From NCBI RefSeq assembly GCF_008520305.1, contig NZ_ML703266.1, positions 235,542 to 299,541 on the forward strand: a stretch of 64,000 nucleotides of DNA. The letters are read 5' to 3'. The position numbers and the translations under genes are program-made. Positions 1 through 64,000 of the stretch are shown piece by piece. The notes under the pieces are model-generated. The model saw only the letters and a program-made list of their open reading frames with translations. It had not been told where the DNA came from and made no database searches. The stretch comes from Mesorhizobium sp. SARCC-RB16n (GTDB lineage Bacteria; Pseudomonadota; Alphaproteobacteria; Rhizobiales; Rhizobiaceae). Numbering within the stretch: the first letter of the stretch is position 1; each line of letters starts with the position of its first letter.

Positions 1-193
1 CCTTCATTTCATCGCAAAGCGCCTTGGCGATGTCGATGTCGAAGCCGACAAGTTGGCCATCGGCAGTGAGGTTGTTGAACGGGGGGTAGGCGCCTTCTGT
101 GCCGATCCGCAGGGTCTTTTCCTGGGCCTGGGCTACGCCGAGCGTCAGCAGCGCAGCCGATGCGGCGAGCGCGATACGCAGTGCAATACGCAT
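1..193 (-). CDS. Amino-acid ABC transporter substrate-binding protein (N-terminal part; cut by window edge)
   Basis: Only the first 64 codons are inside the window; the gene runs off the left edge. The start ATG is at 193-191. A typical Sec signal peptide (MRIALRIALAASAALL) ends near AQAQ at residues 23-26. The mature protein opens with TLRIGTEGAYPPFN and then GQLVGFDIDIAKAL. This is the hallmark N-terminus of the HisJ/ArtJ-type (SBP_bac_3) periplasmic receptors for basic or polar amino acids. Role inferred from the family: periplasmic capture of an amino acid for an ABC importer. The ligand cannot be read from this fragment. Confidence 0.85.
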   Translation of the reverse strand, partial: MRIALRIALAASAALLTLGVAQAQEKTLRIGTEGAYPPFNNLTADGQLVGFDIDIAKALCDEMK

Positions 194-351
194 GATAGTC
201 CTCTCTTTATGGTCCCGGCCGTCGTTCCGAAACGGCTCTGTGGGGCGGTGCTTTTGACCGCCCGCTGGGCCGATACTCCCACTCTTTCCAAGAAAAAAGC
301 AACTGCAAAACCGCCAAAATCGGTAATGGGCTTCTGCCGTTACGTTACTTC

Positions 352-861
352 TCAAGCAACGAGGCCGGTCGTTCGCTCGATGAAGTCGACTATGGATTTT
401 GCGTCGTCGAGGTCGAAAACCGGCAGGCTTTGGTCGGTGATGGCGAAATCCGCGGCGACGGCGACAATATTGGGATCACTTGCCGAAAGCGGTGTCTGGT
501 CCTTCGCTTGAAGCCGCCTCGTTTCGATCTTGCGGTGGGGTTCGCGCTTGTAGCCTTCTACCAGCACGATGTCGCATGGGGCGAGCCGCGAGAGGATGGC
601 GTCCAGCGGCGGCTCTTGCTCGCCACGCAACTCGTGCATCAACGCCCAACGATTGCCGGACACGATCGCAACCTCGGTGGCGCCGGCCTGCCGGTGGCGG
701 AAGCTGTCCGCGCCCGGCTTGTCGATGTCGAAATCATGATGGGCATGTTTGACCGTCGAGACCTTCCAGCCGCGCCGCACGAGCTCGGCGACCAGCCTCT
801 CGGTTAGCGTGGTCTTGCCGGAGTTTTTCCAGCCGGTGATGCCGAAGACGCGTCTGTTCAT
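352..861 (-). CDS. mobB: Molybdopterin-guanine dinucleotide biosynthesis adapter protein MobB
   Basis: 169-residue P-loop protein. A Walker A motif (GWKNSGKTT, residues 10-18) follows an N-terminal beta strand. MobB is a GTP-binding accessory protein for conversion of Mo-molybdopterin to the guanine dinucleotide form used by DMSO-reductase-family enzymes; it partners MobA. The start ATG (861) overlaps the mobA stop by four bases (ATGA), so the two are translationally coupled. Length and motif order are normal for the family. It is cytoplasmic. Confidence 0.93.
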   Translation of the reverse strand: MNRRVFGITGWKNSGKTTLTERLVAELVRRGWKVSTVKHAHHDFDIDKPGADSFRHRQAGATEVAIVSGNRWALMHELRGEQEPPLDAILSRLAPCDIVLVEGYKREPHRKIETRRLQAKDQTPLSASDPNIVAVAADFAITDQSLPVFDLDDAKSIVDFIERTTGLVA

Positions 862-1490
862 GATGTCATGCTCTGCAACAGGTGTTCGGCATGAGCAAGA
901 TCGTCCGGCAAATTGATATTGAAGAAAGGATCGATGGGTTGCCCTGCCGATTGCAGGACCGGGAATTCCACCTCGACATGACCGTGGCGCTCGATGAAGG
1001 CCGAAACCCGCTTGTTGTCCTCATCGACCAGGAAATGCCGCAAGGCTTCGCGGCATCCGACCGGCCATAGCGCGAAGGTCGGGTGCCGCCTGCCTGCCGA
1101 CAAAGCGACTGCGATCGAACCGGAACGTTCACCTACTGCCGCCGCTAGACGATCGACGAGCTCCAGCGGCAGGAAAGGCGTATCGCCAGCAGCGGTGACG
1201 ATCGCCGTGCAAGGCGTGCCGGCAGCGGCCCATTCCAGGCCGGTGAGAATTCCGGCAAGTGGTCCGGCATAGCCTTCGACGGTATCGGCGAGCACCGGCA
1301 GCCCGAAACGGGCAAACCGTGCTGGGTCACCGTTGGCGCTAAGCGCCACGGTCTCGAACTGCGGACCAAATCGCGACAGGATCTGGTCGAGCACACAGCC
1401 GTCCCCAAGCGGCAACAGGCTTTTGTCGCCACCGCCCATCCGACTCGATTGGCCGCCCGCCAGAATGATCCCCGTGATATCCCGCTTCAT
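858..1490 (-). CDS. mobA: Molybdenum cofactor guanylyltransferase MobA
   Basis: 210 residues. The N-terminal nucleotidyltransferase signature LAGGQSSRMGGGDKS is at residues 10-24. The aspartate in TAAGDTPFL (D103) fits the metal-binding position. MobA transfers GMP from GTP to Mo-molybdopterin, giving Mo-MGD. The gene is followed by mobB with a four-base overlap. moaA lies about 2.2 kb upstream on the same strand, so this end of the window is a loose molybdenum cofactor cluster, although the EamA transporter and two secreted-protein genes lie between. Confidence 0.94.
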   Translation of the reverse strand: MKRDITGIILAGGQSSRMGGGDKSLLPLGDGCVLDQILSRFGPQFETVALSANGDPARFARFGLPVLADTVEGYAGPLAGILTGLEWAAAGTPCTAIVTAAGDTPFLPLELVDRLAAAVGERSGSIAVALSAGRRHPTFALWPVGCREALRHFLVDEDNKRVSAFIERHGHVEVEFPVLQSAGQPIDPFFNINLPDDLAHAEHLLQSMTS

Positions 1491-1541
1491 ACCACCCAGC
1501 CTGTACGCCAGCCGCGGGAAATCGCAAGCGACTTCAAGGGA

Positions 1542-2552
1542 CTAGATTCCATCCGGCGCCATGGCCGGCCTCGTGCTTTCGGCGACGATCCTTCGCCGAC
1601 CGACGACGCGCTCGCGATAAAGCGTATAGAGGCCGGAGCCGACGACTATTGCTGCGCCGGCGATCATCGGCATGTCCGGTATGTCACCGAAGATGATCAG
1701 GCCAAGCAGTATCGACCAGAGGAGCGCCGTATAGCGGAACGGCGCGATGAAGGAGATCTCGCCCGAACGCATCGCCATGATGATGAATTGATAGCCGATC
1801 AGCACGAGCACTGCCGCCAGCGCCAGCAGCGCCGTGCTTTTGCCGGTCATCGGTGTCCAGCCGCCCATCGGCGTCAACAGAAACGCGCCGACAACAGTCA
1901 TGGCAAGCGCGGTGGCGGTCGAGACCAGCATCGTCGGGATGGCCTGGGGGATGCGCTTGGTGGCGAGGTCCCGCGCCGTGCAGCACGTGACGGATACTAG
2001 CGCCACCAGCGAATAGACGCTGAAGCCCTCGAAACCCGGCCGCACGATGATCATAACGCCGGCAAAACCGATAGCGATCGCCAGCCAGCGCCGCCAGCCG
2101 ACCGCTTCGCCGAAAAACAGCGCTGCGCCCATCGTCACCGCCAGCGGCAATGCTTGCAAGACGGCCGAAACGCTACCAATCGGCAAATGGGCGAGGGCGA
2201 CCAGGAAGGACACCGTGGCGCCCGCTTCACTGAGCACGCGGATCGCCACCAGCGGCTGCAGCATCAGGCGAGGCTGGACAAGCGCGCCGCGTTGCCAAGC
2301 CAGCAGGCCGACGAACAGCGAGGCGAACGCCCCTCTGATCAGCATGACCTGCGCCATGTTCATCGACTGGGAAGAGTATTTGGTAATGGCGTCGTTGAGC
2401 GTGAAGCCAACCATCGCCACCACCATGAACAACGCGCCGCGAAGATTTGGGGAAAGGGGCAAGACACCTACCGGTTGCTTTGGCAAGCAAGCCTGTAACA
2501 GCCGGCCATGAAACAGCAACGGCAAAGGGCTGGGCCAGGACCGGATATCCAT
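1542..2552 (-). CDS. EamA/DMT-superfamily membrane transporter
   Basis: The protein has about ten hydrophobic segments and two EamA repeats: the first from about the segment GALFMVVAMVGFTLNDAITK, the second ending with GAAIVVGSGLYTLYRE. This is the drug/metabolite transporter fold (RhaT/YdcZ relatives), inner membrane. Substrate unknown. The frame stays open to 2699, but that part would overlap the next gene and is low-complexity. I start at ATG 2552 (MDIRSWPSP); a TTG at 2486 just ahead of LPKQPVG is an alternative and would give a more typical short N-terminus. Confidence 0.8.
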   Translation of the reverse strand: MDIRSWPSPLPLLFHGRLLQACLPKQPVGVLPLSPNLRGALFMVVAMVGFTLNDAITKYSSQSMNMAQVMLIRGAFASLFVGLLAWQRGALVQPRLMLQPLVAIRVLSEAGATVSFLVALAHLPIGSVSAVLQALPLAVTMGAALFFGEAVGWRRWLAIAIGFAGVMIIVRPGFEGFSVYSLVALVSVTCCTARDLATKRIPQAIPTMLVSTATALAMTVVGAFLLTPMGGWTPMTGKSTALLALAAVLVLIGYQFIIMAMRSGEISFIAPFRYTALLWSILLGLIIFGDIPDMPMIAGAAIVVGSGLYTLYRERVVGRRRIVAESTRPAMAPDGI

Positions 2553-2641
2553 CTTCGCCGACGCGAAATCATCCCGGATCAGGCACGAATTCTGTCGGAA
2601 GGCGGCGTCGCCTCCCGACATTGGTGCAGACGAGGCGTCGT

Positions 2642-3001
2642 CTATTTCTTGGGGGTCAGCACCTCGGTGCCATTCCCCTCCTTGCCGGCGATGGTCCACA
2701 GGCCATGCAGCGACCCGTCATCCTCGACCTTGTAGACGACGAGGCCGATATCCTTGCCCATTGCGTAGCCGGCGGAGAATGCGTTGTCGTTGCGCATGCA
2801 GATGCCATCGGAAGAAGAACCGCCGGTCTCCCAGTGGATCGTGCAGGTGGTCCCGCTGGTCAGCGTGATGGTCGCTTCGCCGCCATAGGACGAACCGTCG
2901 AAATTGGTGCCGGCGACGGTGTAAGTGCCGCCGATCGACTGGGCGGCCGCAGGCAGGGCGGCCAGGCCGAGCAAGGCGAAAGAGAGAAGAAGTTTGCGCA
3001 T
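2642..3001 (-). CDS. Small secreted protein, function unknown
   Basis: 119 residues starting at ATG 3001, with a clear signal peptide (MRKLLLSFALLGLAALPAAAQ, cut after AAA-Q). The mature domain is about 100 residues, rich in Gly, Ser and Thr, predicted all-beta, with two cysteines (in TTCTIHWETGG and GICMRND) that could form a disulphide. It ends GTEVLTPKK. I do not recognise a named domain. The pattern resembles small rhizobial exported proteins annotated as hypothetical. The neighbouring gene at 3139-3612 encodes another small secreted protein in the same orientation; the two do not look homologous. Confidence 0.72.
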   Translation of the reverse strand: MRKLLLSFALLGLAALPAAAQSIGGTYTVAGTNFDGSSYGGEATITLTSGTTCTIHWETGGSSSDGICMRNDNAFSAGYAMGKDIGLVVYKVEDDGSLHGLWTIAGKEGNGTEVLTPKK

Positions 3002-3138
3002 GATGTAATCCCCCGAGAAAGCGATGAACCGCTGCGGAACGGACGCTAGGCGGGAAACCGTCACCAGTAAATCAGACGGACCTTTGCGGACAAAGATTTG
3101 TTTGCGGTGTGGCTAAAATACTCATGACCAGCTACGGT

Positions 3139-3612
3139 TCACGGCCCCTTGAGGCTGCCGGCGATGGCTCCGACCAGCGGATCATATTTTGATTTCAGCG
3201 CCGGGGGATAGTCGATCCAGACCGTGCGGATGACGCCATCCCTGCCAAACAGGCGCCGCTCGTAAAAGATCTTTCCATCCTCCATGCCTGACAGCACCGC
3301 CCAGTCCCTGCCGGCCTTGCCGTAGGTGACCTTGTAGCCCGGCTCATTGCTCGCCTTTTCGCCGGCAATGAATCCCTTCGGCGTGTCGTCATCGACATTG
3401 AATATTCCGGAGCATGTCAGGCTGGCGCCGTCCGCGCTCAGCCACACCTGGCCGTCGCCATTTTCAGGCTCGGGCTGGCGATCGGTGAAGGTGTCGTCGG
3501 GAAAGGTGCAGACGGTGCCGAAGCGTTCATTCACGTAGGTGGATTGCGCGGCAAACGTGGTGCCCGCCGAGACCACGACGAGAAATGTCACGATTGAAAG
3601 GAGCTGCCGCAT
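3139..3612 (-). CDS. Secreted protein, function unknown
   Basis: 157 residues with a signal peptide (MRQLLSIVTFLVVVSAGTTF, cleavage near FAA-Q). The mature part has two cysteines (FGTVCTFPDD and ASLTCSGIF), probably a disulphide. A later portion (YERRLFGRDGVIRTVWIDYP) reads like the end of a compact alpha/beta domain seen in many hypothetical rhizobial proteins of the type 'NERFGTVCTFP'. No catalytic motif is visible. It lies between moaA and the other secreted protein, and nothing in the context indicates a function. Confidence 0.72.
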   Translation of the reverse strand: MRQLLSIVTFLVVVSAGTTFAAQSTYVNERFGTVCTFPDDTFTDRQPEPENGDGQVWLSADGASLTCSGIFNVDDDTPKGFIAGEKASNEPGYKVTYGKAGRDWAVLSGMEDGKIFYERRLFGRDGVIRTVWIDYPPALKSKYDPLVGAIAGSLKGP

Positions 3613-3665
3613 GTCTCGCCCCGAAGCCGATTGCGGGGCAATTCTGGCACAGTCAAGCGAGAAGG

Positions 3666-4661
3666 TCAGCCGCCTGTGACACTCATATGCCGTGACACCG
3701 ATGGACGGCTGGTGCGGCGATCGATGATGAAGTCATGACCTTTCGGCTTGCGGCCGATGGCTTCGTCTATGGCGTCGGCGACAAGTTCGTTGCCCTCGGA
3801 CGCGCGCAGTGGCGCGCGCAGATCGGCCGCATCTTCCTGGCCAAGGCACATAAAGAGCGTGCCAGTGCAGGTCAGCCGTACACGGTTGCAGCTTTCGCAG
3901 AAATTATGTGTCATCGGCGTGATGAAGCCGAGTTTTCCGCCGGTCTCGGCGACCTGGACATAGCGGGCCGGGCCACCGGTCTTGAACGGGATGTCGGTCA
4001 GCGTGAACTGGCGCTCGAGCGAAGCGCGCAGCAGCGACAGCGGCAGATACTGGTCGGTGCGGTCGGCGTCGATCTCGCCCATCGGCATGGTTTCGATGAC
4101 GGTCAGGTCCATGCCGCGGCCATGCGCCCAGCGCATCATCTCGGGCAGTTCGGCGTCGTTGAAATCCTTCAACGCCACCGCGTTGAGCTTGACTTTCAAT
4201 CCGGCCGCCTGAGCCGCGTCGATGCCGGCCATGACCTTGTCGAGATGACCCCAGCGGGTGATGGCATGGAATTTGTCGGCATCGAGCGTATCGAGCGAAA
4301 CATTGATGCGTTTGACGCCGCAATCGGCGAGTTCGGCCGCGAAGCGCGAAAGCTGGGAACCATTGGTGGTCAGCGTCAATTCTTCCAGCGCACCGCTTTC
4401 GAGGTGCCGCGACAATTGGCGCACCAGATGCATGATGTTCTTGCGCACCAGCGGTTCACCGCCGGTGAGGCGCAACCGCCTGACACCCTTTTCGATGAAC
4501 ACGGTGCAGAGCCGGTCGAGTTCCTCCAGCGAGAGCAGGTCCTTCTTGGGCAGAAAGGCCATATCCTCGGCCATGCAATAGGTGCAGCGGAAATCGCAGC
4601 GGTCGGTGACCGACACTCTGAGATAGCTGATCGTGCGACCGAAGGGGTCGATCATGTTCAT
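3666..4661 (-). CDS. moaA: GTP 3',8-cyclase MoaA (molybdenum cofactor step 1)
   Basis: 331-residue radical SAM enzyme that, with MoaC, converts GTP to cyclic pyranopterin monophosphate. The SAM-type 4Fe-4S cluster motif is C22-x3-C26-x2-C29 ([11 protein letters not shown]). The SAM-binding strand carries [11 protein letters not shown]. The second cluster ligands lie near the C-terminus in [12 protein letters not shown] plus a later Cys (FMCLG). The protein ends with the double glycine (SVTGG) needed for activity. All key residues are present. moaC is not in the window. It is transcribed away from the DUF971 gene, and the shared upstream region holds a possible Mo-box. Confidence 0.96.
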
Positions 4662-4692
4662 GTTCGAGCGTTTCCGTGGCTGTTATCGGCGC

Positions 4693-4716
4693 CGTTATAT
4701 ATGGCTATGTGATACG
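4693..4716. promoter_or_regulatory. Possible ModE-type molybdate box upstream of moaA
   Basis: CGTTATATA at 4693-4701 matches the half-site of the ModE/MopA-type Mo-box (CGTTATATA...TATATAACG). A weaker inverted partner, TGTGATACG, is at 4708-4716 (5 of 9 matches). It lies about 30-55 bases upstream of the moaA start codon and between divergent genes. Only one half is perfect, so this is a suggestion. Confidence 0.3.
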
Positions 4717-4857
4717 ATCCAGCCCGCCATTCAAGATACTGCTTCTCGATCTTTGGTAACATCCCGGGGCCGACACGATGTGTCGGTCGTCTATCAGGAC
4801 TTTTCCCGTTTGGCGAAGCGGCGTAGGGGAAGAGAAACGGATACGGGATCAAACAGC

Positions 4858-5211
4858 ATGACCGCGCCAAAAGAACTCAGGGTCTCAAAGGACCGCAAAC
4901 TTCTGTCGGTCACCTTTCCCAATCACCCTCCTTTCGAACTCCCGGCGGAGCTGTTGCGCGTAGCCTCGCCCTCCGCCGAGGTACAGGGCCATTCGCCAGA
5001 CCAGCGCGTCACCGTTCCGGGCAAGCGCAATGTCGCCATCCTGAAGATCGAGCCGGTCGGCAACTACGCCGTGCGCATCACCTTCGACGATTTCCATGAC
5101 ACCGGCATCTTCACCTGGAATTACCTCCACACGCTCGGCCACGAGAAGGACGCGCGCTGGGGCGCCTATCTCGCGGAGCTCGCCGAGAAAGGCTTGAGCC
5201 GCGATCGTTAG
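4858..5211 (+). CDS. DUF971 (GBBH-like N-terminal domain) protein
   Basis: 117 residues. The frame is open much further upstream, but the family begins at MTAPKELRVSKDRK, so I start at ATG 4858. The whole protein is one DUF971 / gamma-butyrobetaine hydroxylase-like N-terminal domain, with the typical segments LSVTFPNHPPFELPAELLR, VGNYAVRITFDDFHDTGIF and TWNYLHTLG. The free-standing domain is a small putative metal/Fe-S-binding protein of unsettled function. In many proteobacteria such genes sit near Fe-S or cofactor genes. Here it is divergent from moaA, which hints at a cofactor role (inference). Confidence 0.85.
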   Translation: MTAPKELRVSKDRKLLSVTFPNHPPFELPAELLRVASPSAEVQGHSPDQRVTVPGKRNVAILKIEPVGNYAVRITFDDFHDTGIFTWNYLHTLGHEKDARWGAYLAELAEKGLSRDR

Positions 5212-5274
5212 CCGTCATTGCGTCGTCAAAACGTCATCGATCGAGAGTAGGGGCGGCGGATCGGGAGACGAAAA

Positions 5275-5886
5275 ATGTCGGTCATCACCACAGTCGAACA
5301 ACTCGAAGCGCTCTACGGATTGCCCGGCGAAGCCTCAGTGGTCAAGGAACTCGACCATATCATTCCCGAATACGCCGCCTTTATCGAAGCCTCGCCCTTC
5401 GTCGCGCTCGCGACCAGCGGTCCGGAGGGGCTGGATTGTTCGCCACGCGGCGATCTCGCCGGCTTCGTGCGTATCATCGATGCGAAAACACTGATGATGC
5501 CGGACCGGCGCGGCAACAACCGTGCCGATTCGTTGAAGAACATCATCCGCGACCCGCGCGTCGGCCTGCTGTTCCTGGTGCCGGGCTCCGGTACGACGCT
5601 ACGCATCAACGGCCGGGCCCATATCACGACCGACACCGCGCTTTGCGCGTCGTTCACCATCGAGGGCAAGCCAGCGCGTTCGGTGACCGTGATCGATGTC
5701 GATTCGGTCTATTTCCAGTGCGCCCGTGCGATCGTGCGGTCGGAACTCTGGAATCCGGAGAGACATGTCGACCCGAAGTCGCTGCCGACACCCGGAAAAA
5801 TCCTGGAAATCACCAGCCGCAAGAATATCGACGGCGAAACCTACGACAGGGAATGGCCGGAGCGGGCGAAAAAATCGATGTGGTAG
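5275..5886 (+). CDS. Pyridoxamine 5'-phosphate oxidase (PPOX)-fold flavoprotein
   Basis: 203 residues, split-barrel FMN-binding fold. The PPOX-type core includes SPFVALATSGPEGLDCSPRGD, followed by a strand pair with MPDRRGNNRADSLKN and a barrel segment with LRINGRAHI. This matches the COG3576 / MSMEG_1061-like subgroup rather than PdxH, because PdxH substrate-binding motifs are absent. Expected role: FMN- or F420-independent redox chemistry with an unknown substrate, cytoplasmic. The ribosome site GGGAGA lies about 5 bases before ATG 5275. Confidence 0.82.
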   Translation: MSVITTVEQLEALYGLPGEASVVKELDHIIPEYAAFIEASPFVALATSGPEGLDCSPRGDLAGFVRIIDAKTLMMPDRRGNNRADSLKNIIRDPRVGLLFLVPGSGTTLRINGRAHITTDTALCASFTIEGKPARSVTVIDVDSVYFQCARAIVRSELWNPERHVDPKSLPTPGKILEITSRKNIDGETYDREWPERAKKSMW

Positions 5887-5909
5887 TGAGTTGGGGCAGG
5901 AAAGGCCGA

Positions 5910-6362
5910 TCACGCCTCGTTCAGCACGTCATAGATCTTGCGCATCTGCTCGCCGATCATGTCGCATTGTTCCGGCGTCGACTGGCTCATCGCCTTCTCG
6001 ATCAGCGCCATATGCACTTTCAGCGCCTGCATCAGCAGCGCCTCGCCGGCTTGGGTCAGCGTAAGCCGCAAGATGCGCTTGTCCTTCTCATCGCCTTCGC
6101 GCCGCAGCAGGCCACGCGCCTCCAACTGCGGCAACAGCATGGTGATGTTGGAGCGGCCCACGAGCAGCTTGCGGGCAAGGTCGTGCTGCGACATGCCGGG
6201 ATGGCGGTAGAGGTTCATCAGCACGTCGAGCTGCGCCGGCTTCAGGTCGAGCGGCGCCAGTTTCACCGCCAGCGTGCGCTCCAGCACATGGCAGGCGCGC
6301 GCCACCGCGACCCAGTTGCGAAAACGCGGGTTGTCCCAGGGTAGCTCTTGTTTATTGTTCAT
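5910..6362 (-). CDS. MarR-family transcriptional regulator
   Basis: 150 residues with the winged-helix fold of MarR. Helices and wing run through LDLKPAQLDVLMNLYRHPGMSQHDLARK (about residues 38-66), VGRSNITMLLPQLEARGLL, and the wing with RREGDEKDKRILRLTLTQAG. MarR proteins bind palindromes as dimers and usually repress themselves and a divergent target. Here the divergent neighbour is the alpha/beta hydrolase at 6410, only 47 bases away, and two perfect palindromes lie at 6357-6390, one spanning the MarR start codon itself. The inducer is unknown. Confidence 0.9.
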   Translation of the reverse strand: MNNKQELPWDNPRFRNWVAVARACHVLERTLAVKLAPLDLKPAQLDVLMNLYRHPGMSQHDLARKLLVGRSNITMLLPQLEARGLLRREGDEKDKRILRLTLTQAGEALLMQALKVHMALIEKAMSQSTPEQCDMIGEQMRKIYDVLNEA

Positions 6363-6390
6363 CTTTGAACTATTATGTTCATGCTTGAAC
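6357..6390. promoter_or_regulatory. Tandem palindromic operator of the MarR regulator
   Basis: Two copies of a 14-base palindrome with the same arms: GTTCATCTTTGAAC at 6357-6370 and GTTCATGCTTGAAC at 6377-6390 (GTTCA-N4-TGAAC). Their centres are 20 bases apart, about two helical turns, so two dimers would bind the same DNA face. The first covers the MarR start codon; both lie in the divergent promoter region. Direct observation; the regulator assignment is inferred from position. Confidence 0.8.
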
Positions 6391-6409
6391 GTATGGATGG
6401 ATTCCCACT

Positions 6410-7321
6410 ATGGCATCATTCGGACTGAAGGTCATCCGAGGTGTGTTTGGTGCGGCCGAACATGTCGCGCCGCGCATAACCGGACGCGCGGCTTTCGAAT
6501 TGTTCTGCCGTACGCCAAGCACCAGGACGTTTACCGATGGCGAGCGCCGCGCCATCGACCGCGCCGCGGAGTTCATGACCGAGGCGCGGCATCATCGGCT
6601 GAAGACCGCGACCGGCTGCGTCATGGTGCATGAATTTCGCCCCGAGCCGGGCCGCGAGCCTGCCGGCACTGTCCTCATCATCCATGGCTGGCGCTCGCGT
6701 ACCGAATATATGCGCGTGCTGATCGAGGGTTTTCGCGCTGCCGGCTATAGGGTCGTCTCGCTCGATCTTCCCGGTCATGGTCATTCGCAGGGCAGGCACC
6801 TGAACATGGTCAACGCCGTCGAAGCCGCAAGAGTGGCCGGCGAATGGTTCGGGCCGTTCGTGGCCGCGGTCGGCCATTCCTTCGGAGGCGCCGTTGCCGC
6901 CAATGCCATTGCCGGCTCCGTCAAGGACATCCCGCCGCTGGCGGCCGGACGTCTTGTCTTGATCGCGGCGCCAAGCTCGCTGCCGGCAATCTTCGCCGAT
7001 TTCAGCCGCATGCTCAATGTCGGTCCCCGCTCGCAGGTCGCCATGGCCGACCGTGTCGAGTATCTCTCCGGCCGGCCGCTGCATGAATTCACCGGTGACC
7101 GCCAACTCGCCCAGGCGCCCGTGCCGACGCTGGTCATCCACGCCCCTGATGATCGGGAGGTGCCGGCTGAACACGCGCAACGCTATGCCGGTGCCGGCGA
7201 CCATGTGCGGCTGCACTGGGCCGAGGGGCTCGGCCATCGCCGCATTCTGGCCGACAAGGGCGTGGTTGAACGCGCCGTCGGCTTCGTGACCATGCAGCGC
7301 GGGCCGTCGCTGCTCCACTGA
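6410..7321 (+). CDS. Alpha/beta hydrolase (serine hydrolase)
   Basis: 303 residues. The alpha/beta-hydrolase core begins near TVLIIHGWRSRTEYM (oxyanion region). The nucleophile elbow is GHSFGG with serine at residue 157. The acid is probably the aspartate in VIHAPDDREV, and the histidine is in EGLGHRRIL near the C-terminus, so the triad is complete. No signal peptide is seen. The gene is divergent from a MarR regulator and shares its double operator, so its substrate may be, or may generate, the MarR ligand (inference). It ends 12 bases from the convergent rhodanese gene. Confidence 0.86.
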   Translation: MASFGLKVIRGVFGAAEHVAPRITGRAAFELFCRTPSTRTFTDGERRAIDRAAEFMTEARHHRLKTATGCVMVHEFRPEPGREPAGTVLIIHGWRSRTEYMRVLIEGFRAAGYRVVSLDLPGHGHSQGRHLNMVNAVEAARVAGEWFGPFVAAVGHSFGGAVAANAIAGSVKDIPPLAAGRLVLIAAPSSLPAIFADFSRMLNVGPRSQVAMADRVEYLSGRPLHEFTGDRQLAQAPVPTLVIHAPDDREVPAEHAQRYAGAGDHVRLHWAEGLGHRRILADKGVVERAVGFVTMQRGPSLLH

Positions 7322-7333
7322 GCGGCATTCAGG

Positions 7334-7729
7334 CTATTTCTTCTTTTCCCCGGGCTCTACGGGCAATCCGGCTGCCTTCCAGGCCGTATAGCCGCCGAGA
7401 ATATGCTTGACCGGCGAAAGCCCCATGTCCTGCGCCGTCTTTGTGGCCAGCGCCGAACGCCAGCCGCCGGCGCAGAAGAAGACGAAGCTCTTTCCGGAAG
7501 CGAAGAAGGGCTTGTGATAGGGGCTTTCGGGATCGATCCAGAACTCCAGCATGCCACGGGTGACATGCCTGGCGCCGGGAATTCTGCCGTCACGTTCGAT
7601 CTCTCGAGGATCGCGAAGATCGACGAAAATGGTGTCTTCGTCCTCAAGCAGTCCTGCCGCTTCCTCGGGCGAGACCACTTCGATCTCGGCGTTGGCCTCA
7701 TCCAGCAGTTCGCGATACCCTTTTTTCAC
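7334..7729 (-). CDS. Rhodanese-domain sulfurtransferase
   Basis: 131 residues if started at GTG 7729, which is preceded by a strong Shine-Dalgarno GGGAGG about 7 bases away; the frame is open to 7780 but the extra residues are unlike the family. Single rhodanese domain: DTIFVDLRDPREIERDGRIPG entry region and the active-site loop FFCAGGWRS with the catalytic cysteine at residue 86. Rhodaneses transfer sulfane sulfur to thiophilic acceptors through a cysteine persulfide. The substrate is unknown. C-terminus GEKKK, cytoplasmic. Confidence 0.88.
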   Translation of the reverse strand: MKKGYRELLDEANAEIEVVSPEEAAGLLEDEDTIFVDLRDPREIERDGRIPGARHVTRGMLEFWIDPESPYHKPFFASGKSFVFFCAGGWRSALATKTAQDMGLSPVKHILGGYTAWKAAGLPVEPGEKKK

Positions 7730-7785
7730 GTCGTCCCTCCCGGCCGCAGGCTTTTTGCTGGCAAGTCGAATTTCGAGCACAACGA

Positions 7786-7970
7786 ACGGTGTTTGTCACG
7801 CCTCGACGGTGCCGGCCATGGTCTTCCAGGCGGCCATTGCCCCGGCCACCGTCGACCCGCGATTCGGCAAGGCGGAGGACATTGCCGGCATGGTTGCCTG
7901 GCTCGCCGGACCGGAGGGCCGTTTCGTCACCGGAGCCGCGCTGACCATCGATGGCGGCGCAACCACCTGA
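7786..7970 (+). pseudogene. 3' remnant of a short-chain dehydrogenase/reductase gene
   Basis: About the last 55 codons of an SDR are readable: RFGKAEDIAGMVAWLAG, then GRFVTGAALTIDGGATT and stop. These are the standard C-terminal SDR elements (the '(R/K)xGxPEDIA' helix and 'VTGxxxxxDGG' strand). Upstream there is no Rossmann TGxxxGIG motif and no YxxxK, only the 5' end of the opposite-strand rhodanese gene. The piece therefore lacks cofactor-binding and catalytic parts. It marks a deletion or rearrangement between the rhodanese and L,D-transpeptidase genes. The 5' boundary is uncertain. Confidence 0.75.
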
Positions 7971-8181
7971 AGACGCCAGGATCCCCGCGGCCGGAGCTAC
8001 TGTTCGATCGTTCCGGCCGTCACGATGTTGTGAAACCGTTCTGCAACAGGCCCGCCGAAATTTATGAAAGCTTAACGAAATCGGTATGAATCGGTATAGT
8101 CGCGCCTTACATCCGCCATGCGGTGAGCGAGACGGTCTAGCGTGCGGAACGGGAACCGGTTGCGACCGGAGCGGGTGATCC

Positions 8182-10065
8182 ATGAAATTCCTCGGTACAA
8201 AAGCAACCGTGATGCCGCTTGTGGCGATTACGGCGACGCTGGCTTTCGGCATGCCTCAGGCAGGAGCCCAAGGGCTTTTCGACATGCTGTTCGGCGGCGG
8301 CGTCAGGCATGGGCCGAAGGGCGAGTTTCCACCTCCTCCGCCAAAGCACAGACCCAAAGCCTCGGCGGATGGCGGCGGCGGCGCGAAGATCAGCAGCCCG
8401 TCCTACTACACCTACAAGGCCGACAAGCTCGTGCGCGTCGACTTCTCGACGCTGTCCGCAGCGCCCCAGCCGGCGACGCCGCAGGACGCCGCGTTCGTTC
8501 CATCTGCCACGGGGGCTGCTTTCCACGATGCCATTGCCGGCCTCAGCGACTACGAACTCTATGCCGAGCCGGACATTGCCAAGACGCTGATCGCCTATTA
8601 CTCGGCCAACCCGGATTTCATCTGGGTAAGCGGAACCAGCCCCAACAACCGCGCGCAGGATGCCGTGCGAGTGCTTGGCGAGGCTGCAAGCTACGGCCTC
8701 ATGCCTGCCGACTACACCGTCGATGTGCCAGCCGCCAGTTCGGCCTCGACAGACGACGCAGCCAAGCTGAAGGAACTCGTCCGTTTCGAGATGGCGCTGT
8801 CGGCACGAGTCCTGCGCTACGCCCATGACGCCCAGAACGGCCGTGTCGAGCCCAATCGCATGACCGGCTACTACGATTTCCCGGCCAAGCCGCTCGACAT
8901 GGTGGGCGTGCTGAAAACACTGGCGCATACACAGGAAGTTCGCACCTATCTTGAATCGCGCCATCCGCAGAATGCAGAGTACCAGGCGCTGCGCGTCGAA
9001 CTGGAATCGCTGCAGGCGAGCGCCGAGAACGAGATCGTCGTCGATCCCAAGCTGCTGCTGAAGCCAGGCGAAACCAGCCCCGAACTGCCGAAGATCCTTG
9101 CGCTGATCGCGCGCAATCTCGATGACGAGATGGGCGGCAGCTATGGTGAAGTCCTGTCGCGGCTGGCAACCAGCGAAGTCTATGTTCCCGAACTGGTCCC
9201 GCTCATCAAGGCGGTGCAGCAGAAGGAGGGCATGAAGGGCGACGGCGTCATCGGACCGCGCACCGTCGCCACACTGGCCGGGACATCGAAAGCCGACAGG
9301 CTGCTCAAGGTCGAGGTGGCGCTGGAAGAATTGCGCTGGCTTCCGTCCGATCTCGGCAGTCCGCGTGTTTTCATCAACCAGCCTGCCTTCACCGCAAGCT
9401 ACATTGACGACGGCCAGGAAAAGCTGAAGACGCGCGCCGTCGTCGGCCGGGTCACCAACCAGACGGCCTTCTTCTACGACCAGATCAAGCAGGTCGATTT
9501 CCACCCCTACTGGGGGGTGCCGCAGTCGATCATCGTCAACGAAATGCTGCCGAGATTGCGCAGCGATCCCGGCTACCTCGACCGGGCCGGTTATGAAGTG
9601 ACGGACTCACGCGGCAAGCACATCCCTTCGTCGGCGGTGAATTGGGGCGCGTATGGCGCCAACATTCCCTACAATGTGCGCCAGCAGCCGAGCGAGGCCA
9701 ATGCGCTGGGCGAATTGAAGATCCTGTTCCCCAACAAGCACGCGATCTACATGCATGACACGCCGCAGAAATCATTCTTCAAGCAGGATATGCGCGCGCT
9801 AAGCCATGGCTGCGTGCGCCTGCAGGATCCGCGCGGCATGGCGGCGGCGGTGCTTGGCACCTCTGTCGATTATATCGCGGAGAAGCTGAAGCACGGACAC
9901 TCGACCGAGGATGTGACGCGCAAGATCCCGGTCTATGTCGCATATTTCACCGCCTGGCCCGACATGTCCGGCAAGGTCGAGTATTTCAGCGACGTCTACG
10001 ACCGCGACTCGCGGCTGAAGCAGGCCATGGACGCAACCGAGGCGGTGCGCTCACCTTCGAGCTAA
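8182..10065 (+). CDS. L,D-transpeptidase (YcbB/LdtD type), peptidoglycan cross-linking
   Basis: 627 residues with an N-terminal export signal ending near MPQAGAQG. Order of parts: Pro-rich linker (about 45-75), the scaffold domain of YcbB-like enzymes (DYELYAEPDIAKTLIAYYSANPDFIW...), a peptidoglycan-binding segment (KGDGVIGPRTVATLAG) and the YkuD catalytic domain ending in HDTPQKSFF then SHGCVRLQDP with catalytic Cys544. These enzymes make 3-3 cross-links between diaminopimelate residues, common in rhizobial walls. It acts in the periplasm. The start is ATG 8182 with GGAG-like bases upstream. Confidence 0.92.
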   Translation: MKFLGTKATVMPLVAITATLAFGMPQAGAQGLFDMLFGGGVRHGPKGEFPPPPPKHRPKASADGGGGAKISSPSYYTYKADKLVRVDFSTLSAAPQPATPQDAAFVPSATGAAFHDAIAGLSDYELYAEPDIAKTLIAYYSANPDFIWVSGTSPNNRAQDAVRVLGEAASYGLMPADYTVDVPAASSASTDDAAKLKELVRFEMALSARVLRYAHDAQNGRVEPNRMTGYYDFPAKPLDMVGVLKTLAHTQEVRTYLESRHPQNAEYQALRVELESLQASAENEIVVDPKLLLKPGETSPELPKILALIARNLDDEMGGSYGEVLSRLATSEVYVPELVPLIKAVQQKEGMKGDGVIGPRTVATLAGTSKADRLLKVEVALEELRWLPSDLGSPRVFINQPAFTASYIDDGQEKLKTRAVVGRVTNQTAFFYDQIKQVDFHPYWGVPQSIIVNEMLPRLRSDPGYLDRAGYEVTDSRGKHIPSSAVNWGAYGANIPYNVRQQPSEANALGELKILFPNKHAIYMHDTPQKSFFKQDMRALSHGCVRLQDPRGMAAAVLGTSVDYIAEKLKHGHSTEDVTRKIPVYVAYFTAWPDMSGKVEYFSDVYDRDSRLKQAMDATEAVRSPSS

Positions 10066-10068
10066 TCG

Positions 10069-10254
10069 CTAACTCTCCGACAGCGGGCGCCGGAAACCGG
10101 CGTCGCGCCCGGCGATCAGCCAATAGACCAGCCCGGCCACCAGACAGGCGGCGGCGATGATGCCGATGTCTGCCCAGCGCTATCTTCCAACGTACCTTGT
10201 CGCTCGATCAAGGCGAAGCGTCCAGCGGCGGCGGCCGCCAAAGAACATGTGCAT
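10069..10254 (-). pseudogene. Small membrane-protein reading frame broken by an in-frame TAG
   Basis: Starting nine bases after the PepSY gene stop on the same strand, ATG 10254 opens MHMFFGGRRRWTLRLD, reaches TAG at 10182-10180, and the same frame continues RWADIGIIAAACLVAG and VYWLIAGRDAGFRRP to a TAG at 10071-10069. The second half contains one convincing transmembrane helix with a basic tail. The continuity of frame around a single stop suggests a decayed gene of about 61 codons. I do not recognise the family. The second part alone might instead be the leftover C-terminus of a larger membrane protein. Confidence 0.35.
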
Positions 10255-10263
10255 CCCGCGTCC

Positions 10264-10524
10264 CTATTTGGGTTCGGCCGTTACCGGGTCGTAGGTGATT
10301 TCGACCTTTGCCTTGTCTGAAGTGTAGTAGGTGACGGTGTAGGCACCGCTGTCCCAATCGACTTCCTTCACATAGCGAAATCCGTCACGCTGCTCGACCT
10401 TGGCAAGGATCTCAGACAATTTCTTGGCGTTGGGCGGCGGCAATAACGGCTTGTCATCGGCGGCAAAGGCCGAACCGACACCACAAAGCAGCGCCATTCC
10501 GGTCACGAGAACCAATCTGCACAT
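10264..10524 (-). CDS. Small periplasmic PepSY-domain protein
   Basis: 86 residues from ATG 10524, the natural start because a signal peptide begins there (MCRLVLVTGMALLCGVGSAF, cleaved before ADDKP). The mature protein is a single PepSY domain: KKLSEILAKVEQRDGFRYVK, then the edge strand WDSGAYTVTYYTSDKAKVEI. PepSY domains are thought to inhibit proteases or bind in the periplasm; free-standing rhizobial versions have no assigned role. The open frame extends upstream to 10677 but that part lacks protein-like character. Confidence 0.8.
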   Translation of the reverse strand: MCRLVLVTGMALLCGVGSAFAADDKPLLPPPNAKKLSEILAKVEQRDGFRYVKEVDWDSGAYTVTYYTSDKAKVEITYDPVTAEPK

Positions 10525-10883
10525 GATTTCCCTCACATTTGAACGGGAAGAAACGCCCGATAGCAGCCGTTTGTTCCGTTGGAAGCAGATTGCCCGCAGC
10601 TTTCCGTAGATGAAGCTCAAAGTCTTTGCCGCCGCCACCCCCCGTACTGCCGGCAATGAGGAGGTGGCGCATTCCACGGAGAGCGATGATCAATAGTAGA
10701 AATTATGTCGCCCTCTACCCCAGCAATGCCGCTATGAGGGGCAATAACGAATCCGTCTATTTCTGAGGAGGACGAACCTCTGCCTCCTCCGCCCGGACTT
10801 CGCCCGCCGGTGACGAGCGCCCTTCGGGGTCGTCATAGAGGTTGTTTACTGCTTCGTTTATGTCGTAAAATCAGGAAGGAAAA
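10525..10883. other. Intergenic stretch between PepSY gene and tRNA-Val
   Basis: No gene is supported in these 359 bases. Two small inverted repeats are visible: AGGAGG/CCTCCT around 10766-10790, and a hairpin TGACGA...TCGTCA with an inner CCCTTCGGG at about 10811-10835. The second lies downstream of the minus-strand tRNA-Val and could act in its termination or processing, but no clear T-tract follows. Confidence 0.4.
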
Positions 10884-10958
10884 TGGTGGGCGATGCAGGG
10901 ATTGAACCTGCGACCCCACCCGTGTGAAGGGTGTGCTCTCCCGCTGAGCTAATCGCCC
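10884..10958 (-). tRNA. tRNA-Val (anticodon CAC)
   Basis: Minus strand. Acceptor arms GGGCGAT and ATCGCCC pair perfectly, the D-arm reads TAGCTCAGCGGGAGAGC, and the anticodon stem CACCC/GGGTG holds the loop TTCACAC (anticodon CAC, reading GTG). The T-arm is GCAGGTTCAATCCCTGC. The 3' CCA is encoded. 75 bases. No duplication of this tRNA and no integrase gene is seen beside it. Confidence 0.95.
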
Positions 10959-11097
10959 GCTCGTTGCCCGAAGGCCAAGCGAGCCGCGATATAAGGGAGG
11001 CCGGACCGTTAAGTCAAGGCAGTGTCTGGTGTTCTCACACAGATCGGATTTGCTGTCCCGCCGGAGCCCGTTCGGGAGACATTTTCACTGCCGGCGC

Positions 11098-11781
11098 TCA
11101 GTGGGCGGCGGCGCCGATCAGCCCTTGCGCCAGATCGAGCGTCAATGCATCGAAATGCGATATTACCGCCGAGGGCTCGAACTCGCGCACATGACGGTCG
11201 GTGTAGCCGAAATCGACGGCGACGACAGGAATGCCGGCGGCCTTGGCGGTGTCGATATCGGTTTGCGAATCGCCGATCATCAAGGCGCGGTGCGGATCGC
11301 CACCGGCCAGTTTGATGGTTTCGATCAGGTGACGCGGATCGGGTTTGCGGAACGCGAACGTATCCTGTCCGGCAATTGCCGCGAAATGCCTGGTCAGGCC
11401 GAGCGCCTCGATCAACGCCAGCGAATTGGCTTCGTATTTGTTGGTGCAAATGGCCAGCAGATAGCCGGCCTTCTCAAAGCGGGCTATAGCCTCGATCACG
11501 CCGGGGTAGGGACGGGATTTGCCCGGAATATTGTCGGTGTAGTGATCGAGGAACAGTTTCAGTAGCCGGTCGTGCTCCTCAACCTTGAGGGATCGTTGCT
11601 GCGCGGCATGCGCCCGTTCGATCATCACCCGGCCGCCATGGCCGACGAAGCGTTTGAAGCCGGCCTCGTCGACGGCCGCCAGTTCGCTGGCCGCCAGGCT
11701 ATGGTTGAGGCTGTCGAGCAGGTCCGGCGCCGTGTCAATCAGCGTTCCATCGAGGTCGAACACGATGATCGGGCGACTCAT
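11098..11781 (-). CDS. gph: Phosphoglycolate phosphatase (HAD superfamily)
   Basis: 227 residues. HAD motif I is FDLDGTLIDT (nucleophile D9, D11). The small cap domain follows (DSLNHSLAASEL...), motif II is in LAICTNKYE, motif III lysine is in FRKPDPRHL, and motif IV is MIGDSQTDIDTA. Gph dephosphorylates 2-phosphoglycolate formed during DNA-end repair or oxygenase activity. The subgroup annotation rests on cap type and length; another HAD substrate cannot be excluded. Confidence 0.88.
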   Translation of the reverse strand: MSRPIIVFDLDGTLIDTAPDLLDSLNHSLAASELAAVDEAGFKRFVGHGGRVMIERAHAAQQRSLKVEEHDRLLKLFLDHYTDNIPGKSRPYPGVIEAIARFEKAGYLLAICTNKYEANSLALIEALGLTRHFAAIAGQDTFAFRKPDPRHLIETIKLAGGDPHRALMIGDSQTDIDTAKAAGIPVVAVDFGYTDRHVREFEPSAVISHFDALTLDLAQGLIGAAAH

Positions 11782-11910
11782 GATCCATCCTAAGCAGGTT
11801 TGTGCATCGGCAGGCGATAGCGGCTGCGACGCGTTAAGGCAAGCAGACTGGTGGCGCAGCCGCCAAGGGCTTTGACCCGGCCTGCAAAAATGCTAGGAGC
11901 CCGAAATGCT

Positions 11911-12010
11911 AAAGCGCGTCGCGTCGAAACGGACCTATGCGACGCGCTTTGGATCTTTGTTTCATGCATGTCGTTTTCCCAAGACCCAGGTCACTTTTGG
12001 GCGACAAGCA
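11911..12010. repeat. RIME-like rhizobial intergenic repeat (two palindromes)
   Basis: Two palindromes side by side. The first has perfect 12-base arms AAAGCGCGTCGC (11911-11922) and GCGACGCGCTTT (11939-11950). The second runs from about 11966 to 12009, with arms TGTCGTTTTCCCAA and TTTTGGGCGACA. This two-palindrome, roughly 100-base organisation matches the Rhizobium-specific intergenic mosaic element (RIME) described in rhizobia. It sits between divergent gph and rpiA, immediately upstream of rpiA. A second-palindrome-only copy is at 47503-47546. Confidence 0.75.
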
Positions 12011-12035
12011 TTCGGTTTCGGGGCAGCAAAGCAGC

Positions 12036-12767
12036 ATGGATGCGAGGCAATTGAAGGTCGAGGCCGCGCGGGCGGCCCTTGCCCATGTCAGCGACGGCAT
12101 GCGGCTTGGCATCGGCACCGGCACCACTGCCGAGGAGTTCGTGCGGCTGCTCGCTGATAAAGTTGCCTCCGGCATGACCATAACAGGCGTGCCAACCTCG
12201 GAACGCACTGCTGCGCTGTGCCGCGAACTCGGCGTACCGCTGTCGACGCTGGAGGAAACACCCGAGCTCGATCTCACCGTTGACGGCGCCGACGAGGTCG
12301 ACCCGGAACTGACATTGATCAAGGGCGGCGGCGGTGCGCTGCTGCGTGAGAAGATCGTGGCCGCTGCCTCGCAGCGCATGATCGTCATCGCCGACAGTTC
12401 GAAGATGGTCGAGACGCTCGGCCGGTTTCCTCTTCCCATCGAAGTCAACCAGTTCGGCCTGCGCGCGACCGAGATCGCAGTGGCCGTGGCGGCTGGAAAT
12501 CTCGGCCTTTCCGGTCCGGTGACATTGAGGATGACGGGAGGCCAGCCTTTTGTTACAGACGGCGGCCATTTTATCCTCGATGCATCTTTTGGCCGCATTC
12601 CGGATACAAGAGCGCTTTCGAATGCTCTCCACGCCATTCCGGGCGTGGTCGAGCATGGTCTTTTCATCGGGCTGGCGTCAGCGGCCATCATCGCCGGCGG
12701 CGACGGTATCCAAACCGTCCATGCCGCCCGAAAACCAGGGAGTTCTACCGATCATGATGTTGCATAA
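12036..12767 (+). CDS. rpiA: Ribose-5-phosphate isomerase A
   Basis: 243 residues from ATG 12036 ([18 protein letters not shown]). The frame is open from 11937, but that part is the RIME repeat. Family motifs: [11 protein letters not shown] (phosphate loop), [12 protein letters not shown] (catalytic acid region) and [14 protein letters not shown]. RpiA interconverts ribose-5-phosphate and ribulose-5-phosphate in the pentose phosphate pathway. Its last 14 bases overlap the start of the DUF2059 gene, implying co-transcription. Confidence 0.96.
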
Positions 12768-13374
12768 CCGGGTTCGCAGCCTTTGCGCCGTTCTGGCGGC
12801 TTCGGCCGTCTTTGCCTTCTCCTCGCCGGCGTTTTCGCAGGATGTCACGGAATCGCACCTGAAGGCGGCCCGGGCAGCGGTCGAGGCAATTCATGCGACC
12901 GACCCGTTCGACAACATCCTGCCGCAGGCGGCGGCGGCGCTCGAATCGCAGCTCATCCAGAAGAATCCTGACATGCAGGAGCTGATCGGCAAGACGATCA
13001 GCGAGAAGGCGCTGGCGCTTGCCTCGCGCCGCGCGGACCTCGAGAAGGAAGCGGCTCTTGCCTACGCGAAGGTGTTTTCCGAAAAGGAACTCTCCGACAT
13101 CGCGGCCTTCTACAACTCGGAGTCAGGCAAGAAGCTGCTCGACAGCGGCCCGACCGTGACGCGCGACCTCGTCAAGGCCGCCGACATCTGGCAGAACGGC
13201 GTAGCTCGCGATCTTGCCCAGCAGGTCGGCGAAACGCTGGCGGCGGCGGCAAAAGCGAAGGCGCCGCCCGCGCCCGCGCCCGCCGATAGCGCCGCTCCGG
13301 CCGACAATGCGGCCCCGGCGGATAGCGCCGCACCCGCGGACGGTTCGGCTCCTGCCGACGGCACGCAGAACTGA
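12754..13374 (+). CDS. Exported DUF2059-domain protein
   Basis: 206 residues, start ATG 12754 inside the 3' end of rpiA, with AGGGAG about 12 bases upstream. Signal peptide to about residue 29 (AFSQ). DUF2059 core: [20 protein letters not shown] followed by [20 protein letters not shown], a helical domain typical of this family. The C-terminal 45 residues are an Ala/Pro/Asp-rich tail with repeated APADS/APADN units, probably an unstructured periplasmic linker. Function unknown. The rpiA-DUF2059 order recurs in Rhizobiales from memory. Confidence 0.85.
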
Positions 13375-13410
13375 TCCTGCATTTCAAAGGCGGCCTTTGC
13401 AGCCATCTGT

Positions 13411-13439
13411 AAAGCCCGGCTTGTCCGGGCTTTTCTTTT
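13411..13439 (+). terminator. Rho-independent terminator after the rpiA/DUF2059 genes
   Basis: Inverted repeat AAAGCCCGG (13411-13419) / CCGGGCTTT (13425-13433) with a short loop, followed by a T-rich run TTCTTTT. It lies 37 bases after the DUF2059 stop. Confidence 0.88.
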
Positions 13440-13492
13440 GATGGTTTGCGGCCTACCTGTCATTCACATTTTGGCGTTCAAGGAGCCGCTTC

Positions 13493-14884
13493 ATGGCCGG
13501 TTATGACTACGACCTCTTCGTCATCGGCGGCGGCTCCGGCGGGGTGAGGGCGGCGCGGGTCGCGGCAGCGCTTGGCAAGCGCGTCGGCATCGCCGAAGAA
13601 TACCGCTTCGGTGGCACCTGCGTCATCAGAGGCTGCGTGCCGAAGAAGCTCTATGTCTACGCCTCGCAATTTCCCGAGCATTTTGCCGACGCTGCCGGTT
13701 ATGGCTGGACGGTGCCGGAAGCCAGTTTCGACTGGCAGACGCTGGTCGCCAACAAGGACCGCGAGATCAGCCGTCTGGAAGCGATCTACAAGAAGAATGT
13801 CGAGGGCTCGGGCGGCGAGACCTTTCATTCGCGGGCGATGATCGTCGACCCGCACGTGATCCATCTCCTGGGCGAGGACCGCACCGTCACCGCCGATCAG
13901 ATCCTGATCGCCACCGGCGGCCGTCCGGCGGCGCATCCGGCACTGCCCGGCCACGAATACTGCATCTTTTCCAACGAGGCTTTCGACCTCCAGGAACTGC
14001 CGAAGGCGATCATGATCGAGGGCGGCGGCTATATCGCGGTCGAGTTCGCCAACATCTTCCACGGGCTCGGCGTCGACACCACGCTCGTGTATCGCGGCAA
14101 GGAAATCCTTGGCCGTTTCGACATGGATCTGCGGCGCACGCTGCATGAGACTATGGAAAAGAAGGGGATAAAAATCCTTTGCCATTCCGTCTCCGAATCG
14201 GTCAGCAAGCGGCCGGACGGGCGGCTCGACGCGCAGCTCATCAGCGGTCAGGTGCTGACGGTCGACCAGGTGATGCTGGCCATCGGCCGCATCCCCAACA
14301 CCGAGAATATGGGCCTGGAAGGCGTAGGCATCGAGATGACCGCCGCGACCGGTGCAATCAAGGTCGATGACTATTCCCGCACCAACATCGACAATATCTG
14401 GGCGATCGGCGATGTCACCAACCGCGTGCAGCTGACGCCAGTGGCCATTCACGAAGCCATGTGTTTCGTCGAAACGGCGTTCAAGAGCAATCCGACCGCG
14501 CCCGACCACGATACGATCGCGACCGCCGTGTTCTCGCAGCCGGAAATCGGCACGGTCGGCCTGTCGGAGGACGACGCCATCAAGCGCTTCGCCGATATCG
14601 AAATCTACCGCGCCAGTTTCCGGCCGATGCGGCATACGCTGTCGGGCCGTGACGAAAAGATGCTGATAAAATTGGTCGTCGATGGTTCTTCGCGCAAGGT
14701 CCTCGGCGCCCACATACTGGGGCCGGATGCCGGCGAAATGGCACAGCTGCTCGGCATCCCCTTGAAGGCGGGGCTGACCAAGGATGATTTCGACCGCACC
14801 ATGGCCGTGCACCCGACCGCGGCCGAGGAGCTCGTCACCATGTACAAGCCGACCTATCGGGTGAAGGACGGCGAGCGCATCTGA
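13493..14884 (+). CDS. gor: Glutathione-disulfide reductase
   Basis: 463 residues, class I pyridine nucleotide-disulfide oxidoreductase. FAD-binding GGGSGGVRAA at about 12-21, redox-active disulfide GGTCVIRGCVPKK (C43, C48), NAD(P)-binding region GGGYIAVEFANIF, second FAD segment IWAIGDVTNR, and the C-terminal dimer-interface histidine motif HPTAAEELVTM. The arrangement CVIRGCVPKK is typical of glutathione reductase rather than lipoamide dehydrogenase. It keeps glutathione reduced with NADPH. Single gene behind a terminator, so it probably has its own promoter. Confidence 0.95.
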   Translation: MAGYDYDLFVIGGGSGGVRAARVAAALGKRVGIAEEYRFGGTCVIRGCVPKKLYVYASQFPEHFADAAGYGWTVPEASFDWQTLVANKDREISRLEAIYKKNVEGSGGETFHSRAMIVDPHVIHLLGEDRTVTADQILIATGGRPAAHPALPGHEYCIFSNEAFDLQELPKAIMIEGGGYIAVEFANIFHGLGVDTTLVYRGKEILGRFDMDLRRTLHETMEKKGIKILCHSVSESVSKRPDGRLDAQLISGQVLTVDQVMLAIGRIPNTENMGLEGVGIEMTAATGAIKVDDYSRTNIDNIWAIGDVTNRVQLTPVAIHEAMCFVETAFKSNPTAPDHDTIATAVFSQPEIGTVGLSEDDAIKRFADIEIYRASFRPMRHTLSGRDEKMLIKLVVDGSSRKVLGAHILGPDAGEMAQLLGIPLKAGLTKDDFDRTMAVHPTAAEELVTMYKPTYRVKDGERI

Positions 14885-14940
14885 CGCCTCGCCTGTCGAC
14901 GCGCCGCCGCCAGCCTTGGCCGTCGGCGGCAGTCAAACCG

Positions 14941-16305
14941 CTACAGCAACGTGCCGCGCAGGATGACCAGCGCCACCGAGAAATAGATCACCAGTCCGGT
15001 GACATCGACCAGCGTCGCGACAAACGGCGCCGATGCGCTGGCCGGGTCGAACCCGATCCGTTTCAGGGCGAAAGGCAGCATCGACCCCGACAGCGAGCCG
15101 AAGGTGACGATGCCGACCAGTGCCGCACCAACCGTTGCGGCAATAAGCGGCCAGTGCGGGCCATAGTCGTAGAAGCCCATATACTGCCAGAGCGCGATGC
15201 GGCAGACGCCGACCACGCCCAGCATGGCGCCGAGCACGAGACCGGTAGGCAATTCGCGCAACGCCACCCGCCACCAGTCACGAAGGCCGATCTCGCGCAG
15301 CGCTAACGCGCGGATGACAAGCGAGGTCGCCTGCGATCCGGAATTGCCGCCGGAGCTCATGATCAGCGGGATGAACAGCGTCAGCACGATCGCTTTCTCC
15401 AGTTCGCCCTCGTAGCTTTGCATCGCATTGGCCGTCAGCATCTCGCTGATGAACAGCGCGCAGAGCCAGCCGCCACGCTTCTTGATCATGGCGAGGAAGC
15501 TCATCTTCATATAGGGCTCGTCGAGGGCCTCCATGCCGCCGAACCGATGCACGTCCTCCGTGGTCTCCTCGATCATCGTGTCGATGATGTCGTCGATGGT
15601 GACGATGCCTAAGATCTTGCCGTGGTCGACGACCGGGACGGCGAGCAGATCGTATTTGGAGATCGTCTGCGCCAGGGTTTCGCGATCGGTCAGCGGGGTG
15701 ACCGTCACCGGCACGCGGTCGGGCGCAACCGACAGGATCGAGTCGTCCAGCTCGCCGGTGATGAGGCGACGCAAGCCCGTCGACCGCACCAACAGATGTG
15801 TTTGCGGATCGACGATGTAGATTGCATAGACGGTCTCGCGCGTCCGCTCGACCTTGCGGATGTAATCGAGCGTGCGCCCGACGGTCCAGTCGGAGGGAAC
15901 GCTGACGAACTCCGTCGTCATGATCGACGCGGCGCTGCCTTCGGGATAGCCCAGAATGGAAAGCAGGGTCGCGCGCAGCGGCGGGGCCAGTGCGCCGAGC
16001 AGCTCGGAGCGTGCCGGCTCATCGAGCTCGCGCAGGATGTCGGCCGCGCGGTCGACGGACATGGCGGTGAGCAGCTTGCCCGCCTTGGGACGGGGCAGGG
16101 CCTCCGCCAGTTCGGGCGCGCCCTCGAGCTCGGGCTGATCGAAAATCTCGACCAGCCGTTCGAAGGGTACGGCGCAAAGCAGCTCCGTAGCGGTTTCGCG
16201 CGATTCACGATTGAGCGCCTCGACAACGTCGGCGACGTGGTCATTGGCAAGGATGCGGGCGATGGCGACGGCCTCGTCGTCCGCTACGGGAAAAAAATCG
16301 TTCAT
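14941..16305 (-). CDS. mgtE: Magnesium transporter MgtE
   Basis: 454 residues. Order: cytosolic MgtE N-domain of superhelical repeats (about 1-130, with LLGALAPPLRATLLSILGYP), two CBS domains (about 135-260; ILGIVTIDDIIDTM), then five transmembrane helices with the signature SSGGNSGSQATSLVIRALA that lines the pore. MgtE is a Mg2+-gated Mg2+ channel; the N and CBS domains sense cytosolic Mg2+. Start ATG 16305 has AAGGAG at good distance. An inverted repeat GCCGTCC/GGACGGC lies just upstream in the leader. Confidence 0.94.
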   Translation of the reverse strand: MNDFFPVADDEAVAIARILANDHVADVVEALNRESRETATELLCAVPFERLVEIFDQPELEGAPELAEALPRPKAGKLLTAMSVDRAADILRELDEPARSELLGALAPPLRATLLSILGYPEGSAASIMTTEFVSVPSDWTVGRTLDYIRKVERTRETVYAIYIVDPQTHLLVRSTGLRRLITGELDDSILSVAPDRVPVTVTPLTDRETLAQTISKYDLLAVPVVDHGKILGIVTIDDIIDTMIEETTEDVHRFGGMEALDEPYMKMSFLAMIKKRGGWLCALFISEMLTANAMQSYEGELEKAIVLTLFIPLIMSSGGNSGSQATSLVIRALALREIGLRDWWRVALRELPTGLVLGAMLGVVGVCRIALWQYMGFYDYGPHWPLIAATVGAALVGIVTFGSLSGSMLPFALKRIGFDPASASAPFVATLVDVTGLVIYFSVALVILRGTLL

Positions 16306-16576
16306 GGTTCACTCCTTGCCGTCCGGCAGGACATGAACCATTCAGGTCACGTCTAGGCGGACGGCGGTTGCGTTCGACTGTGACTGTCGCCAGGCATGGC
16401 GCGGTGACCTTTCTGCTTGCGGGTTCGCTTTTGACTGTCTGCAAGCCGGCGCAACATAGGAGCGCGCCTTGCCGAGTCAATCGCAGAGAGAGAGGAAAAC
16501 GGTGGCGAACGGCCCTGATCGCGAGACTGTGATCACCGTCCACCGCTCAACGCGGCAAGTCCCGGTGACGTCATCG
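16306..16576. other. mgtE leader with inverted repeat; no gene
   Basis: 271 bases. GGACGGC (16359-16365) pairs with GCCGTCC (16318-16324). On the mgtE transcript this stem lies just before the AAGGAG ribosome site. The rest shows nothing clear. Confidence 0.35.
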
Positions 16577-18469
16577 TTATTTCTGCTTCAGCCGGCGCGA
16601 GAAACGTGTCCATTTGTCCTCGACCGGCCTTGGCTGAACCAGGATCGTGGTGAGTTCAGGAGGCAGGCTCGGGGCGAGCGGCTTCTTCGTGGCGACGCCG
16701 TCGGCGATCAGGACCATCGAGTGGTAGAACTCGGTACCGGCAGCCGATCTCGGCGCCACGGCTTCGTGCATGACACTGATCACCGTCACCTCGGGGCAGT
16801 TGTCCTTGATGGCCTGGTGGAAGGCAATCTTGCCGTCGGGGTCGAGAGCACCGGTCGCCTCGTCGAGGAACAGCAGCCCCGGTTGCTGCAGGATGATACG
16901 AGCCACCACCAGCTTCTGCTTCTGGCCGCCCGACAGGACCTGATCCCAGCTTTTGCCCTCACGGCTTTCATTGGCCATGTGTTCGATGAAATCGCCAAGG
17001 CCGGCCTTGTGCAGCGCCGACGCGACCTGGGCATCGCCATGGTCGCGTTCGGAGCCGGGCAGGCAGACCAGCTGTTTCAGCGACACCTGGGGCAGCTTGA
17101 CCTCCTGAGCGGCATAAAAACTCTTCACGCCCTCGGGGAAGACGATGGTGCCGCGGCCGTAGGGCCACAAGCCGTTGATCGCCTTGATCAGCGAGGTCTT
17201 GCCGCAGCCGGATTCGCCTTTCAGGAAGGTCCATTCGCCGCGCCGGAAGCGCAGGTTGGCGGAACTGAGAAACGGCGTCGCGTCCTCGCCCTGGTGCGCC
17301 AGCTCCAGCTTCTGGATGGTCAGGCCGAAAACCGGATTCTGGCTGGCGTAGTGGAAGTCGGAACGGCCGCTCTGGCTATAGAATTCCTGCGGGTGCTGGA
17401 CATTCTCGATCGCGTTGGCAAGCTCCGTCACACGCTGGCTGTTGGCGCGAAGCGTGGCGATGGCCGGCATGACGTGGATGAACCACGAACACTGGCTGAT
17501 GAGCTGGGCCACCATTTCGGAGCCGGTGATGTAGCCCTTATAGTCCAGGCGGCTGTGGATGAACGGCACCAGGCCTGGACCATAGGCTACAATACGGGCA
17601 CCGACGAAGTTGTAGATCAGCTCGAACGACATGTAGCTGGTGTTGACGACATTCAGCCGCCCCCAGGTGCGATCGATGTCGACATAGAGCCGGTCGTGCA
17701 TCATTTTCTGCACGCCCTCGCCATGGGACGCAGCGACGTGGAAGCTGCGGCGCAGAAATGTCGTCAGTTCGCTGCGATAGCTTCCCTCGGCCTTCTGCAT
17801 GCGAATATTGAGACGTTCCAGCAGGCTGCCGAGCTTGACCGCGATCCAGGTGTTGAGGGGCACGTAAGTGGCGACCGCGAGGAGAGCGAGAACGGCGCTG
17901 CCATAGCCGCCAAGGAACTCCAGACCTTTGACCTCCACTGACGATTGCAACAGGTTCTGGCCGATAAAGTAGAGCGACGTCGCCAGCCCCAGCACGCCCA
18001 TGGCGAGGCCGATCGCACCGCCGGTCATGTCCTTGATCGATTCCTGGATGCGCTGGTCGACATTGTCGGGCGCAACGATGCTGCCGTCCGCGGAACCATT
18101 TTGGGCATGGAAATGGGTATGGTTGCCGTCGAGCAAGGCCTGGTTGAATTTGTCGTTCAGCCAGCCACGCCATTTGCGGTGCAAGGTTGCCGAGACGAGA
18201 TTGCGTATACCGGTGAAGCCGGCATCCTTGAGCAAGACCAGCAGCACCAGCACGCCGGCGTTGGTCAGGATTGTCTCCAGCGGGCGGGTATTGGCGGCGT
18301 CGTGCAGGAAGGCGATCGAATTCACCAATTCGCCTGAAGCCATGGCGAACCACACGCTGGCCTTGCTGGACAGCGCGGTGAGCAGCGCGATCACCAGCGT
18401 CAGCGTCCAGGCTTCCTTCCAGCGGTCCGAAACCCAGTAGGCTCGCATGAGCCCCCAGAAATTGCGCAT
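16577..18469 (-). CDS. SbmA/YddA-type ABC transporter (fused membrane and ATPase domains)
   Basis: 630 residues from ATG 18469 (MRNFWGLMRAYW); a TTG at 18574 is the outer limit of the frame. N-terminal half: ABC_membrane_2 / SbmA-BacA-like domain with about six helices. C-terminal half: nucleotide-binding domain with Walker A LKGESGCGKTS, signature LSGGQKQKLV, Walker B LLFLDEATGALD and H-loop VISVMHEAV. BacA/SbmA relatives import peptides, and YddA/ExsE/BclA-like full ABC proteins do related work; in rhizobia such proteins can protect against host NCR peptides. The substrate here is unproven. Single gene, divergent from nothing close. Confidence 0.87.
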   Translation of the reverse strand: MRNFWGLMRAYWVSDRWKEAWTLTLVIALLTALSSKASVWFAMASGELVNSIAFLHDAANTRPLETILTNAGVLVLLVLLKDAGFTGIRNLVSATLHRKWRGWLNDKFNQALLDGNHTHFHAQNGSADGSIVAPDNVDQRIQESIKDMTGGAIGLAMGVLGLATSLYFIGQNLLQSSVEVKGLEFLGGYGSAVLALLAVATYVPLNTWIAVKLGSLLERLNIRMQKAEGSYRSELTTFLRRSFHVAASHGEGVQKMMHDRLYVDIDRTWGRLNVVNTSYMSFELIYNFVGARIVAYGPGLVPFIHSRLDYKGYITGSEMVAQLISQCSWFIHVMPAIATLRANSQRVTELANAIENVQHPQEFYSQSGRSDFHYASQNPVFGLTIQKLELAHQGEDATPFLSSANLRFRRGEWTFLKGESGCGKTSLIKAINGLWPYGRGTIVFPEGVKSFYAAQEVKLPQVSLKQLVCLPGSERDHGDAQVASALHKAGLGDFIEHMANESREGKSWDQVLSGGQKQKLVVARIILQQPGLLFLDEATGALDPDGKIAFHQAIKDNCPEVTVISVMHEAVAPRSAAGTEFYHSMVLIADGVATKKPLAPSLPPELTTILVQPRPVEDKWTRFSRRLKQK

Positions 18470-18987
18470 AGAGGATACCGGCGTCAAATGCGACTGCCCT
18501 GCGGCGTCGCCGTGTAGTCCATCCGGTACTGACTCTTGCGATCGTCTGCCGATCCGAATCACGATCCCGCCCAAACCTTTTTTGTTTTGTTACGGATGGT
18601 AACACCAATTGATCATTTTCCATTAATTTTAAACCCGGCCGGCCGGATTGCCGCCGCACCCGTTGCCCTGAGGCAACAGATTGACGGTCGGATTGACGTC
18701 GCAACGACTGGCAAAAATCCAGAAATTTCTATTGATTTCAGATTGTTGGGAGCCACGAACGTGGCTGTGCCCCATCTTCCGTAGGGGAAGCTTCGCACAC
18801 GGTTTTGTGAATCAAAAATCGTGTGGGCTGGCGGGTTTTCTCATTGAGTACCGACCAGAACTCCCGAAAACATGCTGTCTTTTATGTCCGACCGTCGCCA
18901 TCCTTGCCGGAGGAGACGTCGCCTACGGAAGCAACTGGAATGCAGGATCGTTCTCTTGCCGGCTGTCACACAAGAGGATGGCTGGCA
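18470..18987. other. 518-base gap between ABC transporter and FrnE-like genes
   Basis: No gene is supported on either strand. Part of it (about 18570-18640) is AT-rich, with T-tracts and TTAATTTTAAA, suitable for the promoter of the minus-strand ABC transporter. A small hairpin GTTGCC-CTGA-GGCAAC is at about 18663-18678. The right part shows short open frames without protein-like composition. Confidence 0.4.
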
Positions 18988-19668
18988 TCAGCCGGCCTTC
19001 TCCAGCTCTCCACGCGCCTTGGCCGCCGCGACCTGACGGATCGCATCAGCCAACGTGTCCGCGTCCTGCGCGCCCATCACGGCATATTTGCCCTCGAGCA
19101 GGAAGCACGGCACGCCTGTGATGCCCATGCGCGACGCGGTGGCGATTTCCGTGCGAACCGCGTCGACATCGGCATCGCTCGGCAAGAGCGTCTCAACAAC
19201 CGAGGCGTCCATGCCGGCCTCGCGGGCAGCTTCGACCAGCACCATGCGGTCGCCGATGTTGACGCCTTCCTCGAAATTCAGCTGGAACAGGCGGCGCACC
19301 AGCCGGTTCTGGACGTCTTCGCCAGCGGCACCGGCCCAGCGGATCAACCGGTGCGCGTCGAGCGTATTCGGCGCCACCTTTATGGCGTCGAAGGCAAAGG
19401 AGATGCCCTCGGCCTCGCCAAGCGGTTCGATGCGGGCATGAATTTCGCGGATGCGCTCGTCGCTGCCGAACTTGGCCAGCATGTAATCGTGGCGGTCCTT
19501 GCCTTGCGGCGGGATGGTCGGATCGAGCTGGAACGGCCGCCAGCGTATGTGCACTTCGACATCACCGGCCGCGGCGACCGCCTTGTCCAGCCGCTTCTGA
19601 CCGATGAAGCACCACGGGCAGACGACGTCCGACACCACATCGACGGTTACGGCGTTCGCTTCGCTCAT
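18988..19668 (-). CDS. FrnE-like DsbA-family oxidoreductase
   Basis: 226 residues from ATG 19668 (MSEANAVTVDVVSDVVCPWC). The CPWC active site (C17-x2-C20) sits after the first strand of a DsbA-like thioredoxin fold, followed by IRWRPFQLDP, the helical insertion, and the cis-Pro segment ITGVPCFLLEGKYAVMGAQ. No signal peptide, so cytoplasmic, as for FrnE proteins related to polyketide and oxidative-stress functions. The substrate is unknown. It lies 17 bases downstream of the peptide-binding protein gene on the same strand, probably co-transcribed. Confidence 0.87.
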   Translation of the reverse strand: MSEANAVTVDVVSDVVCPWCFIGQKRLDKAVAAAGDVEVHIRWRPFQLDPTIPPQGKDRHDYMLAKFGSDERIREIHARIEPLGEAEGISFAFDAIKVAPNTLDAHRLIRWAGAAGEDVQNRLVRRLFQLNFEEGVNIGDRMVLVEAAREAGMDASVVETLLPSDADVDAVRTEIATASRMGITGVPCFLLEGKYAVMGAQDADTLADAIRQVAAAKARGELEKAG

Positions 19669-19684
19669 CTCGATCTCCGGATTC

Positions 19685-21505
19685 TCAGTTCGGTTTGCGC
19701 CACCATGTCGGCAACTGGTAACCGAATATGGGCGTCTTTCGCGGATGTTCCAGATAATTCCAGTAAGCAAGCCACTGCTGCGTGTTGTACTGCATCGGCA
19801 CGATGTAGTAGCCGGAGATCAGCAGCCGGTCGAGAACGCGGACAGCGGCCACGTAATCCTCCTTGGTGCGGGCGTTCAGCATCGCCTCGATCGCGGCATC
19901 AATTGCGGGGTCGGCGACACCCGCGAGGTTGAAAGTCCCTTCTCTCATGGCTTCCGAAGAACCCCAGCGCCCGACCTGTTCGCTACCAGGCGACAGCGAA
20001 TTGTTGAAACCGCTCGATCCGAACAGCGCTTCGAAGTCCAACCGCTGCTTTCGCGATTGGATCTGGTCGCCATCGAGGCTGCGGATCGTGACTTTGATGC
20101 CGATCTTCTCCAGCGTGCGCTGATAGATCGTGGCAAGGCGCTCTTCGTCCTGTGACGCGGCAATTATCTCGAAACCGAACGGCTTTCCCTGCGGATCAAG
20201 CATCGTCCCGTCCTGCACATGATATCCAATGCTCTTCAGCAGATCGAAGGCAACTTTCAGCACCTTCCGGTCATTGCCCGACCCATCGGTGACCGGCGGC
20301 CGATAAGTGCCGTCCATCACATCGGCCGGCACGCGGCCGGGGTAGGGGGCCAGAAGCGCCTTCTCCCGGTCGTCGGCTGGATGACCGAGAGCGGAAAGTT
20401 CGGAATTCTGCCAATAGCTCATCGTGCGCGTGTATTTGCCGTCGAAGAGGTTCTTGTTGGCCCACTCGAAATCATAAAGCATGCCAAGCGCACGCCGCAC
20501 GACGGGGTTGGAGAACTTTGACAGTCTTGTATTGAACAGGAAGCCGGTCACGACAGGCGGAATGCCGGTGTCGAAATTCTCTGCCTTCACATCGCCTTTG
20601 CGGAAGGCCGGAAAGTCGATATCGCGCTCGCGTTTGACCGGATCAGTTTCATCGTCGATCGCGCAAATGCCCTTCTTGAAAGCTTCCGTCTTGGCATTGG
20701 CGTTGAGGAAGTACTCGATTGTGATCTGGTCGTAGTTGTCAAAACCGCGCTTCGAAGGAATGTCCTTGCCCCAATAATCCGGGTTGCGTTTGAAGACGAT
20801 GCGCTGGCCGGGCTGTACCTTGTCGACCGTGTAGGGTCCGCTGCCGATCAACGGTTTCAGTGTGGTCTTGTCGAACGTGTCCTTGTCGAAGGCGTGTTTC
20901 GGGATGATTGGCGTCAATGCGATGATCAGCGGGAATTCGCGATTGGCCTTGTCGTTGAAGGTGAAGCGCACACTGTGGTCGCCGGTCTTCTCCAGCTTGG
21001 CGATCATACCCATGCGGGCGCTGTAGGGCGGGCGGCCCTTATCGGTGAAGACGTCGTAGGTGAACAGCACGTCTTCCGGCGTCACTGGCTGTCCGTCCGA
21101 CCATTTTGCGTTGGGGTTGAGGTGAAACTCGATACTCTTGCGTTCAGGATCCATGTCGGCGGTGTCGGCCAGCAGCCCATAGAGGCTGAAAGGCTCGTCA
21201 TAGTTGCGCTGCATCAACGGCTCGAACACCAGATTGCCGAAGATCGTGTCCATCATGCCGCGCGCCGTCGTGCGCAGGCTTTTCAGGATGAAAGGGTTCA
21301 GATTGTCGAAACTGCCGACAACACAATAGGTGATGCTTCCCCCCTTCGGGGCGTCGGGATTGACGTAGCTGAAATGGGCGTAGTCCGAGGGCAGGGCCGG
21401 TTCGCCCTGCATCGCAATCGCGTATTTCGGCTCCGACAGCGCCGGTGGCGACGACAGGGTGAAAAACGATAATGCGGTGACCAGCCAAACAAGAACGCGG
21501 CCCAT
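19685..21505 (-). CDS. Peptide/opine-type ABC substrate-binding protein (SBP_bac_5)
   Basis: 606 residues. Start ATG 21505 with GGAGA close upstream; longer frame to 21589 is ignored. Signal peptide to about residue 24 (PPALSE). Family features: YGLLADTADMDPERKSIEFH, LNPNAKWSDGQPVTPEDVLF and the long C-terminal lobe ending QWLAYWNYLEHPRKTP. The YejA-like length and PALPSDYAHFSYVNPDAPKGG opening fit the family-5 receptors for oligopeptides such as microcin C-type or murein peptides. No permease or ATPase genes are adjacent, so it is an orphan receptor here. Confidence 0.9.
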   Translation of the reverse strand: MGRVLVWLVTALSFFTLSSPPALSEPKYAIAMQGEPALPSDYAHFSYVNPDAPKGGSITYCVVGSFDNLNPFILKSLRTTARGMMDTIFGNLVFEPLMQRNYDEPFSLYGLLADTADMDPERKSIEFHLNPNAKWSDGQPVTPEDVLFTYDVFTDKGRPPYSARMGMIAKLEKTGDHSVRFTFNDKANREFPLIIALTPIIPKHAFDKDTFDKTTLKPLIGSGPYTVDKVQPGQRIVFKRNPDYWGKDIPSKRGFDNYDQITIEYFLNANAKTEAFKKGICAIDDETDPVKRERDIDFPAFRKGDVKAENFDTGIPPVVTGFLFNTRLSKFSNPVVRRALGMLYDFEWANKNLFDGKYTRTMSYWQNSELSALGHPADDREKALLAPYPGRVPADVMDGTYRPPVTDGSGNDRKVLKVAFDLLKSIGYHVQDGTMLDPQGKPFGFEIIAASQDEERLATIYQRTLEKIGIKVTIRSLDGDQIQSRKQRLDFEALFGSSGFNNSLSPGSEQVGRWGSSEAMREGTFNLAGVADPAIDAAIEAMLNARTKEDYVAAVRVLDRLLISGYYIVPMQYNTQQWLAYWNYLEHPRKTPIFGYQLPTWWRKPN

Positions 21506-21737
21506 GACCGTCTCCTTAACAGGTCGGCTTGATGATTCGGTCCGCACCCTAGCATGGGGCAACTGCATGGCGGCCAATGGCATCATCAAGAATTACAAGT
21601 GGGCGGGCTGGATTCGACGCCGCTTGCAGTGTAACACGCCGTCCGAAGTCATTCTGTTGCCTCATTTTGGCAACAGGTAGCTGGACCACACGGCACGAAG
21701 AAGCCGGTCCCGGGATCATTGAGAGGAAGTACACGAC

Positions 21738-22367
21738 ATGACGAGCCTGAACAGCAACGCGTACCGCCTGTCGGTCATGGCCGCAGGCGTGGTTGGCTTT
21801 CTCGGCGCAGGACTTCCCTCTGCTTCCGCGCAGCAGCAGCCGCAGATTCCGCAGGGCTGGTTCAAGGCCTGCACCAAGCAGGAAGACGTCGACATCTGCA
21901 ACGTCCAGAACATTGTCACCGCCGGCAATGGCCAGCTCGTCACCGGTGTCAGCCTGATCGAGCTCAAGGGCAAGGTGAACCGCAAGGTGTTCCAGGTGAC
22001 GGTCCCGACCGGCCGTCTCGTGCCTCCCGGCATCGGCCTGCAGATCGACACCGGCAAGGCGCAGAAGCTTGACTATGTCATCTGCTTCCCGGATCGCTGT
22101 GTGGCGGAAGTGCCGCTGACCGACCAGCTCGTCGCCTCGTTCAAGAAGGGTCAGGGGATCACGTTGACCTCGATCAATTTCCAAAACCAGGCCAATCCGA
22201 TCAAGATCGCGCTGCAGGGCTTCAGCGGTGCCTATGACGGCCCCCCGCTGCAGCAGTCGGACATCGAGGACCGGCAGAAGAAGCTTCAGGACTTCGTCGC
22301 CAAGAACAACCAGGACTTCGCCAAGAAGCTCAAGGACGAGCAGGACAAGGCGAAGACCGCCAACTGA
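21738..22367 (+). CDS. Invasion-associated locus B (IalB) family protein
   Basis: 209 residues. Signal peptide ends near PSASA (about residue 30), then QQQPQIPQGWFKACTKQEDVDIC. The IalB domain has four cysteines, including FKAC..VDIC and VICFPDRCVAEV, as in the family. A charged, Lys/Asp-rich C-terminal helix (KKLQDFVAKNNQDFAKK) follows. Members are periplasmic proteins first described in Bartonella erythrocyte invasion but ubiquitous in Rhizobiales; the molecular function is unknown. RBS GAGAGGAAG upstream. A strong terminator follows. Confidence 0.9.
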   Translation: MTSLNSNAYRLSVMAAGVVGFLGAGLPSASAQQQPQIPQGWFKACTKQEDVDICNVQNIVTAGNGQLVTGVSLIELKGKVNRKVFQVTVPTGRLVPPGIGLQIDTGKAQKLDYVICFPDRCVAEVPLTDQLVASFKKGQGITLTSINFQNQANPIKIALQGFSGAYDGPPLQQSDIEDRQKKLQDFVAKNNQDFAKKLKDEQDKAKTAN

Positions 22368-22392
22368 TCCGGCATCGGATCATTATCCAGTC

Positions 22393-22421
22393 AAAAAAGC
22401 GGGGTCATGCCCCGCTTTTTT
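22393..22421. terminator. Rho-independent terminator between convergent IalB and hspQ genes
   Basis: Perfect inverted repeat AAAAAAGCGGGG (22393-22404) / CCCCGCTTTTTT (22410-22421), T-tract on the plus strand and A-tract mirrored, so it can stop both the IalB-family gene (+) and hspQ (-). Confidence 0.9.
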
Positions 22422-22451
22422 CACGTCTGGTCGTACCCGGTATGCCGGAAG

Positions 22452-22775
22452 TCAGTGCCTGGACTGCCGTTTCGGCGCGTAGCGCCCATCCGGCTTCTTG
22501 TCGAACATTTCCTTGATCTGCGGATGGCGGACGGGTTCTCCCGACCGATCCTCGAGCAGATTCTGCTCTGAGACATAGGCGATGTATTCGGTTTCCGAAT
22601 TCTCGGCGAGCAGGTGGTAGAACGGCTGGTCCTTGCGCGGCCGTACGTCGGCGGGGATGGCTTCGTACCATTCGTCGGTATTGGCGAATTGCGGATCGAC
22701 GTCGAAAATGATGCCTCGGAACGGGAACAGTCGGTGGCGAACCACCTGTCCGATCGCGAATTTGGCCGTTTTCAT
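22452..22775 (-). CDS. hspQ: Heat shock protein HspQ (YccV-like hemimethylated-DNA-binding fold)
   Basis: 107 residues from ATG 22775 (MKTAKFAIGQVVRHRLFPFRG). The HspQ/YccV domain is complete: FRGIIFDVDPQFANTDEWYE, PFYHLLAENSETEYIAYVSEQNL and the basic C-terminus. HspQ is a Lon specificity factor in enterobacteria and binds hemimethylated DNA in vitro. The frame is open to 23039 but overlaps the UbiH gene. It lies in the same direction as the UbiH gene, 148 bases downstream. Confidence 0.93.
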   Translation of the reverse strand: MKTAKFAIGQVVRHRLFPFRGIIFDVDPQFANTDEWYEAIPADVRPRKDQPFYHLLAENSETEYIAYVSEQNLLEDRSGEPVRHPQIKEMFDKKPDGRYAPKRQSRH

Positions 22776-22923
22776 CGTACTCACCACTGAATTCCTTGAT
22801 TTTATTTGGCGCAGACTCCGCATCAATTCAATCCCGAGCGTCTGAGCGCCTTCAAAATACGCGGAATACGCAAAAAAGGTTTTTGATGAACGTCGCGATA
22901 CTGTGGCAAAGTCCGCAAAATCG

Positions 22924-24138
22924 CTACCGCTGCCGCGTCGGCTTCCGAAAGCCGCCCGCAAGCGCCGCAAAGCCGCTGCCGGGACGCAGCCCTTCGCGCA
23001 TAAAAAAAGCGCGAAACGGTGCAAAGCCACCAAGCACACCGAGACCGGCGCCGCGCGCCATCTGTGCCGGCAACATGTCCGAAAGCAGCGACATGTTGAG
23101 CAGATTGACAGCGCTGCTGCGCGCCAGAATATCGGGGCGGCGCTTCAAATCATATACGGCAAGGGCAGCAGAAGCCCCCGGATCCCCACGATTTTCACGG
23201 GCGATTCCAACCAGATCGTCGATATCCCTGATGCCCAGGTTGAGGCCTTGCGCACCGATCGGCGGGAACACGTGCGCGGCTTCACCGACAAGCGCCACCC
23301 GTCGCGCCGCGAACCGGAGAGGGGTCACCGTCGACAACGGATAAATCTGGCGGCCCGGCTCCACGGTTACCCGGCCCAGCATCGACTGCATCTGTCGTTC
23401 GACCCGCAGCGAGAGCGTTGCGTCGTCCAACGCGGCAAGCTCCCTGGCGGTCTCGGGCTTGACCACCCAGACAAGGCTGGAGCGATTGCCCGGCAGTGGA
23501 ACCTGCGTGAAAGGACCGGTCTCGGTATGGAACTCCGTCGAGGTGAAGCCATGTTCGCGGCTGTGGCCGAAATTGAGGACGAGCGCCGCCTGAGGATAGG
23601 TGCGCGCCGCCGTCGAGATGCCTGCTGCCTCGCGGGCCGGCGACAGGCGGCCGTCGGCAGCGACCGCAAGCGATGCATCGATCTCGCTGCCGTCAGCCAG
23701 CGTGGCAAGAGCTTTGGCGGCGCCGAGATGCCAGGCCTTCACCATCGATCTGCGCCATTCGATCCCGGAATGCCCGGCCACCTTGCCGGCAAGCGCGGGT
23801 CCAAGGACGCTGTTGGGCAGGTTCAGGCCGAACTGTTCCTCGTCGATTTCGCTGGCGCGGAAAGTGACGACGGGGCTGCGGATCAACCGGCCGGTCGCAT
23901 CGACAATGCGCATGACCTTCAAGGGTGCGGCCTTGGGCCTGATGTCCTGGAGCACGCCCAGCCGTTCGAGCACCTTCAGGGCAGGCGTCATGAGCGCCGT
24001 GGTGCGGCCATCGGGAGCCGAAACCTCCGGCCCGGCAACCGTCACCGGAAAGCCGGCATCGGCGAAAGCAAGTGCAGCGATCAATCCCGCCGGCCCGGTG
24101 CCTGCGATCAGTATGCGCGCTGTTTCCTGATGCTCCAA
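22924..24138 (-). CDS. UbiH/UbiF-type FAD monooxygenase (ubiquinone biosynthesis hydroxylase)
   Basis: 404 residues. N-terminal dinucleotide fold ILIAGTGPAGLIAALAFADAG, then the FAD-binding motif GEAAHVFPPIGAQGLNLGIRD (split here: GEAAHVF and PPIGAQGLNLGI). These match the UbiH/VisC/COQ6 family, which adds hydroxyls to the ubiquinone ring using O2, probably with NADH. Which ring position is modified cannot be read; rhizobia often have UbiL-like broad-range enzymes. FAD-binding GD(S/A)AH is GEAAH here, a conservative variant. The rest of the pathway is not in the window. Confidence 0.87.
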   Translation of the reverse strand: MEHQETARILIAGTGPAGLIAALAFADAGFPVTVAGPEVSAPDGRTTALMTPALKVLERLGVLQDIRPKAAPLKVMRIVDATGRLIRSPVVTFRASEIDEEQFGLNLPNSVLGPALAGKVAGHSGIEWRRSMVKAWHLGAAKALATLADGSEIDASLAVAADGRLSPAREAAGISTAARTYPQAALVLNFGHSREHGFTSTEFHTETGPFTQVPLPGNRSSLVWVVKPETARELAALDDATLSLRVERQMQSMLGRVTVEPGRQIYPLSTVTPLRFAARRVALVGEAAHVFPPIGAQGLNLGIRDIDDLVGIARENRGDPGASAALAVYDLKRRPDILARSSAVNLLNMSLLSDMLPAQMARGAGLGVLGGFAPFRAFFMREGLRPGSGFAALAGGFRKPTRQR

Positions 24139-24251
24139 GGTCGGCTTCCGGCTTGCTATGCGAGGCGGCCATCAGACCTGCCAGTCGATAGACGCATATA
24201 GGGCAGATCATGCGGCTTGATCAACGCGGCGATTCGGCCCATTCGAGTGTC

Positions 24252-25139
24252 ATGACCGGCCAGCAGGACGATTTCAGCCACCTCGATCGCGCCGGCCGCG
24301 CCACGGCAAACGTCGCACGCAATCCGCGCTTGATGGTCAACGTCGTCATCGGTGCAAGCATCGCACTGGCCTGGCTGCTGCTTGCGGCGATGGCGATTCG
24401 CAGCGCCGAAGCCCAGATCAGCGCGCCAGGCGACACTTTGTTGCGTAACTTGCCGCAACTGCCGCTGCCTGCCGTCCTCGAACGGTTCTTCGCACTCTGC
24501 CTTTCCCCGGCGCCACTGGACGCAAGGATCGGTCCGCGTACGCTGGCGCTCATCCTCATGTGGTTTCTCATGGCAATCGCCACGATGCTGCCGTCCGCGG
24601 CACCGATGATCCGCACTTATTGCGAGATCGCCGATACAGCCCGGATCAAGGGGGAGCCAGTCGTCCATCCGCTGGTGCTGGTTGCCGGCTACCTCTGCGT
24701 CTGGCTTGCCGCCTCGATGCTGTTTGCGGCACTGACACTTGCCGTCCACGCATTCGCCGCCTCCGGAGGGATATTCGACCCGGTGCTTGGCGTTGCCGGT
24801 GGACTCGCCTTGCTGGTTGCCGGCCTCTACCAGTTCAGCGGCCTCAAGGAGGCCTGCCTGACAAAGTGCCGGAACCCGTTCTCGATCCTTTTTTCGAACT
24901 GGAGCCCGAGAACCGTCAGCATCTTCCGGCTCGGTCTCGCGCAAGGCATCTGGTGCCTGGGATGCTGCTGGGCATTGATGCTGGTGATGTTCGCAGTCGG
25001 CGTTATGAACGTCTTCTGGATGGCGCTGATCGGCGTGTTCACCCTGATTGAAAAACAGACGATGGGCAGTCTTCCAACCCGACTGGCTGGTGCGATACTG
25101 CTTGTCTGGGCAGCCGCGCTGCTAGTAATCTCGCTATAA
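24252..25139 (+). CDS. DUF2182 integral membrane protein, putative metal-binding
   Basis: 295 residues from ATG 24252 (MTGQQDDF); an earlier in-frame start at 24210 is less likely. About seven membrane helices. Two conserved Cys motifs lie between helices: FSGLKEACLTKCRNP (about 207-221) and WCLGCCWALM (about 240-249), both hallmarks of DUF2182 ('predicted metal-binding membrane protein'). The next gene, 14 bases on, encodes a DUF1326 protein. The two families are commonly adjacent in bacterial genomes. Function is not established; the cysteines suggest transition metal handling (inference). Confidence 0.88.
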   Translation: MTGQQDDFSHLDRAGRATANVARNPRLMVNVVIGASIALAWLLLAAMAIRSAEAQISAPGDTLLRNLPQLPLPAVLERFFALCLSPAPLDARIGPRTLALILMWFLMAIATMLPSAAPMIRTYCEIADTARIKGEPVVHPLVLVAGYLCVWLAASMLFAALTLAVHAFAASGGIFDPVLGVAGGLALLVAGLYQFSGLKEACLTKCRNPFSILFSNWSPRTVSIFRLGLAQGIWCLGCCWALMLVMFAVGVMNVFWMALIGVFTLIEKQTMGSLPTRLAGAILLVWAAALLVISL

Positions 25140-25153
25140 CCGGGGGAAATTCG

Positions 25154-25768
25154 ATGTCAGATCAGAGCTGGGCAATGAGAGGAGAGCTCGTACTCTCCTG
25201 CAATTGCACGGTTTTTTGTCCTTGCGTTCTGTCGCTTGGCAGTCATCCTCCGACCGAGGGCTATTGCCAGACCTGGGCGGGTTTTCGTATCGACGCCGGT
25301 CATTTCGGAGAGGTCGACCTCTCCGGCCTCAACCTTGGGCTGATCATGGAAATCCCCGGTTACATGAGCCGCGGCAACTGGACCGCGGGCCTGTTCATCG
25401 ACACCAGGGCCTCGGTGTACGCGGCCAAGGCTTTGACCAAGATCTTCACCGGCAAGGCCGGCGGGACGACGTCGCTGCTCTCGATCCTCGTCGGCAAGTT
25501 CCTGGGCGTCGAACAGGTGCCGATAACCTACGAGACACGGGACAAGACGCGTATTTTTCAGATACCGAAGATCATCGACGGGGCCGTCACGCCAATCGCG
25601 GGCAAGGACCGCGAGAAGGATACAGTGATCACGAATTCCGAATACTGGATCGCATCGGAGATCATCGTGGCCAGGTCCGACAAGAGCAAGATGCGGGCCT
25701 TTGGCCGCAACTGGAATTTCGCCGGCCGCTCGGCCGAGATCTGCAAACTTGATTGGCGGGGCCCGTGA
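25154..25768 (+). CDS. DUF1326 protein with CxC-x5-CxC N-terminal motif
   Basis: 204 residues. Near the N-terminus it carries CNCTVFCPC (two CxC pairs, residues 17-25), then GYCQTWAGFRID, the typical DUF1326 start. The following domain (IPGYMSRGNWTAGLFIDTRAS...) is predicted all-beta. No signal peptide, cytoplasmic. The cysteine clusters could coordinate a metal. It is paired with the DUF2182 membrane protein (14-base gap) and overlaps pcs by four bases (GTGA), so the three form one transcriptional unit. Function unknown. Confidence 0.87.
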   Translation: MSDQSWAMRGELVLSCNCTVFCPCVLSLGSHPPTEGYCQTWAGFRIDAGHFGEVDLSGLNLGLIMEIPGYMSRGNWTAGLFIDTRASVYAAKALTKIFTGKAGGTTSLLSILVGKFLGVEQVPITYETRDKTRIFQIPKIIDGAVTPIAGKDREKDTVITNSEYWIASEIIVARSDKSKMRAFGRNWNFAGRSAEICKLDWRGP

Positions 25769-26583
25769 GCAAGAACACAAAGGCCCGCAAGATCGCCGGG
25801 AAGATCACCGACCGGATTCCGCGGCCGAAGAAGAAGGTCACCTGGCCGCAGGCGCGCGCTTTTTCGGTGCATCTGCTGACCGCCTCCGGTTCGTTCCTGG
25901 CTTTCCTGTCGCTGGTGGCGGCGAGCGAGGAGCGCTGGACGGCCATGTTCTGGTGGCTCGGGCTGGCGCTGTTCGTCGATGGTATCGACGGGCCGATCGC
26001 CCGGAAGCTGGAGGTCAAGGAAATCCTGCCGACCTGGTCCGGCGAACTCCTCGACAACATTATCGATTACGTGACGTACGTGCTGATCCCTGCCTTCGCG
26101 CTCTACCAAAGAGGCTTCATGGGCGAGGGCCTGTCGTTCCTGTCGGCGGCTATCATCGTCGTGTCGAGTGCGATCTACTATGCCGACACCGGCATGAAGA
26201 CGAAGGAGAACTTCTTCAAGGGATTCCCCGTGGTCTGGAACATGGTGGTGTTCACGCTGTTCGTCATCGAACCGGGACAATGGGTTTCGTTCGCGGTGGT
26301 CGTGGTGGCCGGCATTCTGACCTTTGTCCCGATAAATTTCATCCATCCGGTGCGGGTGGTGCGGCTGCGGCCGATCAATCTCGGCATGACGCTGCTGTGG
26401 TGCGCCTTCGGCGCGCTTGCGCTCGCGCAGGCGGCGCTCGCCGCTTTCTACGATCAGATCGGCGTGCTGGGCGAGCAGGTCAGCACTTTCACCAAGATCG
26501 GCATTACCGTTACCGGGCTCTATCTCGCAACCATTGGTGGCCTCATGCAGTTCTTTCCAAACCTCGGCGCCAAAAAAACCTGA
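25765..26583 (+). CDS. pcs: Phosphatidylcholine synthase
   Basis: 272 residues from GTG 25765, which overlaps the DUF1326 stop. CDP-alcohol phosphotransferase signature DGIDGPIAR then (spaced) GELLDNIIDYVTY, giving the D-x2-G-x2-A-R-x(n)-G-x3-D-x3-D metal-binding core. About eight membrane helices. Pcs condenses CDP-diacylglycerol with choline to give phosphatidylcholine directly. The enzyme is characteristic of rhizobia, Brucella and some other host-associated bacteria and matters for symbiosis. Complete length. Confidence 0.95.
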   Translation: MSKNTKARKIAGKITDRIPRPKKKVTWPQARAFSVHLLTASGSFLAFLSLVAASEERWTAMFWWLGLALFVDGIDGPIARKLEVKEILPTWSGELLDNIIDYVTYVLIPAFALYQRGFMGEGLSFLSAAIIVVSSAIYYADTGMKTKENFFKGFPVVWNMVVFTLFVIEPGQWVSFAVVVVAGILTFVPINFIHPVRVVRLRPINLGMTLLWCAFGALALAQAALAAFYDQIGVLGEQVSTFTKIGITVTGLYLATIGGLMQFFPNLGAKKT

Positions 26584-26610
26584 CCAACCGCTCTTCAAGG
26601 AATCCTGTCC

Positions 26611-27588
26611 ATGTCCAAAGCCATCCGCATCCACGCCAATGGCGGCCCGGAAGTCCTGACCTATGAGGACGCCGATCCCGGCCAGCCTGGTTCGGGACAG
26701 ATCCTGATCAGGCATACCGCTATCGGTCTCAACTTCATCGATGTCTATCATCGCTCGGGCCTCTATCCGCCGCCCGGCGGATTTCCGCTCGTTCCCGGCA
26801 GCGAAGCAGCCGGCGTGGTGCTGGAAGTCGGCCACGGCGTCGACTGGCTGAAGCCTGGCGACCGGATTGCCTATGCCGTGACGACGGGCGCTTATGCGCA
26901 GGAGCGCGTCATCGATGCCAGCCGCGTCGTCAAGGTGCCGGACGGCATCAGCGACGAACAGGCCGCCGCCATGATGCTGAAGGGCATGACCGCAGAATAT
27001 CTCCTGCGCCGGACCTTCAAGGTGAAGGCGGGCGACACGATCCTGTTTCATGCCGCGGCCGGTGGCGTCGGGCTCATTCTGGGCCAATGGGCGAAGCATC
27101 TCGGGGCGACGGTCATCGGCACCGCCAGCTCTGCCGACAAGATCGAACTGGCCAAGGCGCATGGCTTCGACCATGTCATCAACTACAAGGAGCAGGATTT
27201 CGTCGCCGGCGTGGCCGCAATCACCGGCGGCGGGAAATGCGACGTCGTCTATGACTCGGTCGGTAACGACACATTTCCGGCCTCGCTCGACTGCCTGAAG
27301 CCGCTCGGCATGTTCGTCAGCTTCGGGCAGTCCTCGGGACCCATCCCGCCGTTCTCGATGTCGCTGCTGGCGCAGAAGGGCTCGCTGTTCGCCACGAGGC
27401 CGACGCTGTTCGTCTACAATGCAAAACGCGAGGATCTCGATGCGTCCGCCGCCGCACTGTTCGAGGTCGTGCTCAGCGGTGCCGTCGAGATCAAGATCAA
27501 TCAGCGCTATGCGCTGAAGGACGCGGGCAAGGCACATCAGGATCTCGAGGGACGCAGAACGACAGGCACGACCATCCTGGTTCCGTGA
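26611..27588 (+). CDS. qor: NADPH:quinone oxidoreductase (zinc-free MDR family)
   Basis: 325 residues. N-terminal GroES-like domain (SKAIRIHANGGPEVLTYED, LNFIDVYHRSGLYP) and Rossmann domain with AAAGGVGLILGQWAKHLGA and GTASSADKIELAKAHG. No structural or catalytic zinc cysteines are found, fitting Qor (zeta-crystallin type). It reduces quinones with NADPH by one electron each. RBS AAGGAA before ATG 26611. It stands 27 bases after pcs and may be co-transcribed. Confidence 0.92.
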   Translation: MSKAIRIHANGGPEVLTYEDADPGQPGSGQILIRHTAIGLNFIDVYHRSGLYPPPGGFPLVPGSEAAGVVLEVGHGVDWLKPGDRIAYAVTTGAYAQERVIDASRVVKVPDGISDEQAAAMMLKGMTAEYLLRRTFKVKAGDTILFHAAAGGVGLILGQWAKHLGATVIGTASSADKIELAKAHGFDHVINYKEQDFVAGVAAITGGGKCDVVYDSVGNDTFPASLDCLKPLGMFVSFGQSSGPIPPFSMSLLAQKGSLFATRPTLFVYNAKREDLDASAAALFEVVLSGAVEIKINQRYALKDAGKAHQDLEGRRTTGTTILVP

Positions 27589-27711
27589 CGACGAACTGCC
27601 TGGGTTTTCAGCGTCCTGCCGCAGTCGCAGGCATGGTTTGCACGAAAAGCCAGCTGGCCATATCCTTGTCCGAGAAGGGCTAATCTTTACCCTTGAGTTT
27701 CCGCTGAAATT

Positions 27712-27728
27712 CTTGAAGCTCTTTCAAG
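27712..27728. promoter_or_regulatory. Palindrome upstream of the nucleoside ABC operon
   Basis: CTTGAA-GCTCT-TTCAAG, six-base perfect arms, about 90 bases ahead of the ATPase gene start in a 228-base non-coding gap. It could be an operator for the transporter. No regulator gene is adjacent, so the assignment is weak. Confidence 0.3.
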
Positions 27729-27816
27729 TTGGGTGCTGCTTTCACACGAGAGCCGGCCGCGCATACGATGCTTGCGGGAACACAGAACATGTCCGGTAAT
27801 CCGGATGGGAGGCACT

Positions 27817-29382
27817 GTGAGTGCAGATCATGATGGAGCGAACCTGCTCGAGGTTCGTGGCCTGACCAAGATATTCGGCACGCTGACAGCGTGCGACCAT
27901 GTCGACCTCAACATCGCCAAGGGTGAAATCCACGCTTTGCTCGGCGAGAACGGCGCCGGCAAGTCGACGCTGGTCAAGATGCTGTTCGGCTCGCTGGAGC
28001 CCAATTCGGGCGAGATTTTCTGGAACGGCCAACCAGTGCGGATCACCAGCCCGGGCGTTGCCAAGAAGCTCGGCATCGGCATGGTGTTCCAGCATTTTTC
28101 GCTGTTCGAGGCGCTGACGGCCGCCGAGAACATCGCGCTGTCGCTGGATGACGGCTCGCCGATCAGCAGCATCGCGGCCAAGGCGAGGGCGCTTTCCTAC
28201 AGTTACGGCCTGCCGCTCGATCCGGAATCGCTGGTCGGCGACCTGTCGGTCGGCGAGCGCCAGCGCATCGAGATCATCCGCTGTCTGCTGCAGACGCCGC
28301 AACTCATCATCCTTGACGAGCCGACATCGGTGCTGACACCGCAGGAGGCCGACAAGCTGTTCGAGACGCTGGAGCGACTGCGCGCGGAAGGCAAATCGAT
28401 CCTCTACATTTCGCACCGGCTCGAAGAGGTCAAGCGCATCTGCGACCGCGCCACCGTGCTGCGGCACGGCAAGGTGGTCGGTCACTGCAACCCGCGCGAG
28501 GAGACAGCCGCCTCGCTCGCCCGCATGATGGTCGGCAGCGAGGTGCTGGCCGTGGTGCGGGCGCCGGTCGAGGGGATCGAAACCGCGCAGCCGCTGCTTG
28601 AAATCCGCGGCCTCAACCGCAAGCCGGCAACGCCGTTTTCCATTCCGCTCAAGAACATCAGCCTCAATGTCCGGGCCGGCGAGGTGATCGGCATTGCCGG
28701 CGTCGCCGGCAATGGCCAGGGCGAGTTCTTCGAATCCGTCTCCGGCGAGGTTTTGCAGCAGGATGCCGCATCGGTGCGCATCCGCGGCAAGGACGCCGGC
28801 GGCCTTACCATCACAGGGCGGCGCCTGCTGGGGGCTGCCTTCGTGCCGGAAGAGCGGCTCGGCCATGGTGCCGCGCCGCGCATGAAACTCTCGGAAAACC
28901 TCCTGCTGTCGCGACATGCTACGGATGGCAAGGCTTTTGTCGGCGCCGGTGGCATGGTCAAGAGCGGCGCCGTCTACGCCGCCTCGCAACGCATCATCGA
29001 GGCGATGGATGTGCGCAAAAGCGCGCCCGATCCTGAAGCCGCGGCACTTTCAGGCGGCAACCTGCAGAAATTCATCGTCGGTCGCGAACTCGACCGCCGG
29101 CCAAGCGTCATGGTGGTGAACCAACCGACATGGGGCGTCGATGCCGGAGCTGCAGCGCACATCCGTCAGGCGCTGATCGAGCTTTCGCGCAGCGGGTCGG
29201 CAGTGCTGGTGATCAGCCAGGATCTCGACGAGCTGTTCGAAATATCGGACGTTATCGCCGTCATGCACAATGGCGAATTGTCCAAGCCGATGCCGATCGC
29301 CGAAGCGACTTTCGAGAAGGTCGGCTTGCTGATGGGCGGCGCCGAACCCGGCCACGCCGAACATACGCTGGAGACGGCATGA
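27817..29382 (+). CDS. Nucleoside-type ABC transporter ATPase (two NBDs, NupO/YufO-like)
   Basis: 521 residues from GTG 27817, which has GGGAGG 4-5 bases upstream; ATG 27805 overlaps that site and is a less likely start. NBD1: Walker A LLGENGAGKST, signature LSVGERQRIEI, Walker B LIILDEPTSVLT. NBD2 has a degenerate P-loop (GVAGNGQGEFFE), signature SGGNLQKFIVG and NQPTWGVDAG, as in RbsA/NupO family ATPases. First gene of a four-gene unit with two permeases and a BMP-family receptor, so it powers import of nucleosides or related purines. Confidence 0.92.
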   Translation: MSADHDGANLLEVRGLTKIFGTLTACDHVDLNIAKGEIHALLGENGAGKSTLVKMLFGSLEPNSGEIFWNGQPVRITSPGVAKKLGIGMVFQHFSLFEALTAAENIALSLDDGSPISSIAAKARALSYSYGLPLDPESLVGDLSVGERQRIEIIRCLLQTPQLIILDEPTSVLTPQEADKLFETLERLRAEGKSILYISHRLEEVKRICDRATVLRHGKVVGHCNPREETAASLARMMVGSEVLAVVRAPVEGIETAQPLLEIRGLNRKPATPFSIPLKNISLNVRAGEVIGIAGVAGNGQGEFFESVSGEVLQQDAASVRIRGKDAGGLTITGRRLLGAAFVPEERLGHGAAPRMKLSENLLLSRHATDGKAFVGAGGMVKSGAVYAASQRIIEAMDVRKSAPDPEAAALSGGNLQKFIVGRELDRRPSVMVVNQPTWGVDAGAAAHIRQALIELSRSGSAVLVISQDLDELFEISDVIAVMHNGELSKPMPIAEATFEKVGLLMGGAEPGHAEHTLETA

Positions 29383-30509
29383 TGCGCCTCGAACTCGTCA
29401 AACGCCCGCAGCGCTCGGCGCTGTTCTCGATGCTGTCGCCGTTTATCGCGTTCGCGCTGACCATCATCGCCGGCGCGGTTCTGTTCGCGCTGCTCGGCGT
29501 CAATCCGCTCAACGCATTCAAGATCTATTTCATCGAGCCGATCAGCCAGGTCTGGCAGTTGCATGAGCTGGCGATCAAGGCCGCGCCGCTGATCCTGATC
29601 GCGGTCGGCTTGTCGGTCTGCTACAAGGCCAACATCTGGAACATCGGCGCCGAGGGCCAGTTCATCTTCGGTGCCATCTTCGGTTCCATCATTCCCGTGC
29701 TGTTTCCGCAATTCGAAGGCCCGCTGGTGTTGCCGCTGATGCTTCTGCTCGGCATGGTCGGCGGTGCGGCCTATGCGGCGATCCCGGCCTTGCTGAAGAC
29801 CCGGTTCAACACCAACGAGATCCTGACCAGCCTGATGCTGGTCTATGTCGCCCAGTTGTTCCTCGACTGGCTGGTGCGCGGTCCATGGCGCGATCCGCAA
29901 GGCCACGGCTTTCCGCAGACGATCCAATTCAGCGATTCGGCCACCTTACCGGAGCTGATGCCGGACGCCGGACGCGCCAACTGGGGCTTTGTCTTCGCAT
30001 TGGTTGCCGCGGTGCTGATCTGGATCCTGATGGGCCGCATGCTCAAGGGTTTCGAGGTCCGCGTGCTGGGCTCCAGCCCAAGGGCAGGACGCTTCGCCGG
30101 CTTCGGCCTCAACCGCATGGTGTTCTTTGCCTTCCTGCTGTCGGGGGCGCTCGCCGGCCTTGCCGGCATCTCGGAGGTTTCTGGCGCCATCGGGCAACTG
30201 CAGCCCGTGATTTCACCCGGTTATGGCTTCACCGCCATCATCGTGGCCTTCCTCGGCCGCCTCAATCCGCTCGGCATCATCGCCGCCGGTCTGGTGCTGG
30301 CGCTGACCTATCTCGGCGGCGAAGCGGTGCAAAGCGCGCTCGGTATCTCGGACAAGGTGGCTCGGGTGTTCCAGGGCATGCTTTTGTTCTTCGTGCTCGG
30401 CTGCGACACGTTCATTCACTACCGCATCCGGCTGATCGGCCTGGCGCTTACGAAACCAGATGGCGCCGCAAAGCTCGAAGCCGCGCCGAAGTTGAAGGAA
30501 GCCCGCTGA
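29379..30509 (+). CDS. Nucleoside ABC transporter permease 1 (BPD_transp_2)
   Basis: 376 residues from ATG 29379, four bases overlapping the ATPase stop. About nine or ten membrane helices with the family motif NIGAEGQFIFGAIFGS (about 88-103) and the coupling-helix region GSSPRAGRFAGFGLNRMVFF. This matches the YufP/NupP-type permeases that pair with YufQ. Inner-membrane channel component. Confidence 0.92.
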   Translation: MMRLELVKRPQRSALFSMLSPFIAFALTIIAGAVLFALLGVNPLNAFKIYFIEPISQVWQLHELAIKAAPLILIAVGLSVCYKANIWNIGAEGQFIFGAIFGSIIPVLFPQFEGPLVLPLMLLLGMVGGAAYAAIPALLKTRFNTNEILTSLMLVYVAQLFLDWLVRGPWRDPQGHGFPQTIQFSDSATLPELMPDAGRANWGFVFALVAAVLIWILMGRMLKGFEVRVLGSSPRAGRFAGFGLNRMVFFAFLLSGALAGLAGISEVSGAIGQLQPVISPGYGFTAIIVAFLGRLNPLGIIAAGLVLALTYLGGEAVQSALGISDKVARVFQGMLLFFVLGCDTFIHYRIRLIGLALTKPDGAAKLEAAPKLKEAR

Positions 30510-31429
30510 TGGACATCACCGTCAACATCCTCTTGACCATCGCCACGGCGGCGACGCCGCTTTTGATCGCGGCGATCGGCGAACTGGTGGTCGAGCGCTC
30601 CGGCGTGCTCAATCTCGGCGTCGAAGGCATGATGATCATGGGTGCGGTCGGCGGCTTCGGCGCCGGCTACCTGACCGGCTCGCCCTGGATCGGCCTTTTG
30701 GCGGCGATCGTCATGGGCGCACTGTTCTCATTGCTGTTTGCCGTCATGACGCTGTCGCTCGCCACCAATCAGGTTGCGACCGGCCTGTCGCTGACACTGC
30801 TGGGCCTTGGCCTGTCTGGCATGATCGGAACGAGCTTCGTCGGCCAGCCTGGTGTCAGGCTGCCCAATCTCGACATTCCAGGCCTGAGCTCGATCCCGGT
30901 CCTCGGCAAGCTGCTATTCGGCCAGGACCCTGTGTTCTACATTTCAATCGCGTTGACGGCGGCCGTAATGTGGTTCCTGTTCAAGACGCGCACCGGGCTG
31001 ACGCTGCGCTCGATCGGCGACAGCCACACTTCGGCCCATGCGCTCGGCATCAAGGTCATCCGCTACCGTTACCTCGCGGTGATCTTCGGCGGCGCTTGCG
31101 CCGGTCTTGCCGGCGGGCATCTGTCGCTCGTCTACACCCCACAATGGGTGGAGAACATGTCCGCTGGCCGCGGCTGGATCGCTCTCGCACTGGTCGTGTT
31201 CGCGTCGTGGCGGCCATGGCGGGTGCTGGCCGGCGCCTATATCTTCGGCGCCGTGTGGATCGGCCAGCTTCATGCACAGGCTTTTGGCATTCCGGTGCCC
31301 TCGCAGATGCTTTCTTCTCTGCCCTATCTGGCAACCGTCGTGGTTCTCGTTCTAATCTCGCGCAACAAGCGTCTGACGATGATGAACACGCCGGCATCCC
31401 TGGGGCAGCCATTCGTTCCGGATCGTTGA
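30509..31429 (+). CDS. Nucleoside ABC transporter permease 2 (BPD_transp_2)
   Basis: 306 residues from ATG 30509 sharing one base with the previous stop (TGATG). About eight to nine helices. Family features: [18 protein letters not shown] at the N-terminal third and the coupling loop [21 protein letters not shown]. YufQ/NupQ type, dimer partner of permease 1. Its frame is open far upstream in the other gene but only this start fits the operon and the family length. Confidence 0.92.
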
Positions 31430-31480
31430 CAACAACAAAAAGACGGGAAGCTCCTAGGCTTAACACAGAGAGGTAACACA

Positions 31481-32548
31481 ATGAAAAAACTGCTTATCGC
31501 CCTGATGACGACGACAGCGACTTTGTCGCTGGCTGCGTCCGCAGAGGCCGCCGACAAGTTGAAGGCCTGCTGGGTTTATACCGGCCCGATCGGCGATTTC
31601 GGCTATTCCTACCAGCACGACCAAGGCCGCCTCGAAGTCGAGAAGGCGCTCGGCGACAAGGTCGAAACCGCCTATCTGGAGAACGTCTCCGAAGGCCCCG
31701 ACGCCGACCGTGCTTTCGAGCGCCTGGCGCGCGAAGGCTGCAAGCTCATCTTCGGCACCTCGTTCGGTTTCATGGACGCCGAAGTGAAGGTCGCCAAGAA
31801 GTTTCCAAAGGTGATGTTCGAGCACGCCACCGGTTACAAGACCGGGGACAATCTCGGCATCTACAATGCGCGCTTCTATGAAGGCCGCTATGTGCTCGGC
31901 CAGATCGCCGCCAAGGAATCGAAGTCCGGCGTCGCCGGCTACATCGTCTCCTTCCCGATCCCGGAAGTGGTGATGGGCATCAACTCCTTCATGCTCGGCG
32001 CGCAATCGATCAATCCGAACTTCAAGGCCAAGATCGTCTGGGTGAACTCGTGGTTCGATCCGGGCAAGGAAGCCGACGCCGCCAAGGCGCTGTTCGACCA
32101 GGGCGCCGACATCATCGTCCAGCACACCGACTCGACCGCTGCCCTGCAGGTGGCCGAAGAGCGCAAGCTACACGGTTTCGGCCAGTCGTCCGACATGATC
32201 AAGTTCGCGCCGCACGCGCAGCTGACCTCGCTGACCGACGAATGGGGTCCGTACTACATCAGCCGCGTGCAGGCAGCCATCGATGGCACCTGGAAGCCGG
32301 ACAATGTCTGGCTCGGCATCAAGGACGGCGCGGTCAAGCTCGCGCCCTACACCAACATGCCTGACGACGTGAAGGCGATGGCCGAAGCGACCGAAAAGAA
32401 GATCGCTGGCGGCTGGAACCCCTTCACCGGACCGATCGCCAAGCAGGACGGCTCGGCGTGGCTCAAGGACGGCGAGGTCGCCGATGACGGCACGCTGCTC
32501 GGCATGAATTTCTACGTCAAGGGCGTCGACGACAAGCTGCCTCAATAA
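31481..32548 (+). CDS. BMP-family nucleoside ABC receptor (Med/BmpA type)
   Basis: 355 residues with signal peptide (LSLAASAEAADK, cut near AEA-A at about 22). BMP/Med domain features: KACWVYTGPIGDFGYSYQHD (start of mature), ENVSEGPDADRAFERLAREG, IFGTSFGFMDAEVKVAKKFP, GRYVLGQIAAK, DIIVQHTDSTAALQ. No lipobox cysteine is present, so it is periplasmic and free. BMP receptors bind purine nucleosides, or in some branches other ligands. The RBS is GAGAGG. The terminator at 32573 closes the operon. Confidence 0.93.
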   Translation: MKKLLIALMTTTATLSLAASAEAADKLKACWVYTGPIGDFGYSYQHDQGRLEVEKALGDKVETAYLENVSEGPDADRAFERLAREGCKLIFGTSFGFMDAEVKVAKKFPKVMFEHATGYKTGDNLGIYNARFYEGRYVLGQIAAKESKSGVAGYIVSFPIPEVVMGINSFMLGAQSINPNFKAKIVWVNSWFDPGKEADAAKALFDQGADIIVQHTDSTAALQVAEERKLHGFGQSSDMIKFAPHAQLTSLTDEWGPYYISRVQAAIDGTWKPDNVWLGIKDGAVKLAPYTNMPDDVKAMAEATEKKIAGGWNPFTGPIAKQDGSAWLKDGEVADDGTLLGMNFYVKGVDDKLPQ

Positions 32549-32572
32549 GCAGCACGTCATATTCCAAATAGG

Positions 32573-32599
32573 AAAAGGGCGCCGCGAAGCGCCCTTTTC
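32573..32599. terminator. Bidirectional terminator between BMP operon and rimO
   Basis: AAAAGGGCGC (32573-32582) / GCGCCCTTTT (32589-32598), loop CGCGAA, with a short T-rich end on the plus strand and A-tract on the other. It serves the plus-strand operon and, mirrored, the minus-strand rimO. Confidence 0.88.
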
Positions 32600-32625
32600 A
32601 TTGCCTGGAGAAACTGACGGAAGGC

Positions 32626-33939
32626 TCAGACGGCCGAACCGTAGAGATCATAGGCGTCGGCGCGCTCGATCTTGACGGTGACGATGTCGCCGGCGCGCAT
32701 CGGGCGGCGCGACTGGATGTGGACCGAACCATCGATCTCCGGCGCATCGTATTTGGTGCGGCCTTTTGCCGACATGCCGTGCGCTTCGTCGATCAGCACC
32801 GGCAGGCGCTTGCCGACCTTCCGGGCCAACTGCGCCGCCGAGATCTTCTGTTGGCGCTGCATGAAGCGGTGCCAGCGCGCTTCCTTGATCTCCTTAGGCA
32901 CCTGCTCGAGGCCAAGGTCATTGGAGCGGGCGCCCCTGACCGGCTCGTATTTGAAGCAGCCGGCGCGATCGATCTTCGCTTCATCCAGCCAATCGAGCAG
33001 CATCTCGAAATCGTTTTCCGTTTCGCCGGGGAAGCCAACGATGAAGGTCGAGCGGATGGCGAGATCCGGGCACACGTCGCGCCAGCCGCGAATGCGCTCG
33101 AGCGTCTTTTCGCCATGCGCGGGCCGGCGCATGTTCTTCAGCACCTGCGGCGAGGCGTGCTGGAAGGGAATATCCAGATAGGGGAGGATTTTTCCCTCGG
33201 CCATCAGCGGGATGACGTCGGCGACATGCGGGTAGGGGTAGACATAATGCATGCGCACCCAGATGCCGAGTTTGCCCAGCTCCTCCGAGAGATCGAGGAA
33301 TTTCGCGCGTACTTCGCGGTCGCCGAACATGGACGTCTGGTATTTGATGTCGATGCCGTAGGCGCTGGTGTCCTGCGAGATGACGAGGAGTTCCTTGACG
33401 CCGGCCTTGGCCAGTTTCTCGGCTTCGCGCAGCACATCGGCCGCCGGCCGCGAGACGAGATCGCCGCGAAGTGCCGGGATGATGCAGAAGGTGCAACGGT
33501 TGTTGCATCCTTCCGAAATCTTCAGATAGGCATAGTGGCGCGGCGTCAGCTTGACGCCCTGCGGCGGCAGGAGGTCGATGTAGGGATCGTGCGAGGGAGG
33601 GGCTGCCTCATGGACGGCAGCCATCACGCTCTCATAGGCCTGCGGCCCGGTGATCGCCAGCACGTTTGGATGCTTCTCGCGGATCACGTCCGGCTCGGCG
33701 CCCAGGCAGCCGGTGACGATGACCCTGCCGTTTTCCGAAAGCGCGGAGCCGATGGCGTTGAGCGACTCATCGCGGGCGGAATCAAGGAAACCACAGGTGT
33801 TGACGACAACGAGATCGGCACCGTCATGCTTGCGGGCGATCTCGTAGCCCTCGGCCCGCAGGCGCGTGATGATGCGTTCGGAATCGACAAGGGCTTTGGG
33901 ACATCCGAGACTGACGAAGCTGACGCGCGGGGCGGACAT
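32626..33939 (-). CDS. rimO: Ribosomal protein S12 (Asp89) methylthiotransferase RimO
   Basis: 437 residues from ATG 33939 ([20 protein letters not shown]). N-terminal UPF0004 domain with cysteines binding an auxiliary cluster (SLGCPK, NTCGFL, TGCLG), radical SAM cluster in [10 protein letters not shown] (C145, C149, C152), and a C-terminal TRAM domain ([17 protein letters not shown]). RimO adds a methylthio group to an aspartate of S12. The RimO type rather than MiaB is recognised by the [12 protein letters not shown] opening. The frame is open to 34029 but the family starts at 33939. Confidence 0.95.
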
Positions 33940-34096
33940 GGGCGATTTTCCAATGGACGCGAACCGGAACACCGTCCGGCCCGCAGTCTCAACATATAAC
34001 GGTTTGCATGGCTCCTGGCAGGAGCTCAATTCGGGCGGCGCAATAGCACGGCTTCCTCAATCAGGCAAACGGGGCCCTGCGCCCCCGGCCTGTGCG

Positions 34097-34783
34097 TCAG
34101 TGCCCGCCTGACCCGAACCATGGTGATAGGAAGGCAAAATGATCGGGGAATTGCTGCACGGCGCCGTCAACCAGCATCTTGACCGCGACATAGAGGATGA
34201 TCACCAGGCCGATATAGGCAATCCAGCGGTATTTGTGCAGCAGGCGCGCGACGAACGACGCGGCAAAGCCCATCAACGCGATCGACAGCGCCAGTCCGAC
34301 AATCAGCACCGTCGGATGGTTCATGGCCGCGCCCGCCACGGCAAGGACATTGTCGAGCGACATCGACACGTCGGCAATGACAATCTGCCAGGCGGCCTGT
34401 GAGAAGGTCTTGCTTGGCCCCTTGCCGGCGATAACGCCATCCTTGTCGAAATCGCCGTTCGACAGCGCTTCGGTGGCGTCGCGCTCGTCATCATGGCTGA
34501 CCCGCAATTCGCGCCACATCTTCCAGCAGACCCACAGCAAAAGCAGGCCGCCGCCGATAAGCAGCATTGGACCAATGGTCAGCAGCCATTGCGTGATCAG
34601 GGCGAAGAAAATGCGAAGAACGGTGGCAGCCGCAATGCCGACAAGAATGGCTCGCTGGCGCTGGCTGGCGGGCAGGCCGGCCGCGGCGAGGCCGATGACG
34701 ATGGCATTGTCGCCCGCGAGCGCAAGGTCGATGGCGATGACCTGGAGGAGAGCCGAAAAGCCCGCGGTGGTGAATATTTCCAT
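34097..34783 (-). CDS. TerC-family integral membrane protein (YjbE-like)
   Basis: 228 residues from ATG 34783 (MEIFTTAGFSALLQVIAIDL). About seven helices. The TerC signature DLALAGDNAIVIG (about 19-31) and ADVSMSLDNVLAVAGAA hold the conserved Asp/Asn pairs thought to bind cations. TerC/YjbE/Alx proteins export manganese or act in metal resistance; the substrate is not certain. The frame runs to 34843 but those residues are atypical. No yybP-ykoY Mn riboswitch motif is seen upstream. Confidence 0.88.
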   Translation of the reverse strand: MEIFTTAGFSALLQVIAIDLALAGDNAIVIGLAAAGLPASQRQRAILVGIAAATVLRIFFALITQWLLTIGPMLLIGGGLLLLWVCWKMWRELRVSHDDERDATEALSNGDFDKDGVIAGKGPSKTFSQAAWQIVIADVSMSLDNVLAVAGAAMNHPTVLIVGLALSIALMGFAASFVARLLHKYRWIAYIGLVIILYVAVKMLVDGAVQQFPDHFAFLSPWFGSGGH

Positions 34784-34968
34784 CGACCTGGAAGCCCTTC
34801 GTCGAGTGTTCGTCGGCGATCGTCCGAACGGGCCTAAAGGCATGGTCCGTTGGCGTCAAGTCGCAGCGCCGGACAACGCTGGAAAACCATTTTTCGTTGC
34901 CGTGGAATTACAGGAGATTCTCAGCAAACGCCGGCGGCAAGCCAATGCCGGCGCAAGCCCGCGAGAAA

Positions 34969-35358
34969 CTAATCGTAGAGATTGTACTTCGCCCAATCGG
35001 CTTCCGGAATCTCATCTCCGATCCGATAGCGGAGCTGGAGAACTTGCATATGGTCCGGGCCTGTCTGGCATTTGAATTTCAGCCGGTACCACTGTCCCTT
35101 GCTGCGGAACGCCGCGCCGGGGCTCCGGATGGCGTCGGCGCTCATCTGAGGCGTCGCGAAGGCGTATGCGACGACGCGGTCGGCCTTGAACTTGCGATCA
35201 TCGTGGGTGATCCGGTCCAGGATTTCGGCATCGCAACGCTGCTCGAGGCGGGTCTGCGGATCAAGTTTCATCAGCCCGGCGCGCAAAGCGTTGTCCATCG
35301 CACTGGCCGGAAAAGCCAGCGTCAGGGACGCAATGGCCATCATGCAGAGTGTCTTCAT
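34969..35358 (-). CDS. Exported DUF930-domain protein
   Basis: 129 residues from ATG 35358 (MKTLCMMAIASLTLA...). Signal peptide to about residue 20 (FPASA), then the DUF930 motif LDPQTRLEQRCDAEILDRI with paired cysteines (C about 43, another in KFKCQTGP). The domain is found in Rhizobiales periplasmic proteins and has unknown function. Ends EADWAKYNLYD. Confidence 0.85.
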   Translation of the reverse strand: MKTLCMMAIASLTLAFPASAMDNALRAGLMKLDPQTRLEQRCDAEILDRITHDDRKFKADRVVAYAFATPQMSADAIRSPGAAFRSKGQWYRLKFKCQTGPDHMQVLQLRYRIGDEIPEADWAKYNLYD

Positions 35359-35431
35359 GGGCGGGACAAGCAGCATGTTTTGTCTGAGAAATCAACCAAC
35401 AGGGCCGTTCCATGCTCGGCAAACCCAGTAT

Positions 35432-36130
35432 TCAGAGGCTCGGCGCAATCAAAATCTCGTGTCGGGCTTCATCGTGCGGGACCTGCGGCCAACGAACCAG
35501 CGAGGCGCGGCCGGCATCCGTGAGATCGTAAAGGCCGCGCTCGACCCTTGCAAACCAGCCGTAGACATTGTGCTGCAGAATCTTCGGCGCGATCGACGTC
35601 AAGGCTTTCAGATCGCGCGGCCGTTTGGGGCCGTCCGCAAGCGCGGCGGCGCAAATGAGGGCGCTCTGCCGATAGGCGGTCATGATCGGATTGCGCGATC
35701 CGCCGCCGGCGACAGGATCGCCGCGGCGGCGCTGGTGCTCGTCGACAAGGCGAGAACGCCGTCGCGCATTCTTTCGCAGCGCCATGGCGATCGGACTGAG
35801 AAGCACTTCGACCCGATCATTGGCGGTTACGCCAATCAGGCCGAAGCCGAGCCGACGGCAAAGGTTGCGGAACCTGGCATCGCTTTCGCGTCCCTTGCCC
35901 CGCGCCGACATGCGCGCCGCCAGCCACACCTCATCGCAAGCAGCCGCACGGTCGACGCCCTGCAGAACCAGTTCTAGATTGAACTGCAGCTTCAGCTCGC
36001 AGATGACGACGATCGGCGGCTCTCCCTCGCGCAGCGCGACGATATCGCAGCCGCCGATTTCCCCTTTCACGACGAAGTCGAGGTTTTCGAGGAAACGCTT
36101 CACCGGCGCATAGAGTGAGGTCTCGTTCAT
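35432..36130 (-). CDS. DUF2161 family, PD-(D/E)XK nuclease-fold protein
   Basis: 232 residues from ATG 36130 (MNETSLYAPVKRFLENLDF); upstream frame to 36688 is antisense/other and ignored. The N-terminal part has the nuclease-fold core: KGEIGGCDIVAL (D29) and VVICELKLQF (E45-x-K47), as in the PD-(D/E)XK superfamily and the DUF2161 family 'putative PD-(D/E)XK phosphodiesterase'. A C-terminal winged-helix-like region (KALTSIAPKILQHNVYGWF, ERGLYDLTDAGRASL) follows. Possible DNA repair or restriction role; unproven. It starts 98 bases beyond the 3' end of the alpha/beta hydrolase gene, on the same strand. Confidence 0.8.
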   Translation of the reverse strand: MNETSLYAPVKRFLENLDFVVKGEIGGCDIVALREGEPPIVVICELKLQFNLELVLQGVDRAAACDEVWLAARMSARGKGRESDARFRNLCRRLGFGLIGVTANDRVEVLLSPIAMALRKNARRRSRLVDEHQRRRGDPVAGGGSRNPIMTAYRQSALICAAALADGPKRPRDLKALTSIAPKILQHNVYGWFARVERGLYDLTDAGRASLVRWPQVPHDEARHEILIAPSL

Positions 36131-36228
36131 GCCGCATGGTCTAGCCGATTCGATATGAAAAGCCTCGCAGGCGAATGGCGTCGTCTGCCCCGCCGAGAGC
36201 GGGGATTCCGGAAGCGGTGCGGCATGGC

Positions 36229-37035
36229 TCAAGAATGAATTCTTTTGAGGAAAGCCAACAGCACGCGGTTGAACCGGTCGGGACGCTGCAAGGGCGCGAA
36301 ATGACTGACGTCGGGAAGCATGACCAATTCCGATGCCGGTATGCTGCGGGCCAGATAGATGGCGTGCTCGTCCTTGATAAACTCGTCGTGCTCGCTTTGG
36401 ACGACCGCCACGGGCACGCGGATCTCTCCCAGCTCGGCGGCGCCATAATTGGGTTCGCTCTTCATCATCAGGCTGACAGCTTTGACAAATGCATCGAATT
36501 GGCCTGGCGTGGCCGACAGCTCGGCATAATCCTTTTTGTGCCGGCTGAAACACCGCTCGATGACCGGACTGGCCTGGAATTCCTTCGTGCCGCTGGGATC
36601 CATATTGCAGCCGAAGAAGAACACACCCGCGATGCGATCGGCAGCCTTCATGCCAAGGATCAGGGCAACACACGCGCCATCGCTCCAACCTACCGCGGTA
36701 ACCTTGTCCAATTGCAGGCGATCCATCACCGCAAGGACATCAGAGGCCACCAGTTCGTATTTGTATGACCGTTCGTCGCGGGTGCTGCGTCCATGGCCCC
36801 CGCTGTCGATAGTGACGACCTGATAGCCGTGCCCGACCAATGTCGGGACCTGAAATCCCCAATTGCCGCTATGGCCAAGGCCGCCATGCAACAAGATCAC
36901 GGGAAAGCCCGTCCCAAACGCGGCGTACCAGATTTTTGCACCCTCGTGCTCCACTTGGCCTTCGTCCGCCGCGGCCGGCAAAGGAGCAGCACCATGCGCT
37001 TCGAATTTTGTGAGATCGTCGTCGCGATAATCCAT
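36229..37035 (-). CDS. Alpha/beta hydrolase
   Basis: 268 residues from ATG 37035 (MDYRDDDLTKFEAHG). The core begins IWYAAFGTGFPVILLHGGLGH (oxyanion HGG). Nucleophile elbow GWSDGA (serine in VGWSDG). The acid is probably in VQSEHDEFI and the catalytic histidine in LPDVSHFAPLQ. Single domain, no signal peptide. Related to many uncharacterised esterases/haloalkane-like hydrolases. Substrate unknown. Confidence 0.86.
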   Translation of the reverse strand: MDYRDDDLTKFEAHGAAPLPAAADEGQVEHEGAKIWYAAFGTGFPVILLHGGLGHSGNWGFQVPTLVGHGYQVVTIDSGGHGRSTRDERSYKYELVASDVLAVMDRLQLDKVTAVGWSDGACVALILGMKAADRIAGVFFFGCNMDPSGTKEFQASPVIERCFSRHKKDYAELSATPGQFDAFVKAVSLMMKSEPNYGAAELGEIRVPVAVVQSEHDEFIKDEHAIYLARSIPASELVMLPDVSHFAPLQRPDRFNRVLLAFLKRIHS

Positions 37036-37133
37036 GCCGAAAACAGCCTCGTGGCAAACGTCCAGGCCTACGTTATTGCTGGGGCACGCCGATACCAACC
37101 CACGAGGGGACACGACAGAGGAGATTGTGTTGC

Positions 37134-38000
37134 CTAACGGCCGATATTGACCGCACCTGTCGCCGCCTGATCCTGGCTGGTTCGCACCGGCCGATTTTCG
37201 TGGAGGGCTTCGCCCTCCGGCACTGCCCGATTCGATCGTTTCCTGCGACGCAGCAGCGGATAGCCGACCTGTCCGAAGTAGCTGGAGGGGACTGGATCAT
37301 CGACGCCATATTTCTCGGGCGCTTTGTTGCCAGTCGCATTGTAGGTGCCGAACACCACGTCGAGGAAGGGCAACTGTCCGGCGAAGTTCTTGTCGTAGGC
37401 TTCGCGCTGGTTGGCATGGTGCCAGCGATGGAACTGCGGGCTGGCGATGAGCCACTTCAAGGGGCCGAACGGAATCCGCAAGTTCGAATGAACAAGCAGC
37501 GTGTGCCAGAAGTAGATGACGGAAAAGACGGCGATCGAGGCTTCGGAGAATCCGAGAAAAAAGATCGGTGTCAGCGAAATTGCCTTGGTGACTATGGCGT
37601 CGACGGGATGAGAGTGGAATGCACCGAGCCAGTCCAGTTCCTCGATGCCGTGATGGACTGCATGGAATTTCCAAAGCGCGGGGATTTCGTGAAACGCACG
37701 GTGTGCCCAGTAGACGCCTATGTCGGTAATCAGGATGATCTCGGCGACCTGCAGCCAGATGGGCTGGCCGCCGACCGCGCGCGTTACAGATTGCGGGACC
37801 AGCATTGCAGCGGCTTCGAGCGTGTTGGCCGCGAGCAGGATTATTACGGCCTTTACGACGAGGCCGTTGAACAGCACATAGATCAGGTCGACACCCAGGC
37901 CCTTGCGCAGGATCTTCTGCGGTCGCTCGGCAAACAGATGCTCGAACGGAATGAAGATCAGCGTGCAGATCAACAGCCCCTTTATGCCAAAAATATCCAT
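37134..38000 (-). CDS. Sterol desaturase / fatty acid hydroxylase family membrane protein
   Basis: 288 residues. About five helices with the eight-histidine di-iron motif set: HRAFHE, HAVHHG and QFHRWHH (order: HxxxH, HxxHH, HxxHH), all present. Bacterial members hydroxylate lipids such as ornithine lipids, hopanoids or carotenoids; the substrate here is unknown. Basic C-terminal tail after LLRRRKRS. The start is ATG 38000. Confidence 0.86.
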   Translation of the reverse strand: MDIFGIKGLLICTLIFIPFEHLFAERPQKILRKGLGVDLIYVLFNGLVVKAVIILLAANTLEAAAMLVPQSVTRAVGGQPIWLQVAEIILITDIGVYWAHRAFHEIPALWKFHAVHHGIEELDWLGAFHSHPVDAIVTKAISLTPIFFLGFSEASIAVFSVIYFWHTLLVHSNLRIPFGPLKWLIASPQFHRWHHANQREAYDKNFAGQLPFLDVVFGTYNATGNKAPEKYGVDDPVPSSYFGQVGYPLLRRRKRSNRAVPEGEALHENRPVRTSQDQAATGAVNIGR

Positions 38001-38084
38001 TCGACCTGCTTATCGCCTTGCCTTTGGCCAGCGCCACCCGCGCTTCAGCTTCCGAACAGAACCACATTTCTCCTTTCCAAAGGC

Positions 38085-38256
38085 TTGACGCCGGCCGCTC
38101 GTGTCATGTTCCCGGCTATCATCCGACGAACGCACCCGGCGGTGTCACATTCGTGTCGCGATCTGGCGCTAGTTGTGCCAGTGCGCGCTTGTCGAACGCA
38201 GCGCAACGCGCGTCCTCCCAGGAATAACCCCTCCGGTCCCTGCCGGTGGGGTTTTT
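38085..38256 (+). ncRNA. Candidate small RNA with CCUCCC motif and intrinsic terminator
   Basis: An orphan Rho-independent terminator (AACCCCTCCGG / CCGGTGGGGTT then TTTTT, 38226-38255) closes about 170 bases that start after a TTGACG hexamer. CCTCCC just 5' of it is an anti-Shine-Dalgarno sequence such as those exposed in loops of alphaproteobacterial Hfq-dependent or CCUCCUCCC-type sRNAs. This is inference only; the 5' end is not defined. Confidence 0.35.
38226..38256 (+). terminator. Rho-independent terminator with no obvious plus-strand gene before it
   Basis: CCCC-T-CCGG (38228-38236) / CCGG-T-GGGG (38243-38251) with loop TCCCTG and a five-T run. Direct observation. Confidence 0.75.
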
Positions 38257-38330
38257 CATTTCGAGAACCATATTGTCGGTCGCGGGTTGTCCTTGCTATT
38301 GTGGCACTACGGCCAGCACGGGGACGCATC

Positions 38331-38564
38331 ATGGACGCAAGTGAAATGAGTGCGATCGGCGACACCCTCATGAGGATCGTCACGCCCGACATGTCTCCCA
38401 AGCAGCTTGTCAAAGCCGCCCGGAAAGCGCACCCCAACGCCTCCAAGAAGGATATTGCGAGGGCAGCCTTCTTCTCGATCATCGCAAACGCGGATCAGGA
38501 CATCGGCAAGGCCAAGAACCTGCAGGCATTTGCCATTGCGGAGCGCACACAGCAGTCGGACTGA
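38331..38564 (+). CDS. Small conserved-looking protein, function unknown
   Basis: 77 residues from ATG 38331 (MDASEMSAIGDTLMRIVTPD). Mostly helical, with a short basic-rich segment KQLVKAARKAHPNASKKDIA, then AFFSIIANADQD. No signal peptide, no cysteine. The KxIxRAAF pattern resembles small rhizobial hypothetical proteins; I cannot assign a family. It lies between the orphan terminator and the 3' end of the opposing LysR gene, probably transcribed alone. Confidence 0.6.
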   Translation: MDASEMSAIGDTLMRIVTPDMSPKQLVKAARKAHPNASKKDIARAAFFSIIANADQDIGKAKNLQAFAIAERTQQSD

Positions 38565-38618
38565 GCAAGTCGGCGCCTTGGCGTTGGGCGAGCTTGCCAT
38601 TGCTGCGCAATCACGCCT

Positions 38619-39548
38619 TCATCGCCGCGGATAAGCCGCCCGGCAGACTGACATCACGGTATCGCGCAGCCAGCGATGGGCCGGGTCGGCGTCCATGCGG
38701 GGATGCCACATCGCCGATATCTTGAACTCCGGAATGGGAAGCGGGAGCTCGAAGCACTCAAGACCCGTCGTGACGGCATGGTCGCTTGCGCCGTCGTTGC
38801 CGAAACATGAGCGCGGCACGGTCGCGACCAGATCCGACTGGCGAACAATCCGCATTGCATCGGGATAGCCGGGCACGACAACCGCGACGGTGCGCCCAAG
38901 GCCAAGCTTGCCCAAGGCGCCATCGATCGGCTCGACGACATTTCCTTCCCGTGACGCCACGACATGCTTGCAAGCGGCATAGCGTTGGGGCGTGACGCCC
39001 GCGCCCGTCAGAAGCGGATGTCCGGCCCGGATCACACCGGCATATTTGTCGTGGAACAGGAACTGGGTGCGTATCTCGGGCGCGGATGTGCCAAGCAAAC
39101 CGATCTCCAGATCGATGAGACCTTCCCGGAGCGGGCGCGCATCCTTGTCGGGCTTGGGTGCGAAGCGCAGGCGGACACGAGGCGCCGCACGGGTAACTGC
39201 AACCACGACCGGGCCGGACAGGAATTCCAGGAACGCTTCGCTGGCGCGAATGGTGAACGTCAATTCCAGCGTCGCTAAGTTCAAGCGCATGTTTTGCGGC
39301 CGCAGAACCGATCGCACATCCCGGGTGAGCTCATGGACACGATCGTGCAATTCCGCGGCGTGCGGCGTGGGCACAAGCCCGCGTCCGGCCCGGACGAGCA
39401 GCGGGTCGCCGGTGGCTGCGCGAAGTCGCGTGAGCGTCCGGCTCATCGCCGAGGTGCTCAGGCCGAGTCGGCGGGCCGCCCCCGTCACGCTGCCTTCGGC
39501 AAGCAAGACGTCCAGCGCTACGAGAAGGTTCAGGTCCACATTGTCCAT
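38619..39548 (-). CDS. LysR-family transcriptional regulator
   Basis: 309 residues. N-terminal winged helix: LNLLVALDVLLAEGSVTGAA then RRLGLSTSAMSRTLTRLRAA (about 5-44). The rest is the two-lobed periplasmic-binding-like effector domain (FTIRASEAFLEFLSGPVV...). LysR proteins usually regulate themselves and a divergent gene. The divergent neighbour is a frameshifted SDR gene starting 133 bases away, so its natural target may be defunct here. The ligand is unknown. Confidence 0.93.
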   Translation of the reverse strand: MDNVDLNLLVALDVLLAEGSVTGAARRLGLSTSAMSRTLTRLRAATGDPLLVRAGRGLVPTPHAAELHDRVHELTRDVRSVLRPQNMRLNLATLELTFTIRASEAFLEFLSGPVVVAVTRAAPRVRLRFAPKPDKDARPLREGLIDLEIGLLGTSAPEIRTQFLFHDKYAGVIRAGHPLLTGAGVTPQRYAACKHVVASREGNVVEPIDGALGKLGLGRTVAVVVPGYPDAMRIVRQSDLVATVPRSCFGNDGASDHAVTTGLECFELPLPIPEFKISAMWHPRMDADPAHRWLRDTVMSVCRAAYPRR

Positions 39549-39681
39549 GGCACAACCTTATCCCAGCTGTTTTGGCAGACATAGCGTCAGATGCAACCAT
39601 ACTTTGAATTTGGCGCGTCTGGCGCACGGCTTCCGGTTGCCCATATTTGCGGTCACCCCAGACAACGAAGGAGATTGCCCA

Positions 39682-40397
39682 ATGTCCACAAACGTCTTGA
39701 ACACCCCGTCAGGTACTGTCCTCATCGTCGGCGCATCGCGCGGCCTCGGCCACGCAATGGCGGCCGAGTTTCTCAGGAAAGGCTGGAACGTCGTCGGCAC
39801 GATTCGGAAAGGCAGCGGCCGGACCAAACTGCACGACCTCACGGACGAGTTCGAAGGCCGGCTCGAAATCGAGACGGTCGACATCTGCGAGCCCGATCAG
39901 GTCGCGGCCTTGCGCGACCGGCTGTCGGGCCGGGTATTCGACATATGTTCGTCAATGCCGGCGTTAGCAACAACCCGACTGAAACGATCGCCGATGTGAC
40001 GACCGACGAGTTCGTGCGCGTGATGGTCACAAATGCGCTCAGCCCGATGCGCGTCCTCGAGAGCCTGGAGCAATGCGTCCCGGCGACCGGCCTGATCGGC
40101 GTGATGTCGTCCGGGCAGGGCAGCATCTCCAACAACGAGACAGGTCAACGCGAGGTCTACCGCGGCAGCAAAGCGGCGCTGAACATGTTCATGCGAAGCT
40201 TCGCGGCCCGTCATGCCGCAACGTCGCGTGCCATGGTGCTGATGGCGCCCGGCTGGGTCCGTACGGAATTGGGAGGGCCGGAAGGACGGCTGAGCATCGA
40301 GGAGAGCGTGCCGAGCCTTGTCAACGTTCTGCTTGCCAGACAGGGAACCCCGGGGTTGACGTATGTCGACTATCTCGGCCGCACCGTCCCCTGGTGA
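39682..40397 (+). pseudogene. SDR-family oxidoreductase gene with a single-base frameshift
   Basis: Frame 1 from ATG 39682 reads MSTNVLNTPSGTVLIVGASR with the cofactor motif GASRGLG and reaches GRVFDI at about 39943. Homology continues in another frame from about 39947 as FVNAGVSNNPTETIADV, then the catalytic YRGSK (Y-x3-K) and the C-terminus YVDYLGRTVPW. The junction GACATATGTTC fits loss of one base (GAC ATA TTG TTC expected for D-I-L-F). Frame 1 stops at 39999. The rest looks intact, so the lesion is recent or a sequencing error. Divergent from the LysR gene. Confidence 0.85.
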
Positions 40398-40420
40398 TAT
40401 GACGTTCACGAGCAGGGGAT

Positions 40421-40510
40421 TGGCGGAGGGAGTGGGATTCGAACCCACGGTGAACTTGCGCCCACGCCGGTTTTCAAGACCGGTGCCTTAAACCGCTCGG
40501 CCATCCCTCC
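40421..40510 (-). tRNA. tRNA-Ser (anticodon TGA)
   Basis: Minus strand, 90 bases. Acceptor GGAGGGA/TCCCTCC, D-arm with CCGAGCGGTTTAAGGC, anticodon stem with loop CTTGAAA (anticodon TGA, Ser UCA), a long class II variable arm (GCGTGGGCGCAAGTTCACC region), T-arm GTGGGTTCGAATCCCAC, encoded CCA. Its 5' half (40472-40511) is repeated twice downstream as attachment sites. Confidence 0.95.
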
Positions 40511-40511
40511 G
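40472..40511 (-). repeat. Attachment site copy 1 (5' half of tRNA-Ser)
   Basis: 40 bases covering tRNA positions 1 to about 39, from the 5' end through the anticodon loop. Imperfectly repeated at 41251-41290 and 42955-42994 in the same orientation, one mismatch each. Together they bracket two small elements. Confidence 0.9.
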
Positions 40512-40565
40512 GGCCTTGATTTCGTTAGCTTTTCTGGCGTTCTGTGCTCGGCCATGCGGGCCGCT

Positions 40566-40581
40566 GCTACCATTTGCTACC
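40566..40581. repeat. Short direct repeat GCTACC-N4-GCTACC, left end of element 1
   Basis: Two GCTACC units 10 bases apart (40566, 40576), matched at the other end of the element at 41115-41131 (two units 11 apart, plus an inverted GGTAGC at 41138). Position just inside both att copies suggests arm-type recombinase sites (inference). Confidence 0.6.
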
Positions 40582-40825
40582 GAATGCCCATTTCGATCCA
40601 CACATGGACTGCGTTTGCTGCGACCCCTCCTAGCAACATGCATAGGGGTATGACAACTCCGGTTGCTCCTAATTGTTGAGCGATGAAGGCCGAGCCGAAA
40701 AAGGCAACGATCCCCACGAACAGCGAGATTGGGATGAACAGAAATGATGACTTCAAGCCCTTATGGTAGGTGACATAGGCGGAAGGCGCCAGCCATAGAG
40801 CGATGATCAACAAGCTACCGATCAC
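40577..40825 (-). CDS. Small membrane protein, function unknown (element 1 cargo)
   Basis: 82 residues from GTG 40825, overlapping the integrase remnant stop by four bases (GTGA). Two or three hydrophobic segments: GSLLIIALWLAPSAYVTY, SSFLFIPISLFVGIVAFFGS and TGVVIPLCMLLGGVAAN. No known domain. It lies inside the tRNA-Ser element between the integrase fragment and the tRNA, so it is element cargo. Confidence 0.6.
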   Translation of the reverse strand: MIGSLLIIALWLAPSAYVTYHKGLKSSFLFIPISLFVGIVAFFGSAFIAQQLGATGVVIPLCMLLGGVAANAVHVWIEMGIR

Positions 40826-41112
40826 GCGTTTCCTCCCCCTTTGGAATTTGCCGCTCGGATAGCAGCATCAACCTCTTCCGCAGCATCAGCATGCATTCCT
40901 GGCATCACATGCGAATAAAGGTCCAGCGTGATCCCGATCGTCGAATGCCCAAGGCGCTCGCTGGCGACCTTCGGATGAACGCCGGCAAGCATCTGTGGAG
41001 CGTAGGTATGCCGAAGATCGTGGAAGCCGATGCGGGGCAGGGTTGTCTTGCCGATGATGCGAGGCAACGCGTCAACACTCAGATGTAAGGAGCAGAATGT
41101 CCGATGAACATC
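40822..41112 (-). pseudogene. Tyrosine integrase, C-terminal remnant (element 1)
   Basis: The catalytic C-terminal part is readable: GFHDLRHTYA (R-box HxLRHT), then ASERLGHSTIGITLDLYSHV, with H/R and the tyrosine in LYSH, and a tail with EEVDAAIRAANSKGG. About 95 codons are open from 41112; the translated part starts at a TTG (41067). The N-terminal SAM-like and the first catalytic arginine regions are missing, so it cannot be active. It points toward the tRNA-Ser, as expected for its integrase. Confidence 0.85.
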
Positions 41113-41114
41113 TT

Positions 41115-41131
41115 GCTACCATTTTGCTACC
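41115..41131. repeat. GCTACC repeats, right end of element 1
   Basis: GCTACC at 41115 and 41126 with shared flanks CCATTTTGCTACCGAA, nearly the same as CCATTTGCTACCGAA at the left end (40571-40584). Followed by an inverted GGTAGC at 41138-41143. Confidence 0.6.
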
Positions 41132-41250
41132 GAACTCGGTAGCAGCATCCGGTACGAAACGGGAGCAATAGTGCAGAGCTTCGCCTATCCGATTGATTTT
41201 CCGGTACATGGCCGGATGGCGCAGGACGGATCAATACGCCAATAAGCGAA

Positions 41251-41290
41251 TTTCAAGACCGGTGCCTTAAAACGCTCGGCCATCCCTCCG
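41251..41290 (-). repeat. Attachment site copy 2 (tRNA-Ser 5' half), element 1/2 junction
   Basis: 40-base copy of 40472-40511 with one substitution (AAAACGCTCGG for AAACCGCTCGG). It is a tRNA fragment, not a tRNA, and is the junction between two elements integrated next to each other. Confidence 0.9.
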
Positions 41291-41343
41291 CTATGGTTTT
41301 CCAACCACTTAGGACATTAGCGACCGGTCGTTTTTGAGCAGTT

Positions 41344-41360
41344 GGCACCGAATTGGCACC
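41344..41360. repeat. GGCACC repeats, left end of element 2
   Basis: TTGGCACCGAATTGGCACCGAA: GGCACC at 41344 and 41355. Matched at 42818 and 42830 near the right end (TTGGCACCGAACTTGGCACCGG). A further TTGGCACCG is at 42185. The sequence differs from the GCTACC set of element 1, so the two elements use different arm sites. Confidence 0.6.
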
Positions 41361-41386
41361 GAAGGCGTTCCCGACCGGTTCGCTGT

Positions 41387-41505
41387 TCATTCCTGTAGTG
41401 CGGCATTGAGGGCCGCGTCAACCACCGCTGCGGCGCCTTCCTGCTGTCCTGGCAGAAGGTGTGCATAAATGTTCAGCGTAGCCGACGGGTTGGCATAACC
41501 GGCGC
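41387..41505 (-). pseudogene. Second tyrosine integrase, extreme C-terminal remnant (element 2)
   Basis: About 38 codons: GYANPSATLNIYAHLLPGQ, then EGAAAVVDAALNAALQE and TGA at 41389-41387. NPSATLNIYAH is the box around the catalytic tyrosine of phage-type integrases. It is a different enzyme from the fragment at 40822 (that one has TIGITLDLYSHVMPGM). The remaining gene is gone; homology ends near 41505. Confidence 0.75.
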
Positions 41506-41592
41506 GCGCTGACCCGACTAGGCTACCAGACCGGCGAGGGCATGGACGATCGAGAACTCGACGACGAGCGGGAACAGCCCGACTTCAACTGA
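41506..41592 (+). pseudogene. 3' end of an unidentified plus-strand gene
   Basis: About 27 codons reading GALTRLGYQTGEGMDDRELD and then DEREQPDFN before TGA at 41590-41592. The acidic tail resembles C-termini of accessory-region proteins. It abuts the integrase remnant, so a deletion joint near 41505 is likely. Family unknown. Confidence 0.25.
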
Positions 41593-41640
41593 AATTCAAC
41601 ACCGTGTTGAATATGGCCGCTGCCTCCCGGTGGCGGCATC

Positions 41641-42126
41641 TTAGCGGTCACTACGGGAGAAGAAATTCCTCAGAAGTTGACTGCCGGTCGCGCCGGCCGA
41701 CCCGGTGGCCTCATCCCGCCACCTGCTGGTCTCTTTGTTATGCTGCTTATAGTCCTGGCGAAGTCGCTGCGCCCTTGCCGCATCCGATCTGGCTGCAGCC
41801 AGTCGGGCCGATTGGTCACCGTCCGGAAGGCGCAGTGGCACTGCGAATACGACCCTGCTTACGGCCTGGGACCGGCTGTCCATGCCACCTTCCGCTCCAG
41901 TCCCCCAGACCCTGATGAACTCCTTGCCGTCGGCCGAAGATTCGGCCGTCACGGCGACATCGAAGTCGACGCGGACGAACCCGAACTCAGGAAGCATGGA
42001 CAGATTGCTGCCAGGATCGCCACGGAATGACGCATTGACGTTCTCGCCGATCTCAGTGTCCTGCGCTTTAGCAACGCCGGAGAGTATCTGTCCCAGGGTC
42101 TCTGAGATGAATTGTTCCAAGTCCAT
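41641..42126 (-). CDS. Trypco2-like domain protein (element 2 cargo)
   Basis: 161 residues from ATG 42126 (MDLEQFISETLGQILSGVAK). The N-terminal helix LEQFISETLGQILSGVAKAQ followed by the strand GFVRVDFDVAVTAES resembles the trypco2 ('trypsin-co-occurring domain 2') family found in predicted prokaryotic conflict and signalling systems beside trypsin-like proteases. The C-terminal half (RLRQDYKQHNKETSRWRDEA) is polar and unlike the family. No protease gene is adjacent in the remaining element. Recognised from memory, not by search. Confidence 0.5.
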   Translation of the reverse strand: MDLEQFISETLGQILSGVAKAQDTEIGENVNASFRGDPGSNLSMLPEFGFVRVDFDVAVTAESSADGKEFIRVWGTGAEGGMDSRSQAVSRVVFAVPLRLPDGDQSARLAAARSDAARAQRLRQDYKQHNKETSRWRDEATGSAGATGSQLLRNFFSRSDR

Positions 42127-42184
42127 TTTTCTTCCCCGCACATGGGTGCGTCCATTCGGAACTGCTAATATTTGCAGGAAAGAG

Positions 42185-42192
42185 TTGGCACC
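42185..42192. repeat. Extra TTGGCACC unit inside element 2
   Basis: TTGGCACC at 42185-42192, followed by GCAATTGGC, resembling the end repeats at 41342-41360 and 42816-42835. Confidence 0.35.
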
Positions 42193-42227
42193 GCAATTGG
42201 CCCGGCGGTTTCGGCTTCCGGGGCCTT

Positions 42228-42443
42228 CTATTGCAATCTCGGTTGGACCCGGTCCAGGCATCGAATGGGGATATCGGGCCAAGTCGCCTTGGCGCATTCT
42301 GCGTCTGTAACTGCCGCAACGGGCTCGCCTTGCACACTGGCGGCTTGTGTGGCCGTGGATCCGAGGAGGAATGTTTGCGTCAGGAGGGCCGAGAAGGCGG
42401 CGACTTGAAGCAGCACTGCGGCAAAGGCGATTTTCTTGAGCAT
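42228..42443 (-). CDS. Small secreted protein with WPDIP motif (element 2 cargo)
   Basis: 71 residues from ATG 42443 (MLKKIAFAAVLLQVAAFSAL). The long signal peptide probably ends near TATQA. The mature part is about 35 residues with two cysteines (DAECAKATWPDIPIRCLDR). CxxATWPxIPxxCL matches small rhizobial secreted proteins annotated as hypothetical. It is complete and lies upstream of the trypco2-like gene in the same direction. Confidence 0.6.
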   Translation of the reverse strand: MLKKIAFAAVLLQVAAFSALLTQTFLLGSTATQAASVQGEPVAAVTDAECAKATWPDIPIRCLDRVQPRLQ

Positions 42444-42556
42444 GCGAGAGAACGTTGTTGATGGCCACCCGGTTCCGTCAGGTAAGGCGCTTGCCAATCA
42501 TTCATCGATAGGAACATATTCCCGGCGCGGCGATTTCTTCCTTCCTGGGCCGCACC

Positions 42557-42868
42557 ATGTCCAAGACCATCGCCAACGCCATTCGCAGCCGTGAGACGTT
42601 CTACGTCACGTGCGGCCAACCCATGTGCAATCATTCACCCAGCTCGACCTGGAGGCGCTAGGCGCCCGCCTGGGGCTCGACCACGGCGCCATGCATAACG
42701 ACCTGGTGAAAGGTGTTCCGGTGCGATCAATGCAAGCAAGCGGGCATGGACCAGCGGCCAGTGTTCTTCACCTGCTTCCCGGATTATGGCCGATTCGATC
42801 GGGAGAGGATTGGCATTGGCACCGAACTTGGCACCGGACAGGCAGGGAAGGGTAGGGACGAGGTAGGA
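42557..42868 (+). pseudogene. Zinc-ribbon-like protein gene with two compensating frameshifts
   Basis: Frame A from ATG 42557 reads MSKTIANAIRSRETFYVTCG then PMCNHS. Homology then passes to frame B, FTQLDLEALGARLGLDHG, AMHNDLVK, and returns to frame A from 42716: FRCDQCKQAG. The first slip fits loss of a T (TGC AAT CAT T-TC), the second a G gain (AAAGGTG). Net frame is restored, but frame A has TAG at 42659-42661 between the lesions. Cysteines C..C and CDQC suggest a zinc ribbon. A decayed cargo gene. Confidence 0.65.
42818..42835. repeat. GGCACC repeats, right end of element 2
   Basis: GGCACC at 42818 and 42830, about 120 bases from attachment copy 3. Partners of the 41344-41360 pair at the other end. 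Confidence 0.6.
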
Positions 42869-42954
42869 TGAAGGCTTGCGAGCGGCAGAGAAAAAGCGGG
42901 GAAAACCGGGCTATTCGGGACCGCAGATGACAGCGCGGGATGGCTTTCACCACG

Positions 42955-42994
42955 TTTCAAGACCGGTGCCTTAAACCGCTGGGCCATCCCTCCG
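42955..42994 (-). repeat. Attachment site copy 3 (tRNA-Ser 5' half), right boundary of element 2
   Basis: 40-base copy with one substitution (CCGCTGGGCC for CCGCTCGGCC). It marks the right end of the accessory region; core genes resume with rlpA about 200 bases on. It should be the original 5' half of the tRNA, displaced by integration. Confidence 0.88.
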
Positions 42995-43203
42995 GTGACT
43001 GCACTGCTCTATGTGCCAGGCGAAGGACAAGCAGCGCCACAATCTTGCCCGGTTCCGGCCACAATCGATTAATACCGTGATAAACAATTCCTGCGCACAA
43101 AGGATCGGGGTTCGAGGCGTCGTTGGCATTGCGAGTGAGTGCTTTGGCTCCTCTGATGGTCGGATACGACGTCTTTGGTTGAGACTTTAGGGGGCAATCA
43201 AGA

Positions 43204-44427
43204 ATGCAGGCTGTGACGCACCCGCGTCTTCGTCGCGTTGCCACAGTTGCGTTGCTGGCAGCATCGGCTGCATTGCTTGCCGCTTGCGCTTCCCAGCCCG
43301 AGCCGAAAGGCATGGTCCACAAGAAGACCCGTTCCAAGGAATATTTCGCCGAGACCGAGTATGGCGTGAAGGCCAGTCCGCGCGCCGCCTTCATGCGGCG
43401 CGGCGGCGGCCGCGACCAGCTTGGCAAGCCCTATCAGGTGCGTGGCAAGTGGTATTATCCCAAGGAAGACAAGAAGTACGCCAAGGTGGGTCTGGCCTCG
43501 TGGTATGGCGACGCCTTCCATGGCCGGCTGACCGCCAATGGCGAGGTCTACGACACGGCGCATCTGACGGCGGCGCATCCGACCATGCCGCTGCCCAGCT
43601 ATGCCCGCGTCACCAACCTCGAAACCGGCAGTTCGGTCATCGTGCGCGTCAACGATCGCGGCCCGTACCATGAGGGCCGCATCATCGATGTCTCGGAGCG
43701 AGCCGCGCAGATGCTGGACTACGACAAGGTCGGCACCGCAAAGGTGAAGGTCGAATATGTCGGCCGCGCGCCGCTGGACGGCAATGACGACCAATACCTG
43801 ATGGCCTCCTACCATCCAGGCAACCGGATACCGGACCCATCGGATGGGCTGCCGACCGGCGTCATGGTGGCCATGAACGGCCCGTCGCCGAGCCTTCCGG
43901 TGGGTGCCGCCGCAGTGCCGTTTCCAGGTCAGCTGACCGATGCCGCGACCCAGGTCCAGGGACAGATGTCGGCGCAATCACCCGCGTTCGGCGATCTGGT
44001 GCTGCCCGATTTCGGGCCGCTCGTGCCGGAACGGCCGGAGATCGGCCTGCCGCCGCAATCGCCGTTCGCCATGGCCTCGCTGTCCTATGCGGATGAACGC
44101 GTCCATCGCGCGGATGTCTTTGCCGCTCTGGACGACAGCGGCTTGTCGCCCGCCGACATCCTGCGGTCGTGGAAAAGGACCAGCCGCCAAGCGGCGCCTT
44201 CCAGTTCCGACTATGTCGCCGCCGGCACGTTCGACGATGCCACCGAAGCCAAACGTGTGGCCTCGGCACTAAAGCCCTTCGGCAGAATAGACATCCAGCG
44301 TTCCGATCTCGACGGCAACGACTGGTATGCGGTCAACCTCTATCCGGACGGCCATGGCGGCCTAGACGAGTTGCTGAAGGCGGCATGGTCGCACGGCGCA
44401 CCCGACGCGCTGGTCGTGCGCGACTGA
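43204..44427 (+). CDS. rlpA: RlpA-family lipoprotein with C-terminal SPOR-like domain
   Basis: 407 residues. Lipoprotein signal with lipobox LLAAC (Cys28). The RlpA double-psi barrel is ASWYGDAFHGRLTANGEVYD, MPLPSYARVTNLETGSSVIV and VNDRGPYHEGRIIDVSERAA (about 95-185), with the conserved DRGP. A variable linker follows. The C-terminus (about 335-407) reads like a SPOR fold: YVAAGTFDDATEAKRVASAL, then RIDIQRSDLDGNDWYAVNL. RlpA is a septal lytic transglycosylase acting on denuded glycan. It heads a cell-wall/replication group with the next genes. Confidence 0.92.
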   Translation: MQAVTHPRLRRVATVALLAASAALLAACASQPEPKGMVHKKTRSKEYFAETEYGVKASPRAAFMRRGGGRDQLGKPYQVRGKWYYPKEDKKYAKVGLASWYGDAFHGRLTANGEVYDTAHLTAAHPTMPLPSYARVTNLETGSSVIVRVNDRGPYHEGRIIDVSERAAQMLDYDKVGTAKVKVEYVGRAPLDGNDDQYLMASYHPGNRIPDPSDGLPTGVMVAMNGPSPSLPVGAAAVPFPGQLTDAATQVQGQMSAQSPAFGDLVLPDFGPLVPERPEIGLPPQSPFAMASLSYADERVHRADVFAALDDSGLSPADILRSWKRTSRQAAPSSSDYVAAGTFDDATEAKRVASALKPFGRIDIQRSDLDGNDWYAVNLYPDGHGGLDELLKAAWSHGAPDALVVRD

Positions 44428-44517
44428 GAGCCGGCTGTCCGCCCGGCAGTTGATCCCTCAGCGAAAAAGCCCGATAGTTTCGGCACGCCGGAGGGGCCGG
44501 CCAACGGGTCGAATTTC

Positions 44518-45681
44518 ATGCAGTTTCGCTTGCTACAGCCTTTCGCCGGGTTTTTTCTCCTCGGCCTCCTGCTTACGCTTTCGCCGGCCCACGCGCAGCT
44601 TTTCGAGACCAAGGCCGCACAGGCCTTCATGATCGATGCCGACACCGGCACGGTGCTGTTTTCGAAAGATGCCGACAAACCCATTCCGCCGGCCTCGCTG
44701 GCCAAGCTGATGACGATGGAAGTGGTTTTCAACGCCCTCAAGTCCGGGCGCCTCAAACTCGACGATACGTTCGTGGTCAGCGAGAACGCCTGGCGCAAGG
44801 GCGGCGCGCCGTCGGGAACCTCGACGATGTTCGCCAAGCTCAAATCGGCGATCCGGCTCGAGGACCTGATCCAGGGGGTGACCGTGCAGGCCGCGAATGA
44901 CGGCTGCATCGTCATCGCCGAAGGCATGGCCGGGTCCGAGGACAATTTTGCCGGAGAGATGACCGAACGGGCGCGCCAGATCGGGCTCAAGACATCGACT
45001 TTCGTCAATTCCACCGGACTGCCGGCGGATGGCCAGCAGACAACCGTGCGCGAATTGGCGCAGCTCGCCCTGCATCTGTGGCGCGAATACCCGGATTTCT
45101 ATCGTTACTATGGCTTGAAGGATTTCACCTGGAACAAGATCTCGCAGAGGAACCGCAACCCGCTGCTGGCGATGGACATCGGCGCCGACGGCCTGGCGGT
45201 CGGCGCCAGCGAGACATCCGGCTTCGGCATCGTCGCTTCGGTCAGCCACGACGGCACGCGGGTGATCGCGGCAATGAGCGGGCTGGCCAATGACAAGGAG
45301 CGTGCCGAAGAGGCGCGCAAACTGCTCGATTGGGGCGTTCGATCGTTCGAGAAGACCGAGATTTTCGCCAAGGACGAGGTGGTCGGAGAGGCCCAGGTGT
45401 TTGGCGGTGCGAAATCCGGCGTGACACTGAAGGCAAAAGGTCCGATCGACATCTTCCTGCCGATCACCAACCGCGACAAGCTGACGGCCAGGATCATCTA
45501 TACCGGTCCGGTCGCAGCCCCGGTGGAGGAGGGGCAACCGGTGGGTGCGCTGCGCGTCTGGATCGGCGATACGCTGAGCCAGGAGACACCGTTGTTCGCC
45601 GCCGAGTCGATCGGCGTCGGCACGTTGCCGCAACGCGCGCTCGATGCCGTCAAGGAACTGGCGATCGGCTGGCTTCGATAG
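44518..45681 (+). CDS. D-Ala-D-Ala carboxypeptidase family protein (S11) with altered SxN and KTG motifs
   Basis: 387 residues with signal peptide (ends SPAHAQ). Penicillin-binding S-x-x-K: SLAK with serine 60 and lysine 63. The second motif, SGN in PBP5, reads AAN (VQAANDGC, residues 125-127). The third, KTG, reads AVG (GLAVGASETSG, residues 227-229). C-terminal PBP5-type beta domain (GAKSGVTLKAKGPIDIFLP) present. These proteins trim pentapeptides in the periplasm; the substitutions make catalytic competence doubtful. The gene sits between rlpA and tmk. Confidence 0.88.
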   Translation: MQFRLLQPFAGFFLLGLLLTLSPAHAQLFETKAAQAFMIDADTGTVLFSKDADKPIPPASLAKLMTMEVVFNALKSGRLKLDDTFVVSENAWRKGGAPSGTSTMFAKLKSAIRLEDLIQGVTVQAANDGCIVIAEGMAGSEDNFAGEMTERARQIGLKTSTFVNSTGLPADGQQTTVRELAQLALHLWREYPDFYRYYGLKDFTWNKISQRNRNPLLAMDIGADGLAVGASETSGFGIVASVSHDGTRVIAAMSGLANDKERAEEARKLLDWGVRSFEKTEIFAKDEVVGEAQVFGGAKSGVTLKAKGPIDIFLPITNRDKLTARIIYTGPVAAPVEEGQPVGALRVWIGDTLSQETPLFAAESIGVGTLPQRALDAVKELAIGWLR

Positions 45682-45761
45682 CACCGACGGCATGGACGTT
45701 TTCCCGAACGCGGACTATCTAGAGCGCAACAATCCACTCAAACACGGATAAAGGCCCTCGG

Positions 45762-46436
45762 TTGACGCGCGGATTTTTCATCACCTTCGAAGGCGGCGAA
45801 GGCGCAGGCAAGTCGACACAGATCGAGCGACTGGCCACGAAGATGCGCGCCAAGAAGTATGATGTCCTGCGCACGCGTGAACCGGGCGGCTCGCCGGGCG
45901 CCGAAGCAGTCCGGCATGTGCTGCTTTCGGGCGCCGCCGAACCGTTCGGGCCGAAGATGGAAGCGCTGCTCTTCGCTGCCGCGCGTTCCGACCATGTCGA
46001 GCAGGTCATCCGTCCGGCGGTCGAGCGCGGCTCCATCGTGCTTTGTGACCGCTTCCTGGATTCCTCGCGTGTCTATCAGGGCGTCACGGGCGGGATCGAT
46101 CCGGCATTCATGGCCATGCTGGAGCAGGTCGCCATCAACGGCATGATGCCCGACCTGACGCTGATCTTCGATATCGACCCGGCGGAGGGTTTGAAGCGCG
46201 CATCATTGCGGCGCGGCAGCGATGCCGCCGCCGACCGCTTCGAAAAGGAGACGCTGGCCATCCACCAAGCCCGCCGCGAAGCGTTCCTGGAGATCGCGGC
46301 GGCAGAGCCGGAACGCTGCATCGTCGTCGATGCATCGGCCGATCCGGACACGGTGGAGGATGTCGTCACGGCGGCCGTGTTCGCGGCACTGGAGGCAAGG
46401 GCGTCCGCGCGCAACAGGCAGGTCGCACCGGTATGA
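45762..46436 (+). CDS. tmk: Thymidylate kinase
   Basis: 224 residues beginning at TTG 45762 ([19 protein letters not shown]); no ATG fits. P-loop GGEGAGKST, the DR motif in [14 protein letters not shown] and lid arginines ([17 protein letters not shown]). Tmk phosphorylates dTMP to dTDP. It overlaps holB by four bases (GTATGA) and begins the tmk-holB-metG-tatD-MBL chain of overlapping genes. Confidence 0.95.
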
Positions 46437-47488
46437 TCTTCGAACGCATCGCGCCGGAACAGCATGATACGCTGGACGGCGTGCCGGAACCCGCTGAAAC
46501 GCCGCGCCTGGTCGGGCACGGGCAGGCCGCCGCCATGCTGGCCGCCGCCTATCGCGCGGGAAAACTTCCGCATGCACTGATCTTCGCCGGGCCGGTCGGG
46601 ATCGGCAAGGCGACGCTCGCCTTCCATCTTGCCCACCACCTTTTGAAGTATCCGGCCTTCGACCAGGCGCCCGGTAACCTTGCGGTTCCCGATCCGGCCT
46701 CGCCGCTGTTTCGCCAGATCGCCACCGGCGCGCATCCCGGCGTGCTGCACCTGACCCGCCCCTTGAACGACAAGACCAAGAGCTTCAAGACCGTCGTCAC
46801 CGTCGACGAAATCCGCAAGGTCAGCCGCTTCCTGTCGCTGACTTCGCACGACGGCAGCTACCGGGTGGTGATCGTCGATCCGGCCGACGACATGAATGCC
46901 AATGCGGCCAATGCCTTGCTGAAGAATCTCGAGGAACCGCCTGCACGGACCCTGTTCATTCTCATCGTCCATGCGCCGGGCAGTCTGCTGCCGACGATCC
47001 GCTCGCGCTGCCAGGTGGTGCGGCTGACGCCGCTCGACGCCAGCGAACTGATGGCGGTGCTGGAGACCGCGGAGCCGCCGCCGCCGGACGATCCGGCCGC
47101 GCGAGCCGCACTGGTCGAGCGGGCAGGGGGAAGCGCGCGCAGCGCGATCCTGTTGACGCAGTATGGCGGGCTGGAGATCGCGCAGACGCTCGATGGCCTG
47201 GTGGCGAGGGGAAAGAGCGATATTGCCGGTGCCTACCGCCTGGCCGAGGCCGTCGCGAGCAAAGACCAGGCGATCCAGTTTGAGATCTTCAATCGTCGCG
47301 CGCTGGACCTTCTGTCGGACGCGGCAAGCCAGGCGGCGAGGGCTGGCGATCTCAAGCGGGCCAAAACGCTCTCCGATACTTGGCACGAGGCCTTGGACGC
47401 TATATCTGAGACGGACACCTACAATCTCGACAAGAAGCAGCACGCCCTGACCATGATCGACCGCTTGAATTCTGCAATGCGAATGTGA
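46433..47488 (+). CDS. holB: DNA polymerase III subunit delta prime
   Basis: 351 residues. AAA+ clamp-loader fold: [20 protein letters not shown] (Walker [10 protein letters not shown]), [14 protein letters not shown], and [26 protein letters not shown] (sensor region with the NALLK-LEEPP hallmark). The delta' subunit lacks an active ATPase in many bacteria; here GxxGxGK is kept. Alphaproteobacterial HolB. It overlaps tmk. Confidence 0.95.
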
Positions 47489-47502
47489 CGGCCATTTTTG
47501 GT

Positions 47503-47546
47503 GCATGCCCGTTGCCCCAAAACCGGGGCACTTTTGGGCGGCATGC
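47503..47546. repeat. Single RIME-type palindrome between holB and metG
   Basis: Arms GCATGCCCGTTGCCCCAAAA (47503-47522) and TTTTGGGCGGCATGC (47532-47546). It matches the second palindrome of the repeat at 11966-12009. It is located in the 140-base holB-metG gap, upstream of metG, in a chain of otherwise overlapping genes. Confidence 0.7.
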
Positions 47547-47628
47547 ATTGGTCTCGGGATGGCAATCGCCATTCCGATGCGATATCCACCGCCACGGCTC
47601 CCATTCAGACATTCATGACGGTTCATTC

Positions 47629-49182
47629 ATGTCACGCGACACATTCTACATCACGACCGCGATTTCCTATCCGAACGGCAAGCCGCATATCGGCCATGCT
47701 TACGAGCTGATCGCCACGGACGCGCTTGCCCGCTTCCAGCGGCTCGACGGCAAGCAGGTCTTCTTCCTCACCGGCACCGACGAGCACGGCATCAAGATGC
47801 TGCAGACGGCGAAGAAGGAAGGCATTTCGGCGCGCGAACTGGCTGACCGCAACTCGGCCGAGTTCAAGTGCATGGCAATCGCGCTCAACGCCTCCAACGA
47901 CGATTTCATCCGGACCACGGAGGAGCGGCATTACGCGGCTTCGCAGGCGATCTGGAAGGCGATGGCCGCCAATGGCGACGTCTACAAGGGCGGCTATGCC
48001 GGCTGGTACTCGGTGCGCGACGAAGCCTATTACGGCGAGGAGGAGACCGAAGTCCGTCCCGACAATGTCCGCTACGGGCCGCAGGGAACGCCGGTCGAAT
48101 GGGTCGAGGAGGAGAGCTATTTCTTCCGGCTGTCGGCCTACCAGGACAAGCTCATTGCGCTTTATGAAGACCAGCCCGACTTCATCGGCCCGGCCGAGCG
48201 CCGCAACGAGGTGATGAGCTTCGTCAAGTCGGGCCTGAAGGACCTGTCGATCTCGCGCACCACCTTCGACTGGGGCGTGCCGGTGCCAGGTGACGACAAA
48301 CACGTGATGTATGTGTGGGTCGATGCGCTAACGAATTACATCACCGGCGTCGGCTATCCCGATGAAAAAGCTGACAACTGGCGGTTTTGGCCAGCCGATG
48401 CGCACATCATCGGCAAGGACATCGTGCGCTTCCACGCGGTTTATTGGCCGGCCTTCCTGATGTCGGCCGGCATCCCGCTGCCGAGGCGCGTCTTCGGCCA
48501 CGGCTTCCTGTTCAACCGCGGCGAGAAGATGTCGAAATCGGTCGGCAACGTCATCGACCCATTCACCATGATCGAGCATTACGGCCTCGACCAGGTGCGG
48601 TACTTCTTCCTGCGCGAAGTGCCGTTCGGGCAGGACGGCAGCTACAGCCATGAAGCGATCGTCAACCGCACCAACGCGGATCTGGCCAATGGTCTCGGCA
48701 ATCTGGCGCAGCGCTCGCTGTCGATGATCGCCAAGAACTGCGGCGGCGTGGTGCCGAAGCGCGGCGATCTGGCAGAAGCAGACAAGGTGATCCTGGATCA
48801 GGCGGTCGACGCACTCGCCACCGCGCGCAAGGCAATGGCCGAACAGGGCATCCATCTGGCACTGGCGGCGATCTTCGGCGTGGTTGCGGAAGCCGACCGG
48901 TATTTCGCCGGGCAGGAGCCCTGGGCGCTCAAGAAAACCAATCCGGAGCGCATGGAAACGGTGCTGTGGACGACGGCCGAATTGGTCCGGCGCGTGGCGG
49001 TTCTATGCCAGCCCTTCATTCCGGGCTCGGCCGGCAAGCTGCTCGACCTCCTGGCGGTGCCGGCGGACAATCGCGATTTCGTGCATGTCCACGCCGACCA
49101 TGCGCTTGTGTCCGGCACATCGCTGCCTGCGCCAGAGGGCGTGTTTCCGCGCTATGTCGAACAGACGGACGCGAACGCCTGA
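47629..49182 (+). CDS. metG: Methionyl-tRNA synthetase
   Basis: 517 residues from ATG 47629 ([20 protein letters not shown]). HIGH signature PHIGHAY, KMSKS loop [10 protein letters not shown]. The tail lacks the C-terminal EMAP-like dimerisation domain, as in the short bacterial form. It charges initiator and elongator tRNA-Met. The frame runs to 47485 through the RIME palindrome; the family start is 47629. Its TGA overlaps the tatD ATG. Confidence 0.96.
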
Positions 49183-49982
49183 TGCTCGTCGACAGCCATT
49201 GTCATCTGGACTTTCCGGACTTTGCCGAGGAGCGGGCGGCCATCGTCGCCCGCGCCAAGGCGGCCGGTATCGGCCGCATGGTGACGATCTCCACGCGCGT
49301 GAAGCGGTTTCAGCAAATCCTTGAGATCGCAGAGACTTTCGACGAAGTCTATTGCTCGGTCGGCACCCATCCGCACAATGCCGCCGAGGAACTCGACGTC
49401 ACCGCCGCCGACCTTGTCCGCCTGTCCGCTCATCCAAAGGTGGTGGCGATCGGTGAAGCGGGGCTCGATTATTTCTACGACAAGGCGCCCCGCGAGGCGC
49501 AGGCGCAGGGTTTTCGCGCCCATATCGCCGCCGCTCGCGAGACCGGGCTGCCTCTCGTCATCCATTCGCGCGATGCCGACGAGGATATGGCCGCCATTCT
49601 CGAGGACGAGACCGGGAAGGGCGCCTTCCCGTTCATCCTGCATTGTTTTTCGTCGGGACGGCGGCTCGCCGAGGTCGGCGTGTCGTTAGGCGGCTATGTG
49701 TCGTTCTCGGGCATCCTGACTTTCAAGAACTCGGTCGAATTGCGCGCCATCGCCGCCGATGTGCCGCACGACCGGCTGCTCGTCGAAACCGACGCGCCAT
49801 ACTTGGCGCCGGTGCCGTTTCGCGGCAAGCGCAACGAGCCGGCCTATGTCGCGCAGACCGCCAAGGTACTGGCCGAGATAATCGGTGTCACCGAGGCTGA
49901 AATCGCAGCGGTGACGACCGACAATTTCTTTCGGTTGTTTGGAAAAATGCCACGCCCGGACCAGCGGGCGCTCAATGAGTGA
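49182..49982 (+). CDS. TatD-family metal-dependent hydrolase
   Basis: 266 residues. TIM-barrel metal ligands: DSHCHLDFPDF (HxH), GEAGLDYFYDKAPREAQ (glutamate), VIHSRDADEDM, LHCFSSGRRLAE and VETDAPYLAPVPFRGKRNEP. TatD enzymes act as DNases or related hydrolases. Linked to metG and a MBL protein in most Rhizobiales. The start overlaps metG stop (TGATG) and its end overlaps the next gene by eight bases. Confidence 0.94.
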   Translation: MLVDSHCHLDFPDFAEERAAIVARAKAAGIGRMVTISTRVKRFQQILEIAETFDEVYCSVGTHPHNAAEELDVTAADLVRLSAHPKVVAIGEAGLDYFYDKAPREAQAQGFRAHIAAARETGLPLVIHSRDADEDMAAILEDETGKGAFPFILHCFSSGRRLAEVGVSLGGYVSFSGILTFKNSVELRAIAADVPHDRLLVETDAPYLAPVPFRGKRNEPAYVAQTAKVLAEIIGVTEAEIAAVTTDNFFRLFGKMPRPDQRALNE

Positions 49983-50796
49983 CCGGCTGCGCCTGACCAT
50001 TCTCGGCTGCGGGTCGTCGCCAGGCACGCCGCGCATCACCGGCGACTGGGGCAATTGCGACCCCGCAAATCCCAGGAACCGGCGCATGCGCACGGCCGCG
50101 CTTGTCGAGCGTATTGCCGCCAATGGCGGCCGCACCACCGTCGTCATCGACACCGGGCCGGATTTCCGCGAGCAGATGCTGATGGCTTCAGTCAGGCGCA
50201 TCGATGGCGTGATCTACACTCATCCGCATGCCGACCACATCCACGGCATCGACGATCTGCGCGGCTATGTGCTGGAACAACGGCATCGCATCGACATCCA
50301 TGCCGACGAGCCGACCATGCAGCGGTTGCGCGAGGCGTTCGGCTATTGCTTCCAGACGCCGCCAGGCAGCTCCTATCCGCCAATCGTCGACGCCCACATC
50401 ATCGACCATGCCAGGCCGATCGTGATCGAAGGAGAGGGGGGTGCCCTCACCTTCGAGCCGCTGCCACAGATCCATGGCGACATCATTTCGCTGGGTTTCC
50501 GCATCGGCGGGCTCGCCTACTGTCCCGATATCAGCGACTTTCCCAAGGCCACCGCCGAACGGCTGCGAGGTCTCGAAATGCTGGTCATCGATGCGCTGCA
50601 GTACAACACGCATCCAAGCCATCTTTCGCTTGGCCAGGCGCTGGATTGGATCGGGTTGCTTTCGCCCGGAAAAGCCGTGCTGACGCACATGCACGTGCCG
50701 CTCGATTACGCCGCCGTGATGGCTGAAACGCCCGACAATGTCGAACCAGCCTATGATGGCATGGTGATAGAAATCCCATACGAGTCAGAACGATAG
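49975..50796 (+). CDS. Metallo-beta-lactamase-fold hydrolase (PhnP/RNase Z-like)
   Basis: 273 residues from ATG 49975 (MSDRLRLTILGCGSSPGTPR). The metal site is THPHADHIHGIDDLRG (HxHxDH). Later ligand positions are GLAYCPDISDFP and LTHMHVPLDY. Fold family: MBL-fold phosphodiesterases such as PhnP. The start overlaps tatD. The frame from 49939 gives extra atypical residues. Partner genes suggest a nucleic-acid or nucleotide substrate; not proven. Confidence 0.92.
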   Translation: MSDRLRLTILGCGSSPGTPRITGDWGNCDPANPRNRRMRTAALVERIAANGGRTTVVIDTGPDFREQMLMASVRRIDGVIYTHPHADHIHGIDDLRGYVLEQRHRIDIHADEPTMQRLREAFGYCFQTPPGSSYPPIVDAHIIDHARPIVIEGEGGALTFEPLPQIHGDIISLGFRIGGLAYCPDISDFPKATAERLRGLEMLVIDALQYNTHPSHLSLGQALDWIGLLSPGKAVLTHMHVPLDYAAVMAETPDNVEPAYDGMVIEIPYESER

Positions 50797-51081
50797 AGAC
50801 AGCTGCTCAGCCGGCTTTTCAAGTCGCCGCTCGAATGTTCGACCGTGAGTTCAAAGTCGTGAAGTGGCGGTGTGCTACCGTTCACGATGTTCGCCGCCAA
50901 TGGCCGAAACCGCGGCACTTCCAGGGTTGTGGCTCATACGTCAGTTCCATAATCTATCTTATGCGACTTTCTACCGTGGGTCGCGGGGGTGGTCAATGCG
51001 GTGGCAATTTGTGCCCCAACCTCACTTACAGTTCTGGCGGCTTAAGGTATTCTGAAAGACCTGGGATGGAGATTTTGCAGC

Positions 51082-51612
51082 ATGGCGAAGCTCGTCTTCG
51101 GAATGAACCTGTCCCTGGATGGCTATGTCGACCACCAGGCATTTGGGCCCGATGCCACGCTCTTCCGTCACTGGATCGAGCACGTAAGCGGCCTGACAGG
51201 CAGCGTGTACGGTCGCGGCATGTACGAGGTCATGCGCTATTGGGATGAAGACCATTCGGAGTGGACGCCGGATTTACGCGAGTTCGCGGCGGCATGGCGG
51301 CGGCAACCGAAATGGGTTGTATCGCGCTCGCTGAAGTCGGTCGGCCCTAACGCGACGCTTGTCGAGGGTGACACTGAGGCCGCGATACGCAGGCTGAAAG
51401 ATGAACTGACAGGCGAGATTTCGGTTTCCGGACCAGACCTCGCGCGAAGCCTGACCGACCTTGGTTTTATCGATGAGTATCGCCTCTACTTCCATCCTGT
51501 CGTGCTTGGTCGCGGCAAGCCGTTCTTCGCCGGTCCCCGGCCACCGCTCCGCCTGGTGGCCAGCGACCGGATCGGCAAGGACGTGATCAGGTTGACATAC
51601 GTTCCTGCCTGA
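51082..51612 (+). CDS. RibD C-terminal/DHFR-fold reductase family protein
   Basis: 176 residues. MAKLVFGMNLSLDGYVDHQAFGP opening (KxxxxMxxSLDGY), the segment VYGRGMYEVMRYW, KWVVSRSLKSVGPNATL, EISVSGPDLARSL and DEYRLYFHPVVLGRGKPFF. These are family features of stand-alone DHFR-like proteins (RibD_C), NAD(P)H-binding. Substrate not known. Confidence 0.88.
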   Translation: MAKLVFGMNLSLDGYVDHQAFGPDATLFRHWIEHVSGLTGSVYGRGMYEVMRYWDEDHSEWTPDLREFAAAWRRQPKWVVSRSLKSVGPNATLVEGDTEAAIRRLKDELTGEISVSGPDLARSLTDLGFIDEYRLYFHPVVLGRGKPFFAGPRPPLRLVASDRIGKDVIRLTYVPA

Positions 51613-51711
51613 TCACATGGCTCGCTTGACGGCTCGCACCGACGCGGCAGGAACTTTCTTTGTATCGCCAGTCTGCTTATCACGCTTCGGCTGAACTCAA
51701 GGCCATCAGAA

Positions 51712-52623
51712 ATGACCACTCGATCTTCCTTTCTCGGCTTGCCCGACCGTCTCCCCGATGACGCGGGTCTCCGCGCGGTAATCTTCGGAGCTGGTCACGG
51801 CAGCACCTATCCCGGCAAGGATAGCAGCGGTCATGCCTTGGCCGCCAATGCCATCCGCGCCGCGAGCCATGACGATGCGCCACTGGTCGAGCACTGGGAT
51901 TTCGATCTCGGCGGCCCGCTTTTCGACGACAAGCCGGTCTCCTGCGTCGACGCTGGAGACATCCTGACCATCATGCATGACAATGCCGGCAACCGCGCCC
52001 GGATCGAGGCGAAGACGCGCGAGGTCCTGTCATTGCCCGCAGTGCCCATCCTGCTCGGCGGCGACGATTCCGTGGTAAGTCCCTTCCTCGCCGGCTTCGC
52101 GGATCACGGACCTGTCTGGATCCTGCAGATCGACGCCCATATCGACTGGCGTGACGAAGTGCATGGCGAACGCTACGGCTACTCCAGCCCGATGCGCCGG
52201 GCGAGCGAGATGGCGCATGTCGCCGGCATGGTGCAGGTTGGACTGCGCAGCGTCGGCAGCGCACGCCTAACGGAAATCGAAGCGGCGCGGCACTATGGCA
52301 GCTATTTCGTCACCGCCCGCGAGGTCCACGCCCGAGGTGCCGAAGCGGCGCTCAGGCACATCCCGGAGGGAGCGCGGGTCGTCGTCACCCTCGACTGCGA
52401 CAGTCTCGACCCAGGCATGATGCCTGGCGTGGCCGCACGTACGCCCGGCGGCCTCACCTACACGCAGGTCATCGATCTCATCGCAGGCTTGGGCAAGCGG
52501 GCGAGGATCGCCGGATTCGATCTCGTGGAGCTCTATCCGCCAGCCGACATTGACGGCCTGTCGGCGCTCACCGCCGCCCGCCTCCTCGTCAATGTGATCG
52601 GCGCCGTGGTCCGGAAGGTTTGA
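51712..52623 (+). CDS. Agmatinase / arginase-family ureohydrolase
   Basis: 303 residues. Metal-binding motifs: GGDDSVVSPF, QIDAHIDWRDE, and TLDCDSLDPGMMPGVAARTP. In classic agmatinase the first motif is GGDHS and the His is a Mn ligand; here it is GGDDS. Otherwise the fold is complete (FGAGHGSTYPG at the start). Ureohydrolases in this branch can hydrolyse agmatine, guanidinobutyrate or proclavaminate analogues; substrate unresolved. Confidence 0.86.
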   Translation: MTTRSSFLGLPDRLPDDAGLRAVIFGAGHGSTYPGKDSSGHALAANAIRAASHDDAPLVEHWDFDLGGPLFDDKPVSCVDAGDILTIMHDNAGNRARIEAKTREVLSLPAVPILLGGDDSVVSPFLAGFADHGPVWILQIDAHIDWRDEVHGERYGYSSPMRRASEMAHVAGMVQVGLRSVGSARLTEIEAARHYGSYFVTAREVHARGAEAALRHIPEGARVVVTLDCDSLDPGMMPGVAARTPGGLTYTQVIDLIAGLGKRARIAGFDLVELYPPADIDGLSALTAARLLVNVIGAVVRKV

Positions 52624-52671
52624 AACCCGACCTGAGGTCGAATACGGCCTCGGTCCAGCCTGCAGGAACCT

Positions 52672-53556
52672 TTAACGGGGCTCCTGCTCCAGCCTGATCC
52701 GGTAACTCAGCGAACGCTTCGCGCCCGGCGCGATCAGCATCACGCCCGGCTTGTCGGTGAACTCTCTGTCGAACTCCAGCGGGCTGGCAATGCCGCGCCA
52801 AGGCTCGATGCACAGGAACGGTGCGCCGCCGGGTTTGGACCAGATGCCCAGTTCCTGAAATCCCTGCCATGAGACCTCGATCGCCGGACCAGTCTCGGCG
52901 CCGTAGCGAACGCTGTTGCTGGCTGGCCGGTCCAGGATCACGGCGTCTTCGTCGAACAGCCGTTCGGAGAGCTCGAGGATATTGCCTTTGACCGGCGTTG
53001 GCTGCGGCGTCGCGGTGAGCAGGCCATCCTTCAGCCGGCGGATCGGCGCTGGCTCTGCTTCGGCAAAGGTGAGGCGATAGGCGTCCTTGGCCAGACCAGG
53101 CAGCAGCGGCCAGTTGAACGCCGGATGCGCCCCGATCGAGGCCGGCAACGGCTCGTCGCCGGTGTTGGTGATCTCTAATCCTATGTCGAGTTGCCCCTCG
53201 CCCAGCGTATAGGTCACGGCCAGGCGGAATGCGAACGGGTAGTGCATTCGGGTTTCCGCGTCATCGGTGAGCACCAGCGTGCAGGATCGAGGCCCCCTCT
53301 CCGCCCACATAAACGGCTTGTCGCGGGCGAAGCCGTGCTGCGTCATCGGATAGGTCTGACCGCGATGGCGCAGTTGGTCGCCCTTCAGCCGGCCGACGAT
53401 CGGGAAAAGCACCGGTGAATGACGCCGCCAGGCTGGTCCGGCCTGCCACAGGAACTCAAATCCTTGCGCATCCCGCAGCGAAATCAGTTCGGCGCCTTGC
53501 CCGGCGATGGTCGCCGATATGCCGTCGCCAAGAAGCGTCAGGCTGTCCTGTTCCAT
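52672..53556 (-). CDS. Aldose 1-epimerase family protein
   Basis: 294 residues. LISLRDAQGFEFLWQAGPAW and RHSPVLFPIVGRLKGDQL, the histidine region with YPMTQHGFARDKPF (catalytic H) and SIGAHPAFNWPLLPG. These are typical for the galactose mutarotase-like (YeaD/LacX subfamily) proteins. It equilibrates sugar anomers; sugar unknown. Cytoplasmic. Start ATG 53556. Confidence 0.88.
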   Translation of the reverse strand: MEQDSLTLLGDGISATIAGQGAELISLRDAQGFEFLWQAGPAWRRHSPVLFPIVGRLKGDQLRHRGQTYPMTQHGFARDKPFMWAERGPRSCTLVLTDDAETRMHYPFAFRLAVTYTLGEGQLDIGLEITNTGDEPLPASIGAHPAFNWPLLPGLAKDAYRLTFAEAEPAPIRRLKDGLLTATPQPTPVKGNILELSERLFDEDAVILDRPASNSVRYGAETGPAIEVSWQGFQELGIWSKPGGAPFLCIEPWRGIASPLEFDREFTDKPGVMLIAPGAKRSLSYRIRLEQEPR

Positions 53557-53687
53557 ATGTCCTCGCGGTTCGTCTGGCGTGGCCGGCAGGCTAGCAAATG
53601 GCCAGGCTCGAACTCAAGGCGGCGGACGCATTTGCATTTCGCACAGTCGCGATGAACGTCTATGGCGCCGCGCCCAGGCGCGTCTCA

Positions 53688-53723
53688 AATGAAACAAGTG
53701 GCCGGAGGTTTCCCTCCGGCCAC
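53688..53723 (-). terminator. Rho-independent terminator after the Bax-inhibitor-1 gene
   Basis: GTGGCCGGAGG (53698-53708) / CCTCCGGCCAC (53713-53723), loop four bases. Reading on the minus strand it is followed by TTGTTTCATTT. It lies 37 bases after the gene end. Confidence 0.85.
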
Positions 53724-53759
53724 GGCAAGATTGCCAGCTGTTGTCTGCTGCGGTTCGAA

Positions 53760-54476
53760 CTATTCCCGCTCGCCGGTGAAATTCAGCAGCAACTGGAAGA
53801 TGTTGATGAAGTTCAGATAGAGCGAGAACGCACCGAAGACGGCGAGCTTCTGGCGCGACTCCGCATCGAAATTCTCCGCATACTGCTCCTTGATCGTCTG
53901 CGTGTCCCAGGCGGTCAGGCCGATGAACACGGCGATGCCGATCACCGAGATGGCGAACTGGAGCGCGGTCGAGCCGAGGAAGATGTTGACGATGCTGGCG
54001 ATCACCACGCCGATCAGGCCCATGATCAGGAAGGACGAGAACTGGGTCAGGTCGCGCCTGGTCGTGTAGCCATAGAGGCTGGTGGCACCGAACATGGTAG
54101 CTGCGATGAAGAAGGTGCGCGCGATGCTGGTGCCGGTGAAGACCAGGAACACCGAGGCCAGCGACAGGCCCATGACGGCACAGAAGGCCCAGAACATTGC
54201 CTGCGCGCTTGCCGCCGACATGGTTTGCATCTTGAACGAGAACAGCAGCACGAAGGCGAGCGGCGCCAGCATCACCACCCATTTCAGCGGGCTGGAAAAG
54301 ATCGGCACATAGAGAGCGGGCGTCGACGACACCAGCAAGGCGACAAGGCCGGTTACCACCAGGCCGAGGCCCATATAATTGTAGACGCGCAGCAGGTGCT
54401 GGCGCAGGCCCTCGTCGTAGACGGCCCCGGTCCGGGCGCCCGTGCCCATGCGGTATCCAAGATTGGGCGTATTCAT
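53760..54476 (-). CDS. Bax inhibitor-1 (YccA/YbhL) family membrane protein
   Basis: 238 residues, about seven helices. NLGYRMGTGARTGAVYDEG is the typical opening of the Rhizobiales members; DTQTIKEQYA and a C-terminal helix with LYLNFINIFQLLLNFTGERE fit the BI-1/TMBIM family, which act as pH-sensitive Ca2+ leak channels or FtsH modulators. Complete length. Start ATG 54476, ending before a terminator. Confidence 0.92.
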   Translation of the reverse strand: MNTPNLGYRMGTGARTGAVYDEGLRQHLLRVYNYMGLGLVVTGLVALLVSSTPALYVPIFSSPLKWVVMLAPLAFVLLFSFKMQTMSAASAQAMFWAFCAVMGLSLASVFLVFTGTSIARTFFIAATMFGATSLYGYTTRRDLTQFSSFLIMGLIGVVIASIVNIFLGSTALQFAISVIGIAVFIGLTAWDTQTIKEQYAENFDAESRQKLAVFGAFSLYLNFINIFQLLLNFTGERE

Positions 54477-54499
54477 TCGCGGTCTCCTTTGTGGATCGG

Positions 54500-55273
54500 T
54501 CAGTAGAGCGTTCTGGCGAGCGTTTCGGCGGCGCGGTCGAGGTCATGAACCTCGCCCTTCGCGACAACCGCGTAGGCGACATCGCCGATCTGGAAATAGG
54601 CCGAGGAGATATCGCCGGACGGGGCAATGGTCGGTTTGACCACATCGAAAGTGCCCGGCCGGATCGCGAACAGCGACACCAGGCCCATCTCCTTCGTTTC
54701 GACCGCGATCTCGACACTCGGGCCGAAGCGCGACGGATAGATCTGCACGTCGCGGACTTTCCAGTCCTTCGGCAGCGACGGCACGACGATGGCGGTGGCG
54801 GCGCGGATCTCTCCGGCATTGTAATTGGGCGCCTCGGTTTGCGAGGGCATGTTCTCGCGCAGCAGCGTCGTCCTGTGCGCCTGTACCGCCTCGTCGACAT
54901 AGGCGGGCGGCTGCGGCGAAGCGACGACCTTTGTCACCGACATCGGCCCGACGATGCCGTTGGCCAGCCAGCCGGCGGCAACGAAAGCAGCGACCGCCGC
55001 CGCGCGTTGCAGCACGCCGAAGATGCGGCCCCGGCCAAGTCCCCTCTCCAGCCGCCGCGCGGCATCGGCCGTCGCGGGGCGCGCCATGCCCTCGGAGCCG
55101 GCCAGCGCCACGCGCAGTTCGTCGCGGGTGCGCAGATCCGACATCACGCGCGCGGCCGCCTCCGGACGCGCGGACAGGAAAGCTTCGACCTCGATGCGGC
55201 GGGTGACATCAAGCTGGTCGTCGACGTAGGCGTCGAGATCGGCGTCCGTGACGGGGTCGACAAGAGCGGTCAT
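54500..55273 (-). CDS. Anti-sigma factor (membrane-anchored)
   Basis: 257 residues from ATG 55273, overlapping the sigma-factor stop by four bases. N-terminal zinc-less anti-sigma domain (DADLDAYVDDQLDVTRRIEV, then FLSARPEAAARVMSDLRTRD), one transmembrane helix (AAAVAAFVAAGWLANGIVG, about 99-117) and a periplasmic domain (PSRFGPSVEIAVETKEMGLV). This is the layout of ECF anti-sigma factors. It should hold the ECF factor encoded just upstream until a periplasmic signal. Longer frame to 55630 is not real. Confidence 0.88.
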   Translation of the reverse strand: MTALVDPVTDADLDAYVDDQLDVTRRIEVEAFLSARPEAAARVMSDLRTRDELRVALAGSEGMARPATADAARRLERGLGRGRIFGVLQRAAAVAAFVAAGWLANGIVGPMSVTKVVASPQPPAYVDEAVQAHRTTLLRENMPSQTEAPNYNAGEIRAATAIVVPSLPKDWKVRDVQIYPSRFGPSVEIAVETKEMGLVSLFAIRPGTFDVVKPTIAPSGDISSAYFQIGDVAYAVVAKGEVHDLDRAAETLARTLY

Positions 55274-55818
55274 GAGTCGCCTCCCACGATCCTGAGATGA
55301 TTTTTGCCGCGGGCGGGCGCCTCTTCCATCTGGCGCAAGGCCGCGCGCGCCCTGCCGATACGCGACATCAGCGTGCCCAGCGGCACGCCGCTGGCATTTG
55401 CCGCCTGCTGGTAGGAGAGCCCCTCGATCGCGACCAGATGCAGCGCCGAGCGCTGCTCTTCCGGCAGGCTGAAAAAGGCTTCGCGCACCTGCGCCAGGCG
55501 CACGGAATGTTCCTGCGGCGCCGGCGTGCTGCCGTCGGCCAGATATCCGGCCTGTTCGAGACGTGCCGCTTCCGAGCGGCGCGAGCGCATGCGGTCGATG
55601 AAGGTGTTGTGGACGATCGACAGCAGCCATGCCCGCAGATTTCCGCCCGAGCGGAAGGTGCCGCGCCGCTCATAGGCGCGCACCAGCGCGTCATGCACGA
55701 GATCCTCGGCCTCGACGCCGTCGCGCGTCAACGAGCGCGCGTAGCGCCGCAGCGATCCGAGCTGTCCTATGATGTCAAAGCGTGGCATCGACGGTTTCAT
55801 GCCCTGTTTACGGAGCAT
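55270..55818 (-). CDS. ECF-type RNA polymerase sigma factor
   Basis: 182 residues. Region 2: AEDLVHDALVRAYERRGTF and NLRAWLLSIVHNTFIDRMRS (-10 recognition). Region 4: LHLVAIEGLSYQQAANASGV and TLMSRIGRARAAL (-35 helix-turn-helix). Co-transcribed with the anti-sigma gene (four-base overlap). A later start (ATG 55800) is possible. The family resembles chromosomal RpoE-like ECFs in rhizobia, but not EcfG (no PhyR/NepR genes nearby). Confidence 0.92.
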   Translation of the reverse strand: MLRKQGMKPSMPRFDIIGQLGSLRRYARSLTRDGVEAEDLVHDALVRAYERRGTFRSGGNLRAWLLSIVHNTFIDRMRSRRSEAARLEQAGYLADGSTPAPQEHSVRLAQVREAFFSLPEEQRSALHLVAIEGLSYQQAANASGVPLGTLMSRIGRARAALRQMEEAPARGKNHLRIVGGDS

Positions 55819-55910
55819 GTGGGGATTTTAATCCCGGCGGTGCCAATTTTCTTCGCTGGAGGATATCGTCGGTGGCTCGCCCTCGCCTTGCCCGGCTTCC
55901 GTAAGCGCCC

Positions 55911-56504
55911 TCAGATCGAAAGTGGTTTTGCCGGCTTGGGAGCAATTACTCCGCAGGCGCGCAGCATCCACCGGCGGCCGTCGCTGCGAAAATCGGTGAT
56001 GCTCAGTGGCTCGACGTCGATCTTCCAACTGGCGGCAAGCGGCGCACTGAGAACGTGCAGGATCGCGGTGCGGATGACGCCGGCGTGCGTCACGGCGATC
56101 GTATGGCCAGGTTCGGCGATCAATCGGTCCATCAATCCAGCGGCCCGTCGGGCAACGTCGGCCAACGATTCACCGCCATGCGGGGCCGCATTCGGATCCG
56201 TGAGCCAGGCGGCGATCTCATCCGGCTGTTGCGCCTGCACATCGTCAAGGCTCTTGCCTGCCCATCGTCCGTAATTCTGGTCCGCCAGCATCGGATCGAC
56301 AGATGCTTTCAGCGCCAGCGCCTCAGCGGTCTGACGGGCGCGAAGCGCCGGCGCTGTCCACACACGGTCGGCACGACGCAGCGTCCCGCGCATCGCCTTT
56401 GCCAATGTCAGCGATCGTGGCTCCAGCGCTTCATCCCAAGGAAACGATCCTTTCCGGGTGGCCGCCGTGGCGCCGGCGCAGATCATGGTCAGACGGACGA
56501 GCAT
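55911..56504 (-). CDS. Histidine-phosphatase-fold protein lacking the catalytic RHG histidine
   Basis: 197 residues from ATG 56504 (MLVRLTMICAGATAATRKGS). The phosphoglycerate-mutase/CobC-like fold is clear: LRRADRVWTAPALRARQTAE, QNYGRWAGKSLDDVQ, HGGESLADVARRAAGLMDRL and the second-histidine motif VTHAGVIRTAI. But the first RHG motif, expected as RHGxT or CHGAT, reads CAGAT (Ala at residue 10). The phosphohistidine nucleophile is missing, so it may be inactive or act as a pseudo-enzyme. Start beyond 56504 overlaps the aminotransferase region. Confidence 0.82.
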   Translation of the reverse strand: MLVRLTMICAGATAATRKGSFPWDEALEPRSLTLAKAMRGTLRRADRVWTAPALRARQTAEALALKASVDPMLADQNYGRWAGKSLDDVQAQQPDEIAAWLTDPNAAPHGGESLADVARRAAGLMDRLIAEPGHTIAVTHAGVIRTAILHVLSAPLAASWKIDVEPLSITDFRSDGRRWMLRACGVIAPKPAKPLSI

Positions 56505-56631
56505 GGAGCATGCTTTCTCTGAACTAGGTGGAAGCAGCACCAACAGGTGCCGCCTTTCATGTCGGCGCACCGAAACCGCTGGTGAAACGTGGCCAATTTG
56601 CGTATCACTCCGCCGCGCCAACGGAACCATA

Positions 56632-57819
56632 ATGATGTTCGAAGACCTGCAGCCAGCTCCCGCCGACAAGATTCTTGCGCTGATCGGCCTCTATCGCGCC
56701 GATCCACGCCCTGGCAAGGTCGACCTCGGCGTCGGGGTCTACAAGGATCGCGACGGCAAGACGCCGGTCATGCGCGCCGTGCGCGAGGCGGAGAAGCGGC
56801 TGCTGGAGGGACAGGATACCAAGACCTATCTCGGCCTTGCCGGTGATACCGGGTTCAACACCGTCATGGCCAAGCTCGCCTTTGGTCCGGGCGCCGACAT
56901 GGCACGCATCCGTGCGGCACAGGCGCCTGGCGGCTCCGGCGCGTTGCGGCTGATCGCCGAACTGCTCAAGCGCACACGGTCGGATGCGACGGTCTGGGTC
57001 TCCGACCCGACCTGGCCGAACCATATGCCGGTGATGCGTGCTGCAGGCCTGCAGATCCGAGAATACCCCTATTTCGATGCGGCCTCGGGTGCGGTTCGTT
57101 TCGACGACATGCTTGCGGCATTGCGGACGGCCAACAGCGGCGACGTGGTGCTGCTGCATGGCTGCTGCCACAATCCGACCGGCGCCAATCTGGACGCGGC
57201 TCAGTGGGAGGCCGTCACCGATCTGATCGTCGACCGTGGCTTGCTGCCATTTGTCGACATCGCCTATCAGGGCTTTGGCGACGGCCTCGAGGCCGACGCC
57301 CTCGGCTTGCGGCTGCTGGCCGCGAAAGTCCCGGAAATGGTTGTCGCATCGAGCTGCTCGAAGAATTTCGCCGTCTACCGCGACCGTGTCGGCGCGGCGA
57401 TGGTCCTGGCCAGGGACAGCGCGCAGGCCGACGTCGCGTTGAGCCAGATGCTGTCGGCGGCGCGCGCCATGTATTCGATGCCGCCGGACCATGGCGCGGC
57501 CGCGGTGCGCATCGTGCTGGAAGACGCCGCGCTGCGTGCCGACTGGGAAGCCGAGCTTGAAGAGATGCGCCTGCGTATGCTGAGGCTTAGGGTCGCGTTC
57601 GCCGAGGCGCTGCGCCGGCAATCCAATTCCGACCGTTTCGACTTCGTTGCCAGCCATCGTGGCATGTTTTCCAGGCTTGGCCTGACGGAAGCGCAGGTCG
57701 AACGGCTGCGCGCCGAGCACGCCATCTACATGGTCGGGGACAGCCGCGTCAACGTGGCCGGCCTGCCCGAGGACGGCATGGACGACCTCGGGCAGGCGAT
57801 CGTTTCCGTGCTGGACTAA
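56632..57819 (+). CDS. Aromatic/aspartate aminotransferase (class I, TyrB/AspC type)
   Basis: 395 residues from ATG 56632 (MMFEDLQPAPADKILALIGL). PLP motifs: PTWPNHMPVMRAAG, LHGCCHNPTGANLD and the lysine region VASSCSKNFAVYRDRVGA. GVYKDRDGKTPVMRAV is the N-terminal signature of the tyrB/aspC group. Transfers amino groups between aromatic or acidic amino acids and 2-oxoglutarate. The N-terminal part in front of 56632 is shared with the other-strand phosphatase gene. Confidence 0.93.
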   Translation: MMFEDLQPAPADKILALIGLYRADPRPGKVDLGVGVYKDRDGKTPVMRAVREAEKRLLEGQDTKTYLGLAGDTGFNTVMAKLAFGPGADMARIRAAQAPGGSGALRLIAELLKRTRSDATVWVSDPTWPNHMPVMRAAGLQIREYPYFDAASGAVRFDDMLAALRTANSGDVVLLHGCCHNPTGANLDAAQWEAVTDLIVDRGLLPFVDIAYQGFGDGLEADALGLRLLAAKVPEMVVASSCSKNFAVYRDRVGAAMVLARDSAQADVALSQMLSAARAMYSMPPDHGAAAVRIVLEDAALRADWEAELEEMRLRMLRLRVAFAEALRRQSNSDRFDFVASHRGMFSRLGLTEAQVERLRAEHAIYMVGDSRVNVAGLPEDGMDDLGQAIVSVLD

Positions 57820-57908
57820 GGAATCGGATTAGGTGCAACTGTGGACAAGGTCCCCTCGCCGGCTGACAGCGTTGGCCGCGCGGCGGTTCGCGCGATAGCA
57901 TCCGCCGC

Positions 57909-58733
57909 ATGACGCCATCGAAAGACATTTCACGCCTGATCGAGATCATGGCGGCGTTGCGGGCGCCGAAGACCGGCTGCCCATGGGACATCGAGCAGAA
58001 TTTCTCCACCATCGCCCCCTATACGATTGAGGAGGCCTATGAGGTGGCGGACGCCATCGCGCGCGGCGATCTCGACGACCTGCGCGACGAGCTTGGCGAC
58101 CTCCTGCTGCAGGTCGTCTACCATACCCAGATGGCGCAGGAGGCTGGCGAGTTCGCCTTTGGCGATGTGGTCCAGGCCATCACCACCAAGATGATCCGCC
58201 GCCATCCGCATGTCTTTGGCGACGAGAAGGCTCGTAGCGCCGGCATGGCCAAGGGCATGTGGGAGAAGATCAAGGCGCAGGAGAAGGCCGAGAAGCGGCA
58301 AGCCCGCCTCGCCCGCGGCCTAGATCCGGAGGACAATGGCAAGGGGTTCCTGGACAGTGTTCCGGTCGCCTTGCCTGCCTTGACGCGAGCCTTGAAACTT
58401 CAGGAAAAGGCCGCCCGTGTCGGCTTCGACTGGAGTGAGGCTGCTCCCATCCTGGACAAGATCGAGGAAGAGATCGGAGAGCTGCGCGAGGCCCTGGCCA
58501 AGGGCGAAACGGCTGACATCAAGGACGAGTTCGGCGACATACTGTTTGCCGTCGTCAATCTCGGCCGTCATTTGAAGCTCGATTCGGAAGCAGCGCTTAG
58601 CGGCACCAACGAGAAATTCCGCTCACGCTTCCACTATGTCGAGCAGGCCCTGGAAAAATCAGGCGGCTCGCTGGAGGAGGCTACCCTGGAGAAAATGGAA
58701 GCGCTCTGGCAGGAAGCAAAAACCGCGAAGTAG
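57909..58733 (+). CDS. mazG: Nucleoside triphosphate pyrophosphohydrolase MazG
   Basis: 274 residues with two MazG domains. First: LIEIMAALRAPKTGCPWDIE, TIEEAYEVADAIARGDLDDL and RDELGDLLLQVVYHTQMAQE (E-E-x-x-E and E-x-x-D metal sites). Second: DKIEEEIGELREALAKGETA and KDEFGDILFAVVNLGRHL. MazG hydrolyses NTPs and controls (p)ppGpp-related or aberrant nucleotides. It converges on hflX. Confidence 0.95.
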   Translation: MTPSKDISRLIEIMAALRAPKTGCPWDIEQNFSTIAPYTIEEAYEVADAIARGDLDDLRDELGDLLLQVVYHTQMAQEAGEFAFGDVVQAITTKMIRRHPHVFGDEKARSAGMAKGMWEKIKAQEKAEKRQARLARGLDPEDNGKGFLDSVPVALPALTRALKLQEKAARVGFDWSEAAPILDKIEEEIGELREALAKGETADIKDEFGDILFAVVNLGRHLKLDSEAALSGTNEKFRSRFHYVEQALEKSGGSLEEATLEKMEALWQEAKTAK

Positions 58734-58769
58734 AGAACCGCTATACACTTTTCCTGGAATTGCTGCGCG

Positions 58770-60161
58770 TTACCCGTTGTTTTTTCGGCGTAATCGGTTT
58801 TCAATCTCTTCACGAGCGCTTTGCGTGGCCTGGAGCGAGATGGTGGCGCTGCCGTCGTCATTGTCGGTTCGCGAAACGACATCGCCATTGCGGTAGAGCC
58901 AGTCGAGCAGGCCAAACCGGGCCGGCTCGATCGTCACCGTCAGGTCTTGCAGCTCGCCGGCCATCCGCGTTTCGATGATCGCTTTCAGCGCATCGATGCC
59001 CTCGCCCGATACCGCCGACACTGCGATTGGCGGCTCTTTGCTGCCGCCGGCACTGTCGGCGAGCAGCCGTTGCTTGTTGCCTTCATCCAGCAGGTCGATC
59101 TTGTTCCAGACTTCGATCACGCGCTTGGTGTCGCTGGCGTCGACGCCGAGATCGGCGAGGATGCGTTCGACATCTTCGGCCTGCGCCGCCGTATCGGGAT
59201 CGGAAATGTCACGCAGATGGATGACGAGATCGGCCTCGACCACCTCTTCCAAGGTCGCGCGGAACGCTGCGATCAGATGCGTCGGCAGGTCCGAAATGAA
59301 GCCCACCGTGTCGGAAAGAATGATCGGCGTGCCATGCGGCAGGCGTACGCGGCGCAATGTCGGGTCAAGCGTGGCAAACAGCATGTCCTGCGCCAGCACC
59401 CCTGCCCCGGTCAGCTTGTTGAACAGCGTCGACTTGCCAGCGTTGGTATAGCCGACGATCGCCACCACTGGAAACGGCACCTTCTTGCGCTTGGCGCGAT
59501 GCAGGTCGCGGGTGCGGCGCACGGTTTCCAGCTCATGCTTCAGCTTTATGATCTTTTCCTGCAACTGCCGCCGGTCGGATTCGATCTGCGTTTCACCGGG
59601 GCCGCCGAGGAAGCCGGCACCGCCACGCTGACGCTCCAGATGGGTCCAGCTGCGCACCAGGCGGCCCTTCTGGTAGTTGAGATGGGCAAGCTCGACCTGC
59701 AGCGTGCCTTCCTTGGTGCGTGCCCGCTCGCCGAAAATCTCCAGGATCAGCCCCGTGCGATCCAGCACCTTGGCGTTGAATTCCTTCTCGAGATTGCGCT
59801 GCTGCACCGGCGTCAGCGGATGGTCGACGATGACCACTTCCGCGTGACCTTCCTTGACGATCCCGGCAAACTCCTCGACCTTGCCGCTGCCCAGCAATGT
59901 TGCCGGACGCGGGTCGTTGACGGTCACGACCGCCGTATGGATCAGATCAAGGTCGATGGCCCGGGCAAGGCCGACTGCTTCGTCGTGACGCGCCTCGGCC
60001 GAGCGCGTCAGCCGGGGACGGCTCGTGTCATCGTCATTACGCGGTTGGCGGGTAAGCACGGGCACAATGACCACTGCCCGGGTAGGGGCTTCGGCTTCCG
60101 TCCCGGGATGATGCGCTGATTTTCCGCGAACCGTGCCGTCCGCGTCTCTCTCACGTGCCAA
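58770..60161 (-). CDS. hflX: GTPase HflX
   Basis: 463 residues starting at TTG 60161, directly after the hfq stop. The HflX N-terminal domain (HTAVVTVNDPRPATLLGSGK, LEKEFNAKVLDRTGLILEIF, RGGAGFLGGPGETQIESDRR) precedes the G domain: G1 GYTNAGKST, G3 DTVGFISDLP, G4 NKIDLL. HflX splits stalled or hibernating 70S ribosomes and binds Hfq-linked operons. The hfq-hflX order is the usual alpha/gamma arrangement. Confidence 0.95.
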   Translation of the reverse strand: MARERDADGTVRGKSAHHPGTEAEAPTRAVVIVPVLTRQPRNDDDTSRPRLTRSAEARHDEAVGLARAIDLDLIHTAVVTVNDPRPATLLGSGKVEEFAGIVKEGHAEVVIVDHPLTPVQQRNLEKEFNAKVLDRTGLILEIFGERARTKEGTLQVELAHLNYQKGRLVRSWTHLERQRGGAGFLGGPGETQIESDRRQLQEKIIKLKHELETVRRTRDLHRAKRKKVPFPVVAIVGYTNAGKSTLFNKLTGAGVLAQDMLFATLDPTLRRVRLPHGTPIILSDTVGFISDLPTHLIAAFRATLEEVVEADLVIHLRDISDPDTAAQAEDVERILADLGVDASDTKRVIEVWNKIDLLDEGNKQRLLADSAGGSKEPPIAVSAVSGEGIDALKAIIETRMAGELQDLTVTIEPARFGLLDWLYRNGDVVSRTDNDDGSATISLQATQSAREEIENRLRRKNNG

Positions 60162-60407
60162 TCAGGCGCCCTGGCTTTCCTCGCCATCGAACATCTGAAC
60201 CGGCTGGCTCGGCATGATCGTGGAAATGGCGTGCTTGTAGACGAGCTGGGAGTGGCCGTCGCGGCGCAACAGGACGCAGAAATTGTCGAAGGAAGTGACC
60301 ACGCCGGTCAGCTTCACGCCGTTGATAAGGAAGATGGTGAGCGGGTTCTTGCTCTTGCGAACTGAATTCAGGAACAGGTCCTGAAGGTTTTGCGATCGTT
60401 CCGCCAT
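60162..60407 (-). CDS. hfq: RNA-binding protein Hfq
   Basis: 81 residues from ATG 60407 ([20 protein letters not shown]). Sm1 motif [20 protein letters not shown] and Sm2 motif with [11 protein letters not shown] (the KHAIST/Y-K-H core). Binds sRNAs and mRNAs as a hexamer. Short C-terminal tail (DGEESQGA) as in alphaproteobacteria. The frame is open further but only this start fits. hflX follows without a gap. Confidence 0.97.
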
Positions 60408-60551
60408 TGTTTTTGTCTTTCGCCGATCCCCTTCGGTTTGCAGCCAATGCGCCAAATTAACGGGCACATGTCAAGCGCGCAAACACCCTCTTGCCGTCAG
60501 TAACGACAAGCAGAACGAGATATATTGATGTTCATTCCACCTGTGCGGTTA

Positions 60552-61415
60552 TCAGGCTGGACTTTTTTCCGCAATGTCAAAAAAGGCCTGCCGCAACGAA
60601 AGTGTTATTGAGCCGGGGTGTCCATTGGCTATGGGATCACCGTCGATGGCCACGATTGGCATGGCAATAGTCGTCGCCGAACTGATGAATGCTTCGCGAG
60701 CCGCCTTGGCCTCGGCGACGGAAAATCCACGCTCCTCGATCTTCAGGCCTAGCTTCGCCGCGACTTCGAACATTGTGGTGCGCGTGATGCCGCGCAGAAT
60801 GCCATGTTCGGCTGGCCGTGTGACCAGAACGCCATCCCTGGTAACGATCCAGGCATTCGACGATCCGCCTTCCTTGACGTTGCCGTCGGCATCCACGAAC
60901 CAGGCCTCCTGCGCGCCGGCTTCCTTGGCCTTTTGCTTGGCCAATACATTGGGCAGCAACCCGACGGTCTTGATGTCGACGCGGTCCCAGCGGTTCTCCG
61001 GCACGGTGATGACCGCGATACCCGTCTCGGCCCGTTTCGTGCCGGCGGCAGGATCGGCCTTCCTGGCCGTCACCACCAAAGCCGGCTTCGTGTCCGCCGA
61101 CGGAAAAACGAAATCGCGGCTGGCGACACCGCGCGTCACCTGGACATAGACCAGGCCGTCGACGACATGATTGCGATTGACCACCTCGCGCAGGATCAGC
61201 GGCAACACGTTGCGTGTCACCGGCCAGGCGATCGACAGTTCGGCTAGCGAGCGGTTCAGCCGGGCAAGGTGACGCGACATGTCGACGATGAAGCCGTGCG
61301 CCACCTCGCAGACCTCGTAGACGCCGTCGGCGAACTGGTAGCCGCGATCCTCGATATGCACGGAAGCATCAGCATGAGCGACGTAGCGCCCGTTGACATA
61401 GGCAATGCGCGGCAT
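60552..61415 (-). CDS. dat: D-amino-acid aminotransferase-like class IV aminotransferase
   Basis: 287 residues. YVNGRYVAHADASVHIEDRG and QFADGVYEVCEVA are the Dat opening; VQVTRGVASRDFVFP, the catalytic-lysine region VLAKQKAKEAGAQEAWFVD (family K), and EGGSSNAWIV. Class IV PLP enzymes of this group transfer amino groups among D-amino acids (D-Ala, D-Glu for cell wall). The gene sits between ntrX and hfq, the usual place in Rhizobiales. Confidence 0.93.
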   Translation of the reverse strand: MPRIAYVNGRYVAHADASVHIEDRGYQFADGVYEVCEVAHGFIVDMSRHLARLNRSLAELSIAWPVTRNVLPLILREVVNRNHVVDGLVYVQVTRGVASRDFVFPSADTKPALVVTARKADPAAGTKRAETGIAVITVPENRWDRVDIKTVGLLPNVLAKQKAKEAGAQEAWFVDADGNVKEGGSSNAWIVTRDGVLVTRPAEHGILRGITRTTMFEVAAKLGLKIEERGFSVAEAKAAREAFISSATTIAMPIVAIDGDPIANGHPGSITLSLRQAFFDIAEKSPA

Positions 61416-61511
61416 TGGCGACCCCTGGAAAATTCTCGGGCTTTCTTATGCGATTCCGCCGCCGCCGTAACCGGCAAATGCTTGGCCCAGGCGCGGCTGA
61501 TGCACGCCGCG

Positions 61512-62873
61512 TCAGACGCCCAGGGACTTCAGCTTGCGATGCAAGGCGGAGCGCTCCATGCCGATGAACTCTGCCGTCTTCGAGATGTTGCCGCCGAACC
61601 GGTTGATCTGGGCGATCAGATAGTCCTTTTCGAACTGTTCGCGCGCCTCGCGCAGGGGCAGCGCCATGATGTGCTGGTCCGACTGATTGGGCGTGCGCGG
61701 CATGACATCGCCGATTTCGGACGGCAGCAGATCAGCGGTGATCGGCGCGTCGACATCCTCGCCGCGCGCCAGGATCATCAGCCGCTCAACATTGTTGCGC
61801 AACTGGCGCACGTTGCCCGGCCAGTTGTGCGCCTGCAGCACGGCCAGCGCATCGTCGCCGATACGGCGCGGCTTGATGCCGGCCTGGCGGGCGATCTGCT
61901 TCATGAAATTGTCAACGAGGTAGGGAATGTCCTCGCGCCGCTCGGCCAGCCCCGGCACCATGACCGGAACCACGGCGAGACGGTGGTAAAGATCCTCGCG
62001 GAAACGCCCGTCGGCGATCATCGCCTCCAAGTTCTGCGAGGTCGAGGAAATGATGCGGACATCGACCTTGACCCGTTTTGTGCCGCCCACTCGCTCGAAC
62101 TGCTGTTCGACCAGCACGCGCAGAATCTTGTTCTGCGTCTCGCGTGGCATGTCGGCCACTTCGTCGATGTAGAGAATGCCGCGATGGGCTTCCTCCAGCG
62201 CTCCCACCTTGCGTTCGACCCCGTTCGATTCGGTTCCGAACAGCTCGATCTCCATGCGTTCGGGCGTGATGTTGGCGGCGCTCAGCGTCACGAAAGGCGC
62301 GCCCTTGCGGGCCGACAGCGTATGGATGGCGCGCGCGGCCAGTTCCTTGCCCGAACCGGAGGGACCAACGATCATCACGCGGCTGTTGGTCGGCGCGACG
62401 CGCTCGATGGTCTGGCGCAACTGGCTCATCGCCGACGACATGCCTATCAGGTCGAAGGTCTCGCCGCTGCGCAGCTTGAGGTCGGAAACCTCGCGGCGCA
62501 ATTTCGAGGTCTCGAGCGCACGCTCGGCAATGAGGATCAGCCTGTCGGCCTTGAACGGCTTCTCGATGAAATCATATGCGCCGCGACGGATGGCGGAAAC
62601 CGCGGTTTCGATGTTGCCGTGGCCTGAGATCATCACCACGGGCAGGTTCGGATGCATGGTCTTGATCTCGTCCAGCAGCGCCAACCCGTCCAGGCGCGAG
62701 CCTTGCAGCCAGATGTCCAGGAAGATCAGCCTCGGCGCTCGATCGGCGATGGCCGCCAGTGCGCTGTCGGCATCGAATGCCGTGCGGGTTTCGTGACCCT
62801 CGTCACTCAGGATGCCTGCGACGAGTTCGCGGATGTCTTCCTCGTCATCGACGATGAGAATATCAGACGCCAT
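61512..62873 (-). CDS. ntrX: Nitrogen-regulation response regulator NtrX
   Basis: 453 residues. Receiver domain 1-120: ILIVDDEEDIRELVAGILSD, phosphorylated D53 (IFLDIW), SGHGNIETA, and K at about 103 (EKPFK). AAA+ domain: Walker A VGPSGSGKE, LYIDEVADMP and Walker B. C-terminal Fis-type HTH (ENFGGNISKTAEF-like: FGGNISKTAEFIGMERSALH). The GAFTGA sigma-54 contact loop is not found: the corresponding stretch is ESNGVERKVGALEEAHRG. Overlaps ntrY by 11 bases. Confidence 0.95.
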   Translation of the reverse strand: MASDILIVDDEEDIRELVAGILSDEGHETRTAFDADSALAAIADRAPRLIFLDIWLQGSRLDGLALLDEIKTMHPNLPVVMISGHGNIETAVSAIRRGAYDFIEKPFKADRLILIAERALETSKLRREVSDLKLRSGETFDLIGMSSAMSQLRQTIERVAPTNSRVMIVGPSGSGKELAARAIHTLSARKGAPFVTLSAANITPERMEIELFGTESNGVERKVGALEEAHRGILYIDEVADMPRETQNKILRVLVEQQFERVGGTKRVKVDVRIISSTSQNLEAMIADGRFREDLYHRLAVVPVMVPGLAERREDIPYLVDNFMKQIARQAGIKPRRIGDDALAVLQAHNWPGNVRQLRNNVERLMILARGEDVDAPITADLLPSEIGDVMPRTPNQSDQHIMALPLREAREQFEKDYLIAQINRFGGNISKTAEFIGMERSALHRKLKSLGV

Positions 62874-64000
62874 TACCGACCTTTTCAGTTTCTCTTTCGT
62901 GGTCCGCCCTGCTTTCGCCGCGCGGCAGCGCGGCGGCCGCAGGCGGCAGAATGATGCTGATCATCGCCCCGCGCCCGCCGTGGAAATCCGCAGGCGCGTC
63001 ATGGAGTTCCAGCCTGCCGCCATGGTCCTCCACGATCTTCTTGACGATAGCGAGACCAAGCCCGGTGCCCTTTTCACGTGTGGTCATATAGGGCTCCAGC
63101 AACCGTTGGCGATTCTCGCGCGGCAGGCCTTTGCCATTGTCGATGACATCGATGCGAATCGCGCCATTCTGGCGCCCTGCTTGAATCCGGATTATGCCGT
63201 GCGAACCGTCCTTCTGTTCCAGTCCGTCGATCGCTTCGGCCGCATTCTTGATCACATTGCCGAAGGCCTGGGCCATCAACCGGCTGTCGAAAGTGCCCTT
63301 GAGTGGTTCGTTGCCGAATATCCGCTCGAAGGTGATGTCGGCGCGGCTGACTTCGACCAGGAAGGAAGCCTCGCGCAGTGATTCGCGCAGGTCGATGGCC
63401 TTCATCTCGGGCTTTGGCATGCGCGCGAAAGCCGAGAACTCGTCGACCATGCGGCCAATGTCCTCCACCTGCCGGATGATGGTGTCGGTGCACTGGTCGA
63501 AAACTTCGCGGTCTTCGGTGATGACCTTGCCATAACGGCGCTTGATACGCTCGGCGGAAAGCTGGATCGGCGTCAGTGGATTCTTGATCTCGTGGGCGAT
63601 GCGCCGCGCCACGTCGGCCCAAGCGGACGAACGCTGGGCCTGAACCAGATCGGTGATGTCATCCACCGTCACGACATAGGATTTTTCCTCCGAGCCGTCA
63701 TCGCCGGCCTCGATGGTGACCTGCACATTGAAGGTCCGCTCGGCGCCGGCGCGATAGAAGGTCACCTGCTCGCGGTAGACCGGCTTGCCGGACTTGCGTC
63801 CGATCTCGAAGACACGGCCGACATGCGGCAGGATCGCGGAAAGGTTTTGCCCGAGTGCCGCGCTGGCGGAAATGGCCAGCATCGATTCGGCAGACCGGTT
63901 GACGATGGTGATGATGCCGTAAGGGTCGACGCCGATGACGCCGGCGGTAACACCGGCAAGCACGGCTTCCGAAAAACGCCGCCTCTCGTCGATCAGGTCC
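62863..64000 (-). CDS. ntrY: Nitrogen-regulation sensor kinase NtrY, C-terminal part (cut by window edge)
   Basis: The frame enters from the right edge (DLIDERRRFSEAVLAGVTAG) and runs 379 codons to a stop at 62863. Visible parts: PAS domain (GVIGVDPYGIITIVNRSAES, TVDDITDLVQ), HisKA H-box RRIAHEIKNPLTPIQLSAER (phosphorylated H), N-box FGNVIKNAAEAID, G1 DNGKGLP, and TREKGTGLGLAIVKKIVEDH. N-terminal membrane/HAMP part is outside. With NtrX it senses redox or nitrogen status in alphaproteobacteria. Confidence 0.95.
   Translation of the reverse strand, partial: DLIDERRRFSEAVLAGVTAGVIGVDPYGIITIVNRSAESMLAISASAALGQNLSAILPHVGRVFEIGRKSGKPVYREQVTFYRAGAERTFNVQVTIEAGDDGSEEKSYVVTVDDITDLVQAQRSSAWADVARRIAHEIKNPLTPIQLSAERIKRRYGKVITEDREVFDQCTDTIIRQVEDIGRMVDEFSAFARMPKPEMKAIDLRESLREASFLVEVSRADITFERIFGNEPLKGTFDSRLMAQAFGNVIKNAAEAIDGLEQKDGSHGIIRIQAGRQNGAIRIDVIDNGKGLPRENRQRLLEPYMTTREKGTGLGLAIVKKIVEDHGGRLELHDAPADFHGGRGAMISIILPPAAAALPRGESRADHERETEKVGNGV

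Follow-up and report, generated by a model that had tools for sequence, protein, structure and literature searches.

The genome of Mesorhizobium sp. SARCC-RB16n carries an intact tRNA-Ser(TGA) gene together with repeated copies of its 5' half, which raises two questions: how the copies came to lie there, and which sequence now stands where the promoter of the tRNA gene would be expected. Here, the window denotes the whole 64-kb stretch of DNA that was analysed. The tRNA gene and its attachment (att) copies are as follows.

40421..40510, minus strand: intact tRNA-Ser(TGA), restored at the element 1 junction (ARAGORN)
40472..40512, minus strand: att copy 1, from the anticodon loop through the tRNA 5' end (repeat finder)
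41251..41291, minus strand: att copy 2, the 5' half of tRNA-Ser at the boundary of elements 1 and 2 (repeat finder)
42955..42995, minus strand: att copy 3, the original 5' half, with the host flank on its outer side (repeat finder, flank alignment)

Copies 2 and 3 are 95% and 98% identical to copy 1 over 41 nt and share its orientation. The identity spans the 7-bp anticodon loop (TTTCAAG, 40472-40478, which forms the overlap) up to tRNA position 1; a start at the anticodon loop is expected for a tyrosine-integrase crossover there. The displaced fragment is thus the 5' part of the tRNA, located upstream of the intact gene in unchanged orientation. Within the 64-kb window, no further match of at least 27/41 was found on either strand, and the tRNA half was also looked for in 20 relatives. 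The initial annotation had proposed three same-orientation 5'-half copies, spaced 739 and 1664 bases apart, with a distinct integrase remnant at the tRNA-proximal end of each interval. ARAGORN and the repeat finder bear out the copies, the spacings are correct, and both integrase remnants are recognizable among the features that occupy the two intervals.

40513..41250, no strand: element 1 remnant, retaining its left end (40513-40584 and 40858-41062) and right end (41105-41250), with the interior gone
40565..40581, plus strand: arm-like repeat pair, element 1 left (TGCTACC, twice)
40577-40825, minus strand: orphan 82-aa membrane-like ORF, mostly within the longer stretch that follows
40588..40857, no strand: stretch about 240 bp longer than that of relatives, inside the element 1 left end (gap against L024, L083, and L084)
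40822..41067, minus strand: C-terminal remnant of a type-1 tyrosine integrase (Pfam PF00589, E 2.4e-6)
41114..41131, plus strand: arm-like repeat pair, element 1 right (comparison with L084)
41292..42954, no strand: element 2 remnant, retaining its left end (to 41518) and right end (from 42817)
41342..41360, plus strand: arm-like repeat pair, element 2 left (TTGGCACC, twice)
41387..41518, minus strand: C-terminal remnant of a type-2 tyrosine integrase with a broken frame (alignment to L085)
42816..42835, plus strand: arm-like repeat pair, element 2 right (comparison with L085)

Comparison with relatives covered both empty and filled sites. Empty tRNA-Ser/rlpA junctions, anticipated for some relatives, were found (L001, L003, and others), and five relatives carry the larger elements that had been anticipated as well, with 14 to 46 kb between two copies at this site. 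The tRNA of the empty-site relatives L001 and L003 is 100% identical to the window tRNA-Ser(TGA), and positions 42955-43026 (copy 3 plus 31 outer bases) align at 87% with its 5' end and 5' flank in these two relatives. The retained stretches of element 1 match both ends of a 14-kb element (L084) at 92%, 80%, and 72% identity, the first and last values including tRNA or core. Those of element 2 correspond to the two termini of L085, a 17-kb element, with identities of 88% and 83% that include the core; the former value covers 41251-41518 and the tRNA-proximal end of L085, including the 3' end of its integrase, which is full-length. Another relative, L024, holds two elements in a window-like order. 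These matches uphold the earlier claim of two successive integrations at one attB, now reduced to remnants that keep all three att copies. Stacked islands as such are already known.

As in other tRNA islands, the locus combines a bounding tRNA gene and fragment, an adjoining integrase, and empty and full sites in relatives. A full-length tyrosine integrase adjoins the tRNA in relatives; the window integrases are truncated. For the type-1 relatives with a 39-kb element (L082 and L083), 8/10 proteins match PHROGs, including portal, tail fibre, and amidase families, and these phage structural genes are those expected if element type 1 is a temperate phage. The other stretches (41, 46, and 14 kb) contributed ten large proteins, of which five match PHROGs and none a structural family, so a phage nature is not established for every element at the site. 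For the type-2 relative L085, 7/9 proteins match PHROGs, among them head protease and portal-fragment families, without a full set. Deposited phages include no close relative of the integrase-1 remnant (354 records, every one below 60% identity); fragments that match it occur on rhizobial plasmids (62 records, with a best match of 84% across 62% of the remnant). No relatives of the orphan 82-aa ORF were found among the loci fetched by then, viral contigs, or plasmids. Arm-like repeat pairs resembling those of the window lie close to each end of L084; in L085, a pair was seen only at the tRNA-proximal end. Cis-mobilizable (CIME-like) remnants keep both att ends and are mobilised in trans; the window remnants retain both ends and their repeat pairs.

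Our preferred explanation, in which we place considerable confidence, is that two elements stacked at the 5' half of the tRNA, that their interiors were later lost, that the host promoter was displaced, and that a sigma70-type promoter lies in the last codons of the integrases. The anticodon loop of tRNA-Ser(TGA) would have received two phage-like elements in succession. As the 5' half of the tRNA is restored each time, an incoming element ends up next to the tRNA, with the older one behind it; by this logic element 2 would have arrived first and element 1 second. Both would subsequently have lost their interiors. Replacement of the 5' half leaves the host promoter at the far end, separated from the tRNA. 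The integrases would compensate through a promoter (TTGAC-N16/18-nTA) in their last codons, about 100 bp upstream, that reads into the tRNA. Neither the promoter displacement caused by use of the 5' half nor the promoter-like replacements in integrase tails had been noticed in the initial annotation. In the window, the promoter-like sequences are the following.

40628..40656, minus strand: weak candidate promoter for the present tRNA, TTGTCA-N17-CTAGGA, inside the 82-aa ORF
40843..40872, minus strand: P1, degenerate counterpart of the motif in the integrase-1 tail (TTGAT, without nTA)
41393..41421, minus strand: P2, promoter-like TTGACG-N17-CTACAG in the integrase-2 tail, directed toward the tRNA and now behind element 1
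42995..43031, minus strand: displaced host tRNA promoter region, decayed (best score, 5.5 versus 9.5 in empty sites)

The candidate at 40628-40656 is not significant, as 17% of random 400-bp stretches of the window reach an equal score.

In empty sites, the upstream motif of tRNA-Ser is TTGACA-N17-CTAGAG. The last codons of 51/52 element-1-clade integrases, and of 2/2 element-2-type integrases, contain TTGAC-N16/18-nTA, with a -35/-10 spacing equal to that of the native motif and a direction into the tRNA. The 52 integrases were picked by body identity with the tail excluded, and the pattern occurs only twice in the 58,653 nt of their bodies. The tail motif looks like a sigma70-type replacement for the promoter of tRNA-Ser. 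Of 57 integrases oriented toward the 5' end of a tRNA, 36 carry the N18 form and 14 carry no motif, so the tail-promoter solution is not universal; the motif was found in 0/47 integrases outside the two clades. The integrase set leaves aside 43 loci gathered later.

The strongest competing explanation, which we nevertheless regard as unlikely, holds that the tail motif is bound by proteins of recombination, as a site for Xis or IHF or as an additional attP arm site, rather than being a promoter. Its location about 100 bp from the core, within the would-be attP, would suit such a role, as would its restriction to the two studied integrase clades, most members of which point at the 5' end of a tRNA or at the end of a contig. 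However, sequence and spacing match those found upstream of tRNA-Ser at empty sites, in which no element was seen, and the motif persists beside broken integrases, although part of these loci were chosen with the motif's help. In three type-2-derived dead loci (L014, L029, and L053), moreover, the -10 is not CTACAG but CTAGAG, as in empty sites. A subclade of 10 integrases has a shifted -10 (N16), a spacing tolerated by RNA polymerase.

Far less probable is that the motif is a by-product of a conserved protein tail (V-D-x-A-x-x-x-A-I/V/L) combined with common descent. While the V-D pair is invariant across six aligned integrases, synonymous resampling yields the motif in an expected 0.67/52, versus 51/52 observed. 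Conservation is instead found at the nucleotide level. Codon 8 varies between Ile, Val, and Leu, yet ends in A in 44/44 integrases (background, 7% GTA, 10% ATA, and 9% CTA plus TTA); this set excluded the 10 shifted-register integrases and L207 by their tails, so that the codon 8 figure is circular when taken alone, which the resampling of the 52 is not. On a 54-tip tree, codon 8 underwent 12 amino-acid, 4 second-base, and 2 third-base changes, and codon 0 underwent 2 amino-acid and 0 third-base changes. Codon 0 also has the most conserved third base among 183 degenerate columns (T in 54/55 integrases, a set from which 9 relatives had been removed beforehand), and GTT and nTA codons are not generally preferred in these genes. 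The remaining alternative, that the three tRNA halves reflect tandem duplication of the locus or dispersed tRNA fragments, is barely credible: two relatives (L008 and L057) do have two tRNA-Ser(TGA) copies, but the ends of both inter-copy segments match the two ends of relatives' elements, and the copies are not dispersed within the window.

A promoter function for the tail would be consistent with the leaders of tRNA-Ser across Mesorhizobium. In total, 73 copies were considered, 72 from 80 Mesorhizobium loci and 1 from the window. The integrase-tail motif lies upstream of 34 of the 72, and no full-length integrase was found there; this count combines pattern classification with direct reading for the type-1b class and L030. 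Open integrase frames at motif loci do not exceed 225 codons (21 measured), and listed integrase ORFs do not exceed 271. By pattern, the leaders of nine further copies are similar to the type-2 tail; the four of these tested against type-2 leaders gave z values of 4.6 to 7.7, versus -0.2 to 1.0 for two empty-site leaders. In one locus comparison, TTGAC conservation of 100% is circular, the loci having been selected by that motif. Upstream regions of 31 tRNA genes from one relative contain a similar motif in only some cases. The displaced host promoters are mostly intact (15/16 score at least 7.5 and 13/16 at least 8), and only that of window copy 3 (5.5) is clearly decayed; the 16 displaced copies thus show neither decay as a general rule nor relaxed selection once a promoter has been displaced.

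Several known systems share parts of this arrangement. Among the tyrosine-integrase islands in tDNA of the Islander database, 159/3919 have a 5' fragment, and the main text of that work contains the word "promoter" 0 times (PMC4383910). A tRNA gene with a displaced fragment, an integrase, and tandem arrays are features in common with Islander islands, whereas both window remnants fall under its 2-kb length filter (PMC4383910). Archaeal pTN3-like integrases also use a tRNA 5' half, and the integrase promoter reportedly drives the restored tRNA, which is separated from its own; the integrase gene is disrupted upon integration in that system, whereas the Mesorhizobium motif occupies the final codons of an integrase gene that remains unsplit (PMC8371274, PMC5495485). 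In Streptococcus pyogenes, the host gene behind the SpyCIM5 island is driven by a promoter within an integrase pseudogene. That case, as described, concerns a single island, a cryptic promoter, and mutL, in contrast to a conserved motif that 53 integrases share and that is directed toward a tRNA (PMC3430984). Islands specific for dusA likewise replace the 5' end of their target, with putative -10/-35 sequences before and after integration, but the target is a protein gene and the account consulted describes no conserved codon-embedded motif (PMC4482086). In tRNA-dependent lysogeny, the phage similarly assumes the supply of an essential tRNA, but the core there, about 10 bp long, leaves the host tRNA incomplete and the phage contributes a tRNA gene; the Mesorhizobium core spans about 40 bp and restores the tRNA (PMC10865867). 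The roughly 40 bp of identity and the intact tRNA set the locus apart from this class. It likewise differs from a symbiosis ICE of the ICEMcSym1192 type, for which the 20-bp core in Mesorhizobium maps to the 3' end of a Ser-tRNA gene (PMC8090884), the core here being the tRNA 5' half. In the literature searched, as far as its text was available, we found no account of an integrase gene whose codons contain a replacement promoter for a tRNA.

Taken further, the replacement-promoter explanation leads to a broader proposal, which we favor somewhat over its negation. A replacement promoter in synonymous positions of the integrase gene would have evolved, probably twice, in phages whose integration divides an essential tRNA at the 5' half. 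If the motif is a working promoter and the tRNA depends on it, then the tRNA depends on the phage end, so that hosts may dispense with the phage yet have to retain the integrase tail; such dependence may be the reason that the tail outlives the element. A domesticated integrase tail would then serve as the housekeeping promoter of tRNA-Ser in 34 to 43 of the 72 Mesorhizobium copies examined.

Integration on the 5' side of a tRNA is rare in the Islander survey (159/3919 islands, PMC4383910) and costs the gene its promoter. This element family offers a concrete, testable solution to that loss, and other integrases that act on the 5' side can be screened for its synonymous-site signature. Should the promoter prove real, it would explain why integrase tails outlast the rest of decayed prophages, and tRNA-Ser would represent a core tRNA gene whose promoter mobile elements have replaced several times.

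The tRNA gene and the partial copies of it at this locus are as follows.

40421-40510, minus strand: tRNA-Ser(TGA), called by ARAGORN
40472-40512: tRNA-Ser 5' half, copy 1
41251-41291: tRNA-Ser 5' half, copy 2, same orientation
42955-42995: tRNA-Ser 5' half, copy 3, same orientation

The initial annotation recorded these three copies, beginning at 40472, 41251, and 42955, and was correct in doing so; by itself the observation is ordinary. No further copy matching at least 27 of 41 bases occurs elsewhere in the window. Identity among the copies spans the 7-bp anticodon loop through the first tRNA base, and beyond the loop the flanking sequence differs among all three, as expected if crossover took place in the anticodon loop.

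The locus was compared with those of 80 relatives (L001-L080) retained from a search with the neighboring rlpA gene, nearly all of which bear the name Mesorhizobium; RlpA identity is 97% and 96% for the two closest. Several close relatives (loci L001, L003, L004, and others) carry a single tRNA-Ser ∼300 bases from rlpA, the empty junction that had been predicted for some Mesorhizobium genomes. At L001 and L003, the 5' end of the tRNA together with its flank aligns at 87 to 88% with window 42955-43026, which comprises copy 3 and 31 bases beyond it on the outer side. The original 5' half is therefore copy 3, and the elements brought in the other two. The predicted larger elements were found as well: two copies enclose ∼39, 14, 41, 17, and 46 kb in five relatives (genomes G002, G003, G005, G006, and G007), with a full-length integrase adjoining the tRNA in four of them; a motif search for such an integrase beside the tRNA of G005 found none. 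In G001 and G004, the copies lie on separate contigs, and a full-length integrase adjoins the tRNA. Element 1 matches the left end of a 14-kb element (L084) at 40421-40584 (92%) and 40858-41062 (80%) and its right end at 41105-41289 (72%), while element 2 matches the left and right ends of a 17-kb element (L085) at 41251-41518 (88%) and 42817-42994 (83%). With empty sites in relatives and both ends of each element matched, the proposal of two successive integrations at one tRNA-Ser is supported. Close to each end of both elements there is also a repeat pair, of TGCTACC for element 1 and of TTGGCACC for element 2; a TGCTACC-type pair lies near both ends of L084, and a search of L085 located the element-2 pair only at the tRNA end. 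These pairs look like arm-type integrase sites, a name that we infer. One relative (L024) carries two elements stacked in the same order as the window. Element 1 is presumably the younger, since a later arrival would target the intact tRNA.

Type 1 and type 2 denote the integrase clades of elements 1 and 2. Type 1 includes a temperate phage, since in a 39-kb relative, 8 of 10 proteins match PHROGs families, including portal, tail fiber, amidase, primase, and helicase. In the 17-kb type-2 relative, 7 of 9 proteins match, with head protease and portal fragments forming an incomplete set. The 41-, 46-, and 14-kb stretches gave PHROGs matches for 5 of 10 large proteins and none to structural families, and therefore we do not claim every element here as a phage.

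Empty-site tRNA-Ser genes in most of the closest relatives are preceded, 24 to 31 bases upstream, by the motif TTGACA-N17-CTAGAG. Among 31 tRNA upstream regions of one relative, some have similar motifs (e.g., GGCTATAAGC before tRNA-Pro(CGG)) and others have none. An element that restores the tRNA 5' half leaves this native motif stranded at its own far end, and transcription of the tRNA must then come from element DNA, barring very long read-through. L013 and L022 retain a perfect displaced motif (score of 9.5), with the complete tRNA found next to an integrase on a different contig. Transcription of tRNA-Ser(TGA) matters to the cell because the UCA codon requires this tRNA and its gene appears only once in genome G013, where the sole 100% match is followed by one of 77%.

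A candidate replacement lies in the integrase gene itself. Its last codons include GTT GAC and, 8 codons past GTT, a codon ending in TA (ATA, GTA, CTA, or TTA), yielding TTGAC-N18-nTA with the spacing of the native tRNA motif. Integrases were gathered by profile search at family rank (394 genomes, 23 matched), order rank (397, 10), and class rank (385, 11), together with the best 80 of 151 viral-contig loci and the Mesorhizobium loci, giving 102 distinct integrase-like open reading frames (ORFs) with a minimum length of about 320 codons, among which L006 is spurious. In 57 of them, the ORF stops no more than 200 bp from a tRNA whose 5' end faces it (36 with the N18 form, 7 with an N16 form, and 14 with neither), and tail-motif integrases target tRNA-Ser(TGA), tRNA-SeC, and tRNA-Ser(CGA). 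The 14 are L113, L173, L174, L216, L218, L224, L228, L231, L263, L269, L271, L272, L273, and L276, with L263 a near miss (TGGACA-N17-CTAGGG).

To escape circularity, clades were drawn by body identity with the tail excluded. The motif is present in 51 of 52 members of the L084 clade (41 N18 and 10 N16; L207 is the sole exception), where synonymous resampling expects 0.67 of 52, and in L085 and L172, which make up the type-2 clade. It occurs in 0 of 47 integrases outside both clades, 3 of which face a tRNA 3' end. On a 54-tip tree, codon 8 underwent 12 amino acid, 4 second-base, and 2 third-base changes, and codon 0 underwent 2 amino acid and no third-base changes. Among 183 degenerate columns, the third base of codon 0 is the most conserved, being T in 54 of the 55 integrases of a set from which 9 motif-less relatives had been dropped beforehand; in background usage, GTT and GTA supply 17% and 7% of valine, ATA supplies 10% of isoleucine, and CTA plus TTA supply 9% of leucine. 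In a FastTree phylogeny of the bodies, motif-less lineages separate the two motif-bearing clades. The motif likely arose twice, not certainly so, as supports on the separating path are as low as 0.23.

Upstream regions were classified for 73 tRNA-Ser(TGA) copies detected by ARAGORN in the 80 loci and the window, with the type-1b class and L030 assigned by reading. The type-2 tail motif precedes 21 copies, a type-1b tail 12, and a type-1a tail 1; another 27 have the empty-site motif, 9 combine the empty-site core with a leader resembling type 2, and 3 (those of the window and L078 and one of the L008 pair) fall outside these classes. Integrase frames at tail-type loci are broken: the 21 that were measured stay open for no more than 225 codons, versus ∼395 when intact; listed integrase ORFs there reach at most 271 codons, and a search of L001-L080 for ORFs of 320 codons found none that is a true integrase. 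Four of the nine mixed-copy leaders were tested and align with type-2 leaders (z of 4.6 to 7.7), whereas two empty-site leaders do not (z of -0.2 to 1.0). In a separate count by core copies, a promoter score of at least 8 within 150 bp was reached by 68 of the 72 that are complete, compared to 1.3% of 700 random window stretches; 13 of 16 displaced copies also reach this score, and therefore the score alone is no proof of use. We read these patterns as a tRNA repeatedly taken over by putative integrase-borne promoters, some apparently made permanent.

Other features vary among these loci. A small hairpin, GTGATT-GAAA-AATCAC or a variant, lies just before tRNA-Ser in type-2 loci (e.g., L085, L031, and L059); one of its eight predicted pairs changes on both sides, in a comparison whose sequences lacked one base. 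One of the two tRNA-Ser(TGA) copies of L008 measures 88 bases and has no convincing motif upstream. In six loci (L014, L027, L028, L030, L045, and L080), the tRNA is inverted relative to rlpA, suggesting inversions at the hot spot.

In the window, the tail motif of element 2 is intact (41393-41421) and now lies behind element 1. The host region at 42995-43031 is decayed (best score of 5.5), and the integrase-1 tail has lost both boxes (40843-40872), with ∼240 extra bp carrying an orphan ORF between that tail and the tRNA. The best remaining candidate, TTGTCA-N17-CTAGGA (40628-40656), has a score within the range of chance. Three neighboring features were also noted.

42228-42443, minus strand: ORF for a 71-residue, secreted-looking peptide in element 2; its relatives in L001 and L003 lie on the opposite side of the tRNA, and those in L021 and L080 lie between the tRNA and rlpA
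41641-42126, minus strand: element-2 ORF with weak likeness to Trypco2 (PF19631; E value of 0.0019, below the curated cutoff)
38992-40397, plus strand: gene for a short-chain dehydrogenase, to the left of the tRNA; it may be a pseudogene because it is seemingly split over two frames

Islands and tandem arrays at tRNA genes are well described, with 5' fragments in 159 of 3,919 islands (PMC4383910). Archaeal pTN3-like integrases use the tRNA 5' half; according to a review (PMC8371274), the tRNA is then expressed from the integrase promoter, a situation seldom met in bacteria. In Streptococcus pyogenes SpyCIM5, mutL is driven by a promoter inside an integrase pseudogene (PMC3430984), dusA islands have putative -10 and -35 boxes both before and after integration (PMC4482086), and ICEKp1 is the reverse case, its integrase being driven by the tRNA promoter (PMC13023037). 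The symbiosis ICE that Mesorhizobium carries at tRNA-Ser targets the 3' end (PMC8090884) rather than the 5' half and is therefore a different system; in a paper on Sinorhizobium integration hot spots (PMC11476347), the word "promoter" occurs 0 times. In searches of the open-access literature, we found no description of a promoter conserved in integrase codons to serve a tRNA. The promoter activity of the tail motif is putative, and its proposed service to the tRNA is well supported at the sequence level.
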